64,000 nucleotides of DNA from Inquilinus sp. Marseille-Q2685. GTDB taxonomy: Bacteria; Pseudomonadota; Alphaproteobacteria; DSM-16000; Inquilinaceae. Of the stretch, positions 1 through 64,000 are shown one piece after another. The stretch is taken from positions 124,001 through 188,000 of the forward strand of contig NZ_CAKAKL010000003.1 of assembly GCF_916619195.1 (NCBI RefSeq), read 5' to 3'. The notes under the pieces were generated by a model that was not told the DNA's origin, ran no database searches, and was given only the letters and a program-made list of their open reading frames with translations. The translations under genes were made by a program, and so were the position numbers. The number at the start of each line of letters is the position of its first letter. The first letter of the stretch is position 1.

Positions 1-1
1 C

Positions 2-442
2 CAGTTCCGCATGGTGGTGGAATGCGCGGCGCTGCGGCAGCCCGGCTTCCGCGTCGACCGCGACCGGCTGCAGCAGCTGCGCCGGGCGCATGAGGACATC
101 CTGGCCCGGGCCGCGGGGGGCGTGGGCACCGACGAATGGTTCCGGGTCAACACCGCCTTCCACGAGATGCTGGCGGCCTCGTCCGGCAACCGCTTCTTCC
201 TGCAAGCAGTGCGGCAGCAGAACGCCCTGCGCCGGATGCAGGAATACGCCGATTTCGTGCAGCTGCCGCAGGGCCGGGTCGAGCAGTCCTGCCGCGAGCA
301 CCTGGCGATCCTCGACGCGCTGGAGGCCGGCGAGGTCGAATGGGCGGCGGCGCTGCTGCACCGCCATCTGGCGCTGGCCGCCGGCACCTACGCCGGCGAG
401 GCCGCGGCGGAGGGCAGGCCGCGCGCCGAGCTCAGCGCATGA
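2..442 (+). CDS. GntR-family regulator, FCD domain (C-terminal part, 5' end outside window)
   Basis: An open frame enters from the left edge and stops at 442. The visible 147 residues are all alpha-helical in character and match the FCD ligand-binding half of FadR/GntR regulators: the N-F-H-E-M segment (about residue 50), a helix rich in R and Q, and the closing H-x-x-I-x-x-A-L-x-x-G-x-x-x-x-A-A-x-x-x-x-x-H-L pattern that usually supplies metal- or acid-binding histidines. The winged-helix domain must lie upstream of the window. The stop overlaps the next start as ATGA, so the acetyltransferase gene is probably co-transcribed. The effector cannot be told from what is visible. Confidence 0.8.
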   Translation, partial: QFRMVVECAALRQPGFRVDRDRLQQLRRAHEDILARAAGGVGTDEWFRVNTAFHEMLAASSGNRFFLQAVRQQNALRRMQEYADFVQLPQGRVEQSCREHLAILDALEAGEVEWAAALLHRHLALAAGTYAGEAAAEGRPRAELSA

Positions 443-969
443 CGGCGTCGGCGTCCTACCACATCCGCCCGGGCCGCCCGGAGGAGGTCGAGACCGTCCG
501 CGCCATCGAGGTCGCGGCAGCGTCGCAGTTCCGCGGCATCGGCCTCCCGCAGATCGCGGCGCTCGACCCGGCGGAGCGGCAGGAGGTGCTGCTGCGGGCG
601 CAGAAAGGGCGGCTCTTGGTCATGGCCGACGCCGCCGACCGGCCGGTCGGCTTCGCCCTCTTCAGCGAGATCGACGGCACGCTGCATATCGAGGAGCTGG
701 ACGTCCATCCGGACCATGCCCGCCGCGGCCTGGGGGCGGCCCTGATCGAGCGGCTCGACGCCGTCGCCCGCGACCGCGGGCTGCCGGAGCTGACCCTGTC
801 GACCTTCCTCGACGTGCCCTGGAACGCGCCCTATTACGCCCGGCTCGGCTTCCTGCCGATGCCCGACGAGGCGCTTGGCCCCGGCCTCGCCGCGATCCGC
901 GACATGATCGCCGCCAAGGGCATCGACATCATCCCGCGCCTGTTCATGCGGCGGCCGGTGAGGGGCTGA
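439..969 (+). CDS. GNAT-family N-acetyltransferase
   Basis: A 176-residue protein beginning at the ATG that overlaps the preceding stop by four bases. It shows the GNAT fold in order: an N-terminal I-R-P-G-R-P-E-E-V-E stretch, a beta strand with V-G-F-A-L-F, the motif-A strand H-I-E-E-L-D-V-H-P, the acetyl-CoA pyrophosphate loop R-R-G-L-G-A-A-L-I near residues 93-101, and the late Y-Y-A-R-L-G-F segment typical of motif B. It should transfer acetyl from acetyl-CoA to an amine in the cytoplasm; the substrate is not predictable. Translational coupling to the FCD regulator suggests a shared transcript. Confidence 0.85.
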   Translation: MTASASYHIRPGRPEEVETVRAIEVAAASQFRGIGLPQIAALDPAERQEVLLRAQKGRLLVMADAADRPVGFALFSEIDGTLHIEELDVHPDHARRGLGAALIERLDAVARDRGLPELTLSTFLDVPWNAPYYARLGFLPMPDEALGPGLAAIRDMIAAKGIDIIPRLFMRRPVRG

Positions 970-971
970 CC

Positions 972-1718
972 TCAGAAGGCCGTCAGCCCGGCGACGTCGC
1001 GGCCGAAGGCGGATTGCGGCTGCGAGGGCGGGAAGTCCTTCGCCCGCTCGCGCCGGGCGACGCAGCCGGAGACCTCGGCCGCGATCGCGGTCCAGGCGGC
1101 GCCCCCCTTCAGCGAGGCGAGGAAGCACTGGTCGTAATAGGTGTAGCGGTCGCCGCTGCCGCAGCCGAAGGACGGCCGGTCGGCCCGGGCGGCCGTCAGC
1201 ACGATGCGGTTCGGCGTCGTCAGCGCCGGCGTGTCGCTGTAGATCCCGGAATAGCAGCCGGAGGTGACCAGGACGGTCGGACGGCCGGCGCAGGCGCCGT
1301 CCAGGGCGCGGGCCAGGTAGGCCGGCGGGATCACCGCATTCTCGGCGGCGGCGAACAGCCCGCGGCCCTCGATGCCGTGCGAGGTGAGATAGGCGAAGCA
1401 GCCCGTCCCGGCGGTGCCGGCCAGACCGGCCATGGCGCGGGCGAAATTCGCCTTGGTCGCGACCGCGTCCGGCTGCCGGGCATCGGCCTTGAGCACGACG
1501 ATATCGGCCGGCGCCATGCCGAAGGATTGAAGGCTGCGCCGCAGCGCGTCGACGCCGTTGTCGAACACCGGCTCGGCGTCGTCGGCGGCGACCAGCAGCG
1601 CCTTCCAGCGCAGCGGCGTCTCCGCCGCGGCGACGGAGGGGGAGGGAACGGCCTGGCCGGCGCAACCCGACAGCAGCGCCGCGAGGACGGCGATGCGAAG
1701 CGACGGCGCCGATTTCAT
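972..1718 (-). CDS. Legumain-like (peptidase C13 / caspase-fold) lipoprotein
   Basis: A 248-residue protein with an N-terminal membrane segment ending in the lipobox L-L-S-G-C (lipidated Cys19). The mature part carries two hallmarks of clan CD cysteine peptidases: a strand followed by T-S-H-G (His114) and another followed by T-S-G-C-Y-S-G (Cys155). Family C13 proteins of this size occur sporadically in proteobacteria, and their substrates are unknown. It lies convergent to the acetyltransferase, with a two-base gap. The glyoxalase gene lies just upstream on the same strand, 17 nt away, so the two may form one transcript. A caspase-like signalling role rather than protein turnover is also possible. 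Confidence 0.72.
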   Translation of the reverse strand: MKSAPSLRIAVLAALLSGCAGQAVPSPSVAAAETPLRWKALLVAADDAEPVFDNGVDALRRSLQSFGMAPADIVVLKADARQPDAVATKANFARAMAGLAGTAGTGCFAYLTSHGIEGRGLFAAAENAVIPPAYLARALDGACAGRPTVLVTSGCYSGIYSDTPALTTPNRIVLTAARADRPSFGCGSGDRYTYYDQCFLASLKGGAAWTAIAAEVSGCVARRERAKDFPPSQPQSAFGRDVAGLTAF

Positions 1719-1735
1719 TCGTTCCCTCGTCCGGA

Positions 1736-2161
1736 CTACCAGGCGCCGGTGTTCGGCATCGACAGCCAGGGCTCGGCCGGCGGCTTCGCCTCGCCCTTCT
1801 GCAGGATCTCGATCGAGATGTTGTCGGGCGAGCGAACGAAGGCCATGCGGCCGTCACGCGGCGGCCGGTTGATGGTCACGCCCGCCTTCTGCAGCCGGTC
1901 GCAGAAGTCGTAGATGTCGTCGACCTCGTAGGCCAGGTGGCCGAAATTGCGGCCGCCGGTATAGACCTCGGGGTCCCAGTTGTAGGTCAGCTCGATCGGC
2001 GCGTCCTCCTGCCCGGGCGGGGCCAGGAAGACCAGCGTGTAGCGGCCCTTCTCGTTCTCGCTGCGGCGGGTCTCCTTCAGGCCCAGCAGGTCGCGGTAGA
2101 AGTGCAGCGACTGCTCCAGGTCGGTGACGCGGACCATGGTGTGCAGGTATTTCATCTCCAT
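1736..2161 (-). CDS. gloA: Lactoylglutathione lyase (glyoxalase I)
   Basis: A 141-residue single-unit VOC protein that isomerises the methylglyoxal-glutathione hemithioacetal to S-lactoylglutathione. The four metal ligands of the family are readable as His7, Glu57, His75 and Glu118, set in [22 protein letters not shown] and I-S-I-E-I-L. The N-D/E-type loop around residues 59-66 fits the Ni2+/Co2+ bacterial class. An alternative start two codons downstream (M3) is equally good. It heads a likely two-gene transcript with the C13 lipoprotein. Cytoplasmic. Confidence 0.93.
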
Positions 2162-2359
2162 CCTCCGAAAGGGCGCGGCCGTCGCGATGACGGCGTGTGT
2201 CGGATCGACGATCGGCTAGGGGATTCGGGACCGGGCTACCATCGTCGCCCGGGGGCGCTCTGGCAAGCCTGTCCGGCCAGGGTCGACGGCATCGCCGCGC
2301 CGTGCTGTGCTTCGCTTCGAGTCGGCCGGCCGGCCGGCGGCGATGCGTGGACGGAGACG

Positions 2360-3742
2360 ATGAGCGCGGTTGAAACCCTGCTGCTGGACCGGTTCGAGCG
2401 GCATGTCGAGGAGCTGAAGCAGTACTGCTCGATCCCGAGCGTCAGCACCGATCCCGCCTATGCGCCGGAGGTGCAGCGGGCGGCCCGCTTCGTCGCCGAC
2501 CGCATGGCGCGGGCCGGGCTGGAGCGGGTCGAGATGCTGCCGACCGACGGCCATCCGGCAGTGACGGCGGAATGGTGCCATGCGCCGGGCGCCCCGACCG
2601 TTCTGGTCTACGGCCATTACGACGTGCAGCCGCCCGACCCGGTCGGGCTCTGGACCTCGCCGCCCTTCGACCCCGAGATCCGCGACGGCCGCCTCTATGC
2701 CCGCGGCGCCTCGGACGACAAGGGGCCGTCGCTGATCCCGATCCTGGTGGCCGAGGCCTTCCTGGAGCGCGAGGGCCGGCTGCCGGTGAACCTGAAGTTC
2801 CTCTACGAGGGCGAGGAGGAATGCGGCAGCGCCCATCTCGAGGCGCTGGTCGAGGCGCAGGCCGAACGGCTGGCCGCCAATGTGGTGCTGTCGGCCGACG
2901 GAGCGATGTGGCGGCCCGACCTGCCGACCGTCACCGTCGCCAGCCGCGGCATGCTGGCGCTGGAGCTGGAACTGCACGGCGCCGGCAAGGACCTGCATTC
3001 CGGCCGGCACGGCGGCAGCGCCCCCAACCCGCTGCCGGCCCTGGCCCGGCTGCTGTCGACGCTGCACGACGAGGCCGGGGAAGTCGCGGTCGAGGGCTTC
3101 TATGACGGCATCACCCCGCCGGACCCGAAGCTGATCGACGCCATCCGCGCCTCCGGCTTCGATCCCCAGGGCTATTTCGAGGCGATCGGGGCGCCGGTGC
3201 CCCAGCCGCTGCCCTCGGCCGAGGATCTGCTGGTCCGGCAGTGGCTGAAGCCGACGCTGGAGCTGAACGGCGTTACCGGCGGCTATGGCGGGCCCGGCAC
3301 CAAGACGGTGATCCCGGCCGGGGCCGGCGCCAAGATCTCCTGCCGCCTGGTCGCCGGCCAGGACCCGGAGCGGGTGTTCGCCGCGATCGAGGCGCATCTG
3401 CGGCGGCACGCCCCGGCCGGCTATCGCCTGGAGATCCGCCGCCACGGCCCGGGCTCGCCGGCCTTCTCCCTGCCGGCGGACCAGCCGGTGCTGGCGCTGA
3501 CCGAGGCGGTGCTGGGCGAGCTGTTCGGCCAGCCGCCGCTGCGGGTGGCGATGGGCGCGACCATCCCGATCGGCGCCGTGTTCCGGCGTATCCTGGGGAT
3601 CGAGACGGTGTTCTTCAGCTTCTCGACCGCGGATGAGGACTACCACTCGCCGAACGAGTTCTTCCGGCTGGAGCGGTTCCGCGACGGCATGGTCGGCTGG
3701 GCCCGGCTGCTGCCGCGCCTGGCCGGGCACAGCCCGGGCTGA
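2360..3742 (+). CDS. M20-family metallodipeptidase
   Basis: A 460-residue zinc peptidase of the M20/M25/M40 family, close to carnosinase-like dipeptidases in length and motifs. Visible are the first metal histidine and its proline-rich loop (Y-G-H-Y-D-V-Q-P), the D-D-K-G-P segment with the bridging aspartate, the catalytic E-G-E-E-E-C-G-S pair of glutamates, and the late S-A-D-E-D-Y-H-S-P-N-E metal-binding histidine. The start was set at 2360 because homology begins at M-S-A-V-E-T-L-L; the frame is open further upstream but reads as noncoding. It likely hydrolyses dipeptides or related amides in the cytoplasm. Monocistronic. Confidence 0.9.
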   Translation: MSAVETLLLDRFERHVEELKQYCSIPSVSTDPAYAPEVQRAARFVADRMARAGLERVEMLPTDGHPAVTAEWCHAPGAPTVLVYGHYDVQPPDPVGLWTSPPFDPEIRDGRLYARGASDDKGPSLIPILVAEAFLEREGRLPVNLKFLYEGEEECGSAHLEALVEAQAERLAANVVLSADGAMWRPDLPTVTVASRGMLALELELHGAGKDLHSGRHGGSAPNPLPALARLLSTLHDEAGEVAVEGFYDGITPPDPKLIDAIRASGFDPQGYFEAIGAPVPQPLPSAEDLLVRQWLKPTLELNGVTGGYGGPGTKTVIPAGAGAKISCRLVAGQDPERVFAAIEAHLRRHAPAGYRLEIRRHGPGSPAFSLPADQPVLALTEAVLGELFGQPPLRVAMGATIPIGAVFRRILGIETVFFSFSTADEDYHSPNEFFRLERFRDGMVGWARLLPRLAGHSPG

Positions 3743-3900
3743 CGGCCGGCGGCGCCGGCCCGGCATGTGGGCGGAGAAAATTTCGTAACGCCACATATCA
3801 AAGGTTGTGATCGGCCCCTTCGTTCATAAATGATAGGCACCGTGTCGGCCCGGCCGATGCATCCCCGACCATCTCTGCTTCCGGAGGCCGAGGCGCATCC

Positions 3901-5682
3901 ATGCCGCACGACACCCCCCTGATCGCCACCATCGTCGCCGGCCTCGGCCTCGCCTTCGTGTTCGGCGCCATCGCCAACCGGCTGAAGGCGCCGCCGCTGG
4001 TCGGCTATCTGCTGGCCGGCATCCTGGTCGGGCCGCACACGCCGGGTTTCGTCGCCGACCAGGCCCTGGCGCCGGAGCTGGCGGAGATCGGCGTCATCCT
4101 GCTGATGTTCGGCGTCGGGCTGCACTTCTCGCTGAAGGACCTGCTGTCGGTGCGGGCGATCGCGGTGCCCGGCGCCGTGGTCCAGATCGGCTTCGCCACG
4201 GCGCTCGGCCTCGGCCTCGCCCTCATGCTCGGCTGGACCGTCGCCGGCGGCCTGGTCTTCGGCCTCGCCCTGTCGGTCGCCTCGACCGTCGTGCTGCTTC
4301 GGGCGCTGCAGGAACGACGGCTGGTGGAGACCGAGCGCGGCCGCATCGCCGTCGGCTGGCTGATCGTCGAGGACCTGGCGATGGTGCTGGCGCTGGTCCT
4401 GCTGCCGGCCCTGGCCGGGCTGGTCAATGGCGGCATGGATGTCGGTTCCGACCCCCTCGCCGTCTCCCTCGGCCTCGACCTCGGCGTCGGCGGCATCCTG
4501 GTGCTGACCCTGGTGAAGGTCGCCGCCTTCGTCGCCCTCATGCTGGTCGTCGGCCGCCGGGTGATCCCCTGGGTGCTGCATTACGTCGCCCACACCGGAT
4601 CGCGGGAGCTGTTCCGCCTGGCGGTGCTGGCGATCGCGCTGGGCGTCGCCTTCGGCTCCGCCAAGCTGTTCGGCGTGTCGCTGGCGCTCGGCGCCTTCTT
4701 CGCCGGCATGGTGCTGAGCGAATCCGAGCTGAGCCACGCCGCGGCGCAGGAGACGCTGCCGCTGCGCGACGCCTTCGCGGTGCTGTTCTTCGTCTCGGTC
4801 GGCATGCTGTTCGATCCGACCAGCCTGTGGCGTGATCCGCTGCCGATGCTGGCCGTGGTGTTCATCATCGTCATCGGCAAGTCGGTCGCCGCCTTCGTCA
4901 TCGTCCGCCTGTTCGGCCATCCGGTGACGACGGCGCTCCTGATCTCCGCCAGCCTGGCGCAGATCGGCGAGTTCTCCTTCATCCTCGCCGAGCTCGGCGT
5001 GAAGCTCGGCCTGCTGCCGGAGGCAGGGCGAGACCTGATCCTGGGCGGCGCGATCCTGTCGATCCTGCTCAACCCCGTCGTGTTCACTGCCTTCGGCAAG
5101 CTGCGGCCGCTGCTCGAGCGTGCGGCGCCGGCCCCGGCCGCCCCGTCCGAAGAGGTGCCGCCGGCCGAGGTCGCGGCAGCGCCCGACGCGCCGCCCCCGG
5201 CCGAGGCAGCGACGCTGGCCGAGCCGGCGGTGCCGACCGCGCTCGCGGATCACGTCGTCCTGGTCGGCTATGGCCGCGTCGGCAGCCTGATCGGCGCGGC
5301 GTTGCAGGCGGCCGGCCGGCCCTTCCTGGTGATCGAGGATGCCGACCAGCCGGTCGCGCGGCTGCGCGAGGCCGGGATCGAGACCATCATCGGCAACGCC
5401 GCCGTGCCGGAGGTGCTGGCGCTGGCCAACCTGCCGGGCGCCCGGCAGTTGGCCGTCGCCGTCCCGAATGCCTTCGAGGCCGGCCAGATCGTCGCCCAGG
5501 CCCGGGCCGCCAATCCCGGCATGGCCATCATCGCCCGGGCGCATTCCGACGCCGAGGTCGAGCACCTGCGCACGCTCGGCGCCGATGCCGTGATCATGGG
5601 CGAGCGCGAGATCGCCCGCGGCATGGCGGAAGCCCTGACGACAGGCGAGGCGAGGTCACCCGAAATCACGCAGACGGCGTGA
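3901..5682 (+). CDS. ybaL: CPA2-family cation:proton antiporter with TrkA-N domain (YbaL/Kef type)
   Basis: A 593-residue inner-membrane protein. The first ~400 residues form about 12 hydrophobic segments with CPA2 signatures, beginning with a helix containing F-G-A-I-A-N-R-L-K-A-P and L-V-G-Y-L-L-A-G-I-L-V-G-P. A Pro/Ala/Glu-rich linker (about 405-445) leads to a TrkA-N/RCK domain starting with H-V-V-L-V-G-Y-G-R-V-G near residue 450, an NAD-binding GxGxxG fold. It should exchange K+ or Na+ for protons under nucleotide control. It differs from KefB/C in its shorter C-terminus and matches YbaL in overall design. Flanked by noncoding DNA on both sides, so probably its own transcript. Confidence 0.88.
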   Translation: MPHDTPLIATIVAGLGLAFVFGAIANRLKAPPLVGYLLAGILVGPHTPGFVADQALAPELAEIGVILLMFGVGLHFSLKDLLSVRAIAVPGAVVQIGFATALGLGLALMLGWTVAGGLVFGLALSVASTVVLLRALQERRLVETERGRIAVGWLIVEDLAMVLALVLLPALAGLVNGGMDVGSDPLAVSLGLDLGVGGILVLTLVKVAAFVALMLVVGRRVIPWVLHYVAHTGSRELFRLAVLAIALGVAFGSAKLFGVSLALGAFFAGMVLSESELSHAAAQETLPLRDAFAVLFFVSVGMLFDPTSLWRDPLPMLAVVFIIVIGKSVAAFVIVRLFGHPVTTALLISASLAQIGEFSFILAELGVKLGLLPEAGRDLILGGAILSILLNPVVFTAFGKLRPLLERAAPAPAAPSEEVPPAEVAAAPDAPPPAEAATLAEPAVPTALADHVVLVGYGRVGSLIGAALQAAGRPFLVIEDADQPVARLREAGIETIIGNAAVPEVLALANLPGARQLAVAVPNAFEAGQIVAQARAANPGMAIIARAHSDAEVEHLRTLGADAVIMGEREIARGMAEALTTGEARSPEITQTA

Positions 5683-6107
5683 TCCTCTCGACCCGGCTGC
5701 AAATCTGTTGCATGACCGGGCGGGTTCAGACATATTACATTTTGTATACCAGTTGGAATCCTGCCGATCATGACTGGTCGTGGGCGGACCCGCCGACGAA
5801 GAAGAGAGTGTCGGCCCGCACCGTCGCCGATCGCGCATCCGGGCGACGCGGCATGTCGGCCCGGCTTCGATGCCCAAGCGGCGCTCAGCGCCGGATTTCC
5901 TCCATGACTCGATTGGCGCTCAGCGCCCTACGCCTTTGCAGGCCCTGCCCGACGGCTCGGGATCAGGCAGGGCCGGTTCTCCGGAGGCCCCGGAGGACCG
6001 GCCCGATGCCGCAGCCGCCGCCGAGGTAGGGCACGGGAGGCCAAAGAACCGCCGGCAATCAACGACCGGCCGAACGAGTGCAACGAGACACTGGGAGAGC
6101 CATCGCC
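5683..6107. other. Intergenic leader region before the oxalate antiporter
   Basis: No credible gene is seen in this 425-base stretch. It contains a short A+T-rich patch (about 5728-5760) with a GntR-like palindrome, and a strong purine-rich ribosome site G-G-G-A-G-A-G about 8 bases before the ATG at 6108. The rest is G+C-rich and without recognisable structure. Confidence 0.5.
5742..5751. promoter_or_regulatory. Candidate GntR/FCD operator (TTGTATACCA)
   Basis: TTGTATACCA fits the T-N-G-T-A-T-A-C-N-A half-palindrome pattern bound by many FCD-type GntR regulators. It lies in the only A+T-rich patch of the leader, about 360 bases before the oxalate antiporter start. Oxalate genes are often under GntR control, so the context is agreeable. 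A single 10-base match in one place is weak evidence. Confidence 0.35.
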
Positions 6108-7442
6108 ATGAGTGCGATTTCCAACGCGAGCGCGGGGACGGGAAGGGCTCCGACGAATCGCTGGATTCAGCTGATCGCCGGCATCGTCTGCATGGTCGCC
6201 GCCGCGAACATCCAGTACGCCTGGACCCTGTTCGTGCCGGAGATCCAGGAGACCTATGGCTGGAGCCGCGCCGCGATCCAGACCGCCTTCACCATCTTCG
6301 TCATCGTCCAGACCTGGCTGACCCCGATCGAAGGCTACTTCATCGACAAGTATGGCCCCCGGGCCCTGGTGCTGGTCGGCGGCGTGATGACCGGCCTGTC
6401 CTGGATCGTGAACTCCTACGCCACCTCGTTGACCGGCTTCTATGTCGGCGCCGCGATCGGCGGCATCGGCGTCGGCTGCGTCTACGCCACCTGCGTCAAC
6501 GCCGCGCTGAAATGGTTCCCGGACCGTCGCGGCCTGGCGGTCGGCCTGACCGCTGGCGGCTACGGCGCCGGCTCGGCCTTGACCATCATCCCGATCGCCA
6601 ACGTCATCGCCGGCTCGGGGTACCAGGCGGCCTTCTTCTGGTTCGGCCTGATCCAGGGCGCCATCATCTTCGGTGCCGCCTGGTTCCTGCGGGCGCCGGC
6701 CAAGGAGGAGGTGACGCATTCGACCAAGGTCGCCCAGGTGCGGCGTGACTACACGCTGGGCGAGGCGCTGCAGACCCCGGTGTTCTACGTCATGCTCGGC
6801 ATGTTCATCTGCACCGTCACCGGCGGTCTGATGGCGGTCGCGCAGCTCGGCGTCATCGCCCAGGACCTGGGCGTCAAGGACATGCCGGTGAACCTGTTCT
6901 TCTTCACCATGGCGGCGCTGCCCTTCGCCCTGATGCTGGACCGCATCATGAACGGCATCTCCCGGCCGTTCTTCGGCTGGGTGTCCGACCATATCGGGCG
7001 CGAGAAGACGATGTTCATCGCCTTCGCCATGGAAGGGCTCGGCATCGTCGCGCTCGGCACCTTCGGCCACAACCCGTGGGCGTTCCTGATCCTCTCGGGC
7101 GTGGTGTTCCTGGCGTGGGGCGAGGTCTACTCGCTGTTCAGCGCCACCGCGGGCGACACCTTCGGCACCAAGCATCTCGGCAAGATCTACGGCGTGCTGT
7201 ACTGCGCCAAGGGCGTCGCCGCCCTCCTGGTGCCGTTCGGCAACCTGCTGATGGAGGCGACCGGCACCTGGTCGACGGTGCTGTACACCGTCGCGGCGAT
7301 GGATCTGATCGCGGCCTTCTCGGCGGTGCTGATCCTGCGGCCGATGCTGCAGCGGCACCATGCGCGCAACGCCTCGGCCCTGGCGACGGCCGAGCCGCAG
7401 CGGGCCACCAGCCATAGCGGCCGGCTGGCCCGCGCGAACTAG
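6108..7442 (+). CDS. oxlT: OxlT-type oxalate/formate antiporter (MFS)
   Basis: A 444-residue, 12-helix major facilitator. The N-terminal half has the sequence style of the oxalate:formate antiporter group: N-I-Q-Y-A-W-T-L-F-V-P-E-I in helix 1, Y-G-W-S-R-A-A-I-Q-T-A-F, the R-R-G-L-A-V-G loop after helix 4, and Y-S-L-F-S-A-T-A-G-D-T-F-G-T-K late in the protein. It likely brings oxalate in and exports formate, as in Oxalobacter and oxalotrophic alphaproteobacteria. The genes for formyl-CoA transferase and oxalyl-CoA decarboxylase are not in the window, so the substrate remains inferred. The start follows G-G-G-A-G-A-G. Confidence 0.82.
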   Translation: MSAISNASAGTGRAPTNRWIQLIAGIVCMVAAANIQYAWTLFVPEIQETYGWSRAAIQTAFTIFVIVQTWLTPIEGYFIDKYGPRALVLVGGVMTGLSWIVNSYATSLTGFYVGAAIGGIGVGCVYATCVNAALKWFPDRRGLAVGLTAGGYGAGSALTIIPIANVIAGSGYQAAFFWFGLIQGAIIFGAAWFLRAPAKEEVTHSTKVAQVRRDYTLGEALQTPVFYVMLGMFICTVTGGLMAVAQLGVIAQDLGVKDMPVNLFFFTMAALPFALMLDRIMNGISRPFFGWVSDHIGREKTMFIAFAMEGLGIVALGTFGHNPWAFLILSGVVFLAWGEVYSLFSATAGDTFGTKHLGKIYGVLYCAKGVAALLVPFGNLLMEATGTWSTVLYTVAAMDLIAAFSAVLILRPMLQRHHARNASALATAEPQRATSHSGRLARAN

Positions 7443-7451
7443 GCTCTCATC

Positions 7452-7472
7452 GGGCCGGCGCTTCGCCGGCCC
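7452..7472 (+). terminator. G+C-rich hairpin after the oxalate antiporter
   Basis: Perfect 9-bp stem (GGGCCGGCG / CGCCGGCCC) with a 3-base loop, 10 bases after the stop. No U-tract follows, so it may act as an RNA-stabilising hairpin in front of the stronger terminator downstream. Confidence 0.45.
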
Positions 7473-7554
7473 TGCAGGACCTGACCCGGCCGCACATGTC
7501 CGTCCCAAAGGCGGCCGGGGATTTTCGGAGCGACCGCCCCGCGGGATGGAAGAG

Positions 7555-7587
7555 CCGGGCCGGGAGGGCAGCCTCCCGCCCGGTTTT
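7555..7587 (+). terminator. Rho-independent terminator between converging genes
   Basis: Stem CCGGGCCGGGAGG / CCTCCCGCCCGG with one bulged C, loop GCAG, followed by TTTT and then CCGTTTT. It ends the antiporter transcript. It sits only 10 bases past the end of the converging phnF gene, and the reverse-strand hairpin could serve that gene too. Confidence 0.75.
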
Positions 7588-7596
7588 CCGTTTTCG

Positions 7597-8331
7597 TCAG
7601 CCCTCGAAGACGAGCTGGATGCGGTCGCTGGCGAAGCTGGACAGGCCGAATTCGACCACCGTGCCTTCGGCGTCGACATTGATCGCCTCGGTCGCCATCA
7701 CCGGCCGGGTCCGCGTGATCTCGAGCAGCCGCTGCTCCCGCGCATCCGGCAGCCGGGCAGAGACCCGGGTGCGCCGGCGGGTATAGTCGGCGACGCCGAG
7801 GCGGGCGAAGCTGGCGGTCACCGAGCCGGTCTCGCGGAAGATCTCGACGATCCCCGGGAAGCGCGCGGCGGGGAAGTAGTGGCTGGCCAAGCTCAGCGGC
7901 AGCCCGTCGGCATGCGATCGGGTGTCCAGCCGGATCACCGGCGTCCCGGCCGGCACCTCCAGCTCCCGCGCGATCTGGGCGGAGGCCGCCTCGGTCGCCG
8001 CCTCCAGCAGCTCCAGCCGGGCGGCACGGTTCTCCCGCTTCATGTTCTCGTGGAAGCGGGTGCGCCGGCCGATCAGATAGGCGATGGCTCCGAGATGGAC
8101 GAAGGTGCCGCGCCCCTGGGTGACGTCGACCAGCCCTTGCTCCTCCAGCTCCGCCATCGCCCGCCGCACCGTGTGGCGGTTAACGCCAAACCGCTCCGAC
8201 AGCTCCGCCTCCGTCGGCAGCCGGGCTCCGGCGGGGGGCACGCCGGCGCGGATCTCCCGTTCCAGCGTCTCGCTGATCTGGCGCCACAGCGCGACGCCGG
8301 CACCGCGGCTGAGCGAGGGATGCGCAGTCAT
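7597..8331 (-). CDS. phnF: PhnF-type GntR/UTRA transcriptional regulator of phosphonate genes
   Basis: A 244-residue regulator. The N-terminal winged helix-turn-helix has W-R-Q-I-S-E-T-L-E, G-A-R-L-P-T-E-A-E-L-S-E-R-F-G-V-N-R-H-T-V-R-R-A and G-R-G-T-F-V; the UTRA effector domain fills the rest (D-G-L-P-L-S-L-A-S-H-Y-F-P near its middle). Position and polarity, facing phnG across about 110 bases, are those of PhnF in C-P lyase loci, where it represses the phn operon. I chose the ATG at 8331, preceded by GGGA; a TTG at 8349 with a good GGAAGG is a real alternative and would add six residues. Confidence 0.88.
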   Translation of the reverse strand: MTAHPSLSRGAGVALWRQISETLEREIRAGVPPAGARLPTEAELSERFGVNRHTVRRAMAELEEQGLVDVTQGRGTFVHLGAIAYLIGRRTRFHENMKRENRAARLELLEAATEAASAQIARELEVPAGTPVIRLDTRSHADGLPLSLASHYFPAARFPGIVEIFRETGSVTASFARLGVADYTRRRTRVSARLPDAREQRLLEITRTRPVMATEAINVDAEGTVVEFGLSSFASDRIQLVFEG

Positions 8332-8428
8332 GCCATTCCCGTCACGCAAATTTCATCCTTCCCGACTTGCGATCGTCGTCGAATCCCGTCCATGATCTAA
8401 CCATACGGATGACTAGATGAATAGGCAA

Positions 8429-8445
8429 TAGGTCTATCAGCCTAT
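8429..8445. promoter_or_regulatory. Candidate operator upstream of phnG
   Basis: Inverted repeat ATAGG-N8-CCTAT running up to the phnG start, preceded by another copy of ATAGG at 8421. Its position in the phnF-phnG divergent region suits a PhnF-type repressor site. The spacing is unusual and the right arm touches the start codon, so I hold this loosely. Confidence 0.35.
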
Positions 8446-8899
8446 GATCAACAAAAATGAACAGCGCCGGGACTGGATGGCCGTGCTGGCCAAGGCCGAT
8501 CCGGCGACGCTGCAGCGCCTGTGGTCCGATCTCGGGGACGAGGCCGGCTTCACCACGCTGCGGCCGGCCGAGACCGGCATGGTGATGGTGCGCGGCCGCG
8601 CCGGCGGCGACGGCATGGCCTTCGCGCTCGGCGAGATGACGGTGACGCGCTGCACGGTGCGGTTGGACGGCAGCGAGGTGCTGGGCTCCGCCTATGTCGC
8701 CGGCCGCGGCCGCCGCCATGCCGAGATCGCGGCGCGGGCCGACGCCCTGCTGCAGACCGACCGGCGCGAGGCCGTCGAGACCGCGCTGATCGCGCCGCTG
8801 CGCGCAGCGCAGGCCGAAGCCCGGGCAGCGGCCCGGCGCAAGGCGGCGGCGACCCGCGTCGACTTCTTCACCATGGTGCGGGGGGAGAATCCGCGATGA
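8444..8899 (+). CDS. phnG: PhnG, C-P lyase core subunit
   Basis: A 151-residue protein with PhnG landmarks: R-R-D-W-M-A-V-L-A-K-A at the N-terminus, G-M-V-M-V-R-G-R-A-G-G-D in the middle, and F-A-L-G-E-M-T-V-T-R-C-T-V. PhnG and PhnI form part of the PhnGHIJ core that couples phosphonate to ATP as ribose triphosphate-phosphonate and then cleaves the C-P bond. No clear ribosome site precedes the ATG at 8444; an internal ATG at 8477 (M-A-V-L-A-K) is possible but would trim conserved residues. Its stop overlaps the phnH start. Cytoplasmic. Confidence 0.93.
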   Translation: MINKNEQRRDWMAVLAKADPATLQRLWSDLGDEAGFTTLRPAETGMVMVRGRAGGDGMAFALGEMTVTRCTVRLDGSEVLGSAYVAGRGRRHAEIAARADALLQTDRREAVETALIAPLRAAQAEARAAARRKAAATRVDFFTMVRGENPR

Positions 8900-9501
8900 C
8901 CGCCATCCTGGACGCCGCGGCGCTGCTGCCCGGCTTCGCCGACCCGGTTCTCGGCAGCCAGTCGGTGTTCCGCGCCGTGCTCGACGCCATGTCCCGGCCG
9001 GGACGGCCGGTCGCCTGCCCGGAACCGCTCACCGCGCCGGCCCCGCTCGGCCGCGCCATGGCGGCGGCGGCGCTGACTTTGGTCGATTTCGACACGCCGG
9101 TCTGGCTCGATCCCGCCCTGTCGACTCCGGCGGTGCAAAGCTTCCTGCGCTTCCACACCGGTGCGCCGCTGGCCGCCGACCCGGCCGGGGCCGCCTTCCT
9201 GCTCGTCGCCGACGCCGCGTCCCTGCCGCGCCTCGGCGGCCTGGCTCTGGGCGAGGACCGCTACCCCGACCGCTCGGCGACGCTGGTGGTCGAGGTGCCG
9301 GCGCTGGACGGGCCGGAGGCGGGCCGCTTCAAAGGCCCCGGCATCGCCACGGCCGAGCCCGCCCGCATCGCCGGCCTGCCGGCCTGGTTCCGCGAGGACT
9401 GGGCGGCCAACGGCGCCGCCTATCCGCTGGGCGTCGACCTTCTGCTGACCTGCGGCGACCGGATGCTGGGCCTGCCGCGCACCACCCGCTGGGAGGGCTG
9501 A
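8896..9501 (+). CDS. phnH: PhnH, C-P lyase core subunit
   Basis: A 201-residue protein overlapping phnG by four bases (ATGA). It begins with a helix ending L-L-P-G-F-A-D-P-V-L-G-S-Q-S-V-F-R-A-V-L-D-A-M-S-R-P-G-R-P, the family's most conserved stretch. It closes with Y-P-L-G-V-D-L-L-L-T-C-G-D-R-M-L-G-L-P-R-T-T-R, also standard for PhnH. In the complex PhnH is a PLP-transferase-like fold without PLP, needed for core assembly. Length agrees with the family (about 190-200). Confidence 0.95.
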   Translation: MTAILDAAALLPGFADPVLGSQSVFRAVLDAMSRPGRPVACPEPLTAPAPLGRAMAAAALTLVDFDTPVWLDPALSTPAVQSFLRFHTGAPLAADPAGAAFLLVADAASLPRLGGLALGEDRYPDRSATLVVEVPALDGPEAGRFKGPGIATAEPARIAGLPAWFREDWAANGAAYPLGVDLLLTCGDRMLGLPRTTRWEG

Positions 9502-9505
9502 TCCG

Positions 9506-10624
9506 ATGTATGTCGCCGTCAAAGGGGGCGAGCGCGCGATCGAGAACGCCCAGAGGCTGCTGGCAGAGACCCGCCGCGGCGACCCGGCGGTGCCCGAGAT
9601 CGCCCCGGACCAGATCCGCGAGCAGCTGGGCCTGGCCGTCGACCGGGTGATGGCCGAGGGCTCGCTCTACGACCGCGACCTCGCCGCGTTGGCGATCAAG
9701 CAGGCGCAGGGTGACCTGGTCGAGGCCATCTTCCTGCTGCGTGCCTATCGCACCACCTTGCCGCGCTTCGCGGTGTCGGAGCCGATCGACACCGCGACGA
9801 TGACAGTGCGGCGCCGCATCTCCGCCACCTACAAGGACATCCCGGGCGGACAGATCCTGGGTCCGACCTACGACTACACCCATCGCCTGATCGACTTCGC
9901 CCTGGCGGCGGAGGGGCGGCCGCCGGCGGCCGCGGAGGGCGAGGCCGGGCCGGACGGGCCGGTGCCGCGCGTGGTCGACATCCTCAACCGCGAGGGGCTG
10001 ATCGAGCGCGAGGCCGAGGCGCCGGAGGGGCACGAGCCGGTCGACCTGACCCGCGACCCGCTGACCCTGCCGGCCGATCGCGACCAGCGGCTGCAGAACC
10101 TTGCGCGCGGCGACGAGGGCTTCCTGCTGGCCCTCGGCTATTCGGTGCAGCGCGGCTATGGCGGCAACCACCCCTTCGCCGGCGAGATCCGGCTGGGCGA
10201 GGTGGCGGTCGAGATCGTGCCGGAGGAGCTGGGCTTCCCGATCGAGATCGGCGAGGTCACCGTCACCGAATGCCAGATGGTGAACCAGTTCGCCGGATCG
10301 AAGACGGCGCCGCCGCAATTCACCCGCGGCTATGGCCTGGCCTTCGGCCATTGCGAGCGCAAGGCCATGGCGATGTCGCTGGTCGACCGGGCGCTCAGGG
10401 CCCGCGACCTGGGCGAGGCCGCGCGGTACCCGGCCCAGGACGAGGAGTTCGTGCTGGCGCACAGCGACAATGTCGAGGCCTCGGGCTTCGTGCAGCATCT
10501 CAAGCTGCCGCATTACGTCGACTTCCAGGCCGAGCTGGAGCTGATCCGCCGGCTGCGGGCGGAGCATGAGCGCCGCGCCCGCGAAGGGGACGAGGCGGCG
10601 ACCCGGAAGGAGGCGGCGGAATGA
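9506..10624 (+). CDS. phnI: PhnI, C-P lyase nucleosidase subunit
   Basis: A 372-residue protein, starting M-Y-V-A-V-K-G-G-E-R-A-I-E-N-A, the normal PhnI N-terminus. PhnI removes adenine from ATP (with PhnG, H and L) so that the phosphonate can be attached at ribose C1. Conserved blocks visible include G-D-L-V-E-A-I-F-L-L-R-A-Y-R-T-T-L, R-R-I-S-A-T-Y-K-D-I-P-G-G-Q-I-L-G-P-T-Y-D-Y-T-H-R-L, and G-Y-G-L-A-F-G-H-C-E-R-K-A-M-A-M-S. It follows phnH by four bases and overlaps phnJ by ATGA, so stoichiometric co-translation is likely. Confidence 0.96.
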   Translation: MYVAVKGGERAIENAQRLLAETRRGDPAVPEIAPDQIREQLGLAVDRVMAEGSLYDRDLAALAIKQAQGDLVEAIFLLRAYRTTLPRFAVSEPIDTATMTVRRRISATYKDIPGGQILGPTYDYTHRLIDFALAAEGRPPAAAEGEAGPDGPVPRVVDILNREGLIEREAEAPEGHEPVDLTRDPLTLPADRDQRLQNLARGDEGFLLALGYSVQRGYGGNHPFAGEIRLGEVAVEIVPEELGFPIEIGEVTVTECQMVNQFAGSKTAPPQFTRGYGLAFGHCERKAMAMSLVDRALRARDLGEAARYPAQDEEFVLAHSDNVEASGFVQHLKLPHYVDFQAELELIRRLRAEHERRAREGDEAATRKEAAE

Positions 10625-11571
10625 GCGCCCAGACTGTTACGACGGGCGTCGGCCGCGACCCCGGCTACAACTTCGCCTATCTCGACGAGCAGACCAAGCG
10701 GATGATCCGCCGGGCGCTGCTGAAGGCGGTGGCGATCCCCGGCTATCAGGTGCCGTTCGGCGGCCGCGAGATGCCAGTGCCCTATGGCTGGGGCACCGGC
10801 GGCATCCAGGTGACCGCCAGCATCATCGGCCCGGACGACGTGCTGAAGGTGATCGACCAGGGCGCCGACGACACCACCAACGCCGTCAACATCCGCCGCT
10901 TCTTCGCCCGCGTCGCCGGGGTGGCGACCACCGAGGCGACCTCCGAAGCCACGGTGATCCAGACCCGCCACCGCATCCCGGAGCAGCCGCTGTCCGAAGA
11001 CCAGATCCTGGTCTACCAGGTGCCGCAGCCGGAGCCGCTGCGGCGGCTGGAGCCGCGCGAGACCGAGGCCCGGATGATGCACGGCTATGCCGATTACGGG
11101 CTGATGCATGTCCGTCTGTACGAGGACATCGCCCGCTACGGCCACATCGCCACCACCTACGACTATCCGGTGATGGTGCATGGCCGATATCTGATGGCGC
11201 CTTCGCCGATCCCGAAATTCGACAATCCGAAGATGCACATGAATCCGGCGCTGCAGCTGTTCGGGGCGGGGCGCGAGAAGCGGATCTACGCCATTCCGCC
11301 CTACACCCAGGTGGTCAGCTTGGATTTCGAGGACCACCCCTTCACCATCCAGCATTGGGACCAGCCCTGCGCCCTGTGCGGGGCCGAGGACAGCTATCTC
11401 GACGAGGTCGTGCTCGACGACGCCGGCGGCCACATGTTCGTCTGCTCCGACAGCCATCACTGCCGCACCCGGCGCGAGGCTGGCCATCACGGCGCCCTGA
11501 GCGGCGAGGCCCTGGCCGCCTATGACCGTGCGGTCGATCAGGCGCACGACCCCAAGGGAGCCGAAGCATGA
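10621..11571 (+). CDS. phnJ: PhnJ, radical-SAM C-P lyase
   Basis: A 316-residue catalytic subunit that splits the C-P bond of ribose-phosphonate phosphate with S-adenosylmethionine chemistry. The unusual C-terminal cluster motif is complete: Cys250-x2-Cys253-x21-Cys275 for the [4Fe-4S] cluster, then Cys281, which corresponds to the thiyl-radical cysteine of PhnJ. The N-terminal block Y-N-F-A-Y-L-D-E-Q-T-K-R-M-I-R-R and P-Y-G-W-G-T-G-G-I-Q are also typical. Start and stop overlap phnI and phnK respectively, in a tightly coupled operon. All key residues are present, so the enzyme should be active. Confidence 0.97.
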   Translation: MSAQTVTTGVGRDPGYNFAYLDEQTKRMIRRALLKAVAIPGYQVPFGGREMPVPYGWGTGGIQVTASIIGPDDVLKVIDQGADDTTNAVNIRRFFARVAGVATTEATSEATVIQTRHRIPEQPLSEDQILVYQVPQPEPLRRLEPRETEARMMHGYADYGLMHVRLYEDIARYGHIATTYDYPVMVHGRYLMAPSPIPKFDNPKMHMNPALQLFGAGREKRIYAIPPYTQVVSLDFEDHPFTIQHWDQPCALCGAEDSYLDEVVLDDAGGHMFVCSDSHHCRTRREAGHHGALSGEALAAYDRAVDQAHDPKGAEA

Positions 11572-12347
11572 GCGGCGACATCCTGCTGCGGGTCGAGGGC
11601 CTGACCAAGCTGTACGGCGACACCGTCACCGGCTGCCGCGACGTGTCCTTCGAGATGTCGCCCGGCGAGGTGCTGGGCATCGTCGGCGAGAGCGGCTCGG
11701 GCAAGACCACGCTGCTCAACTGCATCTCCGGCCGGCTGCCGCCCAGTTCCGGAACGGTCGCCTTCGATACCCGCGTGCGCGGCCTGACCCACATCTACGC
11801 GCTGTCGGAGCCGGAGCGGCGCATGCTGGCCCGCACCGACTGGGGTTTCGTGCACCAGAACCCGCGCGACGGGCTGCGCATGGACGTCAGCGCCGGCGCC
11901 AATGTCGGCGAGCGGCTGATGGCGGTCGGCGCCCGGCACTACGGCCGCATCCGCGGCCAGGCGCAGGACTGGATGGCGAAGGTCGAGCTCGACCTCGGCC
12001 GCATCGACGACCGGCCGGCGACCTATTCCGGCGGCATGCAGCAGCGGCTGCAGATCGCCCGCAACCTGGTCACCAACCCGCGCCTGGTGTTCATGGACGA
12101 GCCGACCGGCGGCCTCGACGTCTCGGTCCAGGCCCGGCTGCTCGATCTGCTGCGCGGGCTGGTGCGCCGGCTCGGCATCGCCGTGGTGCTGGTCACCCAC
12201 GACCTCGCCGTCGCCCGCCTGCTGGCCGACCGCCTCATGGTGATGCGGCACGGAAAGGTGGTGGAGACCGGCCTGACCGACCAGGTGCTGGACGACCCGC
12301 AGCACCCCTATACCCAGCTTCTCGTCTCCTCCGTCCTGCAGGTCTGA
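11568..12347 (+). CDS. phnK: PhnK, C-P lyase ABC-type ATPase
   Basis: A 259-residue ABC ATPase that docks on the PhnGHIJ core rather than on a membrane permease. Walker A is G-E-S-G-S-G-K-T-T (about residues 40-48), the signature Y-S-G-G-M-Q-Q-R-L-Q-I-A-R, Walker B R-L-V-F-M-D-E-P-T-G-G-L-D, and the H-loop V-L-V-T-H-D-L. Between Walker A and the signature it has the PhnK-type insert T-D-W-G-F-V-H-Q-N-P-R-D-G-L-R. Overlaps phnJ by ATGA; phnL starts three bases after its stop. Confidence 0.95.
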   Translation: MSGDILLRVEGLTKLYGDTVTGCRDVSFEMSPGEVLGIVGESGSGKTTLLNCISGRLPPSSGTVAFDTRVRGLTHIYALSEPERRMLARTDWGFVHQNPRDGLRMDVSAGANVGERLMAVGARHYGRIRGQAQDWMAKVELDLGRIDDRPATYSGGMQQRLQIARNLVTNPRLVFMDEPTGGLDVSVQARLLDLLRGLVRRLGIAVVLVTHDLAVARLLADRLMVMRHGKVVETGLTDQVLDDPQHPYTQLLVSSVLQV

Positions 12348-12350
12348 GCC

Positions 12351-13058
12351 ATGCCGAACGCGACTCCGATGATCGAGGTCTCCGGCCTGTCCAAGACCTT
12401 CGTGCTGCACAATCAGGGCGGAGTGCGGCTGCCGGTGTTCGCCGGCGTCGACTTCGCCGTGGCCGCGGGCGAATGTGTCGTGCTGGGCGGCGCGTCCGGC
12501 GCGGGCAAGAGCACCTTCATGCGCACCCTCTACGGCAACTACCTGGCCTCGGCCGGGCGGGTGCTGATCCGGCACGAGGGCGCGCCCGTCGACATCACCG
12601 CCGCGACGCCGCGCCGGATCCTCGAAGTCCGGCGCCGGACGCTCGGCTATGTCAGCCAGTTCCTGCGGGTGATCCCGCGCGTGCCGACGCTGGAGATCGT
12701 CAAGGAGCCGATGCTGGCCTCCGGTGTCGCCGAGGCGCAGGCCGACCGCCGCGCCCGCACGCTCCTGGCCCGGCTGAACCTGCCGGAAAGCCTGTGGTCG
12801 CTGCCGCCCGCCACCTTCTCGGGCGGCGAGCAGCAGCGGGTCAATCTCGCGCACGGCTTCGCGATGGAGTATCCCATCCTCCTCCTCGACGAGCCGACGG
12901 CCTCGCTCGACGCCGACAACCGGCGCGTGGTCATCGAGCTGATCGAGGAGGCCAAGGCACGCGGCGCCGCCATCGTCGGGATCTTCCACGACACGGCGGT
13001 GCGCGACCGGGTGGCGACCCGGATCTTCGACGTCACGCTCTACAAGGCGGCCGCATGA
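12351..13058 (+). CDS. phnL: PhnL, C-P lyase accessory ATP-binding protein
   Basis: A 235-residue ABC-type ATPase, distinguished from PhnK by F-V-L-H-N-Q-G-G-V-R-L-P-V near the N-terminus and A-S-G-A-G-K-S-T-F-M-R-T-L-Y-G-N-Y at Walker A. The signature is F-S-G-G-E-Q-Q-R-V-N-L-A-H-G and Walker B I-L-L-L-D-E-P-T-A-S-L-D. PhnL assists the first step (displacing adenine from ATP) and binds on the PhnK side of the complex. Stop overlaps the phnM start. Confidence 0.95.
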   Translation: MPNATPMIEVSGLSKTFVLHNQGGVRLPVFAGVDFAVAAGECVVLGGASGAGKSTFMRTLYGNYLASAGRVLIRHEGAPVDITAATPRRILEVRRRTLGYVSQFLRVIPRVPTLEIVKEPMLASGVAEAQADRRARTLLARLNLPESLWSLPPATFSGGEQQRVNLAHGFAMEYPILLLDEPTASLDADNRRVVIELIEEAKARGAAIVGIFHDTAVRDRVATRIFDVTLYKAAA

Positions 13059-14188
13059 GCACGGAACTGATCTTCTCCAATGCCCGGATCGTCACCCCCG
13101 AGGCCGTCGTCACCGGAACGCTGCGGGTCGAGGACGGCCGCATCACCGGGGTGGAGCAGGGGGCGTCCCGCGCCGGCGACGACGCCGACGGCGACTACCT
13201 GATCCCGGGCCTGATCGACCTGCACACCGATCACCTGGAGCGGCACATTGCGCCGCGGCCCGGCGTGATGTGGAACAGCGTCTCGGCGGCGCTGGCGCAT
13301 GACGCCCAGGTCGCCACCGCGGGCATCACCACGGTGTTCGACAGCCTGTCGCTGATGAGCGAGCACAAGGGCGTGCCGCGCGGCACCCTGCTGCGGCCGA
13401 TGGTCGACGGGCTGGAGGCGGCGCGGCGCCAGGACATGCTGCGGGCCGACCACTTCCTGCATCTGCGCTGCGAGGTCGCCGACCCGCATGTGCTGGACTA
13501 CCTGTCGGTTCTGGTCGAGGACCCGGCGGTGCGGCTGCTCTCGATCATGGATCACACGCCGGGCCAGCGGCAGTACGCCCAGGTCGAGAAGTGGCGCCAG
13601 GCCAATCGCCATCGCTACAGCGAGGCGGAGCTGGACGTGCTGATGAAGGAGCGCCAGGCGGCGCAGGAGGCGCATGCCCACCGGCACCGCCTCGCCATCG
13701 CCGAGCTCGCCGCCCGCCGCGGCGTGGCGCTGGCCAGCCATGACGACGAGACTCCGGCCCATGTCGACGAGGCGGTGTCGCTCGGCGTCTCGATCTCTGA
13801 GTTCCCGACCACCGCGAGCGCGGCGGAGGCGGCGCGCAGCCATGGCCTGTCGATCCTGATGGGCGCCCCGAACGTGGTCCGCGGCGGCTCGCACAGCGGC
13901 AATGTCGGGGCGGCGGATCTGTCGGCGGCCGGGCTGCTCGACATCCTCGCCTCGGACTATGTGCCGATCAGCATGCTGCATGCCGTCTGCCTGCTGGCCG
14001 AGGCGCCGGTCGGGCTCGGCCTGCCGGGGGCGGTGGCGCTGGTCAGCGCCAATCCGGCCAAGGCTGCGGGGCTGGACGACCGCGGCCGTATCGCGCCCGG
14101 GCTGCGGGCCGACCTGGTCCGCTTCCGCCTGATCGATGGCGTGCCGCACATCCGCGGCGTCTGGCGCGCCGGCCAGCGGGTCGCCTGA
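13055..14188 (+). CDS. phnM: PhnM, ribose triphosphate-phosphonate pyrophosphohydrolase
   Basis: A 377-residue amidohydrolase-superfamily enzyme that removes pyrophosphate from the ribose-triphosphate phosphonate to give the PhnJ substrate. The first metal site is G-L-I-D-L-H-T-D-H-L-E-R-H; R-P-G-V-M-W, I-M-D-H-T-P-G-Q-R-Q-Y and A-S-H-D-D-E-T follow in the usual order. The start at 13055 overlaps the phnL stop, and the upstream continuation of the frame is antisense-like noise. It is the last gene of the canonical core here; phnN and phnP are absent. Confidence 0.95.
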   Translation: MSTELIFSNARIVTPEAVVTGTLRVEDGRITGVEQGASRAGDDADGDYLIPGLIDLHTDHLERHIAPRPGVMWNSVSAALAHDAQVATAGITTVFDSLSLMSEHKGVPRGTLLRPMVDGLEAARRQDMLRADHFLHLRCEVADPHVLDYLSVLVEDPAVRLLSIMDHTPGQRQYAQVEKWRQANRHRYSEAELDVLMKERQAAQEAHAHRHRLAIAELAARRGVALASHDDETPAHVDEAVSLGVSISEFPTTASAAEAARSHGLSILMGAPNVVRGGSHSGNVGAADLSAAGLLDILASDYVPISMLHAVCLLAEAPVGLGLPGAVALVSANPAKAAGLDDRGRIAPGLRADLVRFRLIDGVPHIRGVWRAGQRVA

Positions 14189-14200
14189 GCTGGTCTTCTT

Positions 14201-14234
14201 GAGTCCCCCCTCCCTCTGCGGGAGGGAGGGACTC
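14201..14234. repeat. Imperfect C/G-rich hairpin between phnM and the DUF1045 gene
   Basis: GAGTCC and GGACTC frame an inner CCTCCC/GGGAGG stem around a TCTGC loop. There is no U-tract. The CCCTCCCTCTGCGGGAGGG core looks like a dispersed intergenic palindrome, and it may soften transcription between phnM and the following genes rather than end it. Confidence 0.5.
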
Positions 14235-14280
14235 GGTACTTTCGCCGGACGTCGATAGCCCCATGAACGCCTGAGACGAC

Positions 14281-14985
14281 ATGACCCGACGCTATGCCAT
14301 CTACTACGCCCCGCCCACGGGTTCGGCTCTGGCGGAGGTCGGCGCCGATCTGCTCGGCCGCGATCCGGAAACGGGAGAAGCCCGGCCGCAGCCGCGGCTC
14401 GACGGCATCGACCCCGACCGGTTCCACGCGATCACCGAGGACCCTCGCCATTACGGCTTCCACGCCACGCTGAAGGCGCCGTTCGCGCTTGCCGAGGGCG
14501 TGACCGGCGAGGCGCTGCACGCGGCGGCCGAAGCCTTCGCCGCCGGCCGTGCCCCCGCGGCGGGGCCGGCGCTGGCGCTCGCCTCGATCGGCGGCTTCCT
14601 GGCCCTGGTGCCCTCGGCGGCGGCGCCCGAGGTCCATGCCCTGGCCGATGCCTGCGTCGAGACGTTCGACCGGTTCCGCGCCCCGCTCACGGCCGCGGAG
14701 CTGGAACGGCGGCGCCGGTCGCCGCTGACGCCGGCGCAGGACCGGCATCTCGAACGCTGGGGTTATCCCTATGTGTTCGACGAGTTCCGCTTCCACATGA
14801 CCCTGACCGCCCGCCTGACCGACAAGGCCGAGCACGAGCGGGTCCACGCCGCGTTGGTGGAGCGGACCGCGCCCGTCTGCGTCGATCCGCTGCGGATCGA
14901 CGCCATCGCGGTGTATGAGCAGGACGACCGGCAGTCCCCGTTCCGCATCACCGGCCGCTACAAGCTGACGGGGGCGCCGGCATGA
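14281..14985 (+). CDS. DUF1045 phosphonate-locus protein (2H phosphoesterase fold)
   Basis: A 234-residue protein of the family often found in C-P lyase loci. Two H-x-T-L-type motifs mark a 2H phosphoesterase: Y-G-F-H-A-T-L-K-A-P-F near residue 60 and F-R-F-H-M-T-L-T-A-R-L near residue 172. Such enzymes act on cyclic phosphates or nucleotides. A role in handling the cyclic ribose phosphate made by C-P lyase (in place of PhnP) is a reasonable inference but not shown. It begins R-R-Y-A-I-Y-Y-A-P, the family's usual opening, and overlaps the MOSC gene by ATGA. Confidence 0.85.
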   Translation: MTRRYAIYYAPPTGSALAEVGADLLGRDPETGEARPQPRLDGIDPDRFHAITEDPRHYGFHATLKAPFALAEGVTGEALHAAAEAFAAGRAPAAGPALALASIGGFLALVPSAAAPEVHALADACVETFDRFRAPLTAAELERRRRSPLTPAQDRHLERWGYPYVFDEFRFHMTLTARLTDKAEHERVHAALVERTAPVCVDPLRIDAIAVYEQDDRQSPFRITGRYKLTGAPA

Positions 14986-15524
14986 CCGCCGTGGTGACGG
15001 CGGTCGGCCTCAGCCCCACCCACGACTTCAGCAAGCCGGTGCTGGACGCGATCCGCCTGCTCACCGGGCTCGGCGTCGAGGGCGACGCCCATATGGGGAA
15101 GACGGTGAAGCACCGGTCGCGGGTGAGGGTCGACCCGACCCAGCCGAATCTGCGCCAGGTGCATCTGATCCAGGGCGAGCTGCATGACGAGCTGGCGGCG
15201 GCCGGCTTCACCGTGCGGCCCGGCGACCTGGGCGAGAACGTCACCACCCGGGGCATCGACCTGCTGGGCCTGCCGACCGGCGCCAGGCTGCGCCTCGGCG
15301 CCGAGGCGGTGGTCGAAATCACCGGCCTGCGCAACCCCTGCAGCCAGATCGATGGTTTCCAGCAGGGGCTGCTGAAGCTGGTCGTCGGCCGCGACGAGGC
15401 CGGCAACCTAGTGCGCAAGGCCGGGGTGATGGGCATCGTCCTGGCCGGCGGCGTGGTCCGCCCCGGCGACCCGATCGCGATCGAGCTGCCGCCGGAGCCG
15501 CACCGCCCGCTGGAACGGGTGTAG
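14982..15524 (+). CDS. MOSC-domain protein
   Basis: A 180-residue single-domain MOSC protein (the C-terminal domain of molybdenum cofactor sulfurases, also YiiM-like). Landmarks: G-V-E-G-D-A-H in the first third, L-I-Q-G-E-L-H-D-E-L, R-P-G-D-L-G-E-N-V-T-T-R-G-I-D-L-L, and the conserved cysteine in I-T-G-L-R-N-P-C-S-Q-I-D. Such proteins bind molybdenum cofactor or handle sulfur; a link with phosphonate use is not established. It is translationally coupled to the DUF1045 gene, which makes it the last gene of the phn transcript. Confidence 0.88.
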   Translation: MTAVVTAVGLSPTHDFSKPVLDAIRLLTGLGVEGDAHMGKTVKHRSRVRVDPTQPNLRQVHLIQGELHDELAAAGFTVRPGDLGENVTTRGIDLLGLPTGARLRLGAEAVVEITGLRNPCSQIDGFQQGLLKLVVGRDEAGNLVRKAGVMGIVLAGGVVRPGDPIAIELPPEPHRPLERV

Positions 15525-15570
15525 CCCGCGCTCCGCGACCACCGCCGCAGATTGGTCTTCGGCAGCTCGA

Positions 15571-15741
15571 TCAGCTCGCTGCCGCGACCTCCTCGTGCCG
15601 CACGTGGATCCAGTCGATCGTCTTCTTCCGCCAAAGGCTGTCGGTCAGCCCGTTCAGGGAATTGCCAACGATGCCGTAGATCCGCTGGATCCCGGCATCG
15701 GCCAGCATGTCGGCGATCAGATCGGCAACCGTTCTCTTGCC
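15571..15741 (-). pseudogene. Fragment of a pyruvate-oxidase-like ThDP enzyme (N-terminus only)
   Basis: On the minus strand about 57 codons read [20 protein letters not shown], continuing to [12 protein letters not shown] and R-H-E-E-V-A-A-A, then a TGA. This is the opening of pyruvate oxidase/dehydrogenase (PoxB-type) proteins, which normally run to about 570 residues; the PYR-domain glutamate is in the H-E-E-V motif. The continuation is lost: the next stretch in another frame no longer matches. No good start codon or ribosome site precedes it. I read it as a decayed remnant within an otherwise empty 417-base gap. Confidence 0.72.
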
Positions 15742-15941
15742 GGTCCTCCTGCAATCGGGTTGGGCGGCATGATAGCCGGAAGAGGCACTGTCCGAAGCCA
15801 GAACGATTCGATGGCGGCTGCAACAGGTTTCGTGGACCCCGGCATGCGGGCGTAGCGCTGCCCGGCCGGACCGCACTGCTCTAGGGTCCCGATCTTGCAC
15901 CCTTTGGTAAGACAAATCGATCATCGAACGGCAGAGCCGAC

Positions 15942-17228
15942 ATGACCCATGCCATCGCCGCCGACCTTCCGTCGAGGCGCCTCAACGCCGGTGACTACAG
16001 GACCCTCGGCCTGGCCGCGCTCGGCGGCGCGCTGGAATTCTACGATTTCGTGGTCTTCATCTACTTTGCGGCCGCGGTCGGGCAGCTGTTCTTCCCGGCG
16101 GAGATTCCGGACTGGCTGCGCCAGTTCCAGACTTTCGGAATCTTCGCCGCCGGCTATCTGGTGCGGCCGCTGGGCGGGATCGTCATGGCGCATTTCGGCG
16201 ACCGACTGGGCCGAAAGCAGATGTTCACGCTCAGCATCCTGCTGATGGCGGCGGCCACGCTCGGCATGGGGCTGCTGCCCACTTATGGCCAGATCGGCGT
16301 CTGGGCGCCGGTGGCCCTGCTGCTGCTGCGCATCCTGCAGGGTGCCGCGATCGGCGGCGAGGTCCCGGGCGCCTGGGTGTTCGTGGCCGAGCACGTGCCG
16401 GCCGACCGCATCGGCTATGCCTGCGGCACGCTGACCGCCGGGCTGACCGCCGGCATCCTGCTGGGATCGGTGGTGGCGACGGTGGTCAACGGCAGCTTCA
16501 GCCCGGCCGAGATCTCCGACTGGGCCTGGCGGCTGCCGTTCCTGCTCGGTGGCGCCTTCGGGCTGCTTTCGGTCCATCTGCGCCGGCTGCTGCACGAAAC
16601 CCCGGTCTTCCAGGAGATGCAGGCCCGCAAGTCGCTGGCGGCGGAGCTGCCGCTGAAGGTGGTGGTGCGGGACCATATCGGCGCCGTGGTCGTATCGATG
16701 CTGCTGACCTGGGTGCTGGCGGCCTCGATCGTGGTGGTGATCCTGATGACGCCGGCGCTGCTGGCGAAGTTGAACGGCGTGCCGCTGCCGCTGGCGCTGG
16801 AGGCGAACACGCTCGCCACGCTGTGCCTGCTGATCGGCTGCATCGCCGCCGGCGCGATCATCGACCGGGTCGGCGCCGGCCGCTTCTTCACGATCGGCAG
16901 CCTGCTGCTCGGCCTCGGCATCTGGCTGTTCTACACCCGGGGCGCGGCCGACCCCGGCCTGCTGCTGCCCAGCTATGCCGCGACCGGTCTTCTGGTCGGA
17001 GTCGTCGGCGGCGTGCCCTTCGTCATGGTCCGCGCCTTTCCTGCGGCGGTCCGCTTCAGCGGCCTGTCCTTCTCCTACAACGTCTCTTACGCCGTGTTCG
17101 GCGGGCTGACGCCGCTGGCGATCCCGGCGCTGCTGGCGCTGAACCCGCTGGCGCATCTCTACTACATGCTGGCGCTCTGCCTTCTCGGCTGCGCCATCGG
17201 CCTGTGGCTGATGCGGCGGGAGGCCTGA
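15942..17228 (+). CDS. MFS transporter, metabolite:proton symporter (MHS) family
   Basis: A 428-residue inner-membrane transporter of the MHS group (citrate, proline/betaine, shikimate type). Signatures: [12 protein letters not shown] in helix 1, [18 protein letters not shown] between helices 2 and 3, and [16 protein letters not shown] in helix 4. The C-terminal half has six more hydrophobic segments. The substrate is likely a carboxylate or betaine-like compound. It ends four bases before the converging universal stress gene. Confidence 0.85.
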
Positions 17229-17232
17229 AGCT

Positions 17233-18084
17233 TCAGCGCAGCATCAACACCGGGATCAGGCAGGACCGCACCATCGCGGTGGTGGTGCTGCCGATGATCA
17301 GGTTGCGGATGCGGGAATGGCCGTAGGCGCCCATCACCAGCAGGTCGATCGACGCCTCGGCCACCTCGGCCGCGATCACCGCCTCCGGCTCGCCGGGCAG
17401 GATCCGGGCCCGGATGTCCCAGCCGGCGTCGCGCAGCCTGGCCTCGGCGGCATCCAGCCTGGCCTCGGCCTCCTCGTCCGGGCTGCCGGCCATCAGCAGA
17501 TGACCCTCCAGCCCGCGCAGCAGCTGGCCGCTGGCGATCAGCTCGACCGCCTTGGTCACGCTCGGGCCGCCGTCGAAGGCGATCAGGAAGCGCCGGATCG
17601 GCTTGAAGGCGCGGGCGGCGACCAGCACCGGCTTCTTGGCGGCGCGCGCCACCCGTTCGAGATTCGAGCCGGGATGCAGCTTGGCGAAATCCGCCGCCTC
17701 GCCGCGCTTGCCGATGACGATGACGCTGGCGTCGGGCTCGAACTCGCCGACCGTCTCGACCAGATCGCCGTTGTAGAGATGGGTGTCGACATCGGCGACG
17801 CCGGCCTCCTTCAGCCGGGCGCGGCCTTCGTCGAGGATCAGCCGGCCGCGCTTCTGCGACAGGCCGGCCCGCTGCTCGTCCATCGCCGCCAGCTCGGCCA
17901 GGATGTCCTGGGAATAGGCCACCAGCGTGCCGCTGATGTCGACCGGGATGGTCGACACCTCGCGGCGGCCCAGAACGTGCAGCAGCTCGACCGGCTGGTT
18001 CAGCCGCGAGGCGGCCCAGGCGGAAAGATCGCAGACGCTGTGGGAGTAGATCGAGCCGTCGATACAGGCGAGCACCTTGGCCAT
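17233..18084 (-). CDS. Universal stress protein with two USP domains
   Basis: A 283-residue cytoplasmic protein made of two UspA folds. The first begins K-V-L-A-C-I-D-G-S and ends near residue 150 with a weak nucleotide loop (V-I-G-K-R-G-E). The second begins F-L-I-A-F-D-G-G-P-S and has the ATP-binding signature V-M-G-A-Y-G-H-S-R with G-S-T-T-T-A-M-V at its end. Tandem USP proteins help survival under starvation or oxidative stress. Only the C-terminal domain appears able to bind ATP. No operon partner on this strand. Confidence 0.88.
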   Translation of the reverse strand: MAKVLACIDGSIYSHSVCDLSAWAASRLNQPVELLHVLGRREVSTIPVDISGTLVAYSQDILAELAAMDEQRAGLSQKRGRLILDEGRARLKEAGVADVDTHLYNGDLVETVGEFEPDASVIVIGKRGEAADFAKLHPGSNLERVARAAKKPVLVAARAFKPIRRFLIAFDGGPSVTKAVELIASGQLLRGLEGHLLMAGSPDEEAEARLDAAEARLRDAGWDIRARILPGEPEAVIAAEVAEASIDLLVMGAYGHSRIRNLIIGSTTTAMVRSCLIPVLMLR

Positions 18085-18341
18085 GCCATCGACTCCATGT
18101 TGGCCGCGCCCGCTCGGGGCCGATCGGCGACGATGGAAGACTGACTCAATGCCGATACCGACTCAACAATCTGGGGCGGGTTCGCTGCGTTCCAAGATGG
18201 GAACGCAGTCCGGCCTCCCGGCGCGCGGCCTCGTTGGAGCCGATGCCGGCCGATGCGATCAGCCAAAGGGGAGGGGAACCGCGGATCGCTCCGGCCTGTA
18301 CACCCGGAAACGATCCACGACATGACCGGCAGGAGGACACC

Positions 18342-18665
18342 ATGCCCGACGCCAGGGAAAAGCTGGTCGATTTCGTCACCAGACGGGCCTTCGACCCGGT
18401 CCTCAAGGCCCAGGCCGAGGGGAGGTCGGAGGCCGAGAAGCGCAAGCTGGAGCACGCCCAGGAGGCGACCCGGACCGAGATCGAGCGCTATCGCGGCTAC
18501 GGCTCGGCGAAGGAGGTCGTGGTGAACTTCAAGCGGGACCTGGATTCGGAGCCGGCGCGCAAGGTGCATGCGGAGCTGAAGGCGCTGGGCCTGCCGACGG
18601 TCAACGACATCCGCGACGAGTTCGAATCGATGGCGAAGGAGCTCGGCGTCGACGCATCGCGCTGA
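18342..18665 (+). CDS. Conserved hypothetical protein, 107 residues
   Basis: Not recognised by function. The ATG at 18342 is preceded by an excellent AGGAGG, which decided the start over the open frame upstream. The protein is charged and helical (K-R-K-L-E-H-A-Q-E-A-T-R-T-E-I-E-R-Y-R) with no membrane segment, signal peptide or cysteine. Its C-terminal third (N-D-I-R-D-E-F-E-S-M-A-K-E-L) looks like another amphipathic helix. It may be a small stress or DNA-associated protein; its neighbours, a USP and an EEP hydrolase, give little help. Confidence 0.7.
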   Translation: MPDAREKLVDFVTRRAFDPVLKAQAEGRSEAEKRKLEHAQEATRTEIERYRGYGSAKEVVVNFKRDLDSEPARKVHAELKALGLPTVNDIRDEFESMAKELGVDASR

Positions 18666-18677
18666 GGATGCTGCGCG

Positions 18678-19487
18678 TCAGGCGGCTTCCGACAGCGGCG
18701 CCGAGGAGGCGGGCAGGGGGATGGCCAGGTCGATCACGGCCCGCAGCGGCAGGTGGTCCGACGCGATCCGCGACAACGGGCTGCGATGGACCTCGACCTG
18801 GCGAAGAACGCCCTGCGGCCAGCCCAGGATGCGGTCGAGCGAGACCAGGGGCAGCGGCGCGGGGAAGCTGGGCGGGCTCGCCTGCAGCGGCCCGAACAGG
18901 GCGCCGAGCGGCCGTAGCGAGGAGCGCCGCCCCGGGCGCCATTCGTTGAGGTCGCCGACCAGGAGCGTCGGCATGCTCTCGCCCGCGGCGATCTCGTCGA
19001 GGATCATGGCGGACTGGCGCATCCGGCAGCGGCGCAGCAGGCCGAAATGGGCCGCGACCACCCGCAGGCGGCCGGCGGGCAGGGCCAGCTCGGTGACGAT
19101 GGCGCCGCGCGGCTCCGCCCCCGGCAGGTTGAGGCGACGCAGGCGGGTAACCTCGCCCTCGCGCACCAGCAGGGCGTTGCCGTGCCAGCCATGACCGTCG
19201 GGGAGATCGGAGACATGCACCAGATGCAGGCCGCTGTCGCGGCGCAGCGTCTCGGCATCGAGCAGGCCGGAGCGGCGGCCGAACCGGCGGTCCACCTCCT
19301 GCAGCGCGACCACGTCGGCATCGAGCTCCGCGACCACGGCGGCGATGCGCAGCGGATCGAAGCGCCGGTCCAGTCCGACACATTTGTGGACGTTGTACGA
19401 GCCGACGACGATCGGACGGGCGGAGGCCGTCTGGATCGGAGTCTCGGGCAGGATGCCGGTGCGGCAGGGTGCGTCGTACAGGGCCAT
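18678..19487 (-). CDS. Endonuclease/exonuclease/phosphatase-family protein
   Basis: About 269 residues from the ATG at 19487; the frame is open to 19568 but the extra residues have no family character. EEP motifs are intact: S-Y-N-V-H-K, V-V-A-L-Q-E-V-D-R-R (metal glutamate), V-V-A-A-H-F-G-L, L-L-V-G-D-L-N-E-W and I-A-S-D-H-L-P-L (catalytic Asp-His). It lacks a signal peptide. Members may cut nucleic acids, phospholipids or phosphoinositides; Y-N-V-H-K-C-V-G-L-D is typical of a bacterial subgroup often encoded beside cardiolipin synthases, but none is seen here. Confidence 0.83.
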   Translation of the reverse strand: MALYDAPCRTGILPETPIQTASARPIVVGSYNVHKCVGLDRRFDPLRIAAVVAELDADVVALQEVDRRFGRRSGLLDAETLRRDSGLHLVHVSDLPDGHGWHGNALLVREGEVTRLRRLNLPGAEPRGAIVTELALPAGRLRVVAAHFGLLRRCRMRQSAMILDEIAAGESMPTLLVGDLNEWRPGRRSSLRPLGALFGPLQASPPSFPAPLPLVSLDRILGWPQGVLRQVEVHRSPLSRIASDHLPLRAVIDLAIPLPASSAPLSEAA

Positions 19488-19613
19488 CTGGGTTCCGAAG
19501 CCGGGACCGTCAGACAACGCCCGGAGACCACTCGGATGTAATATAATCGCCCGGCGGTGCCAAGACACCGCGACCGAATGTACCGGCCGTATGATCGAAG
19601 GGATGGGGAAAAA

Positions 19614-19689
19614 TGGCTCCCTGGACTGGACTCGAACCAGTGACCCGCTGATTAACAGTCAGCTGCTCTACCAACTGAGCTACCAGGGA
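19614..19689 (-). tRNA. tRNA-Asn (GTT)
   Basis: A 76-base cloverleaf on the minus strand. Acceptor TCCCTGG pairs with CCAGGGA, discriminator G and an encoded CCA follow. The anticodon stem GCTGA/TCAGC encloses the loop CTGTTAA, giving anticodon GTT. The T arm is ACTGG-TTCGAGT-CCAGT. No integrase or repeat of the 3' end is visible nearby. Confidence 0.97.
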
Positions 19690-19824
19690 ACATGGGCGCC
19701 GGATCGCTCCGGGCTGTTGGTGGCGCGGCTTATAGCAACCTCGCCCCGCCCTGCCAAGCCTGACGTGCACCCCCTTGTCACTTTTTGGAGATGCTGTCCC
19801 GACCGGCATTTTCGGCAGGCCGTT

Positions 19825-19898
19825 TGGAGGCGCGAGCCGGAATCGAACCGGCGTGCACGGATTTGCAGTCCGCTGCTTGACCACTCAGCCATCGCGCC
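19825..19898 (-). tRNA. tRNA-Cys (GCA)
   Basis: A 74-base tRNA on the minus strand with acceptor GGCGCGA/TCGCGCC, discriminator T and encoded CCA. The anticodon loop CTGCAAA, closed by GGA/TCC pairs, gives GCA. T arm GCCGG-TTCGATT-CCGGC. It lies 135 bases upstream of tRNA-Asn on the same strand, and the two may be co-transcribed. Confidence 0.97.
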
Positions 19899-20103
19899 CC
19901 GACGGCGGCCCCCGTATATCGTCCGCCGAGAAGCGGGGTCAAGAGACGAACGCGCCGGATTTCGGCAATGTTGCCGGGCTCGACGCCTCCGGCCGGCATC
20001 AGACCGATTGTGTTGCGAGCGCGAAGGCCGATATAACCGCTGCGTTTGAGAGCGCGGCGGCCGCCCGGTCGCTGCGCCTCGCCGTCCTCAGATGCGGAAT
20101 CCC

Positions 20104-20760
20104 ATGGTCGACTACGCAGCCGCCCGCCTGAACATGGTCGAAGGGCAGATCAAGCCCAACAAGGTCATCGACCAGGCCCTGATCGACGCCATGATGGCCG
20201 TCCCGCGTGAGCGCTTCGTGCCGGCCGACCGGCGGGGCGTCGCTTATGTCGACGAGGATGTGGCGATCGGCGGCGGCCGGGTGCTGATGGAGCCGCGGGT
20301 CCTCGGGCGTCTGCTGAACGACGCCCGGATCAAGCCCGACAGCCGCGTGCTGATCGTCGGTGCCGGCACCGGCTACAGCGCTGCCGTCGTCGCCCGGTTC
20401 GCCGGCAAGGTGGTGGCGCTGGAGGAGGACAAGGCGCTTCTCGCCACGGCGCGCGGAACCCTGTCGGAGCTCGGCGTGCAAGGCGTGACCCTGGCCGAAG
20501 GACGGCTGGCCGAGGGCTGGCCGGCCGAGGGACCCTACGACGTCATCCTGATCGACGGCGCCGTCGCCGAGGTGCCCGAGGCCCTGATCGCGCAGATGGC
20601 GCCCGGCGGCCGCCTGCTCACTGTGGTGGATGACGGCAACGGCGTCGGCCGTGCTATGCTGGTCAGCGCGGTCGATGGAGTCGCGTCGCAGCGCCCGCTG
20701 TTCGACGCGACGACGGCGATCCTGCCGGGCTTCGAGCGCAAGCCGGCCTTCCAGTTCTGA
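20104..20760 (+). CDS. pcm: Protein-L-isoaspartate O-methyltransferase
   Basis: A 218-residue SAM-dependent methyltransferase that repairs isoaspartyl residues. It opens M-V-D-Y-A-A-A-R-L-N-M-V-E-G-Q-I-K-P-N, the normal alphaproteobacterial start; an ATG four codons upstream (20092) is possible. SAM motif I is V-G-A-G-T-G-Y-S-A-A-V-V-A-R-F and the post-motif acidic residue is in V-V-A-L-E-E-D. Placement ahead of rhodanese and TolC, with gaps of 2 nt each, suggests one operon; pcm-rhodanese-tolC order is common in this group. Confidence 0.92.
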   Translation: MVDYAAARLNMVEGQIKPNKVIDQALIDAMMAVPRERFVPADRRGVAYVDEDVAIGGGRVLMEPRVLGRLLNDARIKPDSRVLIVGAGTGYSAAVVARFAGKVVALEEDKALLATARGTLSELGVQGVTLAEGRLAEGWPAEGPYDVILIDGAVAEVPEALIAQMAPGGRLLTVVDDGNGVGRAMLVSAVDGVASQRPLFDATTAILPGFERKPAFQF

Positions 20761-20762
20761 GC

Positions 20763-21104
20763 GTGGCAACGGGGCATCGGGTGCAGCAGTTCGAGATCGA
20801 CGTGGCGACCCTGGCGGATTGGCGGCGCGACGGCACGGGGCATGTGCTGGTCGACGTGCGCGAGCCGCAGGAGCTGGCGGTGTGCCGGATCGAGGGCTCG
20901 CTCGACATCCCGATGGGCGAGATCCCGGGCCGGGTGGAAGAGATTCCGGGCGATCGCCCGGTGGTCGTCATGTGTCACCACGGGGGGCGCAGCGCGCAGG
21001 TGGTGCGGTGGCTTTCGGCGAGGGGCATGGACAACGTGGTCAATCTGCGCGGGGGCATCGACGCCTGGGCGCGCGAGATCGACCCAACCATGGGACGGTA
21101 TTGA
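20763..21104 (+). CDS. Rhodanese-like sulfurtransferase
   Basis: A 113-residue single-domain rhodanese starting at GTG, two bases after the pcm stop. The active loop is M-C-H-H-G-G-R-S, with nucleophile Cys71 and Arg76 in the C-x4-R frame. L-V-D-V-R-E-P-Q-E is the usual first conserved block. It would carry persulfide sulfur in the cytoplasm. Its stop is two bases before the tolC start, so the three genes are likely translated from one message. Confidence 0.9.
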   Translation: MATGHRVQQFEIDVATLADWRRDGTGHVLVDVREPQELAVCRIEGSLDIPMGEIPGRVEEIPGDRPVVVMCHHGGRSAQVVRWLSARGMDNVVNLRGGIDAWAREIDPTMGRY

Positions 21105-21106
21105 CG

Positions 21107-22576
21107 ATGACACGATATGGACGGTTCGGGCTCTCCACCGCGGTGTTGTCCGCCGTGCTGGTGCTGGGGGCCGGCCCGGCCTCGGCCCAGTCGATGACCG
21201 AGGCGCTGGCGTCGGCCTATGCCACCAATCCGGACCTCGCCGCCGACATCGCCAATTTGAAGGCGGTCAATGAAGGCGTCGCCCAGGCGCTGTCCGGCTA
21301 CCGGCCGAATGTGAGCGCCAGCGCCAGCATCTCAAGCCAGTTCACCAACACCACCAGCGACAACGTCCCGACCTCGGGCGGCATCATCGATCAGCTGCAG
21401 CCCAGTGGCCAGAGAGGCGATCCTCTGAACGGCGGCGGCCGCGAGGGCTACTGGCACGAGGTCAACCCGGCCACGCTCGGCATCACGGTCACGCAGAACG
21501 TCTACAATGGCGGGCAGACCGAGGCCGCGGTCAACCAGGCCGAGAACACGGTCATGGCGACCCGCGCCGTGGTCCAGACCACCGAGCAGACGGTGCTGCT
21601 GGACGCCGCCACCGCCTATGCCGACGTGGTCCAGGCCCAGGCGGCGCTGGACGTGCAGCGCAACAACGAGGCGGTGCTGCGGCGGCAGCTGCAGGCGACC
21701 CAGGACCGGTTCAATGTCGGCGAGGTGACGCGCACCGACGTCAGCCAGGCCGAGGCCAGCCTGGCCAGCGCCACCGCCGGGCGGATCGAGGCCGAGGGCA
21801 CCTTGCGCGCCAGCCGGGCCACCTTCGAGCGCTTCATCGGCCAGCCGCCGGGGACGCTGGAGACGCCGGCGGTGCCGGCCGGGCTGCCGACCTCGATGCA
21901 GGACGCGATCCCGAAGGCCCAGGCGAACTATCCGGGCATCGTCGCGGCGGTGTTCACCGAGCGCGCTGCGGCCGACAACATCGACCTGCAGTTCGGCGCG
22001 CTGCTGCCGCAGCTGAGCCTGCAGGCGCGGATCCAGCGGCAATATTCGACGGTCTCGCATCCGAAGAGCAGCAGCGGGGCGCAGAACCGCATCGATTCCG
22101 CGGCGATCGTGGCGCAGCTGACCATCCCGCTGTATTCCCAGGGCAACCAGGAATCGCTGGTGCGCCAGGCCCGCTACACCCATGGCCAGCGGCGGATCCA
22201 GATCGAATCGCAGCGCCGCACGGCGATCCAAGGGGCGGTGCAGGCCTGGCAGGCGCTGGTGACGGCGCGGGCGGCGATCAAGTCGTTCCAGGCCGCGGTC
22301 AAGGCCGAGCAGCTGGCGGTGGAAGGCCTGCAGCAGGAGGCCCAGGTCGGGTCGCGCACCGTGCTCGACGTGCTGACCGAGCAGCAGAACCTGCTCGAGG
22401 CCCAGCTCAGCCTGGTGCAGGCCCGGCGCAACGAGGTGGTCGCGGGCTATCAGCTGCGCAACGCGATCGGCACCCTGACGGCGCAGGACATGGGCCTGCC
22501 GGTCAAGGTCTACGACCCGGAGCCCGACTACCAGAAGACCCGCGCCCGCTGGTTCGGCACCTCCGTCGACGAGTGA
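21107..22576 (+). CDS. tolC: TolC-family outer membrane channel protein
   Basis: A 489-residue protein with a signal peptide (about 27 residues, ending A-S-A-Q). The mature part shows the internal duplication of TolC: each half carries a beta segment and long helices. Conserved blocks include S-M-T-E-A-L-A-S-A-Y-A-T-N-P, V-T-Q-N-V-Y-N-G-G-Q-T-E-A, and the second-half equivalent L-T-I-P-L-Y-S-Q-G-N-Q-E-S-L-V-R-Q-A, then V-G-S-R-T-V-L-D-V-L-T-E-Q-Q-N. It forms the trimeric exit duct for type I secretion or RND efflux. No export partners are adjacent. Confidence 0.93.
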   Translation: MTRYGRFGLSTAVLSAVLVLGAGPASAQSMTEALASAYATNPDLAADIANLKAVNEGVAQALSGYRPNVSASASISSQFTNTTSDNVPTSGGIIDQLQPSGQRGDPLNGGGREGYWHEVNPATLGITVTQNVYNGGQTEAAVNQAENTVMATRAVVQTTEQTVLLDAATAYADVVQAQAALDVQRNNEAVLRRQLQATQDRFNVGEVTRTDVSQAEASLASATAGRIEAEGTLRASRATFERFIGQPPGTLETPAVPAGLPTSMQDAIPKAQANYPGIVAAVFTERAAADNIDLQFGALLPQLSLQARIQRQYSTVSHPKSSSGAQNRIDSAAIVAQLTIPLYSQGNQESLVRQARYTHGQRRIQIESQRRTAIQGAVQAWQALVTARAAIKSFQAAVKAEQLAVEGLQQEAQVGSRTVLDVLTEQQNLLEAQLSLVQARRNEVVAGYQLRNAIGTLTAQDMGLPVKVYDPEPDYQKTRARWFGTSVDE

Positions 22577-22614
22577 CGACCGTGCCTTCCGCGCGGCGGG
22601 TGAGATAGGTTTCC

Positions 22615-22689
22615 GTCGTTGCCGGGCTTGACCCGGCAATCCGGGGGTGTCGACAATCTCCGGATGCCCGGGCCAAGCCCGGGCATGAC
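22615..22689. repeat. Mosaic palindromic intergenic repeat, copy 1
   Basis: Three nested or adjacent inverted repeats: TTGCCGGG/CCCGGCAA, ATCCGG/CCGGAT and ATGCCCGGG/GCCCGGGCAT. The same outline recurs at 37656-37745. Such elements, GTC-TTGCCGGGCTTGA-CCGGCAATCC at one end and its relative at the other, are dispersed in intergenic DNA of many high-G+C alphaproteobacteria. It lies between tolC and popZ and may fold in the transcript. Confidence 0.75.
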
Positions 22690-22720
22690 AATTTGATGGA
22701 AGTGAAAGACGATCGAGAGG

Positions 22721-23191
22721 ATGAGCGAGACGCGGGCACAGCAGGAGCCGTCGATGGAGGAGATCCTGGCCTCCATCCGGCGCATGATCACCGAGGACGA
22801 TCCGGCGCGCGGCCGGGCCGTCCCGGCCGACTCTGCGCGAGCCCAGCCGACGCCGTCCGCCTCGTCCTCTCCGGCCGATGACGACGTGCTGGAGCTGACC
22901 GAGGCGCTGGACGAGCCGCAACCGGCCGCGCCACCGCCGGCTGCAGCCGCGGAGGACGATTCCGTGGTCTCCCCGGCCAGCGCCAGCGCCGCGCTGGCCG
23001 CCCTGGCCCGGCTGAGCGCCGCGGCCCCGCCGGCGGCGACGGTGCACAAGAGCCAGACGGTGGACGATCTGGTGCGCGAATTGCTGCGGCCCATGCTGAA
23101 GGAATGGCTCGACGCCAACCTGCCGCGGCTGGTCGAGCAGGCGGTCGAGCGGGAGGTATCCCGCATCGCCCGCGGCGCCGTCCGGCGCTGA
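22721..23191 (+). CDS. popZ: PopZ, cell-pole organising protein (DUF2497)
   Basis: A 156-residue protein with the two conserved ends of PopZ and a poorly conserved middle. The N-terminal helix is S-M-E-E-I-L-A-S-I-R-R-M-I-T-E-D-D (client binding). The centre is Pro/Ala/acid-rich and disordered. The C-terminal oligomerisation region reads L-V-R-E-L-L-R-P-M-L-K-E-W-L-D-A-N-L-P. PopZ forms polar condensates that hold ParB and signalling proteins. Adjacent to valS, as in other alphaproteobacteria. Confidence 0.9.
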   Translation: MSETRAQQEPSMEEILASIRRMITEDDPARGRAVPADSARAQPTPSASSSPADDDVLELTEALDEPQPAAPPPAAAAEDDSVVSPASASAALAALARLSAAAPPAATVHKSQTVDDLVRELLRPMLKEWLDANLPRLVEQAVEREVSRIARGAVRR

Positions 23192-23250
23192 CCCGCCCCT
23201 CCGCTTCACCGCTCCATCGTCAAGATTTCGAGAATACGGAAGGTTCAGCC

Positions 23251-25896
23251 ATGCTGGACAAGACTTACGGGCCGCGCGAGGTCGAAGCCAAGCTCTATCC
23301 CGAATGGGAAGACAGCGGCGCCTTCGCCAACAACGTCCAGTCGAACGCGGCGCCCTTCACCATCATGATGCCGCCGCCGAACGTGACCGGCAGCCTGCAT
23401 ATGGGCCATGCCTTCAACATGACCCTGCAGGACGTGCTGACGCGCTTCAACCGGCGGCGCGGTCGCGACGCGCTGTGGCAGCCCGGCACCGACCATGCCG
23501 GCATCGCCACCCAGATGGTGGTCGAGCGCGAGTTGGCGAAGCAGGGCGTCAAGCGCCAGGATCTCGGCCGCGAGGGCTTCCTGGAGAAGGTCTGGGAGTG
23601 GAAGGCGCAGTCCGGCGGGGCCATCACCAGCCAGTTGCGCCGCCTCGGCGCCACCCCGAACTGGACGCGCGAGCGCTTCACCATGGACGAGGGCCTGTCC
23701 CGCGCCGTGGTCAAGGTGTTCGTGCAGCTGCATCGCGAGGGCCTGATCTACCGCGACAAGCGGCTGGTGAACTGGGATCCGAAGCTGCGCACCTCGGTCT
23801 CCGATCTCGAGGTCGAGCAGAAGGAGACCAAGGGCCATCTCTGGCACTTCCGCTACCCGATCGAGGGGCAGGAGGGCCAGTATATCGTCGTGGCCACGAC
23901 CCGGCCGGAGACGATGCTGGGCGACGCCGCCGTCGCCGTGCATCCGGATGACGAGCGCTACAAGGACCTGGTCGGCAAGCACGCGATCCTGCCGCTGGTC
24001 GGCCGCCGCATCCCGATCGTGGCCGACGAATACTCCGACCCAGAGAAGGGCTCGGGCGCGGTGAAGATCACCCCGGCGCACGACTTCAACGATTTCGAGG
24101 TCGGCCGCCGCCACGACCTGCCGCTGATCAACATCCTCGACGAGGAGGCGCGGCTGAACGACCAGGTGCCGGAGGCTTATCGCGGCCTCGACCGGTACGA
24201 AGCGCGCAAGCGCGTGGTCGCCGACCTTGAGGCGCTGGGGCTGGTCGAGAAGATCGAGGACCATGTCCATGCGGTGCCGCATGGCGACCGCGGCGGCGTG
24301 CCGATCGAGCCGTTCCTGACCGAGCAGTGGTATCTGAAGGCCGAGGTGCTGGCGAAGCCGGCGATCGAATCGGTCGAGCAGGGCCGCACCGTGCTGCTGC
24401 CGAAGATGGCGGAGAGCATCTTCTTCGAGTGGATGCGCAACATCCAGCCCTGGTGCATCAGCCGGCAGCTGTGGTGGGGCCACCAGATCCCGGCCTGGTA
24501 CGGGCCGGATGGCACGATCTTCGTTGAGGAGAGCGAGGCCGAGGCCAAGGCCGCCGCCGAGAACCACTACGGCGAGCCGGTCGAGCTGCGGCGCGAGACC
24601 GACGTGCTCGACACCTGGTTCTCCTCCGCCCTGTGGCCGTTCTCGACGCTCGGCTGGCCGGACCGGACGCCGGAGCTCCAGCGCTACTATCCCGGCGACG
24701 TGCTGGTCACCGGCTTCGACATCATCTTCTTCTGGGTCGCCCGGATGATGATGATGGGCATCCATTTCATGGGCGAGGTGCCGTTCCGCACCGTGTACTT
24801 CCACTCCCTGGTCCGCGACGAGAAGGGCCAGAAGATGTCGAAGTCCAAGGGCAACGTCATCGACCCGCTAGACCTGGTCGACCGCTACGGCGCGGACGCG
24901 CTGCGCATGACCCTGGTGTCGCTGGCCGCCGGCCGCGACATCAAGCTGGGGCCGCAGCAGGTCGAGGGCTATCGCAACTTCGCCACCAAGCTGTGGAACG
25001 CGGCACGTTTCTGCGAGATGAACGAGTGCCGGCCGGTGCCCGGCTACGACCCGGCGGCGAACAAACTGACGCTGAACCGCTGGATCGTCGGCGAGGTGGT
25101 GAAGACGGCGGAGAAGGCGGCCGCGGCGCTGGAAGGCTTCCGCTTCAGCGAGGCGGCGCAGGCGCTGTACCAGTTCACCTGGGCCGGCTTCTGCGACTGG
25201 TATCTCGAATTCGCCAAGCCGGTCTTCTCGGGCGAGGACGCGGCGGCCAAGGCCGAGACCCGGGCCACCGCGGCCTGGGCGCTGGAGCAGATCCTGCACC
25301 TCTTGAACCCGATCATGCCGTTCGAGACCGAGGAGCTGTGGCGGCATCTCGCCGACCGCGGCGACGCCACGCTGGTGACCCAGCCCTGGCCGGACTATCC
25401 GGCCGGCCTGGTCGACCCGCAGGCGGCGGCGGAGATGGACTGGGTGATCCGCCTGATCTCGGCGGTCCGCACCATCCGGTCGGAGATGAACGTGCCGCCC
25501 TCGGCCGAGCTGGCGGCGACGCTGCGCGGCGCCTCGCCGGAGACCAAGGGCCGGCTCGAGACCCATGGCGCGCTGATCCGCCGCCTGGCCCGGCTGGCCT
25601 CGATCGAGGCCTCGGAGGCGGAGCCGGCGAAGGGCTCCGCCCAGGCGGTGGTTGACGAGGCGACGCTGGTGCTGCCGCTGGCCGGGATCATCGATCTCGA
25701 CAAGGAGCGGGCGCGGCTGACCAAGGAGATCGAGAAGAACGCCTCCGAGGTCGAGAAGATCGACCGCAAGCTCGGCAACGCCCAGTTCCTGGAGAAGGCG
25801 CCGGACGAGGTGGTCGAGGAGCAGCGCGAGCGCCGCGCCGAGGCCCAGGCCGCGATCGAGCGGCTGCGCGACGCCCTGGCCCGGGTCGCCGGCTAG
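23251..25896 (+). CDS. valS: Valyl-tRNA synthetase
   Basis: An 881-residue class I aminoacyl-tRNA synthetase. HIGH motif: P-P-P-N-V-T-G-S-L-H-M-G-H-A-F around residue 45. The editing (CP1) domain has T-T-R-P-E-T-M-L-G-D and G-T/S-G-A-V-K-I-T-P-A-H-D. The KMSKS loop is G-Q-K-M-S-K-S-K-G-N-V-I-D-P near residue 530. The end is a valyl-type coiled coil (L-D-K-E-R-A-R-L-T-K-E-I-E-K). The start at 23251 was chosen for M-L-D-K-T-Y-G-P-R-E-V-E-A-K; the upstream frame overlaps popZ. Followed by a strong hairpin. Confidence 0.97.
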   Translation: MLDKTYGPREVEAKLYPEWEDSGAFANNVQSNAAPFTIMMPPPNVTGSLHMGHAFNMTLQDVLTRFNRRRGRDALWQPGTDHAGIATQMVVERELAKQGVKRQDLGREGFLEKVWEWKAQSGGAITSQLRRLGATPNWTRERFTMDEGLSRAVVKVFVQLHREGLIYRDKRLVNWDPKLRTSVSDLEVEQKETKGHLWHFRYPIEGQEGQYIVVATTRPETMLGDAAVAVHPDDERYKDLVGKHAILPLVGRRIPIVADEYSDPEKGSGAVKITPAHDFNDFEVGRRHDLPLINILDEEARLNDQVPEAYRGLDRYEARKRVVADLEALGLVEKIEDHVHAVPHGDRGGVPIEPFLTEQWYLKAEVLAKPAIESVEQGRTVLLPKMAESIFFEWMRNIQPWCISRQLWWGHQIPAWYGPDGTIFVEESEAEAKAAAENHYGEPVELRRETDVLDTWFSSALWPFSTLGWPDRTPELQRYYPGDVLVTGFDIIFFWVARMMMMGIHFMGEVPFRTVYFHSLVRDEKGQKMSKSKGNVIDPLDLVDRYGADALRMTLVSLAAGRDIKLGPQQVEGYRNFATKLWNAARFCEMNECRPVPGYDPAANKLTLNRWIVGEVVKTAEKAAAALEGFRFSEAAQALYQFTWAGFCDWYLEFAKPVFSGEDAAAKAETRATAAWALEQILHLLNPIMPFETEELWRHLADRGDATLVTQPWPDYPAGLVDPQAAAEMDWVIRLISAVRTIRSEMNVPPSAELAATLRGASPETKGRLETHGALIRRLARLASIEASEAEPAKGSAQAVVDEATLVLPLAGIIDLDKERARLTKEIEKNASEVEKIDRKLGNAQFLEKAPDEVVEEQRERRAEAQAAIERLRDALARVAG

Positions 25897-25928
25897 CGGC
25901 CGGCCGTCGCCGCGGACCGATATCTCAT

Positions 25929-25958
25929 CGGCCGCCCGGGAGCGATCCCGGGCGGCCG
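25929..25958 (+). terminator. Strong hairpin after valS
   Basis: Perfect 13-bp stem (CGGCCGCCCGGGA / TCCCGGGCGGCCG) with GCGA tetraloop, 32 bases after the stop, followed by a mildly T-rich CATTGTTGTGTG. Most likely the valS terminator. Confidence 0.7.
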
Positions 25959-26111
25959 CATTGTTGTGTGCTCTCCAGTCGGAAGCAGGGAACCGGCCGC
26001 GGATGGCGGCTCGTTGACCTGATGAGCGGGTCGCGCGGAGACGCCCCGCGGGGCATCGCCCGACCCGCCGCCTGCCTGCAACCGGACGGCCATGGGCCGA
26101 GGGAGAGCGTC

Positions 26112-26552
26112 ATGAGAATAGCCGAGGTGATGACCAGCGATGTCGCGGTGGTGCGGCCGCGGGACAGCATTCGCCATGCGGCGCAGCGGATGGACGACCT
26201 GAACATCGGGTCGCTGCCGGTGTGCGACGGCAAGCGTCTGGTCGGCATGATCACCGACCGCGACATCACCGTCCGCGTGACCGCCGCAGGGCTGGACCCG
26301 GAAAATACGGCGGTCTCGGACGCCATGTCCCAGGATGTGCGCTGGTGCTGGGCGGATGACGACGTCGAGGAGGTGTCGGAGCTGATGGGCGAGGCCCAGG
26401 TCCGCCGCGTCCCCGTGATCAATGCCGACAAGCAGCTGGTCGGCATGGTCTCGCTCGGCGACTTGTCGACCAAGCACGCACCGGGCGCGGCGGAAACGCT
26501 GGAGGAGGTATCGACTCCCTCCGTCCCCGATCGAAGCGGGAGAGAGACATGA
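26112..26552 (+). CDS. CBS-domain-pair protein
   Basis: A 146-residue protein consisting of two CBS motifs. The first begins V-M-T-S-D-V-A-V-V-R-P and ends I-T-D-R-D-I-T-V-R; the second begins A-M-S-Q-D-V-R-W-C and ends M-V-S-L-G-D-L-S. The ATG at 26112 follows G-G-G-A-G-A-G; an upstream extension of the frame is not supported. Stand-alone CBS pairs bind adenine nucleotides and often accompany stress genes. The stop overlaps the next start (ATGA), so it is translationally coupled to the DUF2267 protein. Confidence 0.88.
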   Translation: MRIAEVMTSDVAVVRPRDSIRHAAQRMDDLNIGSLPVCDGKRLVGMITDRDITVRVTAAGLDPENTAVSDAMSQDVRWCWADDDVEEVSELMGEAQVRRVPVINADKQLVGMVSLGDLSTKHAPGAAETLEEVSTPSVPDRSGRET

Positions 26553-26986
26553 GCGCGACCGGCCTGGAAGTCTTCGACAAGACGCTGCAGACCACCAACA
26601 TCTGGCTGAACGAGATCGGCGAGACGCTGGGGCCCGACCGGCAGCGCTGCTACCACGCGCTGCGCGCCGTCCTGCAGACGCTGCGGGACCGGCTGAGCGT
26701 CGAATCGGCCGCCCATCTCTCGGCCCAACTGCCGATGCTGGTGCGCGGCATCTTCTATGACGGCTACCACCCGAGCGGCACCCCCGAGACGGTGCGCAGC
26801 CAGGACGAGTTCCTGCAGCGGGTCTCGGCGCGGCTGGACAGCGGCCGGGCGATCGATTCCGGCGATGCGGCCCGAGCCGTGTTCGCTGTCCTGGCCCATC
26901 ACATGCCCGAAGGCACGGTGCGCCACGTGACCGACACTCTGCCGGACGAGATCCGGCGGCTGTTCCCGCAGCAACCCGCGCACTGA
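26549..26986 (+). CDS. DUF2267-domain protein
   Basis: A 145-residue cytoplasmic helical protein. It has the DUF2267 arrangement of two similar helical units: an N-terminal one with R-Q-R-C-Y-H-A-L-R-A-V-L-Q-T-L-R-D-R-L-S and A-A-H-L-S-A-Q-L-P-M-L-V-R-G, and a second with A-R-A-V-F-A-V-L-A-H-H and H-V-T-D-T-L-P. Function unknown; such proteins are often found with CBS-domain, USP and other survival proteins, in agreement with the coupled gene here. Confidence 0.85.
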   Translation: MSATGLEVFDKTLQTTNIWLNEIGETLGPDRQRCYHALRAVLQTLRDRLSVESAAHLSAQLPMLVRGIFYDGYHPSGTPETVRSQDEFLQRVSARLDSGRAIDSGDAARAVFAVLAHHMPEGTVRHVTDTLPDEIRRLFPQQPAH

Positions 26987-27008
26987 CCGCGCTTCGGCGC
27001 CCGCGATT

Positions 27009-27038
27009 CAACCTTGACAAAAAAAGTTGTCAAGGTTG
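27009..27038. promoter_or_regulatory. Perfect 12-bp inverted repeat operator before the ArsR-like gene
   Basis: CAACCTTGACAA, six bases AAAAAG, then TTGTCAAGGTTG. The arms are exact complements. A -35-like TTGACA (27014-27019) lies in the left arm, and 17 bases on a TGGAAT could be the -10 (27037-27042). Transcription would then start at or very near the ATG at 27048. Very likely the autoregulatory site of the downstream ArsR-like protein; the promoter reading is inference. Confidence 0.75.
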
Positions 27039-27047
27039 GAATGGGGC

Positions 27048-27656
27048 ATGCTGGACGTGGATGTCATCGATGACCCGGCGGCCGCAGCGGCCGCGCTCGA
27101 GCCGGTCCGCAGCCGCCTGCTGGCGGAGCTGGCCGAGCCGGCGTCGGCCGCCGGGCTGGCGACCCGGCTCGGGATCCCGCGGCAGAAGGTGAACTACCAT
27201 CTGCGGGCGCTGGAGGCGCACCGGCTGGTCCGCGAGGCGGAGACGCGGCGCTGGGGCGGCCTGACCGAGCGGCTCTATGTTGCCACCGCCACCTCCTATC
27301 TCGTCTCGCCGCAGGCGCTGGGACCGGTCGCCGCCGATCCCGGGCGCACCTCCGACCGGCTGTCGGCCAGCTACCTGATCGCGCTGGCCGCCCGCATCGT
27401 GCGCGAGGTCGGCGGCCTGTGGCGCGCCGCCCGCCGCGCCGAGAAGCGGCTGGCCACCCTGTCGATCGACACCGAGATCCGCTTCGCGTCGCCGGCCGAC
27501 CGGGCCGCCTTCACCCAGGAGCTGACGGCGTCGATCGCCGCCCTGGCGGCGCGCTACCACAACGCGTCGGTGCCGGGCGGGCGGGACCACCGCCTGGTCC
27601 TGATGGCCTATCCCAAGCCCGCCGACTTATCGAAAGGGGAGCAGGCATGCCATTGA
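27048..27656 (+). CDS. ArsR-like winged helix-turn-helix regulator
   Basis: A 202-residue regulator. The N-terminal HTH reads R-S-R-L-L-A-E-L-A-E-P-A-S-A-A-G-L-A-T-R-L, then G-I-P-R-Q-K-V-N-Y-H-L-R-A-L-E, typical ArsR/HTH_20. The rest is a longer helical domain without metal-binding cysteines, so it is not a classical metal sensor. The ATG at 27048 follows G-G-A-A-T-G-G-G-G; a TTG at 27027 lies inside the operator palindrome and is rejected. It overlaps the following SRPBCC gene by 10 bases. ArsR-type regulators paired with AHSA1/SRPBCC proteins are common. Confidence 0.88.
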   Translation: MLDVDVIDDPAAAAAALEPVRSRLLAELAEPASAAGLATRLGIPRQKVNYHLRALEAHRLVREAETRRWGGLTERLYVATATSYLVSPQALGPVAADPGRTSDRLSASYLIALAARIVREVGGLWRAARRAEKRLATLSIDTEIRFASPADRAAFTQELTASIAALAARYHNASVPGGRDHRLVLMAYPKPADLSKGEQACH

Positions 27657-28456
27657 AGAGCGACGCGACGCGGCGCTGGGTCGAGCTCGACGTGCTGCTG
27701 CCGGGGACGCCGGAACAGGTGTGGCAGGCGATCGCCACCGGCCCCGGCCTCAGCGCCTGGTTCACCGCCACCCAGGTCGAGGAGCGGGTCGGCGGAGCCA
27801 TCCGCTTCGAGTTCGGCGAGGGCATGGCTTCCGCCGGCACCGTCACGGCCTGGGAGCCGCCGTTCCGTTTCGCCTATGAGGAGACGGGCTGGAACGGCGA
27901 GGCTCCGCCGGTGGCGACGGAATGCGTCATCACCAGCCGGTCCGGCGACACCTGCGTGCTGCGGCTGGTCCACACCCTGTTCACCACCGACGGCCGCTGG
28001 GACGACGAGCTGGAGGGCTTTGAATCCGGCTGGCCGGGCTTCTTCGTCATCCTGCAGCTGTATCTGAAGCGGTTCGCCGGCCTGCCGGCGGCGCCGGCCC
28101 GGGCCATGGCCATGCATCCGGGCCCCGACCTCGCCGCCTGGACCGACCTGGCCGGCCGGCTCGGCTTCGCCGGCGCGAATGTCGGCGAACGATGGGCCAC
28201 GCCGGCCGGTGTCCCGGCGCTGGCCGGGACGGTGGAGCGGGTGCAACAGGACGCCAAGTCGCGCGAGGTGACCGTGGCGCTGGACCAGCCGGCGCCCGGC
28301 ATCGCGTTGATCGGGGTCCATGGCTGGCAGGGCCGGGCCCGGGTGGCGGCGAGCGTCTTCTTCTACGGCGACCGCGCCGCCGACACCGCCGCCCGGTTCG
28401 AGGCCGAGCTGCGCCGTTGGACCCGCGAAACCTATCCGGACAAGGAAGAGGGTTAG
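27647..28456 (+). CDS. SRPBCC/AHSA1-like protein, copy 1
   Basis: A 269-residue protein. Residues 10-145 form an AHSA1-type START-like domain (E-L-D-V-L-L-P-G-T-P-E-Q-V-W-Q-A-I-A-T-G-P-G-L-S-A-W-F, then V-E-E-R-V-G-G-A-I-R-F-E-F, and G-F-E-S-G-W-P-G-F-F). A further ~110 residues (W-T-D-L-A-G-R-L-G onwards) form a second, unrecognised region. These proteins bind hydrophobic ligands. It begins inside the end of the regulator gene and ends two bases before copy 2, so the three are co-translated. Confidence 0.85.
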   Translation: MPLKSDATRRWVELDVLLPGTPEQVWQAIATGPGLSAWFTATQVEERVGGAIRFEFGEGMASAGTVTAWEPPFRFAYEETGWNGEAPPVATECVITSRSGDTCVLRLVHTLFTTDGRWDDELEGFESGWPGFFVILQLYLKRFAGLPAAPARAMAMHPGPDLAAWTDLAGRLGFAGANVGERWATPAGVPALAGTVERVQQDAKSREVTVALDQPAPGIALIGVHGWQGRARVAASVFFYGDRAADTAARFEAELRRWTRETYPDKEEG

Positions 28457-28458
28457 CC

Positions 28459-29277
28459 ATGCCCGTGAAGAAGGACGAGACCGGTCGCCGTTATGTCGAG
28501 GCCGAGGTCGAGGTGCCCGGCACGCCGGAGGAGGTGTGGCAGGCGATCGCCACCGGGCCCGGCATCACCTCCTGGTTCGTGCCGACCGAGGTGGAGGAGC
28601 GGGTGGGGGGCGCCGTGACCGCCAATTTCGGGCCGGGGATGGATTCGCTGGCCACCATCACGGCATGGGATCCGCCGCACCGCTTCGCCGCCGACAGCCG
28701 CGACGGCATGGGCCCGGGCGGCCCGACCATCGCCACCGAATGGAGCGTGGAGGCCAAGGCCGGCGGCACCTGCATCGTCCGGGTGGTCCACGCCTGGTTC
28801 GCCGACGGCGACGACTGGGACGCCCAGTTCGAGGGGCACGAGCACGGGTGGCGGTCGTTCTTCCGCATCCTGCGCCTGTATCTCGCCCACTTCCGTGGTC
28901 AGCACGGCGCGAACCTTCAGCTGATGGGCGTGGGATCGGAACCGACCGCCTCGGAAGCTTGGGTTGCCCTGACCGGGCGGCTCGGCATTGCCGGGGCCGG
29001 GCCGGGCCGGCGGGTGCAATCGGCGGCCGGCGCACCGGCTTTGGCCGGGCAGGTCGAGAGCATTGGCCCGGACGAGCATCCGGAGCTGCTGCTGCGGCTC
29101 GACGCGCCGGCGCCCGGCATCGCCCATCTCTTCGCCTTGCCGATGGCCGGCCAGGTCTTTCTGCCGGTGCGGCTCTATCTGTTCGGCAACCAGCCGGCGG
29201 CCGTCGCCGCGCGGGAGGGGCCGGCGTGGCAGGCCTGGATGGCCCGCCACTTCCCGATGCCGGCCCAGCCGGGCTAG
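28459..29277 (+). CDS. SRPBCC/AHSA1-like protein, copy 2 (tandem paralogue)
   Basis: A 272-residue paralogue of the preceding gene, with the same two-part layout: V-P-G-T-P-E-E-V-W-Q-A-I-A-T-G-P-G-I-T-S-W-F near residue 20, V-E-E-R-V-G-G-A-V-T-A-N-F, and H-E-H-G-W-R-S-F-F near 135, then the same C-terminal extension. Several ligand-pocket residues differ (for example S-W-F-V-P-T for A-W-F-T-A-T), so the two may prefer different ligands. Arose by tandem duplication; last gene of the ArsR module. Confidence 0.85.
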   Translation: MPVKKDETGRRYVEAEVEVPGTPEEVWQAIATGPGITSWFVPTEVEERVGGAVTANFGPGMDSLATITAWDPPHRFAADSRDGMGPGGPTIATEWSVEAKAGGTCIVRVVHAWFADGDDWDAQFEGHEHGWRSFFRILRLYLAHFRGQHGANLQLMGVGSEPTASEAWVALTGRLGIAGAGPGRRVQSAAGAPALAGQVESIGPDEHPELLLRLDAPAPGIAHLFALPMAGQVFLPVRLYLFGNQPAAVAAREGPAWQAWMARHFPMPAQPG

Positions 29278-29301
29278 ATGAATTGCCGATGCAGCGAAGC
29301 C

Positions 29302-30033
29302 TCAGACCTGTCGCATGCCACCGTCGACGCAAAGCTCGACGCCGGCGATGAAGCTCGCCTCGGTGCTCAGCAGGAAGAGCGTCGCCGCCGCCACCTCAGC
29401 AGGCTGCGCCATACGGCCAAGTGGAATCGATGCGATCACCGCCGCGCGCATCTCATCAGGAGTTCTTGCCATCATCTCGGTGTCCGTCGGCCCTGGAGCG
29501 ACGACATTCACGCGGATGCCGCGCGGTGCGAGCTCGGCCGTCCAGGTTCGGGCATAGGAGCGCAGCGCGGCCTTGGTCGCGCCGTAGGTGCCATAGGAGG
29601 GAAAGCCGGCCGCCCCTGCGATCGACCCGACGAGGACGACCGAGCTGCCATCGGCCAAGGCGTCGAGCGCCGCTTTCAGCCCGAAAACCGGACCACGGAC
29701 ATTGACCGCGAAAAGACGGTCGAAATGGTCCGTCGTCTCGGCGGCCAGGAGCGCCGGCTCGGCCATGCCGGCATTCAGCACCAGCGCGTCGATGCGGCCG
29801 CAAGCTTCCTTCACGGATGCCACGACTCGCGTCAGATCCTCCGGCGCGCTTGCATCCGCAACAAGACCGCGCGCGCCGCCACCGATCTTGGAGGCTGCGG
29901 CCTCAACCTCACCGGCGACTCGACCGGTGAGAAAGACGGTCGCTCCCTCCTCCGACAGCCGCTCGGCAATAGCAAAGCCGATCCCCTTTGCGCCGCCAAC
30001 CACGAGCGCCACCTTGTCCATCATCCGAGCCAT
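29302..30033 (-). CDS. Short-chain dehydrogenase/reductase
   Basis: A 243-residue classical SDR. The cofactor loop is G-G-A-K-G-I-G-F-A, N-A-G-M follows strand 4, and the catalytic set is S (G-S-I-A-G-A), Y and K (Y-G-T-Y-G-A-T-K). P-G-P-T-D-T-E-M completes the active-site wall. Arg in T-G-R after strand 2 suggests NADP(H). The ATG at 30033 is preceded by G-A-A-G-G-A at a proper distance. It is divergent from an HxlR regulator, a common regulator-target pair. Substrate unknown. Confidence 0.9.
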   Translation of the reverse strand: MARMMDKVALVVGGAKGIGFAIAERLSEEGATVFLTGRVAGEVEAAASKIGGGARGLVADASAPEDLTRVVASVKEACGRIDALVLNAGMAEPALLAAETTDHFDRLFAVNVRGPVFGLKAALDALADGSSVVLVGSIAGAAGFPSYGTYGATKAALRSYARTWTAELAPRGIRVNVVAPGPTDTEMMARTPDEMRAAVIASIPLGRMAQPAEVAAATLFLLSTEASFIAGVELCVDGGMRQV

Positions 30034-30066
30034 CACAAGTCCTTCAAATGAGTGATGACGTCCCAT

Positions 30067-30081
30067 ATATACGGTGTATAT
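30067..30081. promoter_or_regulatory. Palindrome between SDR and HxlR genes
   Basis: ATATAC-GGT-GTATAT, a perfect 6-3-6 palindrome in the A+T-rich middle of the divergent promoter region, 33 bases from the SDR start and 34 from the HxlR start. GTATAC-type sites are known for HxlR proteins. Likely operator shared by both promoters. Confidence 0.6.
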
Positions 30082-30115
30082 CTGATATCAAGAACGCACC
30101 TTGAGTAGCCTAGAT

Positions 30116-30508
30116 ATGGTGGACGATACCGACCTCGCGCTCCTGTCAGATCGGGTGCTCTCCGATATGGCGCGCATACGCCCGGTGCTCGACAAGATCG
30201 CCGACAAGTGGACGATCATGATCCTGACGGTGATCTGTCCCAAGCCGTCGCGCTTCAACGAGATCAAGCGGCGGCTGGACGGGATCACGCACAAGGCGCT
30301 CGCCGATGCCCTGAAGCGCTTGGAGCGCAACGGTCTGGTTACGCGGACCGTGCTGCCGACAGCGCCGATCGGTGTCGAATATGCCATAACTCCGCTGGGG
30401 CACTCGCTGCGCGAACCGTTCGAGGCTCTGTGTGCTTGGGCACTGCAATATGGTGACGCGATCGAGGAAGCTCGGGTCGCCAGCGAGCGCGCGAGTGCGA
30501 GGAATTGA
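30116..30508 (+). CDS. HxlR-family transcriptional regulator
   Basis: A 130-residue MarR-like winged-helix protein of the HxlR family: D-K-W-T-I-M-I-L-T-V at helix 1, R-F-N-E-I-K-R-R-L-D-G-I-T-H-K-A-L-A-D-A-L-K-R-L-E-R-N-G-L-V in the recognition region, and V-E-Y-A-I-T-P-L-G at the wing. It lacks the N-terminal cysteine of redox-sensing members. Start at the ATG 30116; a TTG at 30101 is also possible, and neither has a clear ribosome site. It likely controls the divergent SDR and itself. Confidence 0.87.
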   Translation: MVDDTDLALLSDRVLSDMARIRPVLDKIADKWTIMILTVICPKPSRFNEIKRRLDGITHKALADALKRLERNGLVTRTVLPTAPIGVEYAITPLGHSLREPFEALCAWALQYGDAIEEARVASERASARN

Positions 30509-30592
30509 GCTTCGTTGAATGATGGCTGACGGGGCGTCGGCCTTTGGCGTAATGGCGGCCTTCGGGCGTTTTCCGCCACAACACTGGTCGGT

Positions 30593-31057
30593 TCAGCGCT
30601 CGAAGGTGCCGACCAGCTCGGCCTCGCCGACGACATGCGGCCGGGCGGCGCGCCAGATCTGCTCGACCGTCGCCTTGGGCGGCAGGTCCAGCCTCGGCAC
30701 GTCCAGCGCGGCCAGCCGGAAGTGATAGTGGTGCCGGCCATGGCCCCGCGGCGGCTGCGGCCCGTCCCAATGGGCGTTGCCGAAGTCGTTGACGCCATGG
30801 CCGAGGCTTTCGGTCTTGGCTCCCGCCGTGGTGCCTTCCGGCAGGCGGTCGCGGCTGCCCATGATGTTGTAGACGGCCCAGTGGCGGAAGGTGCCGGAGG
30901 GCGCGTCCGGATCGTCCACCACCAGGACATAGCTCTGCGTGGTGGGTGGCGGATCCTGCCATTCGAGCGGCGGCGAGACGTTGTCGCCGTCCCGGGAATA
31001 TTTGGGCGGGATCGGATCACCGTCGCCGAAGGCCGGGCTGTTGAGGATGAAGGCCAT
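30593..31057 (-). CDS. YbhB/YbcL-type PEBP (Raf kinase inhibitor-like) protein
   Basis: A 154-residue phosphatidylethanolamine-binding-protein relative. It starts M-A-F-I-L-N-S-P-A-F and has the canonical blocks P-P-K-Y-S-R-D-G-D-N-V-S-P-P-L-E-W, V-D-D-P-D-A-P-S-G-T-F-R-H-W and G-P-Q-P-P-R-G-H-G-R-H-H-Y. The start M-A-F was preferred to an ATG nine codons upstream. Bacterial members are of unknown function, cytoplasmic here as no signal peptide is seen. Same strand as ada, with about 90 bases between. Confidence 0.9.
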   Translation of the reverse strand: MAFILNSPAFGDGDPIPPKYSRDGDNVSPPLEWQDPPPTTQSYVLVVDDPDAPSGTFRHWAVYNIMGSRDRLPEGTTAGAKTESLGHGVNDFGNAHWDGPQPPRGHGRHHYHFRLAALDVPRLDLPPKATVEQIWRAARPHVVGEAELVGTFER

Positions 31058-31143
31058 GCTCGTCTCCGTTCTTCGGGGCCTCACTTGGCAACCCGACGGG
31101 GGCGAGCACGGTTCCGCGGCCAGGGCGCCTCAGTCCGCGCGCC

Positions 31144-32238
31144 TCAGCTGGCCTCGCGCTCCAGCAGGGCGCGCTTGCGATCGACGCCCCAGCGGTAGCC
31201 GGACAGGTCGCCGTCGGAGCGGACCACGCGGTGGCAGGGGATGGCGACTGCCAAGTCGTTGGCGGCGCAGGCCTGGGCCACCGCGCGCACCGCCTTGGGC
31301 CGGCCGATGCGCTTGGCGATCTCGGCGTAGCTGGCGGTGCTCCCGGCCGGGATGGCACGCAACGCCTGCCATACCTTCTGCTGGAAGGCGGTGCCGCGGA
31401 TGTCGAGCGGAAGATCCAGCATCACCTCCCCATTGGCGGCCGACGGCGCCTCGACGAAGCCGACCACCCGGGCCACCAGCTGCTCGAACTCCGCGTCGCC
31501 GCCGACCAGCCGGGCCTTGGGGAAACGATCCTGCAGCTCCTCCAGCAGCGCCTGCGGGTCGTCGCCGAACTGGATGGCGACGATGCCCTTCCCGGTCGCC
31601 GCCACCAGGATGGCGCCGAGATGACATTGCCCGATGGCGAAGCGGATCTCCGCCCCGGTGCCGCCGTCGCGGAAGGCGGTCGGGGTCATGCCCAGCCGTT
31701 GCGGCGCCGCGGCGTAGAATCGGCCGTTGGAGTTGAAGCCGGCGCCGTAGATCGCCTCGGTGACGGTCCCGGTCTGCTCCAGCTCGTCGCGCATGCGGTC
31801 GGCGCGATGGGCGTCGGCATAGGCCTTGGGGGTGACGCCGGCGACCGACTTGAACATGCGGTGGAAGTGGAAGCGGCTCAGCCCGGCGGCCTCGGCCAGC
31901 TCGTCCAGGCTCGGCATCTCCTCGGCCGTCTCGATCTTGCGGCAGGCCGCGACCACCAGGGCGGTCTGGCGTTCGGCCAGCGACATCTCGTTCGGCTTGC
32001 AGCGCCGGCAGGGACGGAAGCCGGCGCGCTCGGCCGCAGCGGGGTCGGCATGGAAGCTGGCATTCTCGCGCCGCGGATGGCGCGAGGCGCAACTCGGCCG
32101 GCAATAGATCCCGGTGGTGCGGACGGCGAAGACGAAGACGCCGTCGGCGGCGCGGTCGCGGCGCAGCACCGCGGCCCAGCGGACCTCGTCATTGGCGAAG
32201 GCCGGGGCGGGGACGGGAGGCGGGGGAATGAAGCCCAT
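31144..32238 (-). CDS. ada: Ada: methylphosphotriester/O6-methylguanine DNA methyltransferase and regulator
   Basis: A 364-residue protein with all three Ada parts. Residues 15-85: the zinc/methyl-acceptor domain with Cys46, Cys50, Cys77 and Cys80. Residues 90-190: AraC-type HTH (S-L-D-E-L-A-E-A-A-G-L-S-R-F-H-F-H-R-M-F). Residues 275-360: alkyltransferase with the suicide cysteine in I-P-C-H-R-V (Cys335). It repairs alkylated DNA and, once methylated, activates alkylation genes. Start set at the ATG at 32238 with GGAG nearby; the frame stays open far upstream without family support. Confidence 0.95.
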   Translation of the reverse strand: MGFIPPPPVPAPAFANDEVRWAAVLRRDRAADGVFVFAVRTTGIYCRPSCASRHPRRENASFHADPAAAERAGFRPCRRCKPNEMSLAERQTALVVAACRKIETAEEMPSLDELAEAAGLSRFHFHRMFKSVAGVTPKAYADAHRADRMRDELEQTGTVTEAIYGAGFNSNGRFYAAAPQRLGMTPTAFRDGGTGAEIRFAIGQCHLGAILVAATGKGIVAIQFGDDPQALLEELQDRFPKARLVGGDAEFEQLVARVVGFVEAPSAANGEVMLDLPLDIRGTAFQQKVWQALRAIPAGSTASYAEIAKRIGRPKAVRAVAQACAANDLAVAIPCHRVVRSDGDLSGYRWGVDRKRALLEREAS

Positions 32239-32468
32239 GGGTCGCTCCTGTTCGACGGTGGGATCGACAGGTCCCGCTGATATGGGGATGCCGATCGTCC
32301 CCTCGAAGATGGCGGGCCGCGCGTCCGCCGACACTCCGGCCCTTGCTCTCAAATTCGAGGTCCGGCTGCGACCCGGTTCTTGCGATCGAATTCGGCGGCA
32401 ACAAGCGGAGCGCGGGGCGGAGCCTGCGCGAGGATGCTCGCGCTCCCGTCTCCATCCGCGAGCACTTG

Positions 32469-33689
32469 ATGTCCGCCACCGCCCCGCTTCCCGCGCCGTT
32501 CCGCCGCTTGGCCTGGTCCAACCTGGCCGCGCAGTCGGCGGAGCAGATCGGCCTGGCCGCCGCGCCGATCGTCGCCGTGCTCGCCCTCGGCGCCGGGGCC
32601 GGCGGCACCGGCCTGCTGCAGACCGTGCAGACCTTGCCGTTCCTGCTGCTGTCCCTGCCGGCCGGGCTCCTGGCCGACCGGTCGTCGCGCCGCCGGATGA
32701 TGGCGGCGGCGGAGGCGCTGCGGGCACTGTCGCTGCTGGCCGTGCTGCTGCTCCTCTCGACTGGCGGCCTCAGCCTCGGCCTGCTGGCGGCGCTCGGCTT
32801 CCTCGGCGCCGCCGGCACCGTGGCCTACAGCGTGGCGGCGCCGTCCCTGGTGCCGGACCTGGTGCCGCGGGCGGATCTCCCGGCCGCGAACGGACGGATC
32901 GAGCTGGCGCGCAGCGCCGCCTTCGCCGCCGGTCCGGCCGTGGCCGGCGCGCTGGTGGCCTGGACCGGCGCCGGCCCAGCGTTCGCCATGGCCGCGGCCC
33001 TGTCGGTCCTGGCCGCGATCCTGCTGGCCGGCATCCGCGAGCCGCAACGGCCGGCGATGCCGCGCCGCCACGCCCTGCAGGACCTGCGCGAGGGCGCCTC
33101 CTTTGTCCTGACCCATCCGCTGCTGCGGCCGGTGCTGCTGACCGCGGTGTTCTTCAACATCGGCTGGTTCGTGCTGCAGGCGATCTATGTGCCCTATGCG
33201 GTCGGCCATCTTTGCCTCGGCGCCTCTGCAGTCGGCGCCACGCTGGCGGTCTATGGCGTCGGCATGGTGCTGGCCGCGCTGGCGGCGCCGCGGATCGCCC
33301 GGCGCATGCCGTTCGGGCCGCTGCTGCTGGTCGGCCCGTTCTCCGGCCTTGCCGGGGCGCTGCTGATGCTGCTGACCGTCTGGCTGCCCTTCGCCCCGAT
33401 CGCAGGCCTGGCCTTCTTCCTGTTCGGCGCCGGGCCGGTGCTGTGGGTGATCGCCTCGACCACCCTGCGCCAGGCGGTGACCCCGCCGGCGATGCTGGGC
33501 CGGGTCTCGGCGATCATCACCATGGCCACCTTCGGCGCCCGCCCGCTCGGCGCCGCCATCGGCGGGCTGGTCGGCGACAGCCACGGCGCCGCCGCCTGCC
33601 TGGCCATTGCCGCGATCGGATTCGTCGTCCAGGCCCTGGTGATCGCCGGCTCGCCGGTGCCGCGCCTCGCCGCTCTGCCGACAGGGTAG
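32469..33689 (+). CDS. MFS efflux transporter (EntS/MFS_3-like)
   Basis: A 406-residue inner-membrane protein with 11-12 hydrophobic segments. It opens with F-R-R-L-A-W-S-N-L-A-A-Q-S-A-E-Q-I, and has L-P-A-G-L-L-A-D-R-S-S-R-R-R between helices 2 and 3 (motif A variant). The 2-3 loop and D-L-V-P-R-A-D-L-P-A-A-N-G-R-I-E-L-A-R-S are features of the MFS_3 exporter group (EntS and relatives), which pump out siderophores or drugs. Divergent from ada across 230 bases. No siderophore genes are visible, so substrate is open. Confidence 0.83.
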   Translation: MSATAPLPAPFRRLAWSNLAAQSAEQIGLAAAPIVAVLALGAGAGGTGLLQTVQTLPFLLLSLPAGLLADRSSRRRMMAAAEALRALSLLAVLLLLSTGGLSLGLLAALGFLGAAGTVAYSVAAPSLVPDLVPRADLPAANGRIELARSAAFAAGPAVAGALVAWTGAGPAFAMAAALSVLAAILLAGIREPQRPAMPRRHALQDLREGASFVLTHPLLRPVLLTAVFFNIGWFVLQAIYVPYAVGHLCLGASAVGATLAVYGVGMVLAALAAPRIARRMPFGPLLLVGPFSGLAGALLMLLTVWLPFAPIAGLAFFLFGAGPVLWVIASTTLRQAVTPPAMLGRVSAIITMATFGARPLGAAIGGLVGDSHGAAACLAIAAIGFVVQALVIAGSPVPRLAALPTG

Positions 33690-33694
33690 GGGCA

Positions 33695-34921
33695 TCAGCG
33701 CGACCGGTCGCGCCGCCCCGCCACCAGGGCCACCGTCCCGAAGCCGGCGCCGATCAGGCAAATCAGCGGCCAGCCGCCCGCCGCCCAGGCGGCGCCGGCG
33801 GCGGCCGAGCCGACCGCGCCGCCCAGGAAGAACAGGCCGACGAACAGCCCGTTCAGCCGGCCGCGCGCCTCCGGCCGCAGCAGGTTGACGGCGCGGCGGC
33901 CCAGCGTCTGGTCGCCGGTGACTCCGATGTCCAGCACCACGGCGGCGAGCCCCAGGACCACCAGCGGCAGCAGCATACCGCCCGGCGGCGCCGCGCCGGC
34001 CCAGGCGGCCAGGGCGAAGGCGCCGATCACGGCAAGATGCGAGACCAGGGTCGCCGGTCGGGTCCAGCCGCGGTCGCCGGCCCGGCCGGCCAGCGGCGTC
34101 ACCGCGGCACCGCCGGCGCCGACCAGGGCGAACAGCGCGATGCCGCCTTGGCCCAGGCCGAAGGGCGGCATCGCCAGGCGCAGCGCCACCGCGGTCCAGA
34201 ACAGGCTGAAACCCGCCATTACCAGGCTTGCCGTCAGCGCCCGGGCGCGCAGCACCGGCTCCTCGCGCAGCAGGCGCCACAGCGAGGCGATCAGTGCGGG
34301 ATAGGTCGTCCCAGCGGCCGGCTGCCGCCGCGGCAGGCGGGCGGCCAGCACCAGGGTCAGCAGCGCCATGGCGGCGGCGCTGGCCAGGGAGAAGCCGCGC
34401 CAGCCGGCGATGCCGGCGATGGCGCTGGCCAGCGGGCGGGACAGCAGTATGCCGACCATGAGCCCGCCCATGACGTCGCCGATGACGCGGCCGCGCCGTT
34501 CCGGCGGCGCCATGGCGGCGGCGATCGGCACCAGGATCTGGATGGCGGAGCAGGCGGCCCCCAGCAGCATCAGTGCCGGCAGCAGCGTGGCGGCGGTCGG
34601 CGCCACGGCGGCCAGCCCGGCACAGACGGCGGCGGAGGCGAGCATCCGCAGGATCAGCCGCCGATTCTCGGCCAGGTCGGCCAGCGGCACCAGCAGGAAC
34701 AGGCCGGCGGCATAGCCGAGCAGCGTCGCCATCGCCATCAGCCCGGCCGCGGCGGCGGACAGACCCAGCGACGGGCCGATCAGCCCGGCCAGGGTCTGCG
34801 GCGCGAACAGGTTGGTGACGATGATGCCGACCGAGGTGCCGAACAGCAGGATCAGCGGACGGGTGAGGGAGGCTTCGGGCTGCGCCGGGGCCTGGGCCGC
34901 AGAGTCGCTGGTGACTGACAT
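33695..34921 (-). CDS. MFS transporter (YnfM/arabinose-efflux-like)
   Basis: A 408-residue major facilitator with 12 predicted helices: it has N-L-F-A-P-Q-T-L in helix 1, P-L-A-D-L-A-E-N-R-R-L-I-L between helices 2 and 3, and S-A-I-Q-I-L-V-P-I-A-A-A-M in helix 4. A YnfM-like drug or metabolite exporter is likely. It converges on the preceding MFS gene with a five-base gap. It is divergent from the damaged LysR gene, the typical arrangement for a LysR-controlled exporter. Confidence 0.85.
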   Translation of the reverse strand: MSVTSDSAAQAPAQPEASLTRPLILLFGTSVGIIVTNLFAPQTLAGLIGPSLGLSAAAAGLMAMATLLGYAAGLFLLVPLADLAENRRLILRMLASAAVCAGLAAVAPTAATLLPALMLLGAACSAIQILVPIAAAMAPPERRGRVIGDVMGGLMVGILLSRPLASAIAGIAGWRGFSLASAAAMALLTLVLAARLPRRQPAAGTTYPALIASLWRLLREEPVLRARALTASLVMAGFSLFWTAVALRLAMPPFGLGQGGIALFALVGAGGAAVTPLAGRAGDRGWTRPATLVSHLAVIGAFALAAWAGAAPPGGMLLPLVVLGLAAVVLDIGVTGDQTLGRRAVNLLRPEARGRLNGLFVGLFFLGGAVGSAAAGAAWAAGGWPLICLIGAGFGTVALVAGRRDRSR

Positions 34922-35023
34922 GATCCGCTTGAATGATGAAAGGGAATATCAGCCGTAAGCTTTATTCGTCGCTCGCAAGATGATACAATTCAATTCTTCC
35001 TATAAAGATTATGCGGACTTGGT

Positions 35024-35764
35024 ATGAATATCCCGGATCTGGAAGCCTTCGTCGCGGTGGTGGAGACCGGGTCGATCGTCGGCGCCTCGGCCCGGCTGAA
35101 CCTGCCCGACGGCGAGGTACGCGGTGAGTTCCGGCTGGGCGTTATGCCGTATCTGTCGGAGGCGGCGCTGTCGGTGCCGCTCGACCGGCTGCGCGCCGAA
35201 TTTCCGCAGCTCACGCTCCGCGTCACCTCGGGCTGGTCGGTGCGGCTGGTCGACCAGGTGACGCGCAGCGAATTGGACGCCGCCGCGCTGTGCCTTCCGG
35301 ATGGCATCAGCCCGCCGGAGGATCTGGTCGGCGAGGATCTCGGCACCCAGCGCGTGCTGCTGGTGGCGGCGCCGTCCCTCGGCGTGCCGAAGCCGGCGAG
35401 CCTGGCGGAGCTGTCGCGCTTTCCCTGGATCATGAACGAGAGCGGCTGCGGCTTCCGCGCCTATCTGCGGCAGCGCTTCGAGGCCGAGCGCCTGCCGTTC
35501 CAGGTGGCGATCGAGGCGCTGAGCGCCGATCTGCGGATGTCGCTGGTCGCCCGGGGCCTCGGCATCGGCATCCTCACCCCGTCCGCCTTCGCCGACAGCC
35601 GCTGGCGGGACGCGGTGGAGGTGGTCGAGGCCGTGGACTTCCAGCCGCGGGTTCGGGCCTGGATGCTGCACCGGCCGCCGGCGGGCCGCCTGGCCCAGCC
35701 TATCGCGGCGTTCCGCGACGGGCTGGCCCAGGCCCTGGCGCTGCCCGGGCCGTTCCTGGCCTGA
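35024..35764 (+). CDS. LysR-family protein with an internal loss of the DNA-binding domain
   Basis: A 246-residue protein, about 60 residues short of a usual LysR regulator. The first 27 residues are the start of a LysR HTH (M-N-I-P-D-L-E-A-F-V-A-V-V-E-T-G-S and A-S-A-R-L-N-L). Then, without a frame change, P-D-G-E-V-R-G-E-F-R-L-G-V continues directly into the ligand-binding domain, which is complete. The recognition helix, wing and linker helix are missing. The start is normal in the family. It faces an MFS exporter gene, its probable former target. It may be unable to bind DNA; could also be an assembly artefact. Confidence 0.8.
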   Translation: MNIPDLEAFVAVVETGSIVGASARLNLPDGEVRGEFRLGVMPYLSEAALSVPLDRLRAEFPQLTLRVTSGWSVRLVDQVTRSELDAAALCLPDGISPPEDLVGEDLGTQRVLLVAAPSLGVPKPASLAELSRFPWIMNESGCGFRAYLRQRFEAERLPFQVAIEALSADLRMSLVARGLGIGILTPSAFADSRWRDAVEVVEAVDFQPRVRAWMLHRPPAGRLAQPIAAFRDGLAQALALPGPFLA

Positions 35765-35793
35765 CGGCGCGGAACGGCCCGACGACGAGCCCG

Positions 35794-36831
35794 CTACTGT
35801 GCCGCTCGATTGACCGTCGGGGTGATGTCGATCGAGACCGGCTGCGTCGGCAGCGGATAACGAGTCTCGACGGGATCCGACAGGTTCAGCTTCTTGAGGT
35901 CGATCCGCATGACCGTCGGGTTGTCGTAGGTGCGGAAGTTGAAGATCTTCTCCGTCAGCTCCTTGACCACGACCACCTGGGGGTAGTCGTACTCCGGCGT
36001 CCCGCCCTCCTGCGTCCTCGAGGCGCTGGTGCCTTTCGGGATGTCGACGGTGTTGAGCAGGTGCAGCGCCAGGTTGCAGGCCTCTTCGCTGTTCTTCGGC
36101 CGCTGGGCATGCTCCGCGAAGTGCTTGTTGAAGACGGTGCGGATGAAGCGGGACGGCGGGGTCGAATCCCCCGGCACCCCCCGCATGCCGCTGCCGTGCC
36201 CCGCCTGCGCGAAGCGCTTCAGGCCGATCTCGATCGGCTCGGCGTCGACGTTGGACAGGCCGACATAGTTCTGGATGTTGGTGATCTGCCAGGGGAAGGG
36301 CGGGTCGTTGGTCACCACGCCGACCGGGTTGTCGTAGATATGGGTCTCGCGGTCGGTGAACTCGACGACGATGCTCCGGCCAGCCTCGTCATGGATCGGG
36401 AAATGCAGCGGCGACTTTTCATCCAGCACCAGATCCCCCCAGACCTCGATCTCATGGTTGTGCAGCCTGTGCTTGACCTCGTCGACGGTGGCGCAGGTGC
36501 CGAGCACCCAGCTGGCGAAGAGCTCGGCGATCACGGCCTTGTCGTGAGGCACGTCGTGCTTGTAGCGCGTGGTGGGCAGCCACAGGGCGCCGATGCTCAG
36601 CCCCCTCTCGTTCATGCCGTCGGAGATGATGTTCCTGTTGTAGGCGCTGGTGCCGACATAGCCGTACTTGGCGTTCCAGCTGTAGCCCTGCCTGCCCTCG
36701 GGCGCCGGGCTTTGCTTCAGGGTGCCTCTGCCGCCGACCAGGATTTGGGATTGGAGGTCCGTTCCGAACTCCACGCTGCGCCCGTTGACGACGCTGGCAT
36801 CGCGCGCCACCAGCAGAAAATCGGTGCACAT
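35794..36831 (-). CDS. Choloylglycine-hydrolase-family amidase (penicillin V acylase / AHL acylase-like)
   Basis: A 345-residue Ntn hydrolase. Initiator Met is followed by the nucleophile Cys2, and the family's other residues fall exactly where bile salt hydrolases have them: Arg18, Asn175 (V-V-T-N-D-P-P) and Arg228 (P-P-S-R-F). Position 21 is Glu instead of the usual Asp. The start at 36831 is fixed by Cys2 and by a strong G-A-G-G-A-G-G. It has no signal peptide, so it should be cytoplasmic unless exported otherwise. Gram-negative members cleave penicillin V or long acyl-homoserine lactones; the substrate is not known. Confidence 0.88.
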   Translation of the reverse strand: MCTDFLLVARDASVVNGRSVEFGTDLQSQILVGGRGTLKQSPAPEGRQGYSWNAKYGYVGTSAYNRNIISDGMNERGLSIGALWLPTTRYKHDVPHDKAVIAELFASWVLGTCATVDEVKHRLHNHEIEVWGDLVLDEKSPLHFPIHDEAGRSIVVEFTDRETHIYDNPVGVVTNDPPFPWQITNIQNYVGLSNVDAEPIEIGLKRFAQAGHGSGMRGVPGDSTPPSRFIRTVFNKHFAEHAQRPKNSEEACNLALHLLNTVDIPKGTSASRTQEGGTPEYDYPQVVVVKELTEKIFNFRTYDNPTVMRIDLKKLNLSDPVETRYPLPTQPVSIDITPTVNRAAQ

Positions 36832-37319
36832 AACTGCCTCCTCGGGTGAGGGATCCCGCCCGGAACCGGCGAAATCGGCCGGCCGGCAAGTCTCCGTGCC
36901 AGGACGGGACCCGGGTGACGTCAGGTTCAAAGGAGCGCGGCGGCGATGTCTTCGGGCCAATCGCCCATTGCCGTCCGAGCCGAGGCCAGGATGGCATCTG
37001 TCCGCCCGAGCCGGTAGGTCCAGATGACTGCTATCGTTGGATCCAGATCTGTAAAATCCAATACTATGATTTTAGTCTGATATCAGGTGGATATGGTGCC
37101 TATTGCCGTACATATGCTGCCCCTTCGCCCGTGACGCACACGGCCGGCTTTCTTCGTCTCCAGTTGGACGAGCCACGCCGAGACCCTCTTCTCGGTGGGG
37201 TCATCCTTCACGGGAGGCACCATTGGGTCGCGACAACCGGCCAGGATGCCGGACGATGTCCGGCCGGCCGTCCGTCGCCAGGATCGCCGACCGATCGGGA
37301 TCGGCGATCGGCTCCGTGC
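36832..37319. other. Gene-poor stretch with an A+T-rich patch
   Basis: I see no gene in these 488 bases. A patch near 37035-37095 is unusually A+T-rich and carries short inverted arms TTGGAT/ATCCAA (37037-37061). The right end has a 9-bp hairpin (37282-37309). The A+T patch may hold the acylase promoter, about 210-260 bases before its start. Confidence 0.45.
37282..37309 (-). terminator. Hairpin downstream of the 52-residue gene
   Basis: GATCGCCGA and TCGGCGATC form a 9-bp stem with a 10-base loop, 11 bases beyond the stop of the small minus-strand gene. No U-tract. It may act as a terminator or stabiliser. Confidence 0.4.
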
Positions 37320-37478
37320 CTAGCCCTTCTTGTCGGGCGCTTGGGTCTGCGGGATCGGCGTCTGGCTGGACTGGATCTGGCTCTGTTCGCCTTTCGCCTC
37401 GGCCTGGGCGCTGTAGGGGCAGGCGAGGGCTGGTGACGCGACCAGTAGCGCTGCGACGGCAAATGCGATGAGCTTCAT
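37320..37478 (-). CDS. Small exported protein, 52 residues
   Basis: Not recognised by family. The ATG at 37478 has a strong G-G-A-G-G six bases away. Residues 1-19 form a clean signal peptide (M-K-L-I-A-F-A-V-A-A-L-L-V-A-S-P-A-L-A) ending in A-L-A, followed by C-P-Y-S-A-Q-A. The mature part is only about 33 residues, rich in Q, S and T, with repeated S-Q-T-P-I-P-Q-T-Q. A cysteine right after the cleavage point could suggest lipidation, but the preceding A-L-A favours signal peptidase I. Likely periplasmic. Confidence 0.65.
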   Translation of the reverse strand: MKLIAFAVAALLVASPALACPYSAQAEAKGEQSQIQSSQTPIPQTQAPDKKG

Positions 37479-37655
37479 ATCGGCCTCCCGTTCCTGCGCC
37501 GGAGCGCCGGATCGGGGATCCGGGCCGCAACGCGATGACATGAGGGATCGATCGGGCTCATCGTACCTGTTTGGACCGGATCTGGAAAGCCGTCGGCCCG
37601 GACGGCCAGGGCTCCGCATCCAAGTTTCAGAGACCAGAACGTTGCTCCCCTTTTC

Positions 37656-37745
37656 TGTCATTGCCCGGCTTGAACGGGCAATCCAGGGACCACCGAGAGC
37701 CGCTCCGGCGGCCCCTGGATCCTCGGGTCAAGCCCGAGGATGACA
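37656..37745. repeat. Mosaic palindromic intergenic repeat, copy 2
   Basis: Outer arms TGTCATTGCCCGG... and ...GAGGATGACA, with inner stems TTGCCCG/CGGGCAA, ATCCAGGG/CCCTGGAT and CCTCGGG/CCCGAGG. Same architecture as 22615-22689, with conserved GGCTTGA...GCAATCC and GTCAAGCCC parts and a different middle. It lies between the small exported gene and the 3' end of uvrA. Confidence 0.75.
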
Positions 37746-37836
37746 GTTTTCTTTCACGCCATTGCCGCTCAGGAGCACATATAGGTCGCCTGTAACACGA
37801 GTTTGTCGCCCTGCCCGGACGGCCGCGAATCCGGGC

Positions 37837-40686
<2,850 letters not shown>

Positions 40687-40846
40687 CGCCAGGATCACTC
40701 ATGCGGGAAGGGCGTCCCCGGGCTCCGGGCACGCCGATGTGCAATATGGGGCGGGTGAAGCCCGAAAGCGACTCCGGCCCGGCTGCCGGATCGCTGCAAG
40801 GGCTGCGGCCGCGCTCCGCCCCGCAGCGAGTCCGATGGCAGGACTC

Positions 40847-40861
40847 GAACATATCGGGAAC
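40847..40861. promoter_or_regulatory. LexA (SOS) box, perfect alphaproteobacterial type
   Basis: GAAC-ATATCGG-GAAC, which on the minus strand is GTTC-N7-GTTC, the direct-repeat SOS box of alphaproteobacteria. It lies in the uvrA-EndoU divergent region, 160 bases from the uvrA start and 133 from the nuclease start, so it could govern both. uvrA is a classical SOS gene. Confidence 0.78.
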
Positions 40862-40994
40862 GTTGCGGTCAAGCGGAAAGCAAGATAGGATGCCTGTCCA
40901 GAGCCTTCCAGGGGCATGAATCCCCGAGGCTTCGGTGCTTCGCAGGCGATGCGGCAGGGTGCGGAGCGATCGGATCCGCCGCGCCGGAGAGTCC

Positions 40995-41531
40995 ATGATC
41001 CGTCGGGTCGGCCTGGTCGCGCTTCTGCTGCTGCTGTCGGGGGCCGGCCATTCGATGGCTGCGGCGCTCGACTGCAGCGACGCCGGCAAGCGGCTGTGGA
41101 GCCGCAGCGACCCCCAGGTCAATCTCAGCCACATCTTCTGCGGAGAGATCGGCCGCAACGGCGACCCCAAGGGGTTCCACTCACGCGCCGCCGGGCTGCC
41201 GACCGGCGCGGTCGACCGGGTGGAGGAGACCGCGCATCGTGATGGCGAGGTCTATGACGCGACCGTGATCTTCAGCAACGGCCGGCGCAAGCGGTCGACC
41301 TTCTATCCCGACGACTGCTCGGCCGAGGCGATTCTGCGCTCGGTCCTCTATGCCTGGCGCAACCAGACCGGTGAGCATCCGGCGTGGGGTGTGCTCGGCC
41401 CGTCTGCACCGGACGGGGGGAGCCGGGGGGATGGCTATTGCCGCGACGACCGCGGCCGGCCCTTCGAGATCCGCATCGGCACGGTCCAGCGCCGCGGCCA
41501 GGACGCGGTCAACACCGCGTTCCCGAACTGA
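40995..41531 (+). CDS. Exported EndoU-like nuclease
   Basis: A 178-residue protein. A signal peptide (about 23 residues, L-V-A-L-L-L-L-L core, ending M-A-A-A) precedes a bacterial EndoU-type domain: N-L-S-H-I-F-C-G-E-I with His46, then G-D-P-K-G-F-H-S-R with His62, and the strand R-K-R-S-T-F-Y-P-D-D-C-S. These are the two catalytic histidines and the third motif of EndoU RNases as used in CDI toxins. Four cysteines (27, 49, 108, 149) would suit disulfides in the periplasm. Start ATG at 40995; the open frame upstream is unsupported. It is followed after nine bases by a small gene that may be its partner. Confidence 0.72.
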   Translation: MIRRVGLVALLLLLSGAGHSMAAALDCSDAGKRLWSRSDPQVNLSHIFCGEIGRNGDPKGFHSRAAGLPTGAVDRVEETAHRDGEVYDATVIFSNGRRKRSTFYPDDCSAEAILRSVLYAWRNQTGEHPAWGVLGPSAPDGGSRGDGYCRDDRGRPFEIRIGTVQRRGQDAVNTAFPN

Positions 41532-41540
41532 GAGGCCGGG

Positions 41541-41900
41541 ATGAAGGGAAAGCACAGCACCATCGAGGTCACCCGCGACGCCCAGGGCCGGCCCCGGGTC
41601 GTGCCCGGCACCGCGGCGCCGATCCTGGCTGATTTCCTCGAGACCGACCTGCGCGGCGACGCCGCCTGGGCGGCCCGGGTGGCCGAGCGCCTGGGCGAGG
41701 CCGGGGAGGGGGGAGAGCCGATCACCGGCAATCTCTATGCGCTGGAGATCCGCGGCGCCCAGTCGGTGCTGCGCAACATCCACGACGCCAAGGTGCCGGC
41801 GCTCGTGCTGCCGACCCGGGATCTGGCTGCGGCGGTCGGTGCCTGGCTGGCGGCGCTGCGCAGGCCCGGACATGCGGCGCCGCCGCGTCGCAAGAAATGA
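41541..41900 (+). CDS. Small cytoplasmic protein, possible EndoU partner/immunity
   Basis: A 119-residue protein of no family I recognise. It starts with a beta-like K-G-K-H-S-T-I-E-V-T-R-D-A-Q-G-R-P-R-V-V and continues A-P-I-L-A-D-F-L-E-T-D-L, a mixed alpha/beta pattern with no signal peptide or cysteines. It ends in a basic tail. Its start is nine bases after the EndoU stop, so the two are surely co-transcribed. A cytoplasmic partner coded right after an exported nuclease is the arrangement of toxin/immunity pairs; this is inference from position only. Confidence 0.6.
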   Translation: MKGKHSTIEVTRDAQGRPRVVPGTAAPILADFLETDLRGDAAWAARVAERLGEAGEGGEPITGNLYALEIRGAQSVLRNIHDAKVPALVLPTRDLAAAVGAWLAALRRPGHAAPPRRKK

Positions 41901-41915
41901 GCCTGGCGGGGGCTC

Positions 41916-41930
41916 GAACGTGATTGGAAT
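41916..41930. promoter_or_regulatory. LexA-like box before ssb (7 of 8 key bases)
   Basis: GAAC-GTGATTG-GAAT fits the GAAC-N7-GAAC direct repeat at seven of eight fixed positions, 58 bases before the ssb start. ssb is an SOS gene in several bacteria. The last-base mismatch lowers confidence. Confidence 0.5.
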
Positions 41931-41988
41931 CGGTGGACCTTCCGTCTAGGGTCCGCCCCGGATTTGAGCAGTGAGTGAGGTCTGGATC

Positions 41989-42540
41989 ATGGCTGGCAGC
42001 GTTAACAAGGTCATTCTGGTCGGCAATCTCGGCCGCGATCCGGAGATCCGGTCCTTCCAGAACGGTGGCCGCGTGGCGAATCTCTCGGTCGCGACGTCGG
42101 AGAACTGGAAGGACCGCAACACCGGCGAGCGCAAGGAGCGCACCGAGTGGCACCGCGTCGTGGTGTTCAACGACGCGCTGGTCGGGGTGGTCGAGCGGTT
42201 CCTGAAGAAGGGCTCGAAGATCTACATCGAGGGCCAGCTCGAGACCCGGAAATACACCGACCAGAGCGGCGCCGAGCGCTACACCACCGAGGTGGTGCTG
42301 CGCCCGTTCCGGGGCGAGCTGACCATGCTCGACGGCCGTGAAGGCGGCGGTGGTGGCGGCGGCGGCTTCGAGGACGAGGGCGGCTCGGGCGGCGGCTACG
42401 GCGGTGGCGGCTATGGCGGCGGTGGTCGGTCTTCCGGCGGCGGTGGTTATGGCGGCGGGTCGTCGGGCGGCGGCTCCTCCGGTGGTGGCGGCGGACGCGG
42501 CCCGATGGCGGACGACCTCGACGACGAGATCCCGTTCTGA
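41989..42540 (+). CDS. ssb: Single-stranded DNA-binding protein
   Basis: A 183-residue SSB. Residues 1-110 are the OB fold ([49 protein letters not shown]). A Gly/Ser/Tyr-rich disordered linker (about 115-170, of low complexity at DNA level) leads to the acidic tip D-D-E-I-P-F that recruits repair and replication proteins. The ATG at 41989 was chosen over an in-frame GTG six codons upstream. Nearest downstream is the group II intron, 13 bases after the stop. Confidence 0.97.
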
Positions 42541-43129
42541 GTGGTTCGAATCGGTGGCGCCCCGCAAGGGGCGTCACCAAGCTGTTCAGATCCTCGCAGG
42601 TGAGAGTCCTGCCACAGTAGGAGGTTAGTTGACTGTGTAGCTATGGCGTACGCGTGGAGGGTGACCGAAGCGCGGGAGCGACGCCGGAAAAAGGTGGCCC
42701 CCGACCCAGACAGTGGGTGCCCGCAAGCATGCAGCCCGTAATGCAAGTGAACCTTCATAAGCCTCGTAAATGTCAGCCGTACGGTGATGCTGGGAGAGTG
42801 CGGTGTAGGATGGTTTCGTCGAGCCTTTAGAATGGGGGCGAAGACCAGTGGATGCCGGTGGATGAACTGACCACGTGAAGCCGGCATCGGAACCCGGGGT
42901 ATAGAGGATGGGATGCATGCACAGGACTGAACGGAACGAACGAGACCTTGCCCCGTCGCGGAATAACCCGCCGCGTAACTGACGGTATAAGGCAACCACC
43001 GAAATCCGGAGGGATGCGGGGACAAGGAGTCGGAGGAGGTCATAGTACTGACGATGGGCAGGACAACAAAACCTGTTCGGAGGGAAGGACCTCTGCTTCT
43101 GCCATGGGTATCGATGCAGGAGGCACTGT

Positions 43130-44467
43130 GTGATTGCGAAAGCTCAAAACACACCGTTTGAAAGGGTGCGAGTACTTCAGCGGTCCCTATACCGAGCAGC
43201 CAAGGTGAATCCGACGCGGAAATTCGGGGTGCTCTATGACAAGGTGTGCCGGGAAGATGTCCTTGCGCTCGCCTACGGACAGGTCAAGGCCAATGGCGGT
43301 GCCGCTGGCATCGACCATCAGACCTTCGCACATATCGAAGGCCGGATTGGTGTTGACCGCTTTCTCGGCGAGCTTCAGGGAAAACTTCTGGCAAAACGCT
43401 ATCGTCCCCAGCCGGTCCGACGGGTCTATATCCCGAAGGCCGACGGATCGAAGCGTCCGCTTGGCATTCCTGTCATAGAAGATCGTGTAGTACAGGCAGC
43501 AGTGAAGCTGGTCATCGAACCGCTGTTCGAGGCCGACTTCAAGGATTTCTCCTATGGGTTCCGGCCTCGCAAGAGCGCCCATCACGCCCTGCGGGAAATC
43601 TACAAATGGATCAACTTCGGTTGCGTCCATGTTGTCGATGCGGACCTCAAATCGTATTTCGATACGATCCCGCACGACAAGCTGCTGCTCTCCGTAAGGT
43701 CGCGGGTCATAGACCGTTCAATTGTGAAATTGATCGGGATGTGGCTCACAGCCGGAGTCATGGAGGAAATGCAGGTCCGGAAGGAGACGACCGGCACGCC
43801 ACAGGGCGGTGTTATCTCGCCGCTCCTGGCCAATCTGTACCTCAACTGGCTGGACCGTTTTTGGGAGAAGAAGGCGTTCGGCAAGCGTCCGCACGATGCA
43901 CATATTGTGCGGTATGCCGACGACTTCGTCATTCTGTGCAGCAAGGAGCCGGAAGCCTATCTGGACGAGGCCCGCAAGGTACTCGACCGGCTGGGTCTCA
44001 CTCTGAATGCGCAGAAAACACGGATCGTGGATGTCCGCAGCGAGCCGTTCGACTTTCTCGGCCATCGCTTCGCGGTGCAGCCGTCGAAACGCGACGGGAA
44101 GATGCGCACATACTACTATCCGGCTCCCAAGGCGATGGCGGCGGTCAAGAAGAAGATCAGGGAAGTTGTCCGAACGGGACAGCACCGTGACCTACCCGTC
44201 CTCATCAAGGAGCAGGTCAATCCGATCCTGCGAGGATGGGGAAACTACTTCAAGACCGGCAATTCGAGGCTCCACCTCAAAAGCATCGCCAACTACACGA
44301 TGTGGACGCTCTGCATCATGCTGAGGAAGAAGCACAAGAAGCGGTCGAAGGGGTGGAGGGACCACCCGCCGTCATGGTTCTACGACTATCATGGCCTGTT
44401 CAAGCTTCCGAGCTTATCGGTCACGGGAGAGGAAACCAGCCGGTATGGCCGTCTTGTCGCGCCGTAA
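43130..44467 (+). CDS. ltrA: Group II intron reverse transcriptase/maturase
   Basis: A 445-residue intron-encoded protein starting at GTG 43130, preceded by G-G-A-G-G. Reverse transcriptase blocks: G-A-A-G-I-D-H-Q-T-F, R-P-L-G-I-P-V-I-E-D-R, D-A-D-L-K-S-Y-F-D-T-I-P-H, T-G-T-P-Q-G-G-V-I-S-P-L-L-A-N-L-Y, and the catalytic Y-A-D-D near residue 263. The maturase (X) domain includes V-N-P-I-L-R-G-W-G-N-Y-F. No HNH-type endonuclease with C-x2-C motifs follows, so it is an endonuclease-lacking IEP. It would splice and move its own intron. Full-length, no frameshift seen. Confidence 0.95.
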   Translation: MIAKAQNTPFERVRVLQRSLYRAAKVNPTRKFGVLYDKVCREDVLALAYGQVKANGGAAGIDHQTFAHIEGRIGVDRFLGELQGKLLAKRYRPQPVRRVYIPKADGSKRPLGIPVIEDRVVQAAVKLVIEPLFEADFKDFSYGFRPRKSAHHALREIYKWINFGCVHVVDADLKSYFDTIPHDKLLLSVRSRVIDRSIVKLIGMWLTAGVMEEMQVRKETTGTPQGGVISPLLANLYLNWLDRFWEKKAFGKRPHDAHIVRYADDFVILCSKEPEAYLDEARKVLDRLGLTLNAQKTRIVDVRSEPFDFLGHRFAVQPSKRDGKMRTYYYPAPKAMAAVKKKIREVVRTGQHRDLPVLIKEQVNPILRGWGNYFKTGNSRLHLKSIANYTMWTLCIMLRKKHKKRSKGWRDHPPSWFYDYHGLFKLPSLSVTGEETSRYGRLVAP

Positions 44468-44490
44468 TGCTGCCGGATGAAGGCAGTCGG

Positions 44491-44524
44491 AAAGCCGTGT
44501 GCGGGAAAACTGCACGCACGGTTT
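44491..44524 (+). ncRNA. Group II intron domain V
   Basis: A 34-base hairpin with AAAGCC.../...GGUUU ends, the AGC catalytic triad on the 5' side, a GAAA terminal loop and a two-base bulge on the 3' side. This is the active-site helix of the ribozyme, located 24 bases after the maturase stop. Confidence 0.88.
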
Positions 44525-44600
44525 GATGAGAGGCCACTGTGGAGATCACTTCAAATCAGGGGCCTACTCTACGACACCAGCGGCGACGGATGGCTGCGGG

Positions 44601-45260
44601 ATGCGAGGCCCGACGCCGCGCATCCTGCTGATCAACCCCAACACCAACCGCGCCACCACCGAGATGATGGTGGCGATCGCCCGGGCCGAGGCCGGCGACC
44701 GGATGGCGGTCGAGGGCGCGACCGCCGCATCCGGCGTGCCGATGATCCTCGACGAGGCCGCGCTCGCCGCCTCGGCGGAGCAGGTCGTCGCGATCGGCGC
44801 CGGAGCCGCGGGGATGGCCGGGATCATCGTCGGTGCGTTCGGCGATCCCGGGCTGGAGATGCTGCGCGGCAGCTTGGCGGTGCCGGTCGTCGGCCTCTGT
44901 GAGGCCGGGATGCTCGAGGCCTCATCCGGCGGGCGACGCTTCGGCGTCGCCACCACGACTCCGGCGCTCGCCGGCGCAATCGATGCCAAGGCCCGGACCC
45001 TGGGGCTGGGCCCGCTTTACACCGGCATCCGCCTGACACCCGGCGACCCGGCCGCTCTGGTCGGCGATCCGGAGCGGCTGGAACAGGTCCTGGCCGATGC
45101 GGTCGCCCTGGCGGTCGGGCGGGACGGGGCACAGGCGGTGGTGATCGGCGGCGGCCCGCTCGGCCGCGCCGCCAGCACCTTGGAGCGGCGTTTTGCGGTC
45201 CCGGTCATCGGTCCGGTTCCCGCTGCCATCCGTCGCATGGCCCTGCTGCTGGAGAAGTGA
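44601..45260 (+). CDS. Aspartate/glutamate/hydantoin racemase-family protein without catalytic cysteines
   Basis: A 219-residue protein opening R-I-L-L-I-N-P-N-T-N, the signature of hydantoin/Asp-Glu racemases. The two positions that hold cysteines in active racemases read G-A-F-G-D-P-G and V-I-G-G-G-P-L-G, so both nucleophiles are absent. C-E-A-G-M after strand 4 contains the only nearby cysteine. Function is therefore unclear: an altered racemase, lyase or isomerase. The start at 44601 is 29 bases after the intron end. It converges on the peptide ABC operon with nine bases between. Confidence 0.8.
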   Translation: MRGPTPRILLINPNTNRATTEMMVAIARAEAGDRMAVEGATAASGVPMILDEAALAASAEQVVAIGAGAAGMAGIIVGAFGDPGLEMLRGSLAVPVVGLCEAGMLEASSGGRRFGVATTTPALAGAIDAKARTLGLGPLYTGIRLTPGDPAALVGDPERLEQVLADAVALAVGRDGAQAVVIGGGPLGRAASTLERRFAVPVIGPVPAAIRRMALLLEK

Positions 45261-45269
45261 CGCCGATGC

Positions 45270-46241
45270 TCAGGCGGTCAGCCGCACGCAGCGGGCCCAA
45301 TGTCCCGGCGCCAGGTCGACCGGCGTGGGCTCGGCGGCGGTGCAGCTGGCGGCGAAGCGCTGGCAGCGCGGCCCGAAGGCGCAGCCGGGCGGCGGCGCGC
45401 TGAGGTCTGGCGGCGCGCCCGGGATCGCGTCCAGCCGCCCGCCCTTCGCCAGGGCATGGCTGGTGCGGGTGGCCAGCAGCCCTCGGGTGTAAGGATGCGC
45501 CGCCTCGCGGATCACCGCGGCGCAGGGGCCGGTCTCGACGATGCGCCCGGCATACATCACCGCGATCCGGTCGGCGACCTCGACCGCCACGCCGATGTCA
45601 TGCGTGACGAAGATGATGGCGAGGCCGAATTCGCGCTGCAGCTCCCGCAGCAGCAGCAGCACCTGGATCTGCACCGTGGCGTCAAGCGCGGTGGTCGGCT
45701 CGTCCGCCAGCAGCACCTTGGGCCGGCAGGCGAGGGCCAAGGCGATCATGGCGCGTTGGCGCATGCCGCCCGACATCTCGTGCGGATAGTTGTCCAGCCG
45801 CTGCTCGGGCGAGGGGATGCGCACGCGCTCGAACAGCTCCAGCGCCCGGCGGCGGCCCTCGGCGCGGGAGACGCGCTCGTGCCGGACCACCGCCTCGGCG
45901 ATCTGGTCGCCGATCCGGTACACCGGGTCGAAGGCCAGGCCCGGATCCTGGAACACCATCGAAGCGATGCGGCCGCGATGGGCGGACAGCTCGGCCGACG
46001 ACAGGGCAAGGACGTCGCGCCCGTCCACGGCGACGGTGCCGCCGATGCGCGCAGTCTTCGGATGCAGGCGCAACAGCGTCCGCAGGGTGACGCTCTTGCC
46101 CGAGCCGGATTCGCCGAGCAGGGCGACGGTCTCGCCCGGGGCGAGGCTGAGGTCGACCCCGGCGACCGCCCGCACCCGTCCGCCGCCGGCGGCGAAATCC
46201 ACGGTCAGGTTCTTCACGTCGACGATAGGGGCTGCGGTCAT
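45270..46241 (-). CDS. dppD: Peptide ABC transporter ATPase (DppD-like)
   Basis: A 323-residue ABC ATPase with Walker A G-E-S-G-S-G-K-S, signature M-S-G-G-M-R-Q-R-A-M-I-A, Walker B V-L-L-A-D-E-P-T-T-A-L-D and the C-terminal oligopeptide/dipeptide extension (H-P-Y-T-R-G-L-L, then a C-rich motif C-A-F-G-P-R-C...C). The last gene of the five-gene transcript. It overlaps the preceding ATPase by four bases. It powers uptake of peptides or similar ligands from the periplasm. Its exact ligand is unknown. Confidence 0.92.
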   Translation of the reverse strand: MTAAPIVDVKNLTVDFAAGGGRVRAVAGVDLSLAPGETVALLGESGSGKSVTLRTLLRLHPKTARIGGTVAVDGRDVLALSSAELSAHRGRIASMVFQDPGLAFDPVYRIGDQIAEAVVRHERVSRAEGRRRALELFERVRIPSPEQRLDNYPHEMSGGMRQRAMIALALACRPKVLLADEPTTALDATVQIQVLLLLRELQREFGLAIIFVTHDIGVAVEVADRIAVMYAGRIVETGPCAAVIREAAHPYTRGLLATRTSHALAKGGRLDAIPGAPPDLSAPPPGCAFGPRCQRFAASCTAAEPTPVDLAPGHWARCVRLTA

Positions 46242-47269
46242 GCGGCGGCGCTTTGCGGATGGCCGGAGGCCGGGTCGGCGAGGTGGCAGGCCGCCCGATG
46301 CGTGCCGCCGACGCCGTGCAATGGCGGCTCGATCCGGGAGCAGGGAGCGGCAGCGGCTCGGCAGCGGGGATGGAAGCGGCAGCCGGGCGGCGGGTCGATC
46401 GGGTTCGGCGGATCACCGGACAGCGGCGCCTCCTCCGTGCGCCGGTCCGGGTCCATCGACGGCATCGAGGCCAGCAGCGCTTCGGTGTAGGGATGGCGTG
46501 GGGTGTCGAAGATCGACGCCGCCGCGCCGACCTCGGCGACTTTGCCGAGATACATCACCATTACCCGGTCGCAGATCAGGCGGACCGTGTGCAGGTCGTG
46601 CGAGATGAACATGTAGGTCAGGCCGAACTCGTCCTTTAGGTCGAGCAGCAGGTTCAGCACCTGCGCCTCGACCGATTTGTCGAGCGCCGACACCGCCTCG
46701 TCGAGGATCAGCAGGCGGGGGTTCAACGCCAGCGCCCGGGCGATGTTGACGCGCTGCCGCTGGCCGCCGGACAGCTCATGCGGGTAGCGCCCGGCGAAGC
46801 GGACCGGGTCGATGCCGACGCGGTGCAGCAGGTCCTGGGCCCGGGCGCGGGCCGCGCGGGCGCCCAGGCCCTGGATGCGCGGGCCGAAGGCGATGGTGTC
46901 GAGCGCCGTCAGCCGCGGGTTGAGCGAGGCATAGCTGTCCTGGAACACCATCTGCGCCTGCCGGCGGAAGGCGGCGACGCCCAGCGCCGCCGACCCGACC
47001 TCCTCGCCGTCGAACAGGATGGCGCCGGCGTCGGGCCGGATGATCCGCATGATCAGCCGCGCCGTGGTCGACTTGCCGCAGCCCGACTCCCCGACGACGC
47101 CCAGCGTCTCGCCCTTGGCGATGTCGAAATCGACCCCGTCGACCGCGCGCACCACGGGACCGCCCTTGCCCAGGAAGCCCGCCTTCCGGCCGAAATGCTT
47201 GACCAGGCCGCGGACGGACAGCAGCGGCGTCCCCGGCCCGCCGCGGTCGCGTGGATCCGGCGCGCTCAC
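46238..47269 (-). CDS. dppF: Peptide ABC transporter ATPase (DppF-like)
   Basis: A 343-residue ATPase starting at GTG 47269, whose GTGA overlaps the stop of the permease gene. Walker A G-E-S-G-C-G-K-S-T, signature L-S-G-G-Q-R-Q-R-V, Walker B L-L-I-L-D-E-A-V-S-A-L-D (the usual P is A), H-D-L in the switch. The C-terminal region has the same C-x-F-H-P-R-C pattern as DppF. Order here is F then D. Translational coupling throughout the operon is evident. Confidence 0.92.
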   Translation of the reverse strand: MSAPDPRDRGGPGTPLLSVRGLVKHFGRKAGFLGKGGPVVRAVDGVDFDIAKGETLGVVGESGCGKSTTARLIMRIIRPDAGAILFDGEEVGSAALGVAAFRRQAQMVFQDSYASLNPRLTALDTIAFGPRIQGLGARAARARAQDLLHRVGIDPVRFAGRYPHELSGGQRQRVNIARALALNPRLLILDEAVSALDKSVEAQVLNLLLDLKDEFGLTYMFISHDLHTVRLICDRVMVMYLGKVAEVGAAASIFDTPRHPYTEALLASMPSMDPDRRTEEAPLSGDPPNPIDPPPGCRFHPRCRAAAAPCSRIEPPLHGVGGTHRAACHLADPASGHPQSAAA

Positions 47270-48144
47270 GACTTCACCTCCATGGCCGTGCGCAGCCCGT
47301 CGGAGAACAGGTTGAAGGAGATGGAGGTGAGAAAGATCATGGCGCCGGGCAGCGCCGCGACCAGCGGCTGGGAATAGATCGCGGTGCGCAGGGTGTTCAG
47401 CATCAGGCCCCATTCCGGCTCCGGCGGCTTGACCCCGAGGCCGAGGAAGGACAGCCCCGAGGACAGGATCATCGACACGCTGATCAGGCTGGTGGCGTAG
47501 ATGAAGATCGGGCCCAGCACGTTGCCGAGCACATGGACCCGGATGATGGTGACCGGGCCGGCGCCGGACAGGCGGGCGGCCTCGACATAATCCCGGCTGC
47601 GGATCTGGGTGGTGACGCTTTCCGCCACGCGGGCGATCTGCGGCACGAACACCACGGTCAGCGACACGATCGCGTTCAGGATGCCGGCGCCGAGCGCGCC
47701 GGACAGCGCGATCGCCAGCAGCACCGACGGGAAGGCGAAGAACACGTCGATGGCGCGCATCACGAGCGTGTTGATCCGGCCGCCGGCATAGCCGGCGGCG
47801 ATGCCGATGCCGGAGCCCAGGACGAAGGCGAGCAGCACCGGCGTCACCCCGAGGAACAGCGACAGCCGGCCGCCATAGATCAGCCGGGTCAGCATGTCGC
47901 GGCCGAGCTCGTCCGACCCCAGCGGATAGCCGGGGAAGCCCACCGGCTTCAGCCGCCGCGCCATGGCGCCCTTGACCGGATCGCCCGGGGCGATCCAGGG
48001 CGCCAGCACCGCCGCCAGGACGATCGCGACGATCACGGCCAGCGCGATCATGGCGACCGGATCGCGCAGCAGGCGCCGCCCGACATTCGTCCAATAGCCG
48101 CGCCGCGCGGGGCTCCGGGGCATGGTTTCGGCGAGTGCCGTCAT
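47266..48144 (-). CDS. dppC: Peptide ABC transporter permease (DppC-like)
   Basis: A 292-residue inner-membrane permease. N-terminal segment R-R-L-L-R-D-P-V-A-M-I-A-L-A (the OppC N-domain), then L-G-S-D-E-L-G-R-D-M-L-T-R-L-I-Y-G-G-R, and five later helices. The EAA loop is Y-V-E-A-A-R-L-S-G-A-G-P. It pairs with the DppB-like protein to form the channel. Three bases separate its start from the preceding permease stop. Confidence 0.92.
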   Translation of the reverse strand: MTALAETMPRSPARRGYWTNVGRRLLRDPVAMIALAVIVAIVLAAVLAPWIAPGDPVKGAMARRLKPVGFPGYPLGSDELGRDMLTRLIYGGRLSLFLGVTPVLLAFVLGSGIGIAAGYAGGRINTLVMRAIDVFFAFPSVLLAIALSGALGAGILNAIVSLTVVFVPQIARVAESVTTQIRSRDYVEAARLSGAGPVTIIRVHVLGNVLGPIFIYATSLISVSMILSSGLSFLGLGVKPPEPEWGLMLNTLRTAIYSQPLVAALPGAMIFLTSISFNLFSDGLRTAMEVKS

Positions 48145-48147
48145 CAG

Positions 48148-49101
48148 TCAGCCCCGCTGGATGCGCGGGTCGAGCGCCGTCTGCAGCACATCGACCAGGA
48201 GGTTGAGGAACACGAAGATCAGGGCCAGCACCAGGATGGTGCCCTGCAGCAGCGGCAGGTCGCGCTGGAAGATCGCGGCGTTGAGCAGGAAGCCGGTGCC
48301 CGGCCAGGCGAACACCGTCTCGATCAGGATCGAGCCGCCGAGCAGGTAGCCGAGCTGCAGCCCCATCACCGCCAGGGCGGTCGGCGCGGCGTTGCGGACG
48401 ACATGGGCCAGCACGCTGCGCTCGCCCAGGCCCTTGGCGCGCAGCGCCTGGACGAAGTCCTGGTTCAGGATGTCGCCGACCATCGCCCGCACCGTGCGGG
48501 CGATGATGCCCATCGGGATCACCGACATGGTGACGGCGGGCAGGATCAGGTAGCGGAGATGGTCGAGGTCCGGCCGCCAATTGCCGGAGCCGTCCGGCCC
48601 GGCCCCGGTCGGGGGCAGCCAGCCGAGCGTGGCCGAGAACACGATCACCAGCACGATGCCGAGCCAGTAATGCGGCACGCTGACCCCGAAGACGGAGAGG
48701 GCGGAGGCCGCCTTGTCCAGCGGGCTGCCGCGGAAAGTGCCGGCGACGAAGCCGAAGAAGGTGCCGAAGGTGAAGCCGATCAGGGTAGCGGCGGCGGCGA
48801 GGATCAGGGAGTTCCCCACCGCCCGCCCGACCTCCGACGCGACCGGGCGGCCGGTCGCGATCGACCGGCCGAGATCGCCCTGCGCCACCTTCCACAGCCA
48901 CAGCCCGAACTGCACCGGCAGCGGCCGGTCGAAGCCGTAGGCGGCCCGCATCTCGGCCTGCTGCTCGGCCGTCGCGTCGATCGGCATCACCGCGGTCAGG
49001 GGATCGCCCGGCGCCAGATGGACCAGCAGGAAGCAGACCAGGCTGACGCCGAGCGCCACCGGCAGGACGTACAGCAGCCGTCGCAGGATGGTGAGGAGCA
49101 T
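48148..49101 (-). CDS. dppB: Peptide ABC transporter permease (DppB-like)
   Basis: A 317-residue permease with six membrane segments. It opens L-R-R-L-L-Y-V-L-P-V-A-L-G-V-S-L-V-C-F-L, H-L-A-P-G-D-P following. The EAA loop is F-V-Q-A-L-R-A-K-G-L-G-E, and the last helix is L-V-D-V-L-Q-T-A-L-D-P-R-I. Typical of DppB/GsiC. It lies 19 bases after the solute-binding protein and three bases before the second permease. Confidence 0.92.
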   Translation of the reverse strand: MLLTILRRLLYVLPVALGVSLVCFLLVHLAPGDPLTAVMPIDATAEQQAEMRAAYGFDRPLPVQFGLWLWKVAQGDLGRSIATGRPVASEVGRAVGNSLILAAAATLIGFTFGTFFGFVAGTFRGSPLDKAASALSVFGVSVPHYWLGIVLVIVFSATLGWLPPTGAGPDGSGNWRPDLDHLRYLILPAVTMSVIPMGIIARTVRAMVGDILNQDFVQALRAKGLGERSVLAHVVRNAAPTALAVMGLQLGYLLGGSILIETVFAWPGTGFLLNAAIFQRDLPLLQGTILVLALIFVFLNLLVDVLQTALDPRIQRG

Positions 49102-49120
49102 CGCTCGGTTCCCGCTGGCG

Positions 49121-50728
49121 TCAGGGTTCCACGGTGATCGGCGAGAAGTCCTGGAACCAGTTCTGCGCCTGGACGAAACCCTTCACCTTGCCGCTCATGG
49201 CCCGGGCGTTGACGTCATGCGCCACCATCAGGAACAGGGCGTCGTTCACGTATTTCTCGTGAATCTTCTGCAGCACCTTGGCCTGCTCCGCCGGGTCGAA
49301 GGTCTGGCGCACCTGGTCGAACAGCGTGTCCATCTCCGGATCGCAATAGGCGCCCCAGTTGGTGCCGGCCGGCGCCGCCAGGTTGCACTGCAGGTGCCGG
49401 ATGAAGCCGGTGAACGGATCCTGGATGAAGTAGGAGTAGTTCATGCCGGTGGCGCCGCGGGCGCTGGTGTCCTTGGCGCCCGCCCGCCAGATGTTGATCA
49501 GCTGGTTCCACTCCACCACCTCGAACTCGACCTGGATGCCGATCTCCGCGAGGTTCTGCTGGATGAACTCGTTCATCGGCAGCGGCTGCATCTGGCCGGA
49601 GCCGGAGGAGGAGATCAGGATCTTGGTCTTGAGCGGATGGTCCGGGCCGTAGCCGGCCTCGGCCATCAGCGCCTTGGCCGCCTCGGGGTCGTATTTCAGC
49701 TCGAAGCCGGGATGGCCGAACCAGGGATGGCCCGGCGGCAGGAAGCCCTGGGCCGGGATCATCAGGCCGGACAGCATCTCCGCCATCCCGTTCCGGTCGA
49801 TCGCCAGATTGGCCGCCTTGCGGATGCGGATGTCGTTCCAGGGCGAGCCCTCGACCCGCGACAGATGCCAGGTCCAGTTGTGCGGATAGGCGTTGGTGAC
49901 GATCTGGAAGCCTGCGGCCTTCAGCGAGCCGACCGCGTCCGGCGCCGGCGCCTCGATCCAGTCGACCTGGCCGGAGCGCAGGGCGGCGACCCGGGCATTG
50001 GCCTCGGGCAGGGGCAGCAGCACCAGCTTGTCGAGCTTCGGCACCCGGGCCTCGTCCCAATAGTCCGGATTTGGCACCAGCTCGGCCCGCTCGCGCGGCA
50101 TGAAGGCGGTGAGCTTCCACGGGCCGGTGCCGGACGGGGTCTTGGCGAAGGCTTCCCAGCTGCGCCCGACCTTCTCCCACTGGGCGGGCGAGGACATCAT
50201 GATCCAGGCCAGCTGATAGGGCAGGGTGGCGTCCGGCGCCTTGGTGACGATCTCGACCGTCAGGGGATCGACCGCTCGGTACGACGCGACCGACGGGATG
50301 CGCGACTTGCCCTGCGCCGCCTGGCGCTGGTCGTATTGCGGGCTGTCGGTCTTCAGCAGCTTGTCGAGGTTCCACACCACCGCTTCGGCGGTGAAGTCAG
50401 AGCCGTCATGGAACTTGACGCCCTGGCGCAGCTTGAACAGCCACTTGGTCCTGGTCGGATCGCCGGGCTCCAGGCCCCAGGAGGTGGCGAGGCCGGGGAT
50501 CAGCTCCGACGGTCCGGTCGCGCTCGACAGGTCCCAGTTGATCAGCGCGTCATAGACCGTATAGCCCATGAAGCGCATGCCCTCGCCGCCATTGTCCGTC
50601 TGCCCGGTGGTCAGCGGGATGTCGGACGCGGTCATGCCGATGCGCAGGGTGCCCTGCGCCTGGGCGCCGCCGCAGGCCGTGACGGCGAGCATGGCCGCCA
50701 CGGCCGCCTTGAGGATGAAGTGTCGCAT
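49121..50728 (-). CDS. dppA: Peptide ABC transporter solute-binding protein (SBP family 5)
   Basis: A 535-residue periplasmic binding protein with a signal peptide (M-R-H-F-I-L-K-A-A-V-A-A-M-L-A-V-T-A-C-G-G-A-Q-A). L-F-K-L-R-Q-G-V-K-F-H-D-G-S is the family 5 landmark, with N-L-D-K-L-L after it. A cysteine within the signal peptide (T-A-C-G) could be a lipobox but lies before A-Q-A. The start at 50728 was preferred over a longer open frame. It heads the transporter operon; tandem direct repeats upstream may be regulatory. The ligand may be a dipeptide, or an amino-acid derivative given the racemase neighbour. Confidence 0.9.
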   Translation of the reverse strand: MRHFILKAAVAAMLAVTACGGAQAQGTLRIGMTASDIPLTTGQTDNGGEGMRFMGYTVYDALINWDLSSATGPSELIPGLATSWGLEPGDPTRTKWLFKLRQGVKFHDGSDFTAEAVVWNLDKLLKTDSPQYDQRQAAQGKSRIPSVASYRAVDPLTVEIVTKAPDATLPYQLAWIMMSSPAQWEKVGRSWEAFAKTPSGTGPWKLTAFMPRERAELVPNPDYWDEARVPKLDKLVLLPLPEANARVAALRSGQVDWIEAPAPDAVGSLKAAGFQIVTNAYPHNWTWHLSRVEGSPWNDIRIRKAANLAIDRNGMAEMLSGLMIPAQGFLPPGHPWFGHPGFELKYDPEAAKALMAEAGYGPDHPLKTKILISSSGSGQMQPLPMNEFIQQNLAEIGIQVEFEVVEWNQLINIWRAGAKDTSARGATGMNYSYFIQDPFTGFIRHLQCNLAAPAGTNWGAYCDPEMDTLFDQVRQTFDPAEQAKVLQKIHEKYVNDALFLMVAHDVNARAMSGKVKGFVQAQNWFQDFSPITVEP

Positions 50729-50830
50729 GTCGCTGCCGGCTCCCGGTTGTCGTCGGGCAGCGCACAAGCAAGCGGCGGGCCAGGATCAGCAGCGGGCTGC
50801 CGGTACCGGCGATCCCGGTCCGGTCTGCCC

Positions 50831-50869
50831 GGATTGGATGCAATTTCCGGGTCGGATTGGATACATTTT
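50831..50869. promoter_or_regulatory. Tandem 16-base direct repeats before the peptide transporter operon
   Basis: GGATTGGATGCAATTT (50831-50846) and GGATTGGATACATTTT (50854-50869) match at 14 of 16 positions, 23 bases apart. They lie 103-141 bases upstream of the solute-binding protein start. Repeats of this kind near a promoter usually bind a regulator as two dimers. The site resembles GntR-type T-G-T-A-T-C-C-A-A motifs on the minus strand. Confidence 0.5.
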
Positions 50870-51617
50870 ATGCGGCCGGCGACCCGATCGCCTCGATCGG
50901 GTCCCGCCGGGCGTTGTCCGGCGGCGTGCGGCGGACCCCGGGCTGGGCCGCCCATGACGCGGCGTTGGCGATCACCGTCTGCACCTCGGCGTTGTGGTAG
51001 CTCGGGAAGGTCTCGTGTCCCGGGCGGAAATAGAAGATCCGGCCGTAGCCGCGGCGATAGGTCAGGCCGCTGCGGAACACCTCGCCGCCCTTGAACCAGC
51101 TGACGAAGACCAGCTCGTCCGGCTCCGGCACGTCGAAGAACTCGCCATACATCTCCTCCTGCGGGATCTCGATGTAGCGGTCGAGCCCGGCGGCGATCGG
51201 ATGGGCGGGGGCGGTGACCCAGATCCGCTCGGTCTCGCCATCCTTGCCGTGCACCCGCCAGTTGACGCTGCAACTGGTGCCCATCAGCCGGCGGAAGATC
51301 TTCGAGTAGTGGCCGGAATGCAGCACGATCAGGCCGAGCCCGCCCATGACGTGGCGGCGCACCCGCTCGACCACGGCGTCCGACACCTCCTCATGCGCCT
51401 TGTGGCCCCACCACAGCAGTACGTCGGCGCCGTTCAGCACCTCGTCGGTCAGCCCGTGCTCGGGCTGGTCCAGCGTCGCGGTGGCGACCGGGAAGCCGCG
51501 CTGGCGCAGCGGGTCGGCGATCGCCTCGTGGATGCCGTCGGGGTAGATGGCCGAGACCTCGGGATTCTGCAGCTCGTGCCGGTACTCGTTCCAGACCAGC
51601 AGGCGGGGAAGGGCCAT
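50868..51617 (-). CDS. thuA: ThuA-like trehalose-utilisation protein
   Basis: A 249-residue protein with a type 1 glutamine amidotransferase-like fold of the ThuA family: [11 protein letters not shown], the block [21 protein letters not shown], and [11 protein letters not shown]. In rhizobia ThuA works with ThuB on 3-keto disaccharides derived from trehalose and similar sugars. It ends the thuE-thuB-thuA transcript. Cytoplasmic. The start has G-G-A-G-A. Confidence 0.88.
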
Positions 51618-51642
51618 GTCGCTTGTCTCCGGGATTGCGCGG

Positions 51643-52677
51643 TCAGGGCAGGATCTCGGACAGCGACACCCATGTGCCGTCCTGGGCGCCCGACCGCATG
51701 CAGGCGAAGCTGGTGGCGAGGGAATGGATGTTGTCCTCGCCCGAGGTGAAGTAGCGCGGCGGCTTGCCGCGGACAGCCGCGGCGAAGGCGTTCAGTGTGC
51801 CGGCCCGGTCGATCAGCGCCAGCGGTTTCATCGGCAGGTCCCGGACCGAACCGTCCGGCTTGCGCAGCGCCAGCTTGTCGGCGATCTCGCCGCCCATGCC
51901 GCGGGCCTGCCACACCAGCTGCCCGTCCTCGCACTCGATCGCCCATTCGCCGGTCCAGGTGGTCGGCGTGCCGCGCGACACCCAGGAGCCGTTGTAGGAC
52001 ACCATCAGCCCGCTCTCGAGCGCCAGCAGCGCATGCGCCGCCGCATGGTCCTTGAACGGGCTGTCCGGCGTGTTCCAGCTGCGGCAGGCGACCCGCTGCA
52101 CGTTCTCCCCGAAGATCATGCGCATCAGGTCGAAATGGTGGATCGCCATGTCCAGCAGCAGCGGGCCGGGGATGTCGTGGTAGCGATGCCCGGTCACCTT
52201 CCAGTTCTGCCGGAAATCGATCAGCGCCGACAGCGGCCGGCCATAGGTGCCGTCGCGGACCAGGTCGGCCACGGTCTGCACCGCCGACATGTAGCGGTAG
52301 TTCTGGCTGACCATCAGGATCCGGTCGACCCGCCTGGCCAGGTCGATCAGCTCCTGCGCCTCCTCCAGCGTCGAGGTGAAGGGCTTCTCGACCAGCACAT
52401 GCTTGCCGGCCTTCAGCGCGGCCTCGCTGACGCTCTTGTGCCCCGCGGTCGGCAGCACCGCCAGCACCGCCTCGGCCTCGACCGCGGCGATGGCGGCGTC
52501 GAGGCTGGGGAAGCACCTGTCCTCGGCCAGGCCGAGCGTCTCCTCGGCCCGTTTCAGCGCCTCCGGGCTGGCGTCAACGAAGCCGACCACATCGACCGCC
52601 TTGACCTGCGGCAGGATGGTGTGGGCCCAGTTCATGCCCCAGCCGCCGAGGCCGACCTGGATGACCTTGACCGACAT
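51643..52677 (-). CDS. thuB: Gfo/Idh/MocA-family oxidoreductase (ThuB-like)
   Basis: A 344-residue NAD(P)-dependent dehydrogenase. The Rossmann start is [17 protein letters not shown] marks the cofactor/catalytic loop (the usual E-K-P), and D-M-A-I-H-H-F-D is the catalytic D-x3-H region. Between thuE- and thuA-like genes it matches ThuB, which oxidises or reduces keto sugars. Could equally be another inositol or sugar dehydrogenase. 25 bases before thuA, 33 after thuE. Confidence 0.85.
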
Positions 52678-52710
52678 TCCGTTCCTCGTCCTTCTCGTAT
52701 CGGGTGATGC

Positions 52711-53988
52711 TTACCAGCGGCCGCCGCGGCTGAGCCGGTTCAGGTCCTTCTGCAGCTGGGCCAGGTTGGCGGCGCCGTCGCCCTGCTTCGACAGGGTGTT
52801 GTGCACGGCGTTCCAGAACAGCGACGAGACTTCGCTGTAGCGCTCGCCCGTCACTGCGGACGGCCGGGCCACGGCGCTTTCCAGGATCTGCCGCGTCGTC
52901 TTGAAGAAGGGCCGCTTCTCCAGCAGCTCGGCATCCTCGTACAGCGCCGGAATGGTCGGCTGGTAGCCGCCTTCCATCGCCCGGCGCTTCTGCTCGTCCC
53001 TGGAGGTCAGGTAGAGGGCGAAGGCTGCCGCCTCCTTGGGGTTCTCGGAGTATTTCGAAACCGCGATCTGCCAGCCGCCGAGCGTCGCCGCGTGGCGCGC
53101 GCCCTCGCCGTCGCCCTTCGGCAGCGGCGCATAGCCGACCTTGCCCTTGACCGGGCTGTCGGCCGATTCCGCCAGGCTGGCGGCATAGGGCCAGTTGCGC
53201 ATGAAAGCGGCGTTGCCGGACTGGAACACGCCGCGGGCGTCCTCCTCGATATAGTTCAGCACGCCGTCGGGGGCGATGGTGCCGACCCAGGAGGCGGCGA
53301 GGTCCAGCGCCTTGGCCGCCTGGGGGTTGTCGACGGTGATCTTGCCGTCAGGGCCGACGACGGTGCCGCCGCCGAAGCTGACGATCCATTCCAGCGCGTC
53401 GCAGGTCAGCCCCTCATAGGCGCGCCCCTGGAACACGAAGCCGAAGAAGCGGTCGTTGCCGGCCTTGCGTTCGCCCTCCTGGATGGTCTTGGCCGCTTCG
53501 GTCAGCTGACCCCAGGTTTCGGGCACCTCGAGCTTGTATTTGTCCAGCAGGTCCTGGCGGTAGTACAGCAGCCCGGCATCCGTATACCAGGGCAGGGCCA
53601 GCAGCTGGCCGTTGCGGGTCAGGCCCTGGACGATGTTCGGGAAGTGCTGGTCGATGGTGGCCTGGTCGACATACTGCTTCAGGTCGACGAAGTGGCTGCC
53701 CAGGATGCCGGGCCAGATCACGTCGACCTGGAACACGTCGATGTCGCTCGACTTGCCGGTGAGGAACTGCTGGTAGAGTGCCAGCTGCTCCGATGTCGAT
53801 TGCGGGGCGGCGACGACCTTGACCATGTTGCCGGTCTTGGCCGACCAGGCCTTGGCGGCCTCGTCGCACAGCCTGGACTGGATGCCGGTGGAGCCGCAGG
53901 CGAAGGTGATCTCGGCGCCGAAGGCGGCCGAAGATGCCGCCGCGGTGAGGGCAAGGGCGGCGAGAGCGGTCAGGTGTCTCCCGGACAT
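52711..53988 (-). CDS. thuE: Sugar ABC transporter solute-binding protein (ThuE/SBP family 1)
   Basis: A 425-residue periplasmic protein with a signal peptide (about 24 residues, ending A-F-G-A). I-T-F-A-C-G-S-T-G is the mature start, D-V-F-Q-V-D-V-I-W-P and A-A-F-M-R-N-W-P-Y-A are ThuE/MalE-type landmarks. It would deliver trehalose, maltose, sucrose or like sugars. AGGAGG stands five bases before the ATG. The permease (thuF, thuG) and ATPase (thuK) genes normally next in line are absent; the operon goes straight to thuB and thuA. Confidence 0.88.
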   Translation of the reverse strand: MSGRHLTALAALALTAAASSAAFGAEITFACGSTGIQSRLCDEAAKAWSAKTGNMVKVVAAPQSTSEQLALYQQFLTGKSSDIDVFQVDVIWPGILGSHFVDLKQYVDQATIDQHFPNIVQGLTRNGQLLALPWYTDAGLLYYRQDLLDKYKLEVPETWGQLTEAAKTIQEGERKAGNDRFFGFVFQGRAYEGLTCDALEWIVSFGGGTVVGPDGKITVDNPQAAKALDLAASWVGTIAPDGVLNYIEEDARGVFQSGNAAFMRNWPYAASLAESADSPVKGKVGYAPLPKGDGEGARHAATLGGWQIAVSKYSENPKEAAAFALYLTSRDEQKRRAMEGGYQPTIPALYEDAELLEKRPFFKTTRQILESAVARPSAVTGERYSEVSSLFWNAVHNTLSKQGDGAANLAQLQKDLNRLSRGGRW

Positions 53989-54028
53989 GGTTCCTCCTGT
54001 GGTCTCGACGAACGGCTTCTGTTGTCCG

Positions 54029-54044
54029 CTGCAATCGTTTGCAG
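54029..54044. promoter_or_regulatory. LacI-type operator before thuE
   Basis: CTGCAA-TCGT-TTGCAG: perfect 6-bp arms around a C-G centre, as in LacI/GalR-family sites (TGCAA-N-CG-N-TTGCA). It lies 41 bases upstream of the thuE start, a position where a repressor would block transcription. ThuR is a LacI protein in rhizobia, but no such gene is in this window. Confidence 0.75.
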
Positions 54045-54505
54045 ATTAGTGGCGCGAGGGCGTTTGGCAACCGGCAATCGACGTCGCCGGCCGGCATTCG
54101 CCGGGACCGTCGCCGGCTGGGCACGCGAAGGCGGGCCGGTGGCTGATGAGGGACGAAAAGGGACGGCAGGGCTGGAGCGGAGGGGTCTAAGGAGTATTTA
54201 AGGACTCGCATGAAGGCAGGGATCGCCCGAGGTCTGCAACCAATGGTCGTGGCCGACATGACACGGCCAGAGGTTTTCTTGAAGTGAGGTTAGATAAAAA
54301 AATGGACATAAATAAACATTCCATATATTTCGATATAGTTTGCAACTCATGGTCGGCCGTCTAGGAATTCACTCCGAGATATCGAAGATCCTTTCCCATG
54401 CATAATATATTATGCAGGTTTCTCTGTTTCCTGATTTCTAGTAAGATTCGTCGTTATTTTGTTAAAACCAAATAAAGCTTGTGTCATGGCTCGATCTGTG
54501 TTACA

Positions 54506-54532
54506 TAATAGGCTATTAAAGCTAGTTTAGCT
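54506..54532. promoter_or_regulatory. Two adjacent 13-base palindromes upstream of the tad operon
   Basis: TAATAG-G-CTATTA (54506-54518) and AGCTA-GTT-TAGCT (54520-54532), one base apart. They lie right after the candidate -10 and before the first open frame. Good candidates for regulator sites; the protein is unknown. Confidence 0.5.
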
Positions 54533-54554
54533 AATCTTTTAAGGAATGGAGGAA

Positions 54555-54587
54555 ATGAACAAATATTCTGGAGTTCTGAGGCGGTAG
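54555..54587 (+). CDS. Candidate 10-residue leader ORF
   Basis: ATG-AAC-AAA-TAT-TCT-GGA followed by four codons and TAG. A very good GGAGGAA lies just before the ATG, stronger than that of the true cpaB start. It may be a translated leader peptide or the remains of a former gene start. Not a known family. Confidence 0.35.
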   Translation: MNKYSGVLRR

Positions 54588-54663
54588 GCGGGTAGGTTCG
54601 AAAAATGCCGTCCTCGTCCGGATGGGCCGTAGTTTTGATATCTCCATTGAAGCCCTATCGCCG

Positions 54664-55581
54664 ATGAACACGAATGCGCTGACACGAGCTTATCTGGTCC
54701 TCGGCGGGCTGGGGGCGGTGTCGCTGATTGCTTATGGCGTCTATAAGAGTTCGGTGCCGGCGAACACGGTGCCCGCATCGGCGCCGGTCGTGCAGCCTGC
54801 ACCTGTCGACATGAAGGTCTTCGGCGTCATGACGGCCGCCCGGTTCATCGCCCGGGGGCAGGTGATCGCCCGGGAGGATGTGGCCACCACCTCGATCGCC
54901 GGGGCGGTGCCGTCGGGGGCCCGGACGGCGATCGGCGACGTGGTCGGCAAGGTGGCGACGGCTGACATCATGCCGCAGCAGCTGCTGCTCGATTCCACGA
55001 TCTCCGCGGATCCGGCCCGGGCGGGCCTCGCCGCGCTGGTTCCGGCCGGCTACCGCGCGATCAGCATCCTGACCAATGACGAGATCGCGGTCAGCCAGTT
55101 CGTCCGGCCCGGGGACAAGGTCGACATCCAGCTGGTGCTGCCCGACGGCGTCCTGAACAAGCAGAACGGGCTGGAGCGGCCGGACAGCGATCTGAGCGAG
55201 GCGCGCACGGTGCTGCAGGACGTGCTCGTGCTCACCGTCGGCTCAACCCTGGGCGATCCGAGCCTGGCCCAGGCCGCCGCCGAGCAGGCGGCGAACACGG
55301 CCGGGCGCCGGAGCGAGCCGTCGCGGACCATCAGCCTGGCCATGACCCCGAACCAGATCGCTCAGTTCGCCCTGGCCCGCAGCCTGGGCTCCTTCTACCT
55401 GTCCCTGCGCAGCCCCGAAGACCTGCAGCTGATCGGGGACAACACCGCCAAACTCTCCGACATCCGCGGCCCAGCCCCGCCACCGGCCGCCCCGGCGCCG
55501 CCGCAGAAGAAGCCGATCGAGCTGATCGTCGGCGACAAGACCCAGCTGATCTATCCCAAGACGTCCGGAGAGCCGCGATGA
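54664..55581 (+). CDS. cpaB: CpaB, Flp pilus assembly protein
   Basis: A 305-residue periplasmic protein (also RcpC) anchored by an N-terminal helix (A-Y-L-V-L-G-G-L-G-A-V-S-L-I-A-Y-G-V). An SAF domain (residues 50-120, A-R-F-I-A-R-G-Q-V-I-A-R-E-D-V) precedes the RcpC domain with A-L-V-P-A-G-Y-R-A-I-S-I-L and the G-D-K-V-D-I-Q segment. Start is taken at M-N-T-N-A-L-T-R; an ATG 14 codons upstream is possible. Neither has a strong ribosome site. Its stop overlaps cpaC by ATGA. First gene of the tad operon in this copy. Confidence 0.9.
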   Translation: MNTNALTRAYLVLGGLGAVSLIAYGVYKSSVPANTVPASAPVVQPAPVDMKVFGVMTAARFIARGQVIAREDVATTSIAGAVPSGARTAIGDVVGKVATADIMPQQLLLDSTISADPARAGLAALVPAGYRAISILTNDEIAVSQFVRPGDKVDIQLVLPDGVLNKQNGLERPDSDLSEARTVLQDVLVLTVGSTLGDPSLAQAAAEQAANTAGRRSEPSRTISLAMTPNQIAQFALARSLGSFYLSLRSPEDLQLIGDNTAKLSDIRGPAPPPAAPAPPQKKPIELIVGDKTQLIYPKTSGEPR

Positions 55582-56939
55582 GGTTTGTGGTCCGTATGCT
55601 GTGCGTCGCAGTTCTCGTCCTGGTCGCCCAGATCGCCGGGGCGGAGGAGCTGCGGCTCGGCGTCGGGGCCCAGCGCGTGCTCAACCTGCCGGCGCCGATC
55701 ACCCGCATCGTCGTCGGCCAGGGCGGCATCATCGACGCGACCGCGCTGAACGAGGACCAGCTGCAGATCACCGGGCTGCAATCCGGCAAGACCACCCTCA
55801 GCATCTTCACCGCCCAGTCGGACCAGGGGGTCTCCTACGACGTCACGGTCGGCGGCGCGGCGGTCGCCCTGCCGACCATCCCCGACCGCGGCGATCCGGC
55901 GCGGCAGATCCGCGGCCAGCCCGGGCTGCAGGGGGTGCGGGTGAGCCGCGACGGCGACACGCTGGTGATGTCCGGCACCGTGCCGGATCTCGACGCCCAT
56001 GCCCGGGCGTCGAGCATCGCCCGCGCCTATGGCGGTGGCAACGTCGTCGACCTGACCCGGGTCACCGGCAACCAGATGGTGGCCGTCGACATCCAGTTCG
56101 CGGCGGTGTCGGCGACCACGTTGCGCGCCCTCGGCTTCAACTTCGCGGCACTCGGCGGCAGCGATTTCCAGGGCGCGATCGTCGGGCCGAACTCGCTGCA
56201 GAGCTTCGAGTTCAACGGCGCCGGGCTGTCGCTCGAGGCCTCGGCGCCGCTGGCCAGCGCCTTCAATCTCTTCCTCGGCGATCCGCGCAACGGCATTCTC
56301 GGCATCCTCAGCGCCCTGTCTCAGGCCGGGCTGACCCAACTCCTGGCCCAGCCGACGCTGCTGGTGCGCTCCGGCGACCAGGCCGAGTTCCTGGCTGGCG
56401 GCGAGGTGCCGATCCCGGTGCCCCAGGGCGGCGCCTCGATCGGCACGGTGACGATCGAATACCACGAATACGGCGTGAAGCTGGAGATCGCGCCGGTGGT
56501 GATGTCGGACAAGCGCATCGTGCTCAAGGTCGCGCCGGAGGTCAGCGAGCTGGACTTCGCCAACGCGCTCGAGTTCCAGGGCTTCAGCGTGCCGGCCTTC
56601 CGCCGCCGGTCGACCTCGACCACGGTCGAGCTGGGCAACGGCCAGAGCTTCGTCCTGGCCGGGCTGATGTACAGCAACAGCCAGATCAACGAGAGCAAGT
56701 TCCCCTGGCTCGGCGACATCCCGATCCTCGGCGCCCTGTTCAAGAGCACCAACAACCAGCAGGAGCGGCAGGAACTGATCATCGTCGCAACGCCGCGGCT
56801 GGTCACGCCGCTGTCGCCCGGGCAGATCCCGCCGCTGCCCGGGGTGGACACCCGCAAATACAACCCGACGGTCGGCGACATGATCCTGAACGTGGACCAG
56901 GTGCAGGATCATCTCGCCCCCTACGGGCTGATGCGCTGA
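55578..56939 (+). CDS. cpaC: CpaC, outer-membrane secretin of the Tad system
   Basis: A 453-residue secretin with a signal peptide ending A-G-A. The N-terminal pilus-secretin domain has L-G-V-G-A-Q-R-V-L-N-L-P-A-P-I-T-R. A middle BON-like segment reads G-D-T-L-V-M-S-G-T-V-P-D. The secretin core has L-L-A-Q-P-T-L-L-V-R-S-G-D-Q-A-E-F-L-A-G-G-E-V-P-I-P and G-V-K-L-E-I-A-P-V-V. It forms the channel for Flp pili. Ends nine bases before cpaE. Confidence 0.93.
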   Translation: MRFVVRMLCVAVLVLVAQIAGAEELRLGVGAQRVLNLPAPITRIVVGQGGIIDATALNEDQLQITGLQSGKTTLSIFTAQSDQGVSYDVTVGGAAVALPTIPDRGDPARQIRGQPGLQGVRVSRDGDTLVMSGTVPDLDAHARASSIARAYGGGNVVDLTRVTGNQMVAVDIQFAAVSATTLRALGFNFAALGGSDFQGAIVGPNSLQSFEFNGAGLSLEASAPLASAFNLFLGDPRNGILGILSALSQAGLTQLLAQPTLLVRSGDQAEFLAGGEVPIPVPQGGASIGTVTIEYHEYGVKLEIAPVVMSDKRIVLKVAPEVSELDFANALEFQGFSVPAFRRRSTSTTVELGNGQSFVLAGLMYSNSQINESKFPWLGDIPILGALFKSTNNQQERQELIIVATPRLVTPLSPGQIPPLPGVDTRKYNPTVGDMILNVDQVQDHLAPYGLMR

Positions 56940-56948
56940 GGCCCGCCG

Positions 56949-58130
56949 ATGTTCCGGATCGTCGCCGCCACCGCCGACACCACCCTCGCCGCCGGCCTGA
57001 TCGCCGCCCTGGAAGGGACGGCCGCCATCATCCGCTCGGCCCCGGACACGGCATCGCTGGCGGAGTTGTGCGGCAAAGCGAAGCCGGATCTGATCCTGCT
57101 CGATGCCGATCCGGTCGACGGCTTCGGCACCGTTCTCACCGAGGCGGTACGGACGGTGGCCGGCGCCGATCCGGAAGCGCCCGTCATCGTGCTCGGGGAC
57201 GAGGCCGACGCGCGGTCCGTGCTGCGGGTGATCCGCGCCGGGGCCGCGGATGTGGTGGACCGGGCCGGCGACGGCGAGGCGCTGCGCGGGCAGCTCGGCC
57301 GGCATCTCGCCGGCACGCCGCGCGGCGATGCCGGCGGCAGCGGCGCTCTGACCCTGGTGCTCAGCGGCCAGCCGGGTGGCGAAGGCCTGTTCGCGGTCAA
57401 TCTCGCGGTGCTGCGGGCCAAGGCGGCGGGCGGGGCGCTGCTGGTCGACGGGGCGCTGCCGTCGAGCGAGGCCGGCGCCGCGCTCAACGTGCCGCTCAAC
57501 TACACCATCCGCGACGCGGTCCAGGACCTGTCGCGGCTGGACCGGACGCTGCTGTCCTCGGCGCTCGGCCATCACGTCGCGTCTGGGCTGCATGTCCTGC
57601 CCCTGGCTGTGGCGGGGGAGGAGGTGCACGACATCGCGCCCGACGCCATCGTCTCGATGCTGCTGGTGCTGCGGGCGCTGTTCGGCGAGGTCGTGCTGAA
57701 TGCCGGCGGCATCCGCCATCCCGGCCTGCTCGACGAATTCGTGCGCGCGGCCAGCCGCATCTACCTGGTCGCGCCGCAGAAGTTCACCGCGGTCAAGGCC
57801 TGCCGCGACCTCCTGGTCCGGATCGGCTCGAGCCCCCAAGTGCTCGACCGCGTCACCCTGGTGGTCGAGGACCACATGCCGGGGATCGGCCTGACCGAGG
57901 AGCAGATGCGCGAGGCGCTCGGCCTAAAGCGCTCGGTGCGCCTGCCGGCTGCCAGGGTCGAGCTGGTTAATGCGCTCAATGCCGGCCACCCGCTGGTGCT
58001 GGAGCAGCCGCGGGCGCCCTACAGCAAGGCGATGGCGAAGCTGGCCGAAGGCGTGGCGGCGCCGGTCGCGGCCGCCCCGCGGCCGGCGCCGCGCGGCATC
58101 GGCCTGTTCGGCCGGCTGCGGACGTCGTGA
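56949..58130 (+). CDS. cpaE: CpaE/TadZ-like localisation protein
   Basis: A 393-residue two-part protein. Residues 1-125 are an atypical response-regulator receiver (D-L-I-L-L-D-A-D-P, where the phospho-Asp neighbourhood survives, but K is not obvious). Residues 135-370 form a ParA/MinD-like ATPase whose Walker A reads L-S-G-Q-P-G-G-E-G-L, lacking both lysines of the deviant P-loop. Some TadZ proteins are similarly altered and dimerise without hydrolysis. It places the pilus machine at the pole. 11 bases precede cpaF. Confidence 0.85.
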   Translation: MFRIVAATADTTLAAGLIAALEGTAAIIRSAPDTASLAELCGKAKPDLILLDADPVDGFGTVLTEAVRTVAGADPEAPVIVLGDEADARSVLRVIRAGAADVVDRAGDGEALRGQLGRHLAGTPRGDAGGSGALTLVLSGQPGGEGLFAVNLAVLRAKAAGGALLVDGALPSSEAGAALNVPLNYTIRDAVQDLSRLDRTLLSSALGHHVASGLHVLPLAVAGEEVHDIAPDAIVSMLLVLRALFGEVVLNAGGIRHPGLLDEFVRAASRIYLVAPQKFTAVKACRDLLVRIGSSPQVLDRVTLVVEDHMPGIGLTEEQMREALGLKRSVRLPAARVELVNALNAGHPLVLEQPRAPYSKAMAKLAEGVAAPVAAAPRPAPRGIGLFGRLRTS

Positions 58131-58141
58131 GGGGACAGGCG

Positions 58142-59473
58142 ATGGCGGGGCTGATCAACGGTGTCGGCGTGAAGGTTGCGGCGGATCCGGAATCGGCCGC
58201 CGCCCAGCTGCGCGTAACCGATGGCTATCAGCGCACCAAATTCGCCATCTTCAACCTGGTGTTGGAGCAGCTCGAGGCGCTCGGCATCACCGCTGAGACC
58301 GCCAGCCCGGCGATGGTCCGCGACGGCATCGAGCAGGCCATCACCCGCTTCGCCGCCAAGGAAGGACTGGCCTTGAACGCGGCCGAACGGGCGCTGCTGG
58401 CCGCCGAGGTGCAGAACGAGGTGGTCGGCCTCGGCCCGCTCGAGCCGCTGCTGAAGGACCCGTCGATCGACGACGTGATCGTCAACGGCCCCTACAGGAT
58501 CTATGTCGAGCGCGGCGGCCAGCTTTCGGCGGTGCCGGTCCGGTTCCGCGACAATGCGCATCTGATGAACATCATCCAGCGCATCGTCAGCCCGATCGGC
58601 CGCCGGGTGGACGAGGCGACGCCCTATGTCGACGCCCGGCTGCCGGACGGGTCGCGGGTCAACATCGTGATCCCGCCGATCGCGCTGGACGGGCCGATGG
58701 TGTCGATCCGCAAGTTCCGGGTCCAGGCCATGGGCGCGCAGGACTATGTCCGGCTCGGCTCGATAAGCCAGGAGATGATGGGCTTCCTGGCCGCGGCCGT
58801 GCGCTCGCGCCTCAACATCCTGATCTGCGGCGGCACCGGCTCGGGCAAGACCACGCTGCTGAACATGCTCAGCGGCTATATCGACGAGAAGGAGCGGCTG
58901 ATCACGATCGAGGACGCGGCGGAGCTGCAGCTGCGGCAGAGCCATGTGGTGCGGCTGGAGACGCGGCCGCCGAACCTTGATGGCAGCCGGGAGGTCACCG
59001 CCCGGGACCTGGTGCGGAACGCGCTGCGGATGCGGCCCGACCGCATCATCCTGGGCGAGGTGCGCGGTGCCGAGGCGGTCGAGATGCTGCAGGCGATGAG
59101 CACCGGCCATGACGGGTCGATGGCGACGATGCACGCCAATTCCAGCCGCGACGCCTTCGGCCGGCTGGAGATGCTGCTCGGCTTCGGCGGGCTGAGCGGC
59201 GATCCGAAGACCCTGCGGCGCTACATCGCCAACAGCATCCAGATCATCGTCCAGGTCAACCGCATGGCGAACGGCAAGCGCCGGATCACCTCGGTGTCCG
59301 AGCTGACGGGGCTGGAGGGGGAGAGCTACAGCCTGAATCAGCTCTTCACTTTCGAGGAGCAGCCGCCGCTGAGCGGGCTGGGCGAGTTCCGGGTCCATTC
59401 GGCGCGCCCGTTCTACGCTCATCGCCTGGTCGGGGCGCCCGACCTGCGGGCTGCCGTGGGGGCATCGCCATGA
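58142..59473 (+). CDS. cpaF: CpaF/TadA, pilus assembly ATPase
   Basis: A 443-residue secretion ATPase (type II/IV family). Walker [12 protein letters not shown] near residue 230, Asp box and Walker B with [12 protein letters not shown], His box [12 protein letters not shown]. The N-terminal part has [22 protein letters not shown]. Start at 58142, with A-G-G-G-G-A upstream. Supplies energy for pilus extension and retraction from the cytoplasmic side. Overlaps tadB by ATGA. Confidence 0.95.
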
Positions 59474-60396
59474 CCGGCTTCGGCTTTCTCCTGCTCGGCG
59501 TCCTTGCTCTGCTGGTGATGGCCGGAGTCAGCCTTCTGGCCGGGCGGGCGCAACGCCGCCGGCAGCAGCAGGTGCAGGAGCGGCTGCAGTCGCTTCGCAG
59601 CGTGTTGCCGGACGGCGGAACGACGGTGGCCCACCGCACCATTGCTGATCCGGCCCGAATGCCTCGTGTGCTGCGGCTTTGGCTGGATCGAGCCGATGTG
59701 ACCCCGTCGCCCCGCCTGATCGTCACTGCGGGCCTGCTGACGGCGGGCGGCGCCGCCGGGTTGGCGTGGCTGTTCGGCCCGATTCCGGCCGCCGCCGTCG
59801 CGGTAGCGGTTCCGGCGGGAGCTCTCTATGCCCTCTGGTTTCTCGCCAGCCGGCGCCTCAACGCCTTCATCACCGCCTTGCCGCTGTTCCTGGATGCCAC
59901 GCGCCAGCTGCTGATGGTCGGCAACTCGACGCAACAGGCACTGCTGAAGGCGGCAGAGAACGCGTCACCGGCGCTGCAGCGCTACCTGCAGCCGATGATC
60001 CGCCGCATCAACAACGGCGCGCCGATCCCGGAGGCGGTGTCCTGGCTCGCGGCCCGGCTGGGGGTGCCCGAGCTGTACATGCTGGCGACGGCGATCGAGA
60101 CCAATTTCCGCTTCGGCGGCCGGCTGTCGGCGGTGCTGGCCAATCTGGTGCAGATTCTGCGCGACCGGGCGCGGGTGGGACGCGAGCTCAAGGCGGCGAC
60201 GGCGGAGATCCGTTTCAGTGCGATCGTCCTCGGCCTGATGCCGATCATCGCCGGGGTGATGATCTGGCTGGTGAAGCCAAGCTACATGTTGTTCTTCGTC
60301 GAGGCCGAGCAGGGCCCCCGGCTGGCAGCGATCGCGGTTGGCCTGCAACTGATCGGCATGCTGATCATGCGTCGCATCATGCGGCTGGAGTTCTAG
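59470..60396 (+). CDS. tadB: TadB, inner-membrane platform protein
   Basis: A 308-residue membrane protein of the T2SSF/GspF family. One N-terminal helix (G-F-L-L-L-G-V-L-A-L-L-V-M-A-G), two in the middle (A-A-A-V-A-V-A-V-P-A-G-A) and two at the end frame a cytoplasmic F domain (L-P-L-F-L-D-A-T-R-Q-L-L-M-V-G-N-S). With TadC forms the platform turned by the ATPase. Ends three bases before tadC. Confidence 0.92.
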   Translation: MTGFGFLLLGVLALLVMAGVSLLAGRAQRRRQQQVQERLQSLRSVLPDGGTTVAHRTIADPARMPRVLRLWLDRADVTPSPRLIVTAGLLTAGGAAGLAWLFGPIPAAAVAVAVPAGALYALWFLASRRLNAFITALPLFLDATRQLLMVGNSTQQALLKAAENASPALQRYLQPMIRRINNGAPIPEAVSWLAARLGVPELYMLATAIETNFRFGGRLSAVLANLVQILRDRARVGRELKAATAEIRFSAIVLGLMPIIAGVMIWLVKPSYMLFFVEAEQGPRLAAIAVGLQLIGMLIMRRIMRLEF

Positions 60397-60399
60397 GCC

Positions 60400-61311
60400 A
60401 TGCCGATCTCCAGCCTCGAACCCGCCATTCTCGTCCTTACTGCAGCCTCGACCCTGCTTCTGCTTGGGCTCGGCCTGCGCGGTACGGTGGGCGAGGCGAA
60501 ACTGCGGCGCCGGCTGACCGGGATCTCCAGCCAGTCTGGCAGCGACGATGGCGGTGCCGTCGGCTGGTTGAAGCCGTTCGAACGTATCCTGGTCGGCGGC
60601 GGCAAGGATCGTGAGGAGATCCTGCAGTTCCTGCGAGCCGCTGGTTACTACGACCTACGCAGCCTGATCGTCTTCGCCGCATTGCGCTTCGCGGCGGCAA
60701 TCGCCACCATCATTGCCGTCGCACTAGCAGTATGGCTGACGGGCCGCTGGTCCGGCGTGGCGCAGTTCTATCCGTTGGCCGCCGGCGGCGTCGTTTATGT
60801 CGGCGCCAAATTCGTGCTGCGATCACTGGCCTCCAGAAGACAGCGCCGGGTCGGCGCCGAGCTTCCTTTCGTCTTCGACGTCCTGCTGTTGATGTTGGAG
60901 AGCGGCGTCAGCCTCGACCAGTGCTTCCGGTCCCTGGCCCAGTCGGACGGGGGCGCCATGCCGCACATTCACCGGTCGGTACGGATCCTGGTCGACGACC
61001 TGCAGCGCGGCATGAGCTACGACCAAGCGCTGGACCGCTGGGCCGACCGGTTGGCCGTGACTGGCATCCGCGAGATGGCTTCGCTGTTCAAGCAGACCCT
61101 GCTTTACGGCACCGAGCTCGGGCCGGCGCTCAAGGACTTCGTGCGCGAATTCTCCGACCGGCGGGTCTCCACCGCCCGCGAGAGCATCGGCCGCAAGACC
61201 ACGCAAATGACGATGGTCATGATCGTGTTCTTGATGCCGGCCCTGTTCATCGTGCTGACGGCGCCGGCGGTCGTTTCTTTCATCAAGACCTTGACCGAGG
61301 TGGGCCGATGA
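60400..61311 (+). CDS. tadC: TadC, inner-membrane platform protein
   Basis: A 303-residue T2SSF-family membrane protein, partner of TadB. Helices at residues 10-27, 75-120 and at the end; between them the F domain E-L-P-F-V-F-D-V-L-L-L-M-L-E-S-G-V-S-L-D-Q-C-F. The late F-K-Q-T-L-L-Y-G-T-E-L-G-P-A-L motif is typical of TadC. Overlaps tadD by ATGA. Codon use and spacing equal to the rest of the operon. Confidence 0.92.
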   Translation: MPISSLEPAILVLTAASTLLLLGLGLRGTVGEAKLRRRLTGISSQSGSDDGGAVGWLKPFERILVGGGKDREEILQFLRAAGYYDLRSLIVFAALRFAAAIATIIAVALAVWLTGRWSGVAQFYPLAAGGVVYVGAKFVLRSLASRRQRRVGAELPFVFDVLLLMLESGVSLDQCFRSLAQSDGGAMPHIHRSVRILVDDLQRGMSYDQALDRWADRLAVTGIREMASLFKQTLLYGTELGPALKDFVREFSDRRVSTARESIGRKTTQMTMVMIVFLMPALFIVLTAPAVVSFIKTLTEVGR

Positions 61312-62084
61312 CGCGGATGGCACTTCGTCTCTCGATGCTGGCGATGCTGCCGTGGCTGTCGGCCTGCTCCGGCCTGTTCGGCAGCGACAGCGCGCAGCGC
61401 CGCGAACCGTCGCCGGCCGACCAGTTGCCGCAGGCGCAACCGCTGAACGCCGAGAATTCGCGCGACCTCTATCTCGGCATCGTCGACAAGCTGCGGCAGG
61501 GGGGCAAGTCGCGCGCCGCGCTGGCCTATCTCGACGATTACGACAACCGACATCCGGGTGACCTCCGGGCGCAGGTGCTGCGAGCCGACGCCTTTCTCGA
61601 CATCCAGGACTTTGACCGGGCCGAGGCGATCTATCGCGAACTGTTGACCGGCGACCAGGCGGCGGCGGCCTATGACGGCCTCGGCCGTGTCGCCGCCGGG
61701 CGCGGCGACTGGGCCAAGGCCAGGGCGCAGTTCCACGAGGCGGTGCGGCGCGAACCCATCAATGTCAAATACCTGAACGATCTCGGCTTTGCCGAGATGC
61801 GCGTTGCTTCCTACAACGAGGCGCTGTTCACGCTGCGCCAGGCCAATGAGCTGGCGCCAGACAACGCCCAGGTCCGCAACAACCTGATCCTCTGCCTCGA
61901 TGTCGCCGGCCAGGGCGATACCGCGAAATCCATGATCGCCAGGATCGCCGACGCCAAGGAACGGCGTGCGGTCGAGCAGATGGTCAAGGCCGCCCGCGCC
62001 CAGATCCGGGCGCCGACCACCGCCGGCACCAACCCCGCGGCCGCGCCGCGGCGCCTGGCGCAGGCTTCGGAGACCCAGCCATGA
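61308..62084 (+). CDS. tadD: TadD, tetratricopeptide lipoprotein
   Basis: A 258-residue lipoprotein (signal peptide with L-P-W-L-S-A-C lipobox; Cys20) with about three to four tetratricopeptide repeats from residue 50 to 210, such as A-Y-D-G-L-G-R-V-A-A-G-R-G-D-W and N-D-L-G-F-A-E-M-R. TadD is needed as pilotin or assembly factor for the secretin. The upstream continuation of the frame lies inside tadC and is rejected. Overlaps the next gene by four bases. Confidence 0.9.
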   Translation: MTRMALRLSMLAMLPWLSACSGLFGSDSAQRREPSPADQLPQAQPLNAENSRDLYLGIVDKLRQGGKSRAALAYLDDYDNRHPGDLRAQVLRADAFLDIQDFDRAEAIYRELLTGDQAAAAYDGLGRVAAGRGDWAKARAQFHEAVRREPINVKYLNDLGFAEMRVASYNEALFTLRQANELAPDNAQVRNNLILCLDVAGQGDTAKSMIARIADAKERRAVEQMVKAARAQIRAPTTAGTNPAAAPRRLAQASETQP

Positions 62085-62431
62085 TCCGATCGGCCCCGAC
62101 GAGAGCCCGCCTGTCGGCGCTGTGCGCTGCCCTCCTGCTGCTTCCGGCTGCCACGGCGGGGGCGCAGCAGGCGCTGGTGCCGGCCCGGCCGGCTGCGCAG
62201 CCCGACTGGTTCGAATCCAACCGCACCCTTCAGGTTCTCCGGGCGCAGCAGCAGCAGGGGCTTCGCCCGGCCGGCCAGGGCGGCCTTGCGGCCGGCGAGG
62301 CGGAGCAGATCTATCACAACTACATGCAGCAGATCGGCAAGCCGCTTCCGAGCGGGACCGGTCGATCTTATGGCGGGTCTGATCTCGGCTTCGGATCGGG
62401 CATGAACGAGTCATCCGGGGGAAGGCCATGA
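62081..62431 (+). CDS. Small tad-locus exported protein (DUF3613-like)
   Basis: A 116-residue protein with a signal peptide (L-C-A-A-L-L-L-L-P-A-A-T-A-G-A-Q). The mature part has T-L-Q-V-L-R-A-Q-Q-Q-Q-G and A-E-Q-I-Y-H-N-Y-M-Q-Q-I-G-K-P-L-P, a pattern like DUF3613 proteins often coded in tad loci. Role unknown, presumably periplasmic. ATGA overlaps on both sides place it firmly in the operon. Confidence 0.65.
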   Translation: MIRSAPTRARLSALCAALLLLPAATAGAQQALVPARPAAQPDWFESNRTLQVLRAQQQQGLRPAGQGGLAAGEAEQIYHNYMQQIGKPLPSGTGRSYGGSDLGFGSGMNESSGGRP

Positions 62432-64000
62432 GGCCCAGCGTCCTGCGATCGTCCCTCGGCGACCGGGGCGCGATCGCGCCGTTCGCCGCCCTCATGCTGA
62501 TGCCGCTGATCGGCGCGACAGCTCTGGCGACGGATGTCGGCCTCTGGTACGCCCAGCGCCGGCACTTGCAGGCGGCCGCCGACATGGCGGCGCTGTCGGC
62601 CGTGCAGAACCCGGCCGAGGCCTCGGCCATCGCTGGCGACCTGCTGCAGCGCAACGGTTTCGACACTGAGGCGCTGGAGTCCACAACTCTCGGCACCTAC
62701 TGCCCGGACGTCGCCATTGCTCCCTCCGTCCGATTTGTGCCGGGCCTCGCTACCTGTCCGGACGGGACCAACCCGCCGGCGGCGAACGCGGTCATGGTAT
62801 CGGCCAAGACGACCGTGCCGGGCTTTCTGTCCCGCGCCCTGCTGCAGGACGACGGCGGTGGGCAGATCGGCGGCACGCCGGGCTCGGATGATCCGAATCT
62901 CCACCGGGTCAGCGTCCAGGCCACCGCCGCGCGCATCGACGAAGCCGGATTCCAGGCCGGGACCGGCTTGGTCGAGGTCGATACGCAGAGAAGCGCGCTG
63001 CTCAACGCAGTGCTGGGCAATGTACTCGGCACTCAGATCCAGCTTACGGCAGTCCACTACCAGGGACTCCTGAACACCAATATCGACGCGCTGACCTTCC
63101 TCGATGCGCTCGCGGTCCGCGCCGATATCTCAGCAGGCACCTATGACGGGCTGCTGGACACGGATGTCGGCGTCGGCGTGCTGCTGCAGGCGGCGATCGA
63201 TGCCTTGAACAAGGCCGGCAACATCGCCGGCATCGGCCTTCAAGCCATTGAAGGCTTGGTGGTGCTGCAGGGGCAGCTCGTCGGCAACCCCGACCTCAAG
63301 ATCGGCGACCTGATCGATCTCGGAGTCTGGAAGAACCTCCCGATCGGCGGATCGACGACACCGACGGCGCTGGCCGCCGACCTGAACGTCTTCCAGCTCG
63401 TCACGTTGGCCGTCCAGGTGGCCAACAAGCACAACGCCGTCTACATCCCGGCGATCAATGTAGGGCTGCCTGGGATTGCCTCGCTGCAGATCACGGCGAC
63501 GGTGATCGAGCCGCCGCAGTCGCCGCCCTTCGCTTTCGGGCCGGAAGGCATGCGGGTCCACACAGCACAGGTACGGCTGCAGCTCAAGCTGCAACTGCTG
63601 GACCTGTTCGGCCTTCTCGGCCAGGGCGTCCAACTGCCGCTCTACGTCGAAGCCGGCGAAGGCGATGCCGTGCTGAAGGACATCTCCTGCGGGATCGAAC
63701 CGGCCAAGGACGCCACCGTCACCGTCGCCGCCAAGAGCGGCGTGGCCAAGGCCTATATCGGCACGCTGCCGCCCGGTCTGATGAAGAATTTCGACCATGA
63801 GGTCTCGGTCAACGACATCCAGCCAGCGCCGCTGGTCGATGTCAGCGTGCTGGGAATCATCGGTCTTGTGCGGATCAACGGCCGGGCGAAGGTCGAGCTC
63901 GGGAGCGGTTCATATCAGGATCTTGTCTTCGACCGGGAGGACATCGACAACCACGTGGCGCAGTCGGTCGCCAGCGCCGGCATGGTCGACAATCTTCTCG
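62428..64000 (+). CDS. tadG: TadG-like pilus assembly protein (3' end outside window)
   Basis: From the ATG at 62428 the frame stays open to the right edge (at least 524 codons). The N-terminus is the TadE/G type: D-R-G-A-I-A-P-F-A-A-L-M-L-M-P-L-I-G-A as a membrane helix, then D-V-G-L-W-Y-A-Q-R-R-H-L-Q-A-A-A-D-M-A-A-L-S-A. The periplasmic part is long and beta-rich. TadG minor pseudopilin-like proteins help anchor or nucleate Flp pili. No stop is in the window. It overlaps the preceding gene by ATGA. Confidence 0.88.
   Translation, partial: MRPSVLRSSLGDRGAIAPFAALMLMPLIGATALATDVGLWYAQRRHLQAAADMAALSAVQNPAEASAIAGDLLQRNGFDTEALESTTLGTYCPDVAIAPSVRFVPGLATCPDGTNPPAANAVMVSAKTTVPGFLSRALLQDDGGGQIGGTPGSDDPNLHRVSVQATAARIDEAGFQAGTGLVEVDTQRSALLNAVLGNVLGTQIQLTAVHYQGLLNTNIDALTFLDALAVRADISAGTYDGLLDTDVGVGVLLQAAIDALNKAGNIAGIGLQAIEGLVVLQGQLVGNPDLKIGDLIDLGVWKNLPIGGSTTPTALAADLNVFQLVTLAVQVANKHNAVYIPAINVGLPGIASLQITATVIEPPQSPPFAFGPEGMRVHTAQVRLQLKLQLLDLFGLLGQGVQLPLYVEAGEGDAVLKDISCGIEPAKDATVTVAAKSGVAKAYIGTLPPGLMKNFDHEVSVNDIQPAPLVDVSVLGIIGLVRINGRAKVELGSGSYQDLVFDREDIDNHVAQSVASAGMVDNLL

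Follow-up and report, generated by a model that had tools for sequence, protein, structure and literature searches.

A putative EndoU effector/immunity operon between uvrA and ssb in Inquilinus, beside a conserved LexA-type box

The described systems closest to the locus reported here pair a nuclease with a protein that holds it in check. As set out in the accessible parts of the respective sources, MafB (MGI-1, Neisseria meningitidis NEM8013) is a secreted EndoU toxin with MafI as its immunity protein (PMC4287609), CdiA-CT/CdiI of E. coli STEC_O31 joins an EndoU nuclease to a cognate immunity protein (PMC9086364), an Rhs-EndoU cassette carries a MafI-type immunity gene (PMC10469887), and barnase is an exported ribonuclease with an intracellular inhibitor, barstar (PMC8625414). 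EndoU and barnase have the BECR fold in common, and SUKH, SuFu and Imm28 proteins are encoded with EndoU toxins (both from the accessible part of PMC3482391).

The window analysed here, by which we mean the whole 64-kb stretch of DNA (positions 124001-188000 of contig 3 in a genome of 7.29 Mb), carries two genes between uvrA (37837-40698, minus strand, with its start at about 40686) and ssb (41989-42540, plus strand): an EndoU-type ribonuclease gene encoding P0001 (178 aa; 40995-41531, plus strand) and, nine bases later, the gene of P0002 (119 aa; 41541-41900, plus strand), a proposed cytoplasmic immunity protein or inhibitor and distant relative of UPF0231/YacL. This layout had been put forward in an earlier note on the same DNA and is borne out by the ORF positions, from which uvrA and ssb were also placed. 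The nearest named relatives of the genome are four Inquilinus limosus records and one filed as Mycobacterium sp. KBS0706, a group that we call Inquilinus. Both genes occur in 6/6 genomes of the genus. Purifying selection acts on each, with a median dN/dS of 0.25 for P0001 and 0.35 for P0002 (15 pairs each, from six Inquilinus-group genomes).

The two genes probably form an effector/immunity operon, consisting of an exported EndoU ribonuclease and a cytoplasmic inhibitor in the manner of barnase/barstar or MafB/MafI, with expression that DNA damage may raise. The likeness to MafB/MafI would lie in a secreted EndoU nuclease with its immunity gene directly downstream, that to barnase/barstar in an exported ribonuclease with an intracellular inhibitor, and that to CdiA-CT/CdiI and the Rhs-EndoU cassette in the combination of EndoU with cognate immunity. 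Each comparison also has its differences: MafB is modular, with an N- plus a C-terminal domain; CdiA-CT and Rhs-EndoU form the C-terminal parts of large delivery proteins, whereas P0001 stands alone; and barnase belongs to a different nuclease family. P0002 was rejected as a MafI protein (NF033691 not matched in an NCBIfam scan up to E 1) and as a barstar (no barstar match in a Pfam scan up to E 1), and although it is encoded with an EndoU protein, as SUKH, SuFu and Imm28 proteins are, it matches none of these three in Pfam.

Membership of P0001 in the EndoU family, which the earlier note had read from histidines 46 and 62 and an S-T-F-Y-P-D strand, all present in the protein, is supported by a match to PF14436 (EndoU_bacteria; E 2e-13, 51.3 bits against a cut-off of 25.3). 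In an alignment of 24 rows, comprising P0001 and 23 relatives (one Rhs-like EndoU among these; six of the rows are Inquilinus sequences closely related to each other), H46, H62, S101 and T174 are invariant throughout, and these positions correspond to the EndoU catalytic set of H, H, S/N/T and S/N/T given in the accessible part of PMC3482391; RNase activity would be expected of such a protein. The ATG start codon at 40995 is kept in 6/6 aligned sequences, and the 24 residues that it opens (40995-41066, plus strand; MIRRVGLVALLLLLSGAGHSMAAA) have by eye the look of a Sec signal peptide, with comparable hydrophobic N-termini in relatives, so that P0001 is probably exported. It has cysteines at positions 27, 49, 108 and 149. 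Cys108 and Cys149 are both present in 16/24 rows and both absent in the other 8, and Cys27 and Cys49 are concordant in 22/24 rows (both in 18, neither in 4); this pairwise co-occurrence points to two disulfides, and thereby to a fold that is completed outside the cytoplasm. The protein consists of the N-terminal hydrophobic stretch and EndoU only, which is not the large-delivery-protein architecture of the CdiA, Rhs and MafB polymorphic toxins. A sequence search of the PDB returned no credible relative of P0001 (best E 0.14) or of P0004 (none to E 0.01), and relatives of P0001 were absent from plasmid and phage sequences at E 1e-5.

The alphaproteobacterial LexA consensus is GAACN7GAAC, according to the accessible part of PMC3091678, and the earlier note had drawn attention to a perfect site of this form that faces the nuclease gene as well as uvrA. 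The site (GAACATATCGGGAAC, 40847-40861, plus strand) is indeed present, as the sole perfect GAAC-N7-GAAC in the 64-kb window; since chance alone gives 0.88 per window, the site by itself is not significant. Unlike the site by itself, its place and conservation are significant: no invariant block in the uvrA-EndoU gap is longer than the one that contains it, whose 29 columns (40845-40873) are identical in 6/6 sequences of an alignment with ragged ends, and 0/20,000 column shuffles gave a 29-column run. One base after the box begins a promoter-like element that faces the EndoU gene (TTGCGG, 17 bases, TAGGAT; 40863-40891, plus strand), with both hexamers invariant in the six sequences and 8/12 agreement with the sigma-70 consensus. 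The putative EndoU promoter region would have this conserved LexA-type box in common with uvrA.

A competing explanation, which we place slightly below even, is that the box belongs to uvrA alone, the EndoU pair being constitutive or otherwise regulated and its position an accident of insertion. Perfect boxes lie within 600 bases upstream of uvrA in 16 of 43 loci, namely in all 6 Inquilinus loci and in 10 of the 37 others (8 of these 10 within 160 bases; L141 has no sequence upstream). At base frequencies of one quarter, chance would place about 0.7 boxes in 37 stretches of this size, which makes a role of the box at uvrA credible. The same explanation is favoured by an 11-column conserved block on the uvrA side, about 11 bases from the box, by the presence of other cargo in the same gap in two relatives (G012 and G013), and by EndoU genes elsewhere, since among 21 other alphaproteobacterial EndoU loci a perfect box is absent from the stretch examined in 20 and lies about 1 kb downstream of EndoU in the remaining one, L062. 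However, the 29-column block extends past the box into the promoter-like element toward EndoU, and on the uvrA side the two larger blocks of conserved columns lie about 70 and about 100 bases away; if anything, the position of the box would suit EndoU better than uvrA.

The SOS control proposed in the earlier note therefore stands in part. The invariant box directly adjoins a promoter-like element that faces the nuclease, but it fits uvrA alone too, EndoU elsewhere is mostly without it, the lexA gene of the window genome has one-mismatch sites only and no perfect box, and the box proposed before ssb is not conserved. We give SOS control of the EndoU operon about an even chance, and damage-triggered expression appears plausible in Inquilinus only. 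The proposed ssb box (GAACGTGATTGGAAT, 41916-41930, plus strand) does exist as a near match but was rejected as a LexA site because it keeps the one-mismatch form in only 2/6 sequences; it overlaps TTGGAA-17-TAGGGT, which is likely the ssb promoter. A consensus promoter scan found neither TTGGAA-17-TAGGGT nor TTGCGG-17-TAGGAT, the latter being too weak for the scan.

The genome as a whole has 147 GAAC-N7-GAAC sites, against 37 for a reversed control. This excess was rejected as proof of a LexA regulon, because 21 of the 100 sites listed (of the 147) read GAACATANCATGAAC, a repeated 15-mer that mimics such a regulon. Five of these sites fell among 30 loci that were fetched: those in L001 and L015, and possibly L024, stand at ORF starts of a repeated gene family, while those in L020 and L030 are not evidently so placed by a rough ORF filter. 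Positions of the 15-mer in G000 include L001:564, L002:1501 (a close variant) and L015:1501. The repeated gene family behind it has products such as MDATQTDR...QEERAARHLRMLARAADVHMEI, and the one member scanned had no Pfam match.

The 43 uvrA loci, collected with the N-terminus of the uvrA product of the window as query, comprise 15 of the order and the best 28 of 52 matched genomes (58 searched) of the class. With ssb scored as a divergent neighbour within 1500 bases, ssb is divergent from uvrA in 27/43 loci, in agreement with the statement of the earlier note that the two are often divergent neighbours. EndoU stands beside uvrA in the six Inquilinus genomes and in two further cases: in G006 (L139, C188), which represents a second genus of the Inquilinus family and has the EndoU/partner pair, a HigA-like gene lies between, with a HigB-like ORF further up (both named by eye), and in G314, of another family, EndoU has no partner. 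In G012 and G013 (L138, L140), which have no EndoU match, a glutathione-S-transferase-like gene (by eye) fills the uvrA-ssb gap. Since HigA-like or glutathione-S-transferase-like genes are found there in relatives, the gap takes different cargo. Downstream of ssb, the window encodes a group II intron reverse transcriptase/maturase (43130-44467; RVT_1 E 2e-39, GIIM E 1e-13).

P0002 had been described as unrecognised, which holds in single-sequence searches only, where Pfam, NCBIfam and the PDB gave nothing usable; by profile it is a member of a family. It resembles small ORFs that immediately follow EndoU in other alphaproteobacteria, and a profile built without the Inquilinus rows puts P0002 at the top of the 647 segments of the window (E 3e-18, with the next at 0.47). 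Because the partner profile was built from the very loci that were then counted, three non-circular tests were made, namely leave-one-out profiles, new EndoU loci and another order. In the first, the left-out partner outscored every other segment of its stretch in 14/14 loci tested (of 16 rows), with E-values, for small segment sets, of 4e-19 to 9e-8 and the best other segment at 0.038. In the second, the partner was found directly downstream of EndoU in three of six further loci (L120, E 5e-14; L121, 1e-18; L122, 3e-20), and the profile found none in L123, L124 and L125. In the third, the order of G663, which we infer to be enterobacterial because the UPF0231 gene of L092 (family f199, the same as G663) shares about 73% identity with E. 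coli yacL, 19 EndoU matches occur in 15 of 295 genomes, and a purely alphaproteobacterial partner profile matches the gene directly behind EndoU at 6 of the 19; E-values are per stretch, with the weakest at 9e-4, and no other match in these stretches reached E 0.01. The other 13 EndoU matches of this order have no partner gene by profile. In the PDB, the profile of alignment A1 had no credible match (best E 0.006), a search with P0003 returned designed proteins and a lectin only, and canonical YacL likewise has no credible relative there. A weak match of P0002 in G008 (E 8e-4) falls within an open frame of 655 residues, without EndoU, and was taken for chance.

In a class sample of 385 alphaproteobacterial genomes, an EndoU match was found in 20, and the partner lies directly downstream of EndoU in 12 of these 20, a count made with a profile built from these loci and with up to 12 candidates per genome scored, so that misses are possible. 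Partner matches occur in at least 12 genomes of the sample, all 12 with EndoU; one of the genomes, G280, has in addition a weak second, diverged copy (L128:1913-2326) about 3 kb from its EndoU pair and without an EndoU of its own. Among the up to 12 candidates scored per genome, no such partner was found in the other 8 EndoU genomes, whose EndoU proteins are of the stand-alone exported type (L066, L068) or of other types (L064, L071-L074, L076), and none was found for the EndoU of Thalassospira (L036). With 82-85 aa, the partners of L039, L067 and L069 are short, and these genes may be decaying. Three loci of one genus (L058, L059 and L063; family f41) have the EndoU pair at a different stable location, behind a fliP-like gene and before a LysE-type exporter gene (by eye). 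Elsewhere in the alphaproteobacteria, in one genome, a MafI-like gene (L072:1725-1964; NF033691 E 1.9e-6, below cut-off) stands behind another EndoU type, which matches the C-terminal half of PF14436 only.

EndoU frames that are followed by the partner in the order of G663 continue into larger, partly Rhs-like proteins, and two partner-bearing EndoU sites look Rhs-type: L120, with an Rhs core just upstream of EndoU (TIGR03696, E 0.003, below cut-off), and L193, judged by eye. The partner of Inquilinus is related to small proteins that stand directly behind the EndoU domains of larger toxins, and by these comparisons the linkage of EndoU and partner spans many families and at least two protein architectures. 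A DNA search of E. coli genomes gave no match to the Rhs-EndoU pair of L120. In L192 (G894:C1), tandem EndoU domains (104613-104972 and 105474-105794) are each followed by a small ORF, of which the partner profile finds only the second. The recurrence, in unrelated genomes, of a small gene just after the nuclease (12/20, 3/6 and 6/19 in the three sets), together with the non-circular profiles, makes the immunity role that the earlier note had proposed for P0002 well supported by comparison, and the partner most likely keeps EndoU harmless inside the cell. The EndoU genes that lack the partner (in 8/20 genomes of the class and at 13/19 matches in the order of G663), the shortened partners, the second copy in G280 and a relative in G041, which has no EndoU match, speak against this role.

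An inhibitor of this kind need not imply antagonism, and P0001 might instead be a housekeeping exported RNase that scavenges outside RNA as barnase would, with P0002 only guarding against premature folding. We hold this to be possible but doubtful. The stand-alone form of P0001, without a delivery domain, agrees with it, as do the paired cysteines, which suit extracytoplasmic work, and the single EndoU match per genome with its stable place in the genus. Scavenging accounts poorly, however, for partner relatives directly behind EndoU in frames that extend into larger, partly Rhs-like proteins, for a partner relative in Proteus (68% identical) in a stretch with an Rhs-like fragment, where no EndoU gene was recognised by eye, and for the patchy presence of EndoU, in 20/385 genomes.

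The partner family is, at whole-family level, distantly related to UPF0231/YacL (PF06062). Of 16 aligned partners, 5 match PF06062 at E up to 1, the best at 1.7e-7, which is the only match among the aligned partners re-scanned that passes the cut-off; P0003 and the Proteus relative stand barely above it (25.3 and 26.2 bits against 25), and P0002 itself has no PF06062 match. In the reverse test, the partner profile matched 30/30 canonical UPF0231 loci with E-values from 1e-8 to 0.38, the weakest of which (toward E 0.38) are not significant on their own, and, up to E 10, no other of the 2650 control segments. The E. coli records listed give UPF0231 the name YacL; YacL is a common enterobacterial protein, and its gene has DNA matches in 5370/5426 E. 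coli genomes. Canonical UPF0231/YacL occurs in 51/398 Pseudomonadota genomes, of which 2 have an EndoU match and 49 do not, both counts being taken as the same genome draw. The earlier note had held that homologues of the second protein widespread without the nuclease would refute its proposal; this is the case for the distant branch, whereas in the EndoU-linked branch the partner is found in at least 12 alphaproteobacterial genomes, all with EndoU, with one exception: a UPF0231-like relative in G041 (L126:2846-3277, E 4e-6), an alphaproteobacterium without an EndoU match. This gene adjoins what look like transposase genes and is possibly an orphan immunity gene. On these comparisons the partner/UPF0231 family has two branches, one linked to EndoU and one whose members mostly occur without it. 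Our literature search, which most subscription journals lay outside, found no paper joining UPF0231/YacL to EndoU, and the terms UPF0231 and YacL are absent from the available text of PMC3482391, PMC10469887 and PMC13129497.

E. coli YacL binds RNA polymerase and NusG, according to the accessible part of PMC8196013, and the wider UPF0231 family is for this reason not made up of immunity proteins only. We consider it unlikely that UPF0231 as a whole descends from, or still acts as, an anti-EndoU immunity family while the Inquilinus pair is SOS-controlled, such that damaged cells would release the RNase and kin would be immune. Very unlikely, in our view, is that P0002 is a regulator or transcription-associated protein like YacL, placed behind EndoU for operon convenience, since EndoU linkage in many families and at least two protein architectures tells against it, even though the distant homology to a binder of RNA polymerase next to NusG (PMC8196013, accessible part) and the G041 relative without EndoU would agree with it.

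For the effector/immunity operon that we favour, the following course of events is proposed from sequence comparison. The EndoU protein would be made in the cytoplasm and held inactive there by the cytoplasmic inhibitor until Sec export, and disulfides would lock its fold outside the cell, where it may cut RNA in competing cells after uptake or RNA in the surroundings; its target would be competitor RNA or extracellular RNA. P0002 is predicted to bind and block the nuclease before export, or when the enzyme of a sister cell enters, and siblings would be protected by it. In Inquilinus, where the operon adjoins uvrA and has a LexA-type box in common with it, DNA damage may raise the output of the pair.

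The logic of a nuclease with its immunity protein is ordinary; the form that it takes here and the proposed immunity family are new. A small-protein family without a function gains a testable one, and the widespread UPF0231/YacL family would, through its distant homology, be tied to EndoU immunity. The locus would also represent a compact exported EndoU effector/immunity pair for which no large delivery protein is needed. Colicins are SOS-induced, and if SOS control of the Inquilinus operon holds true, the pair would be an EndoU analogue of them.
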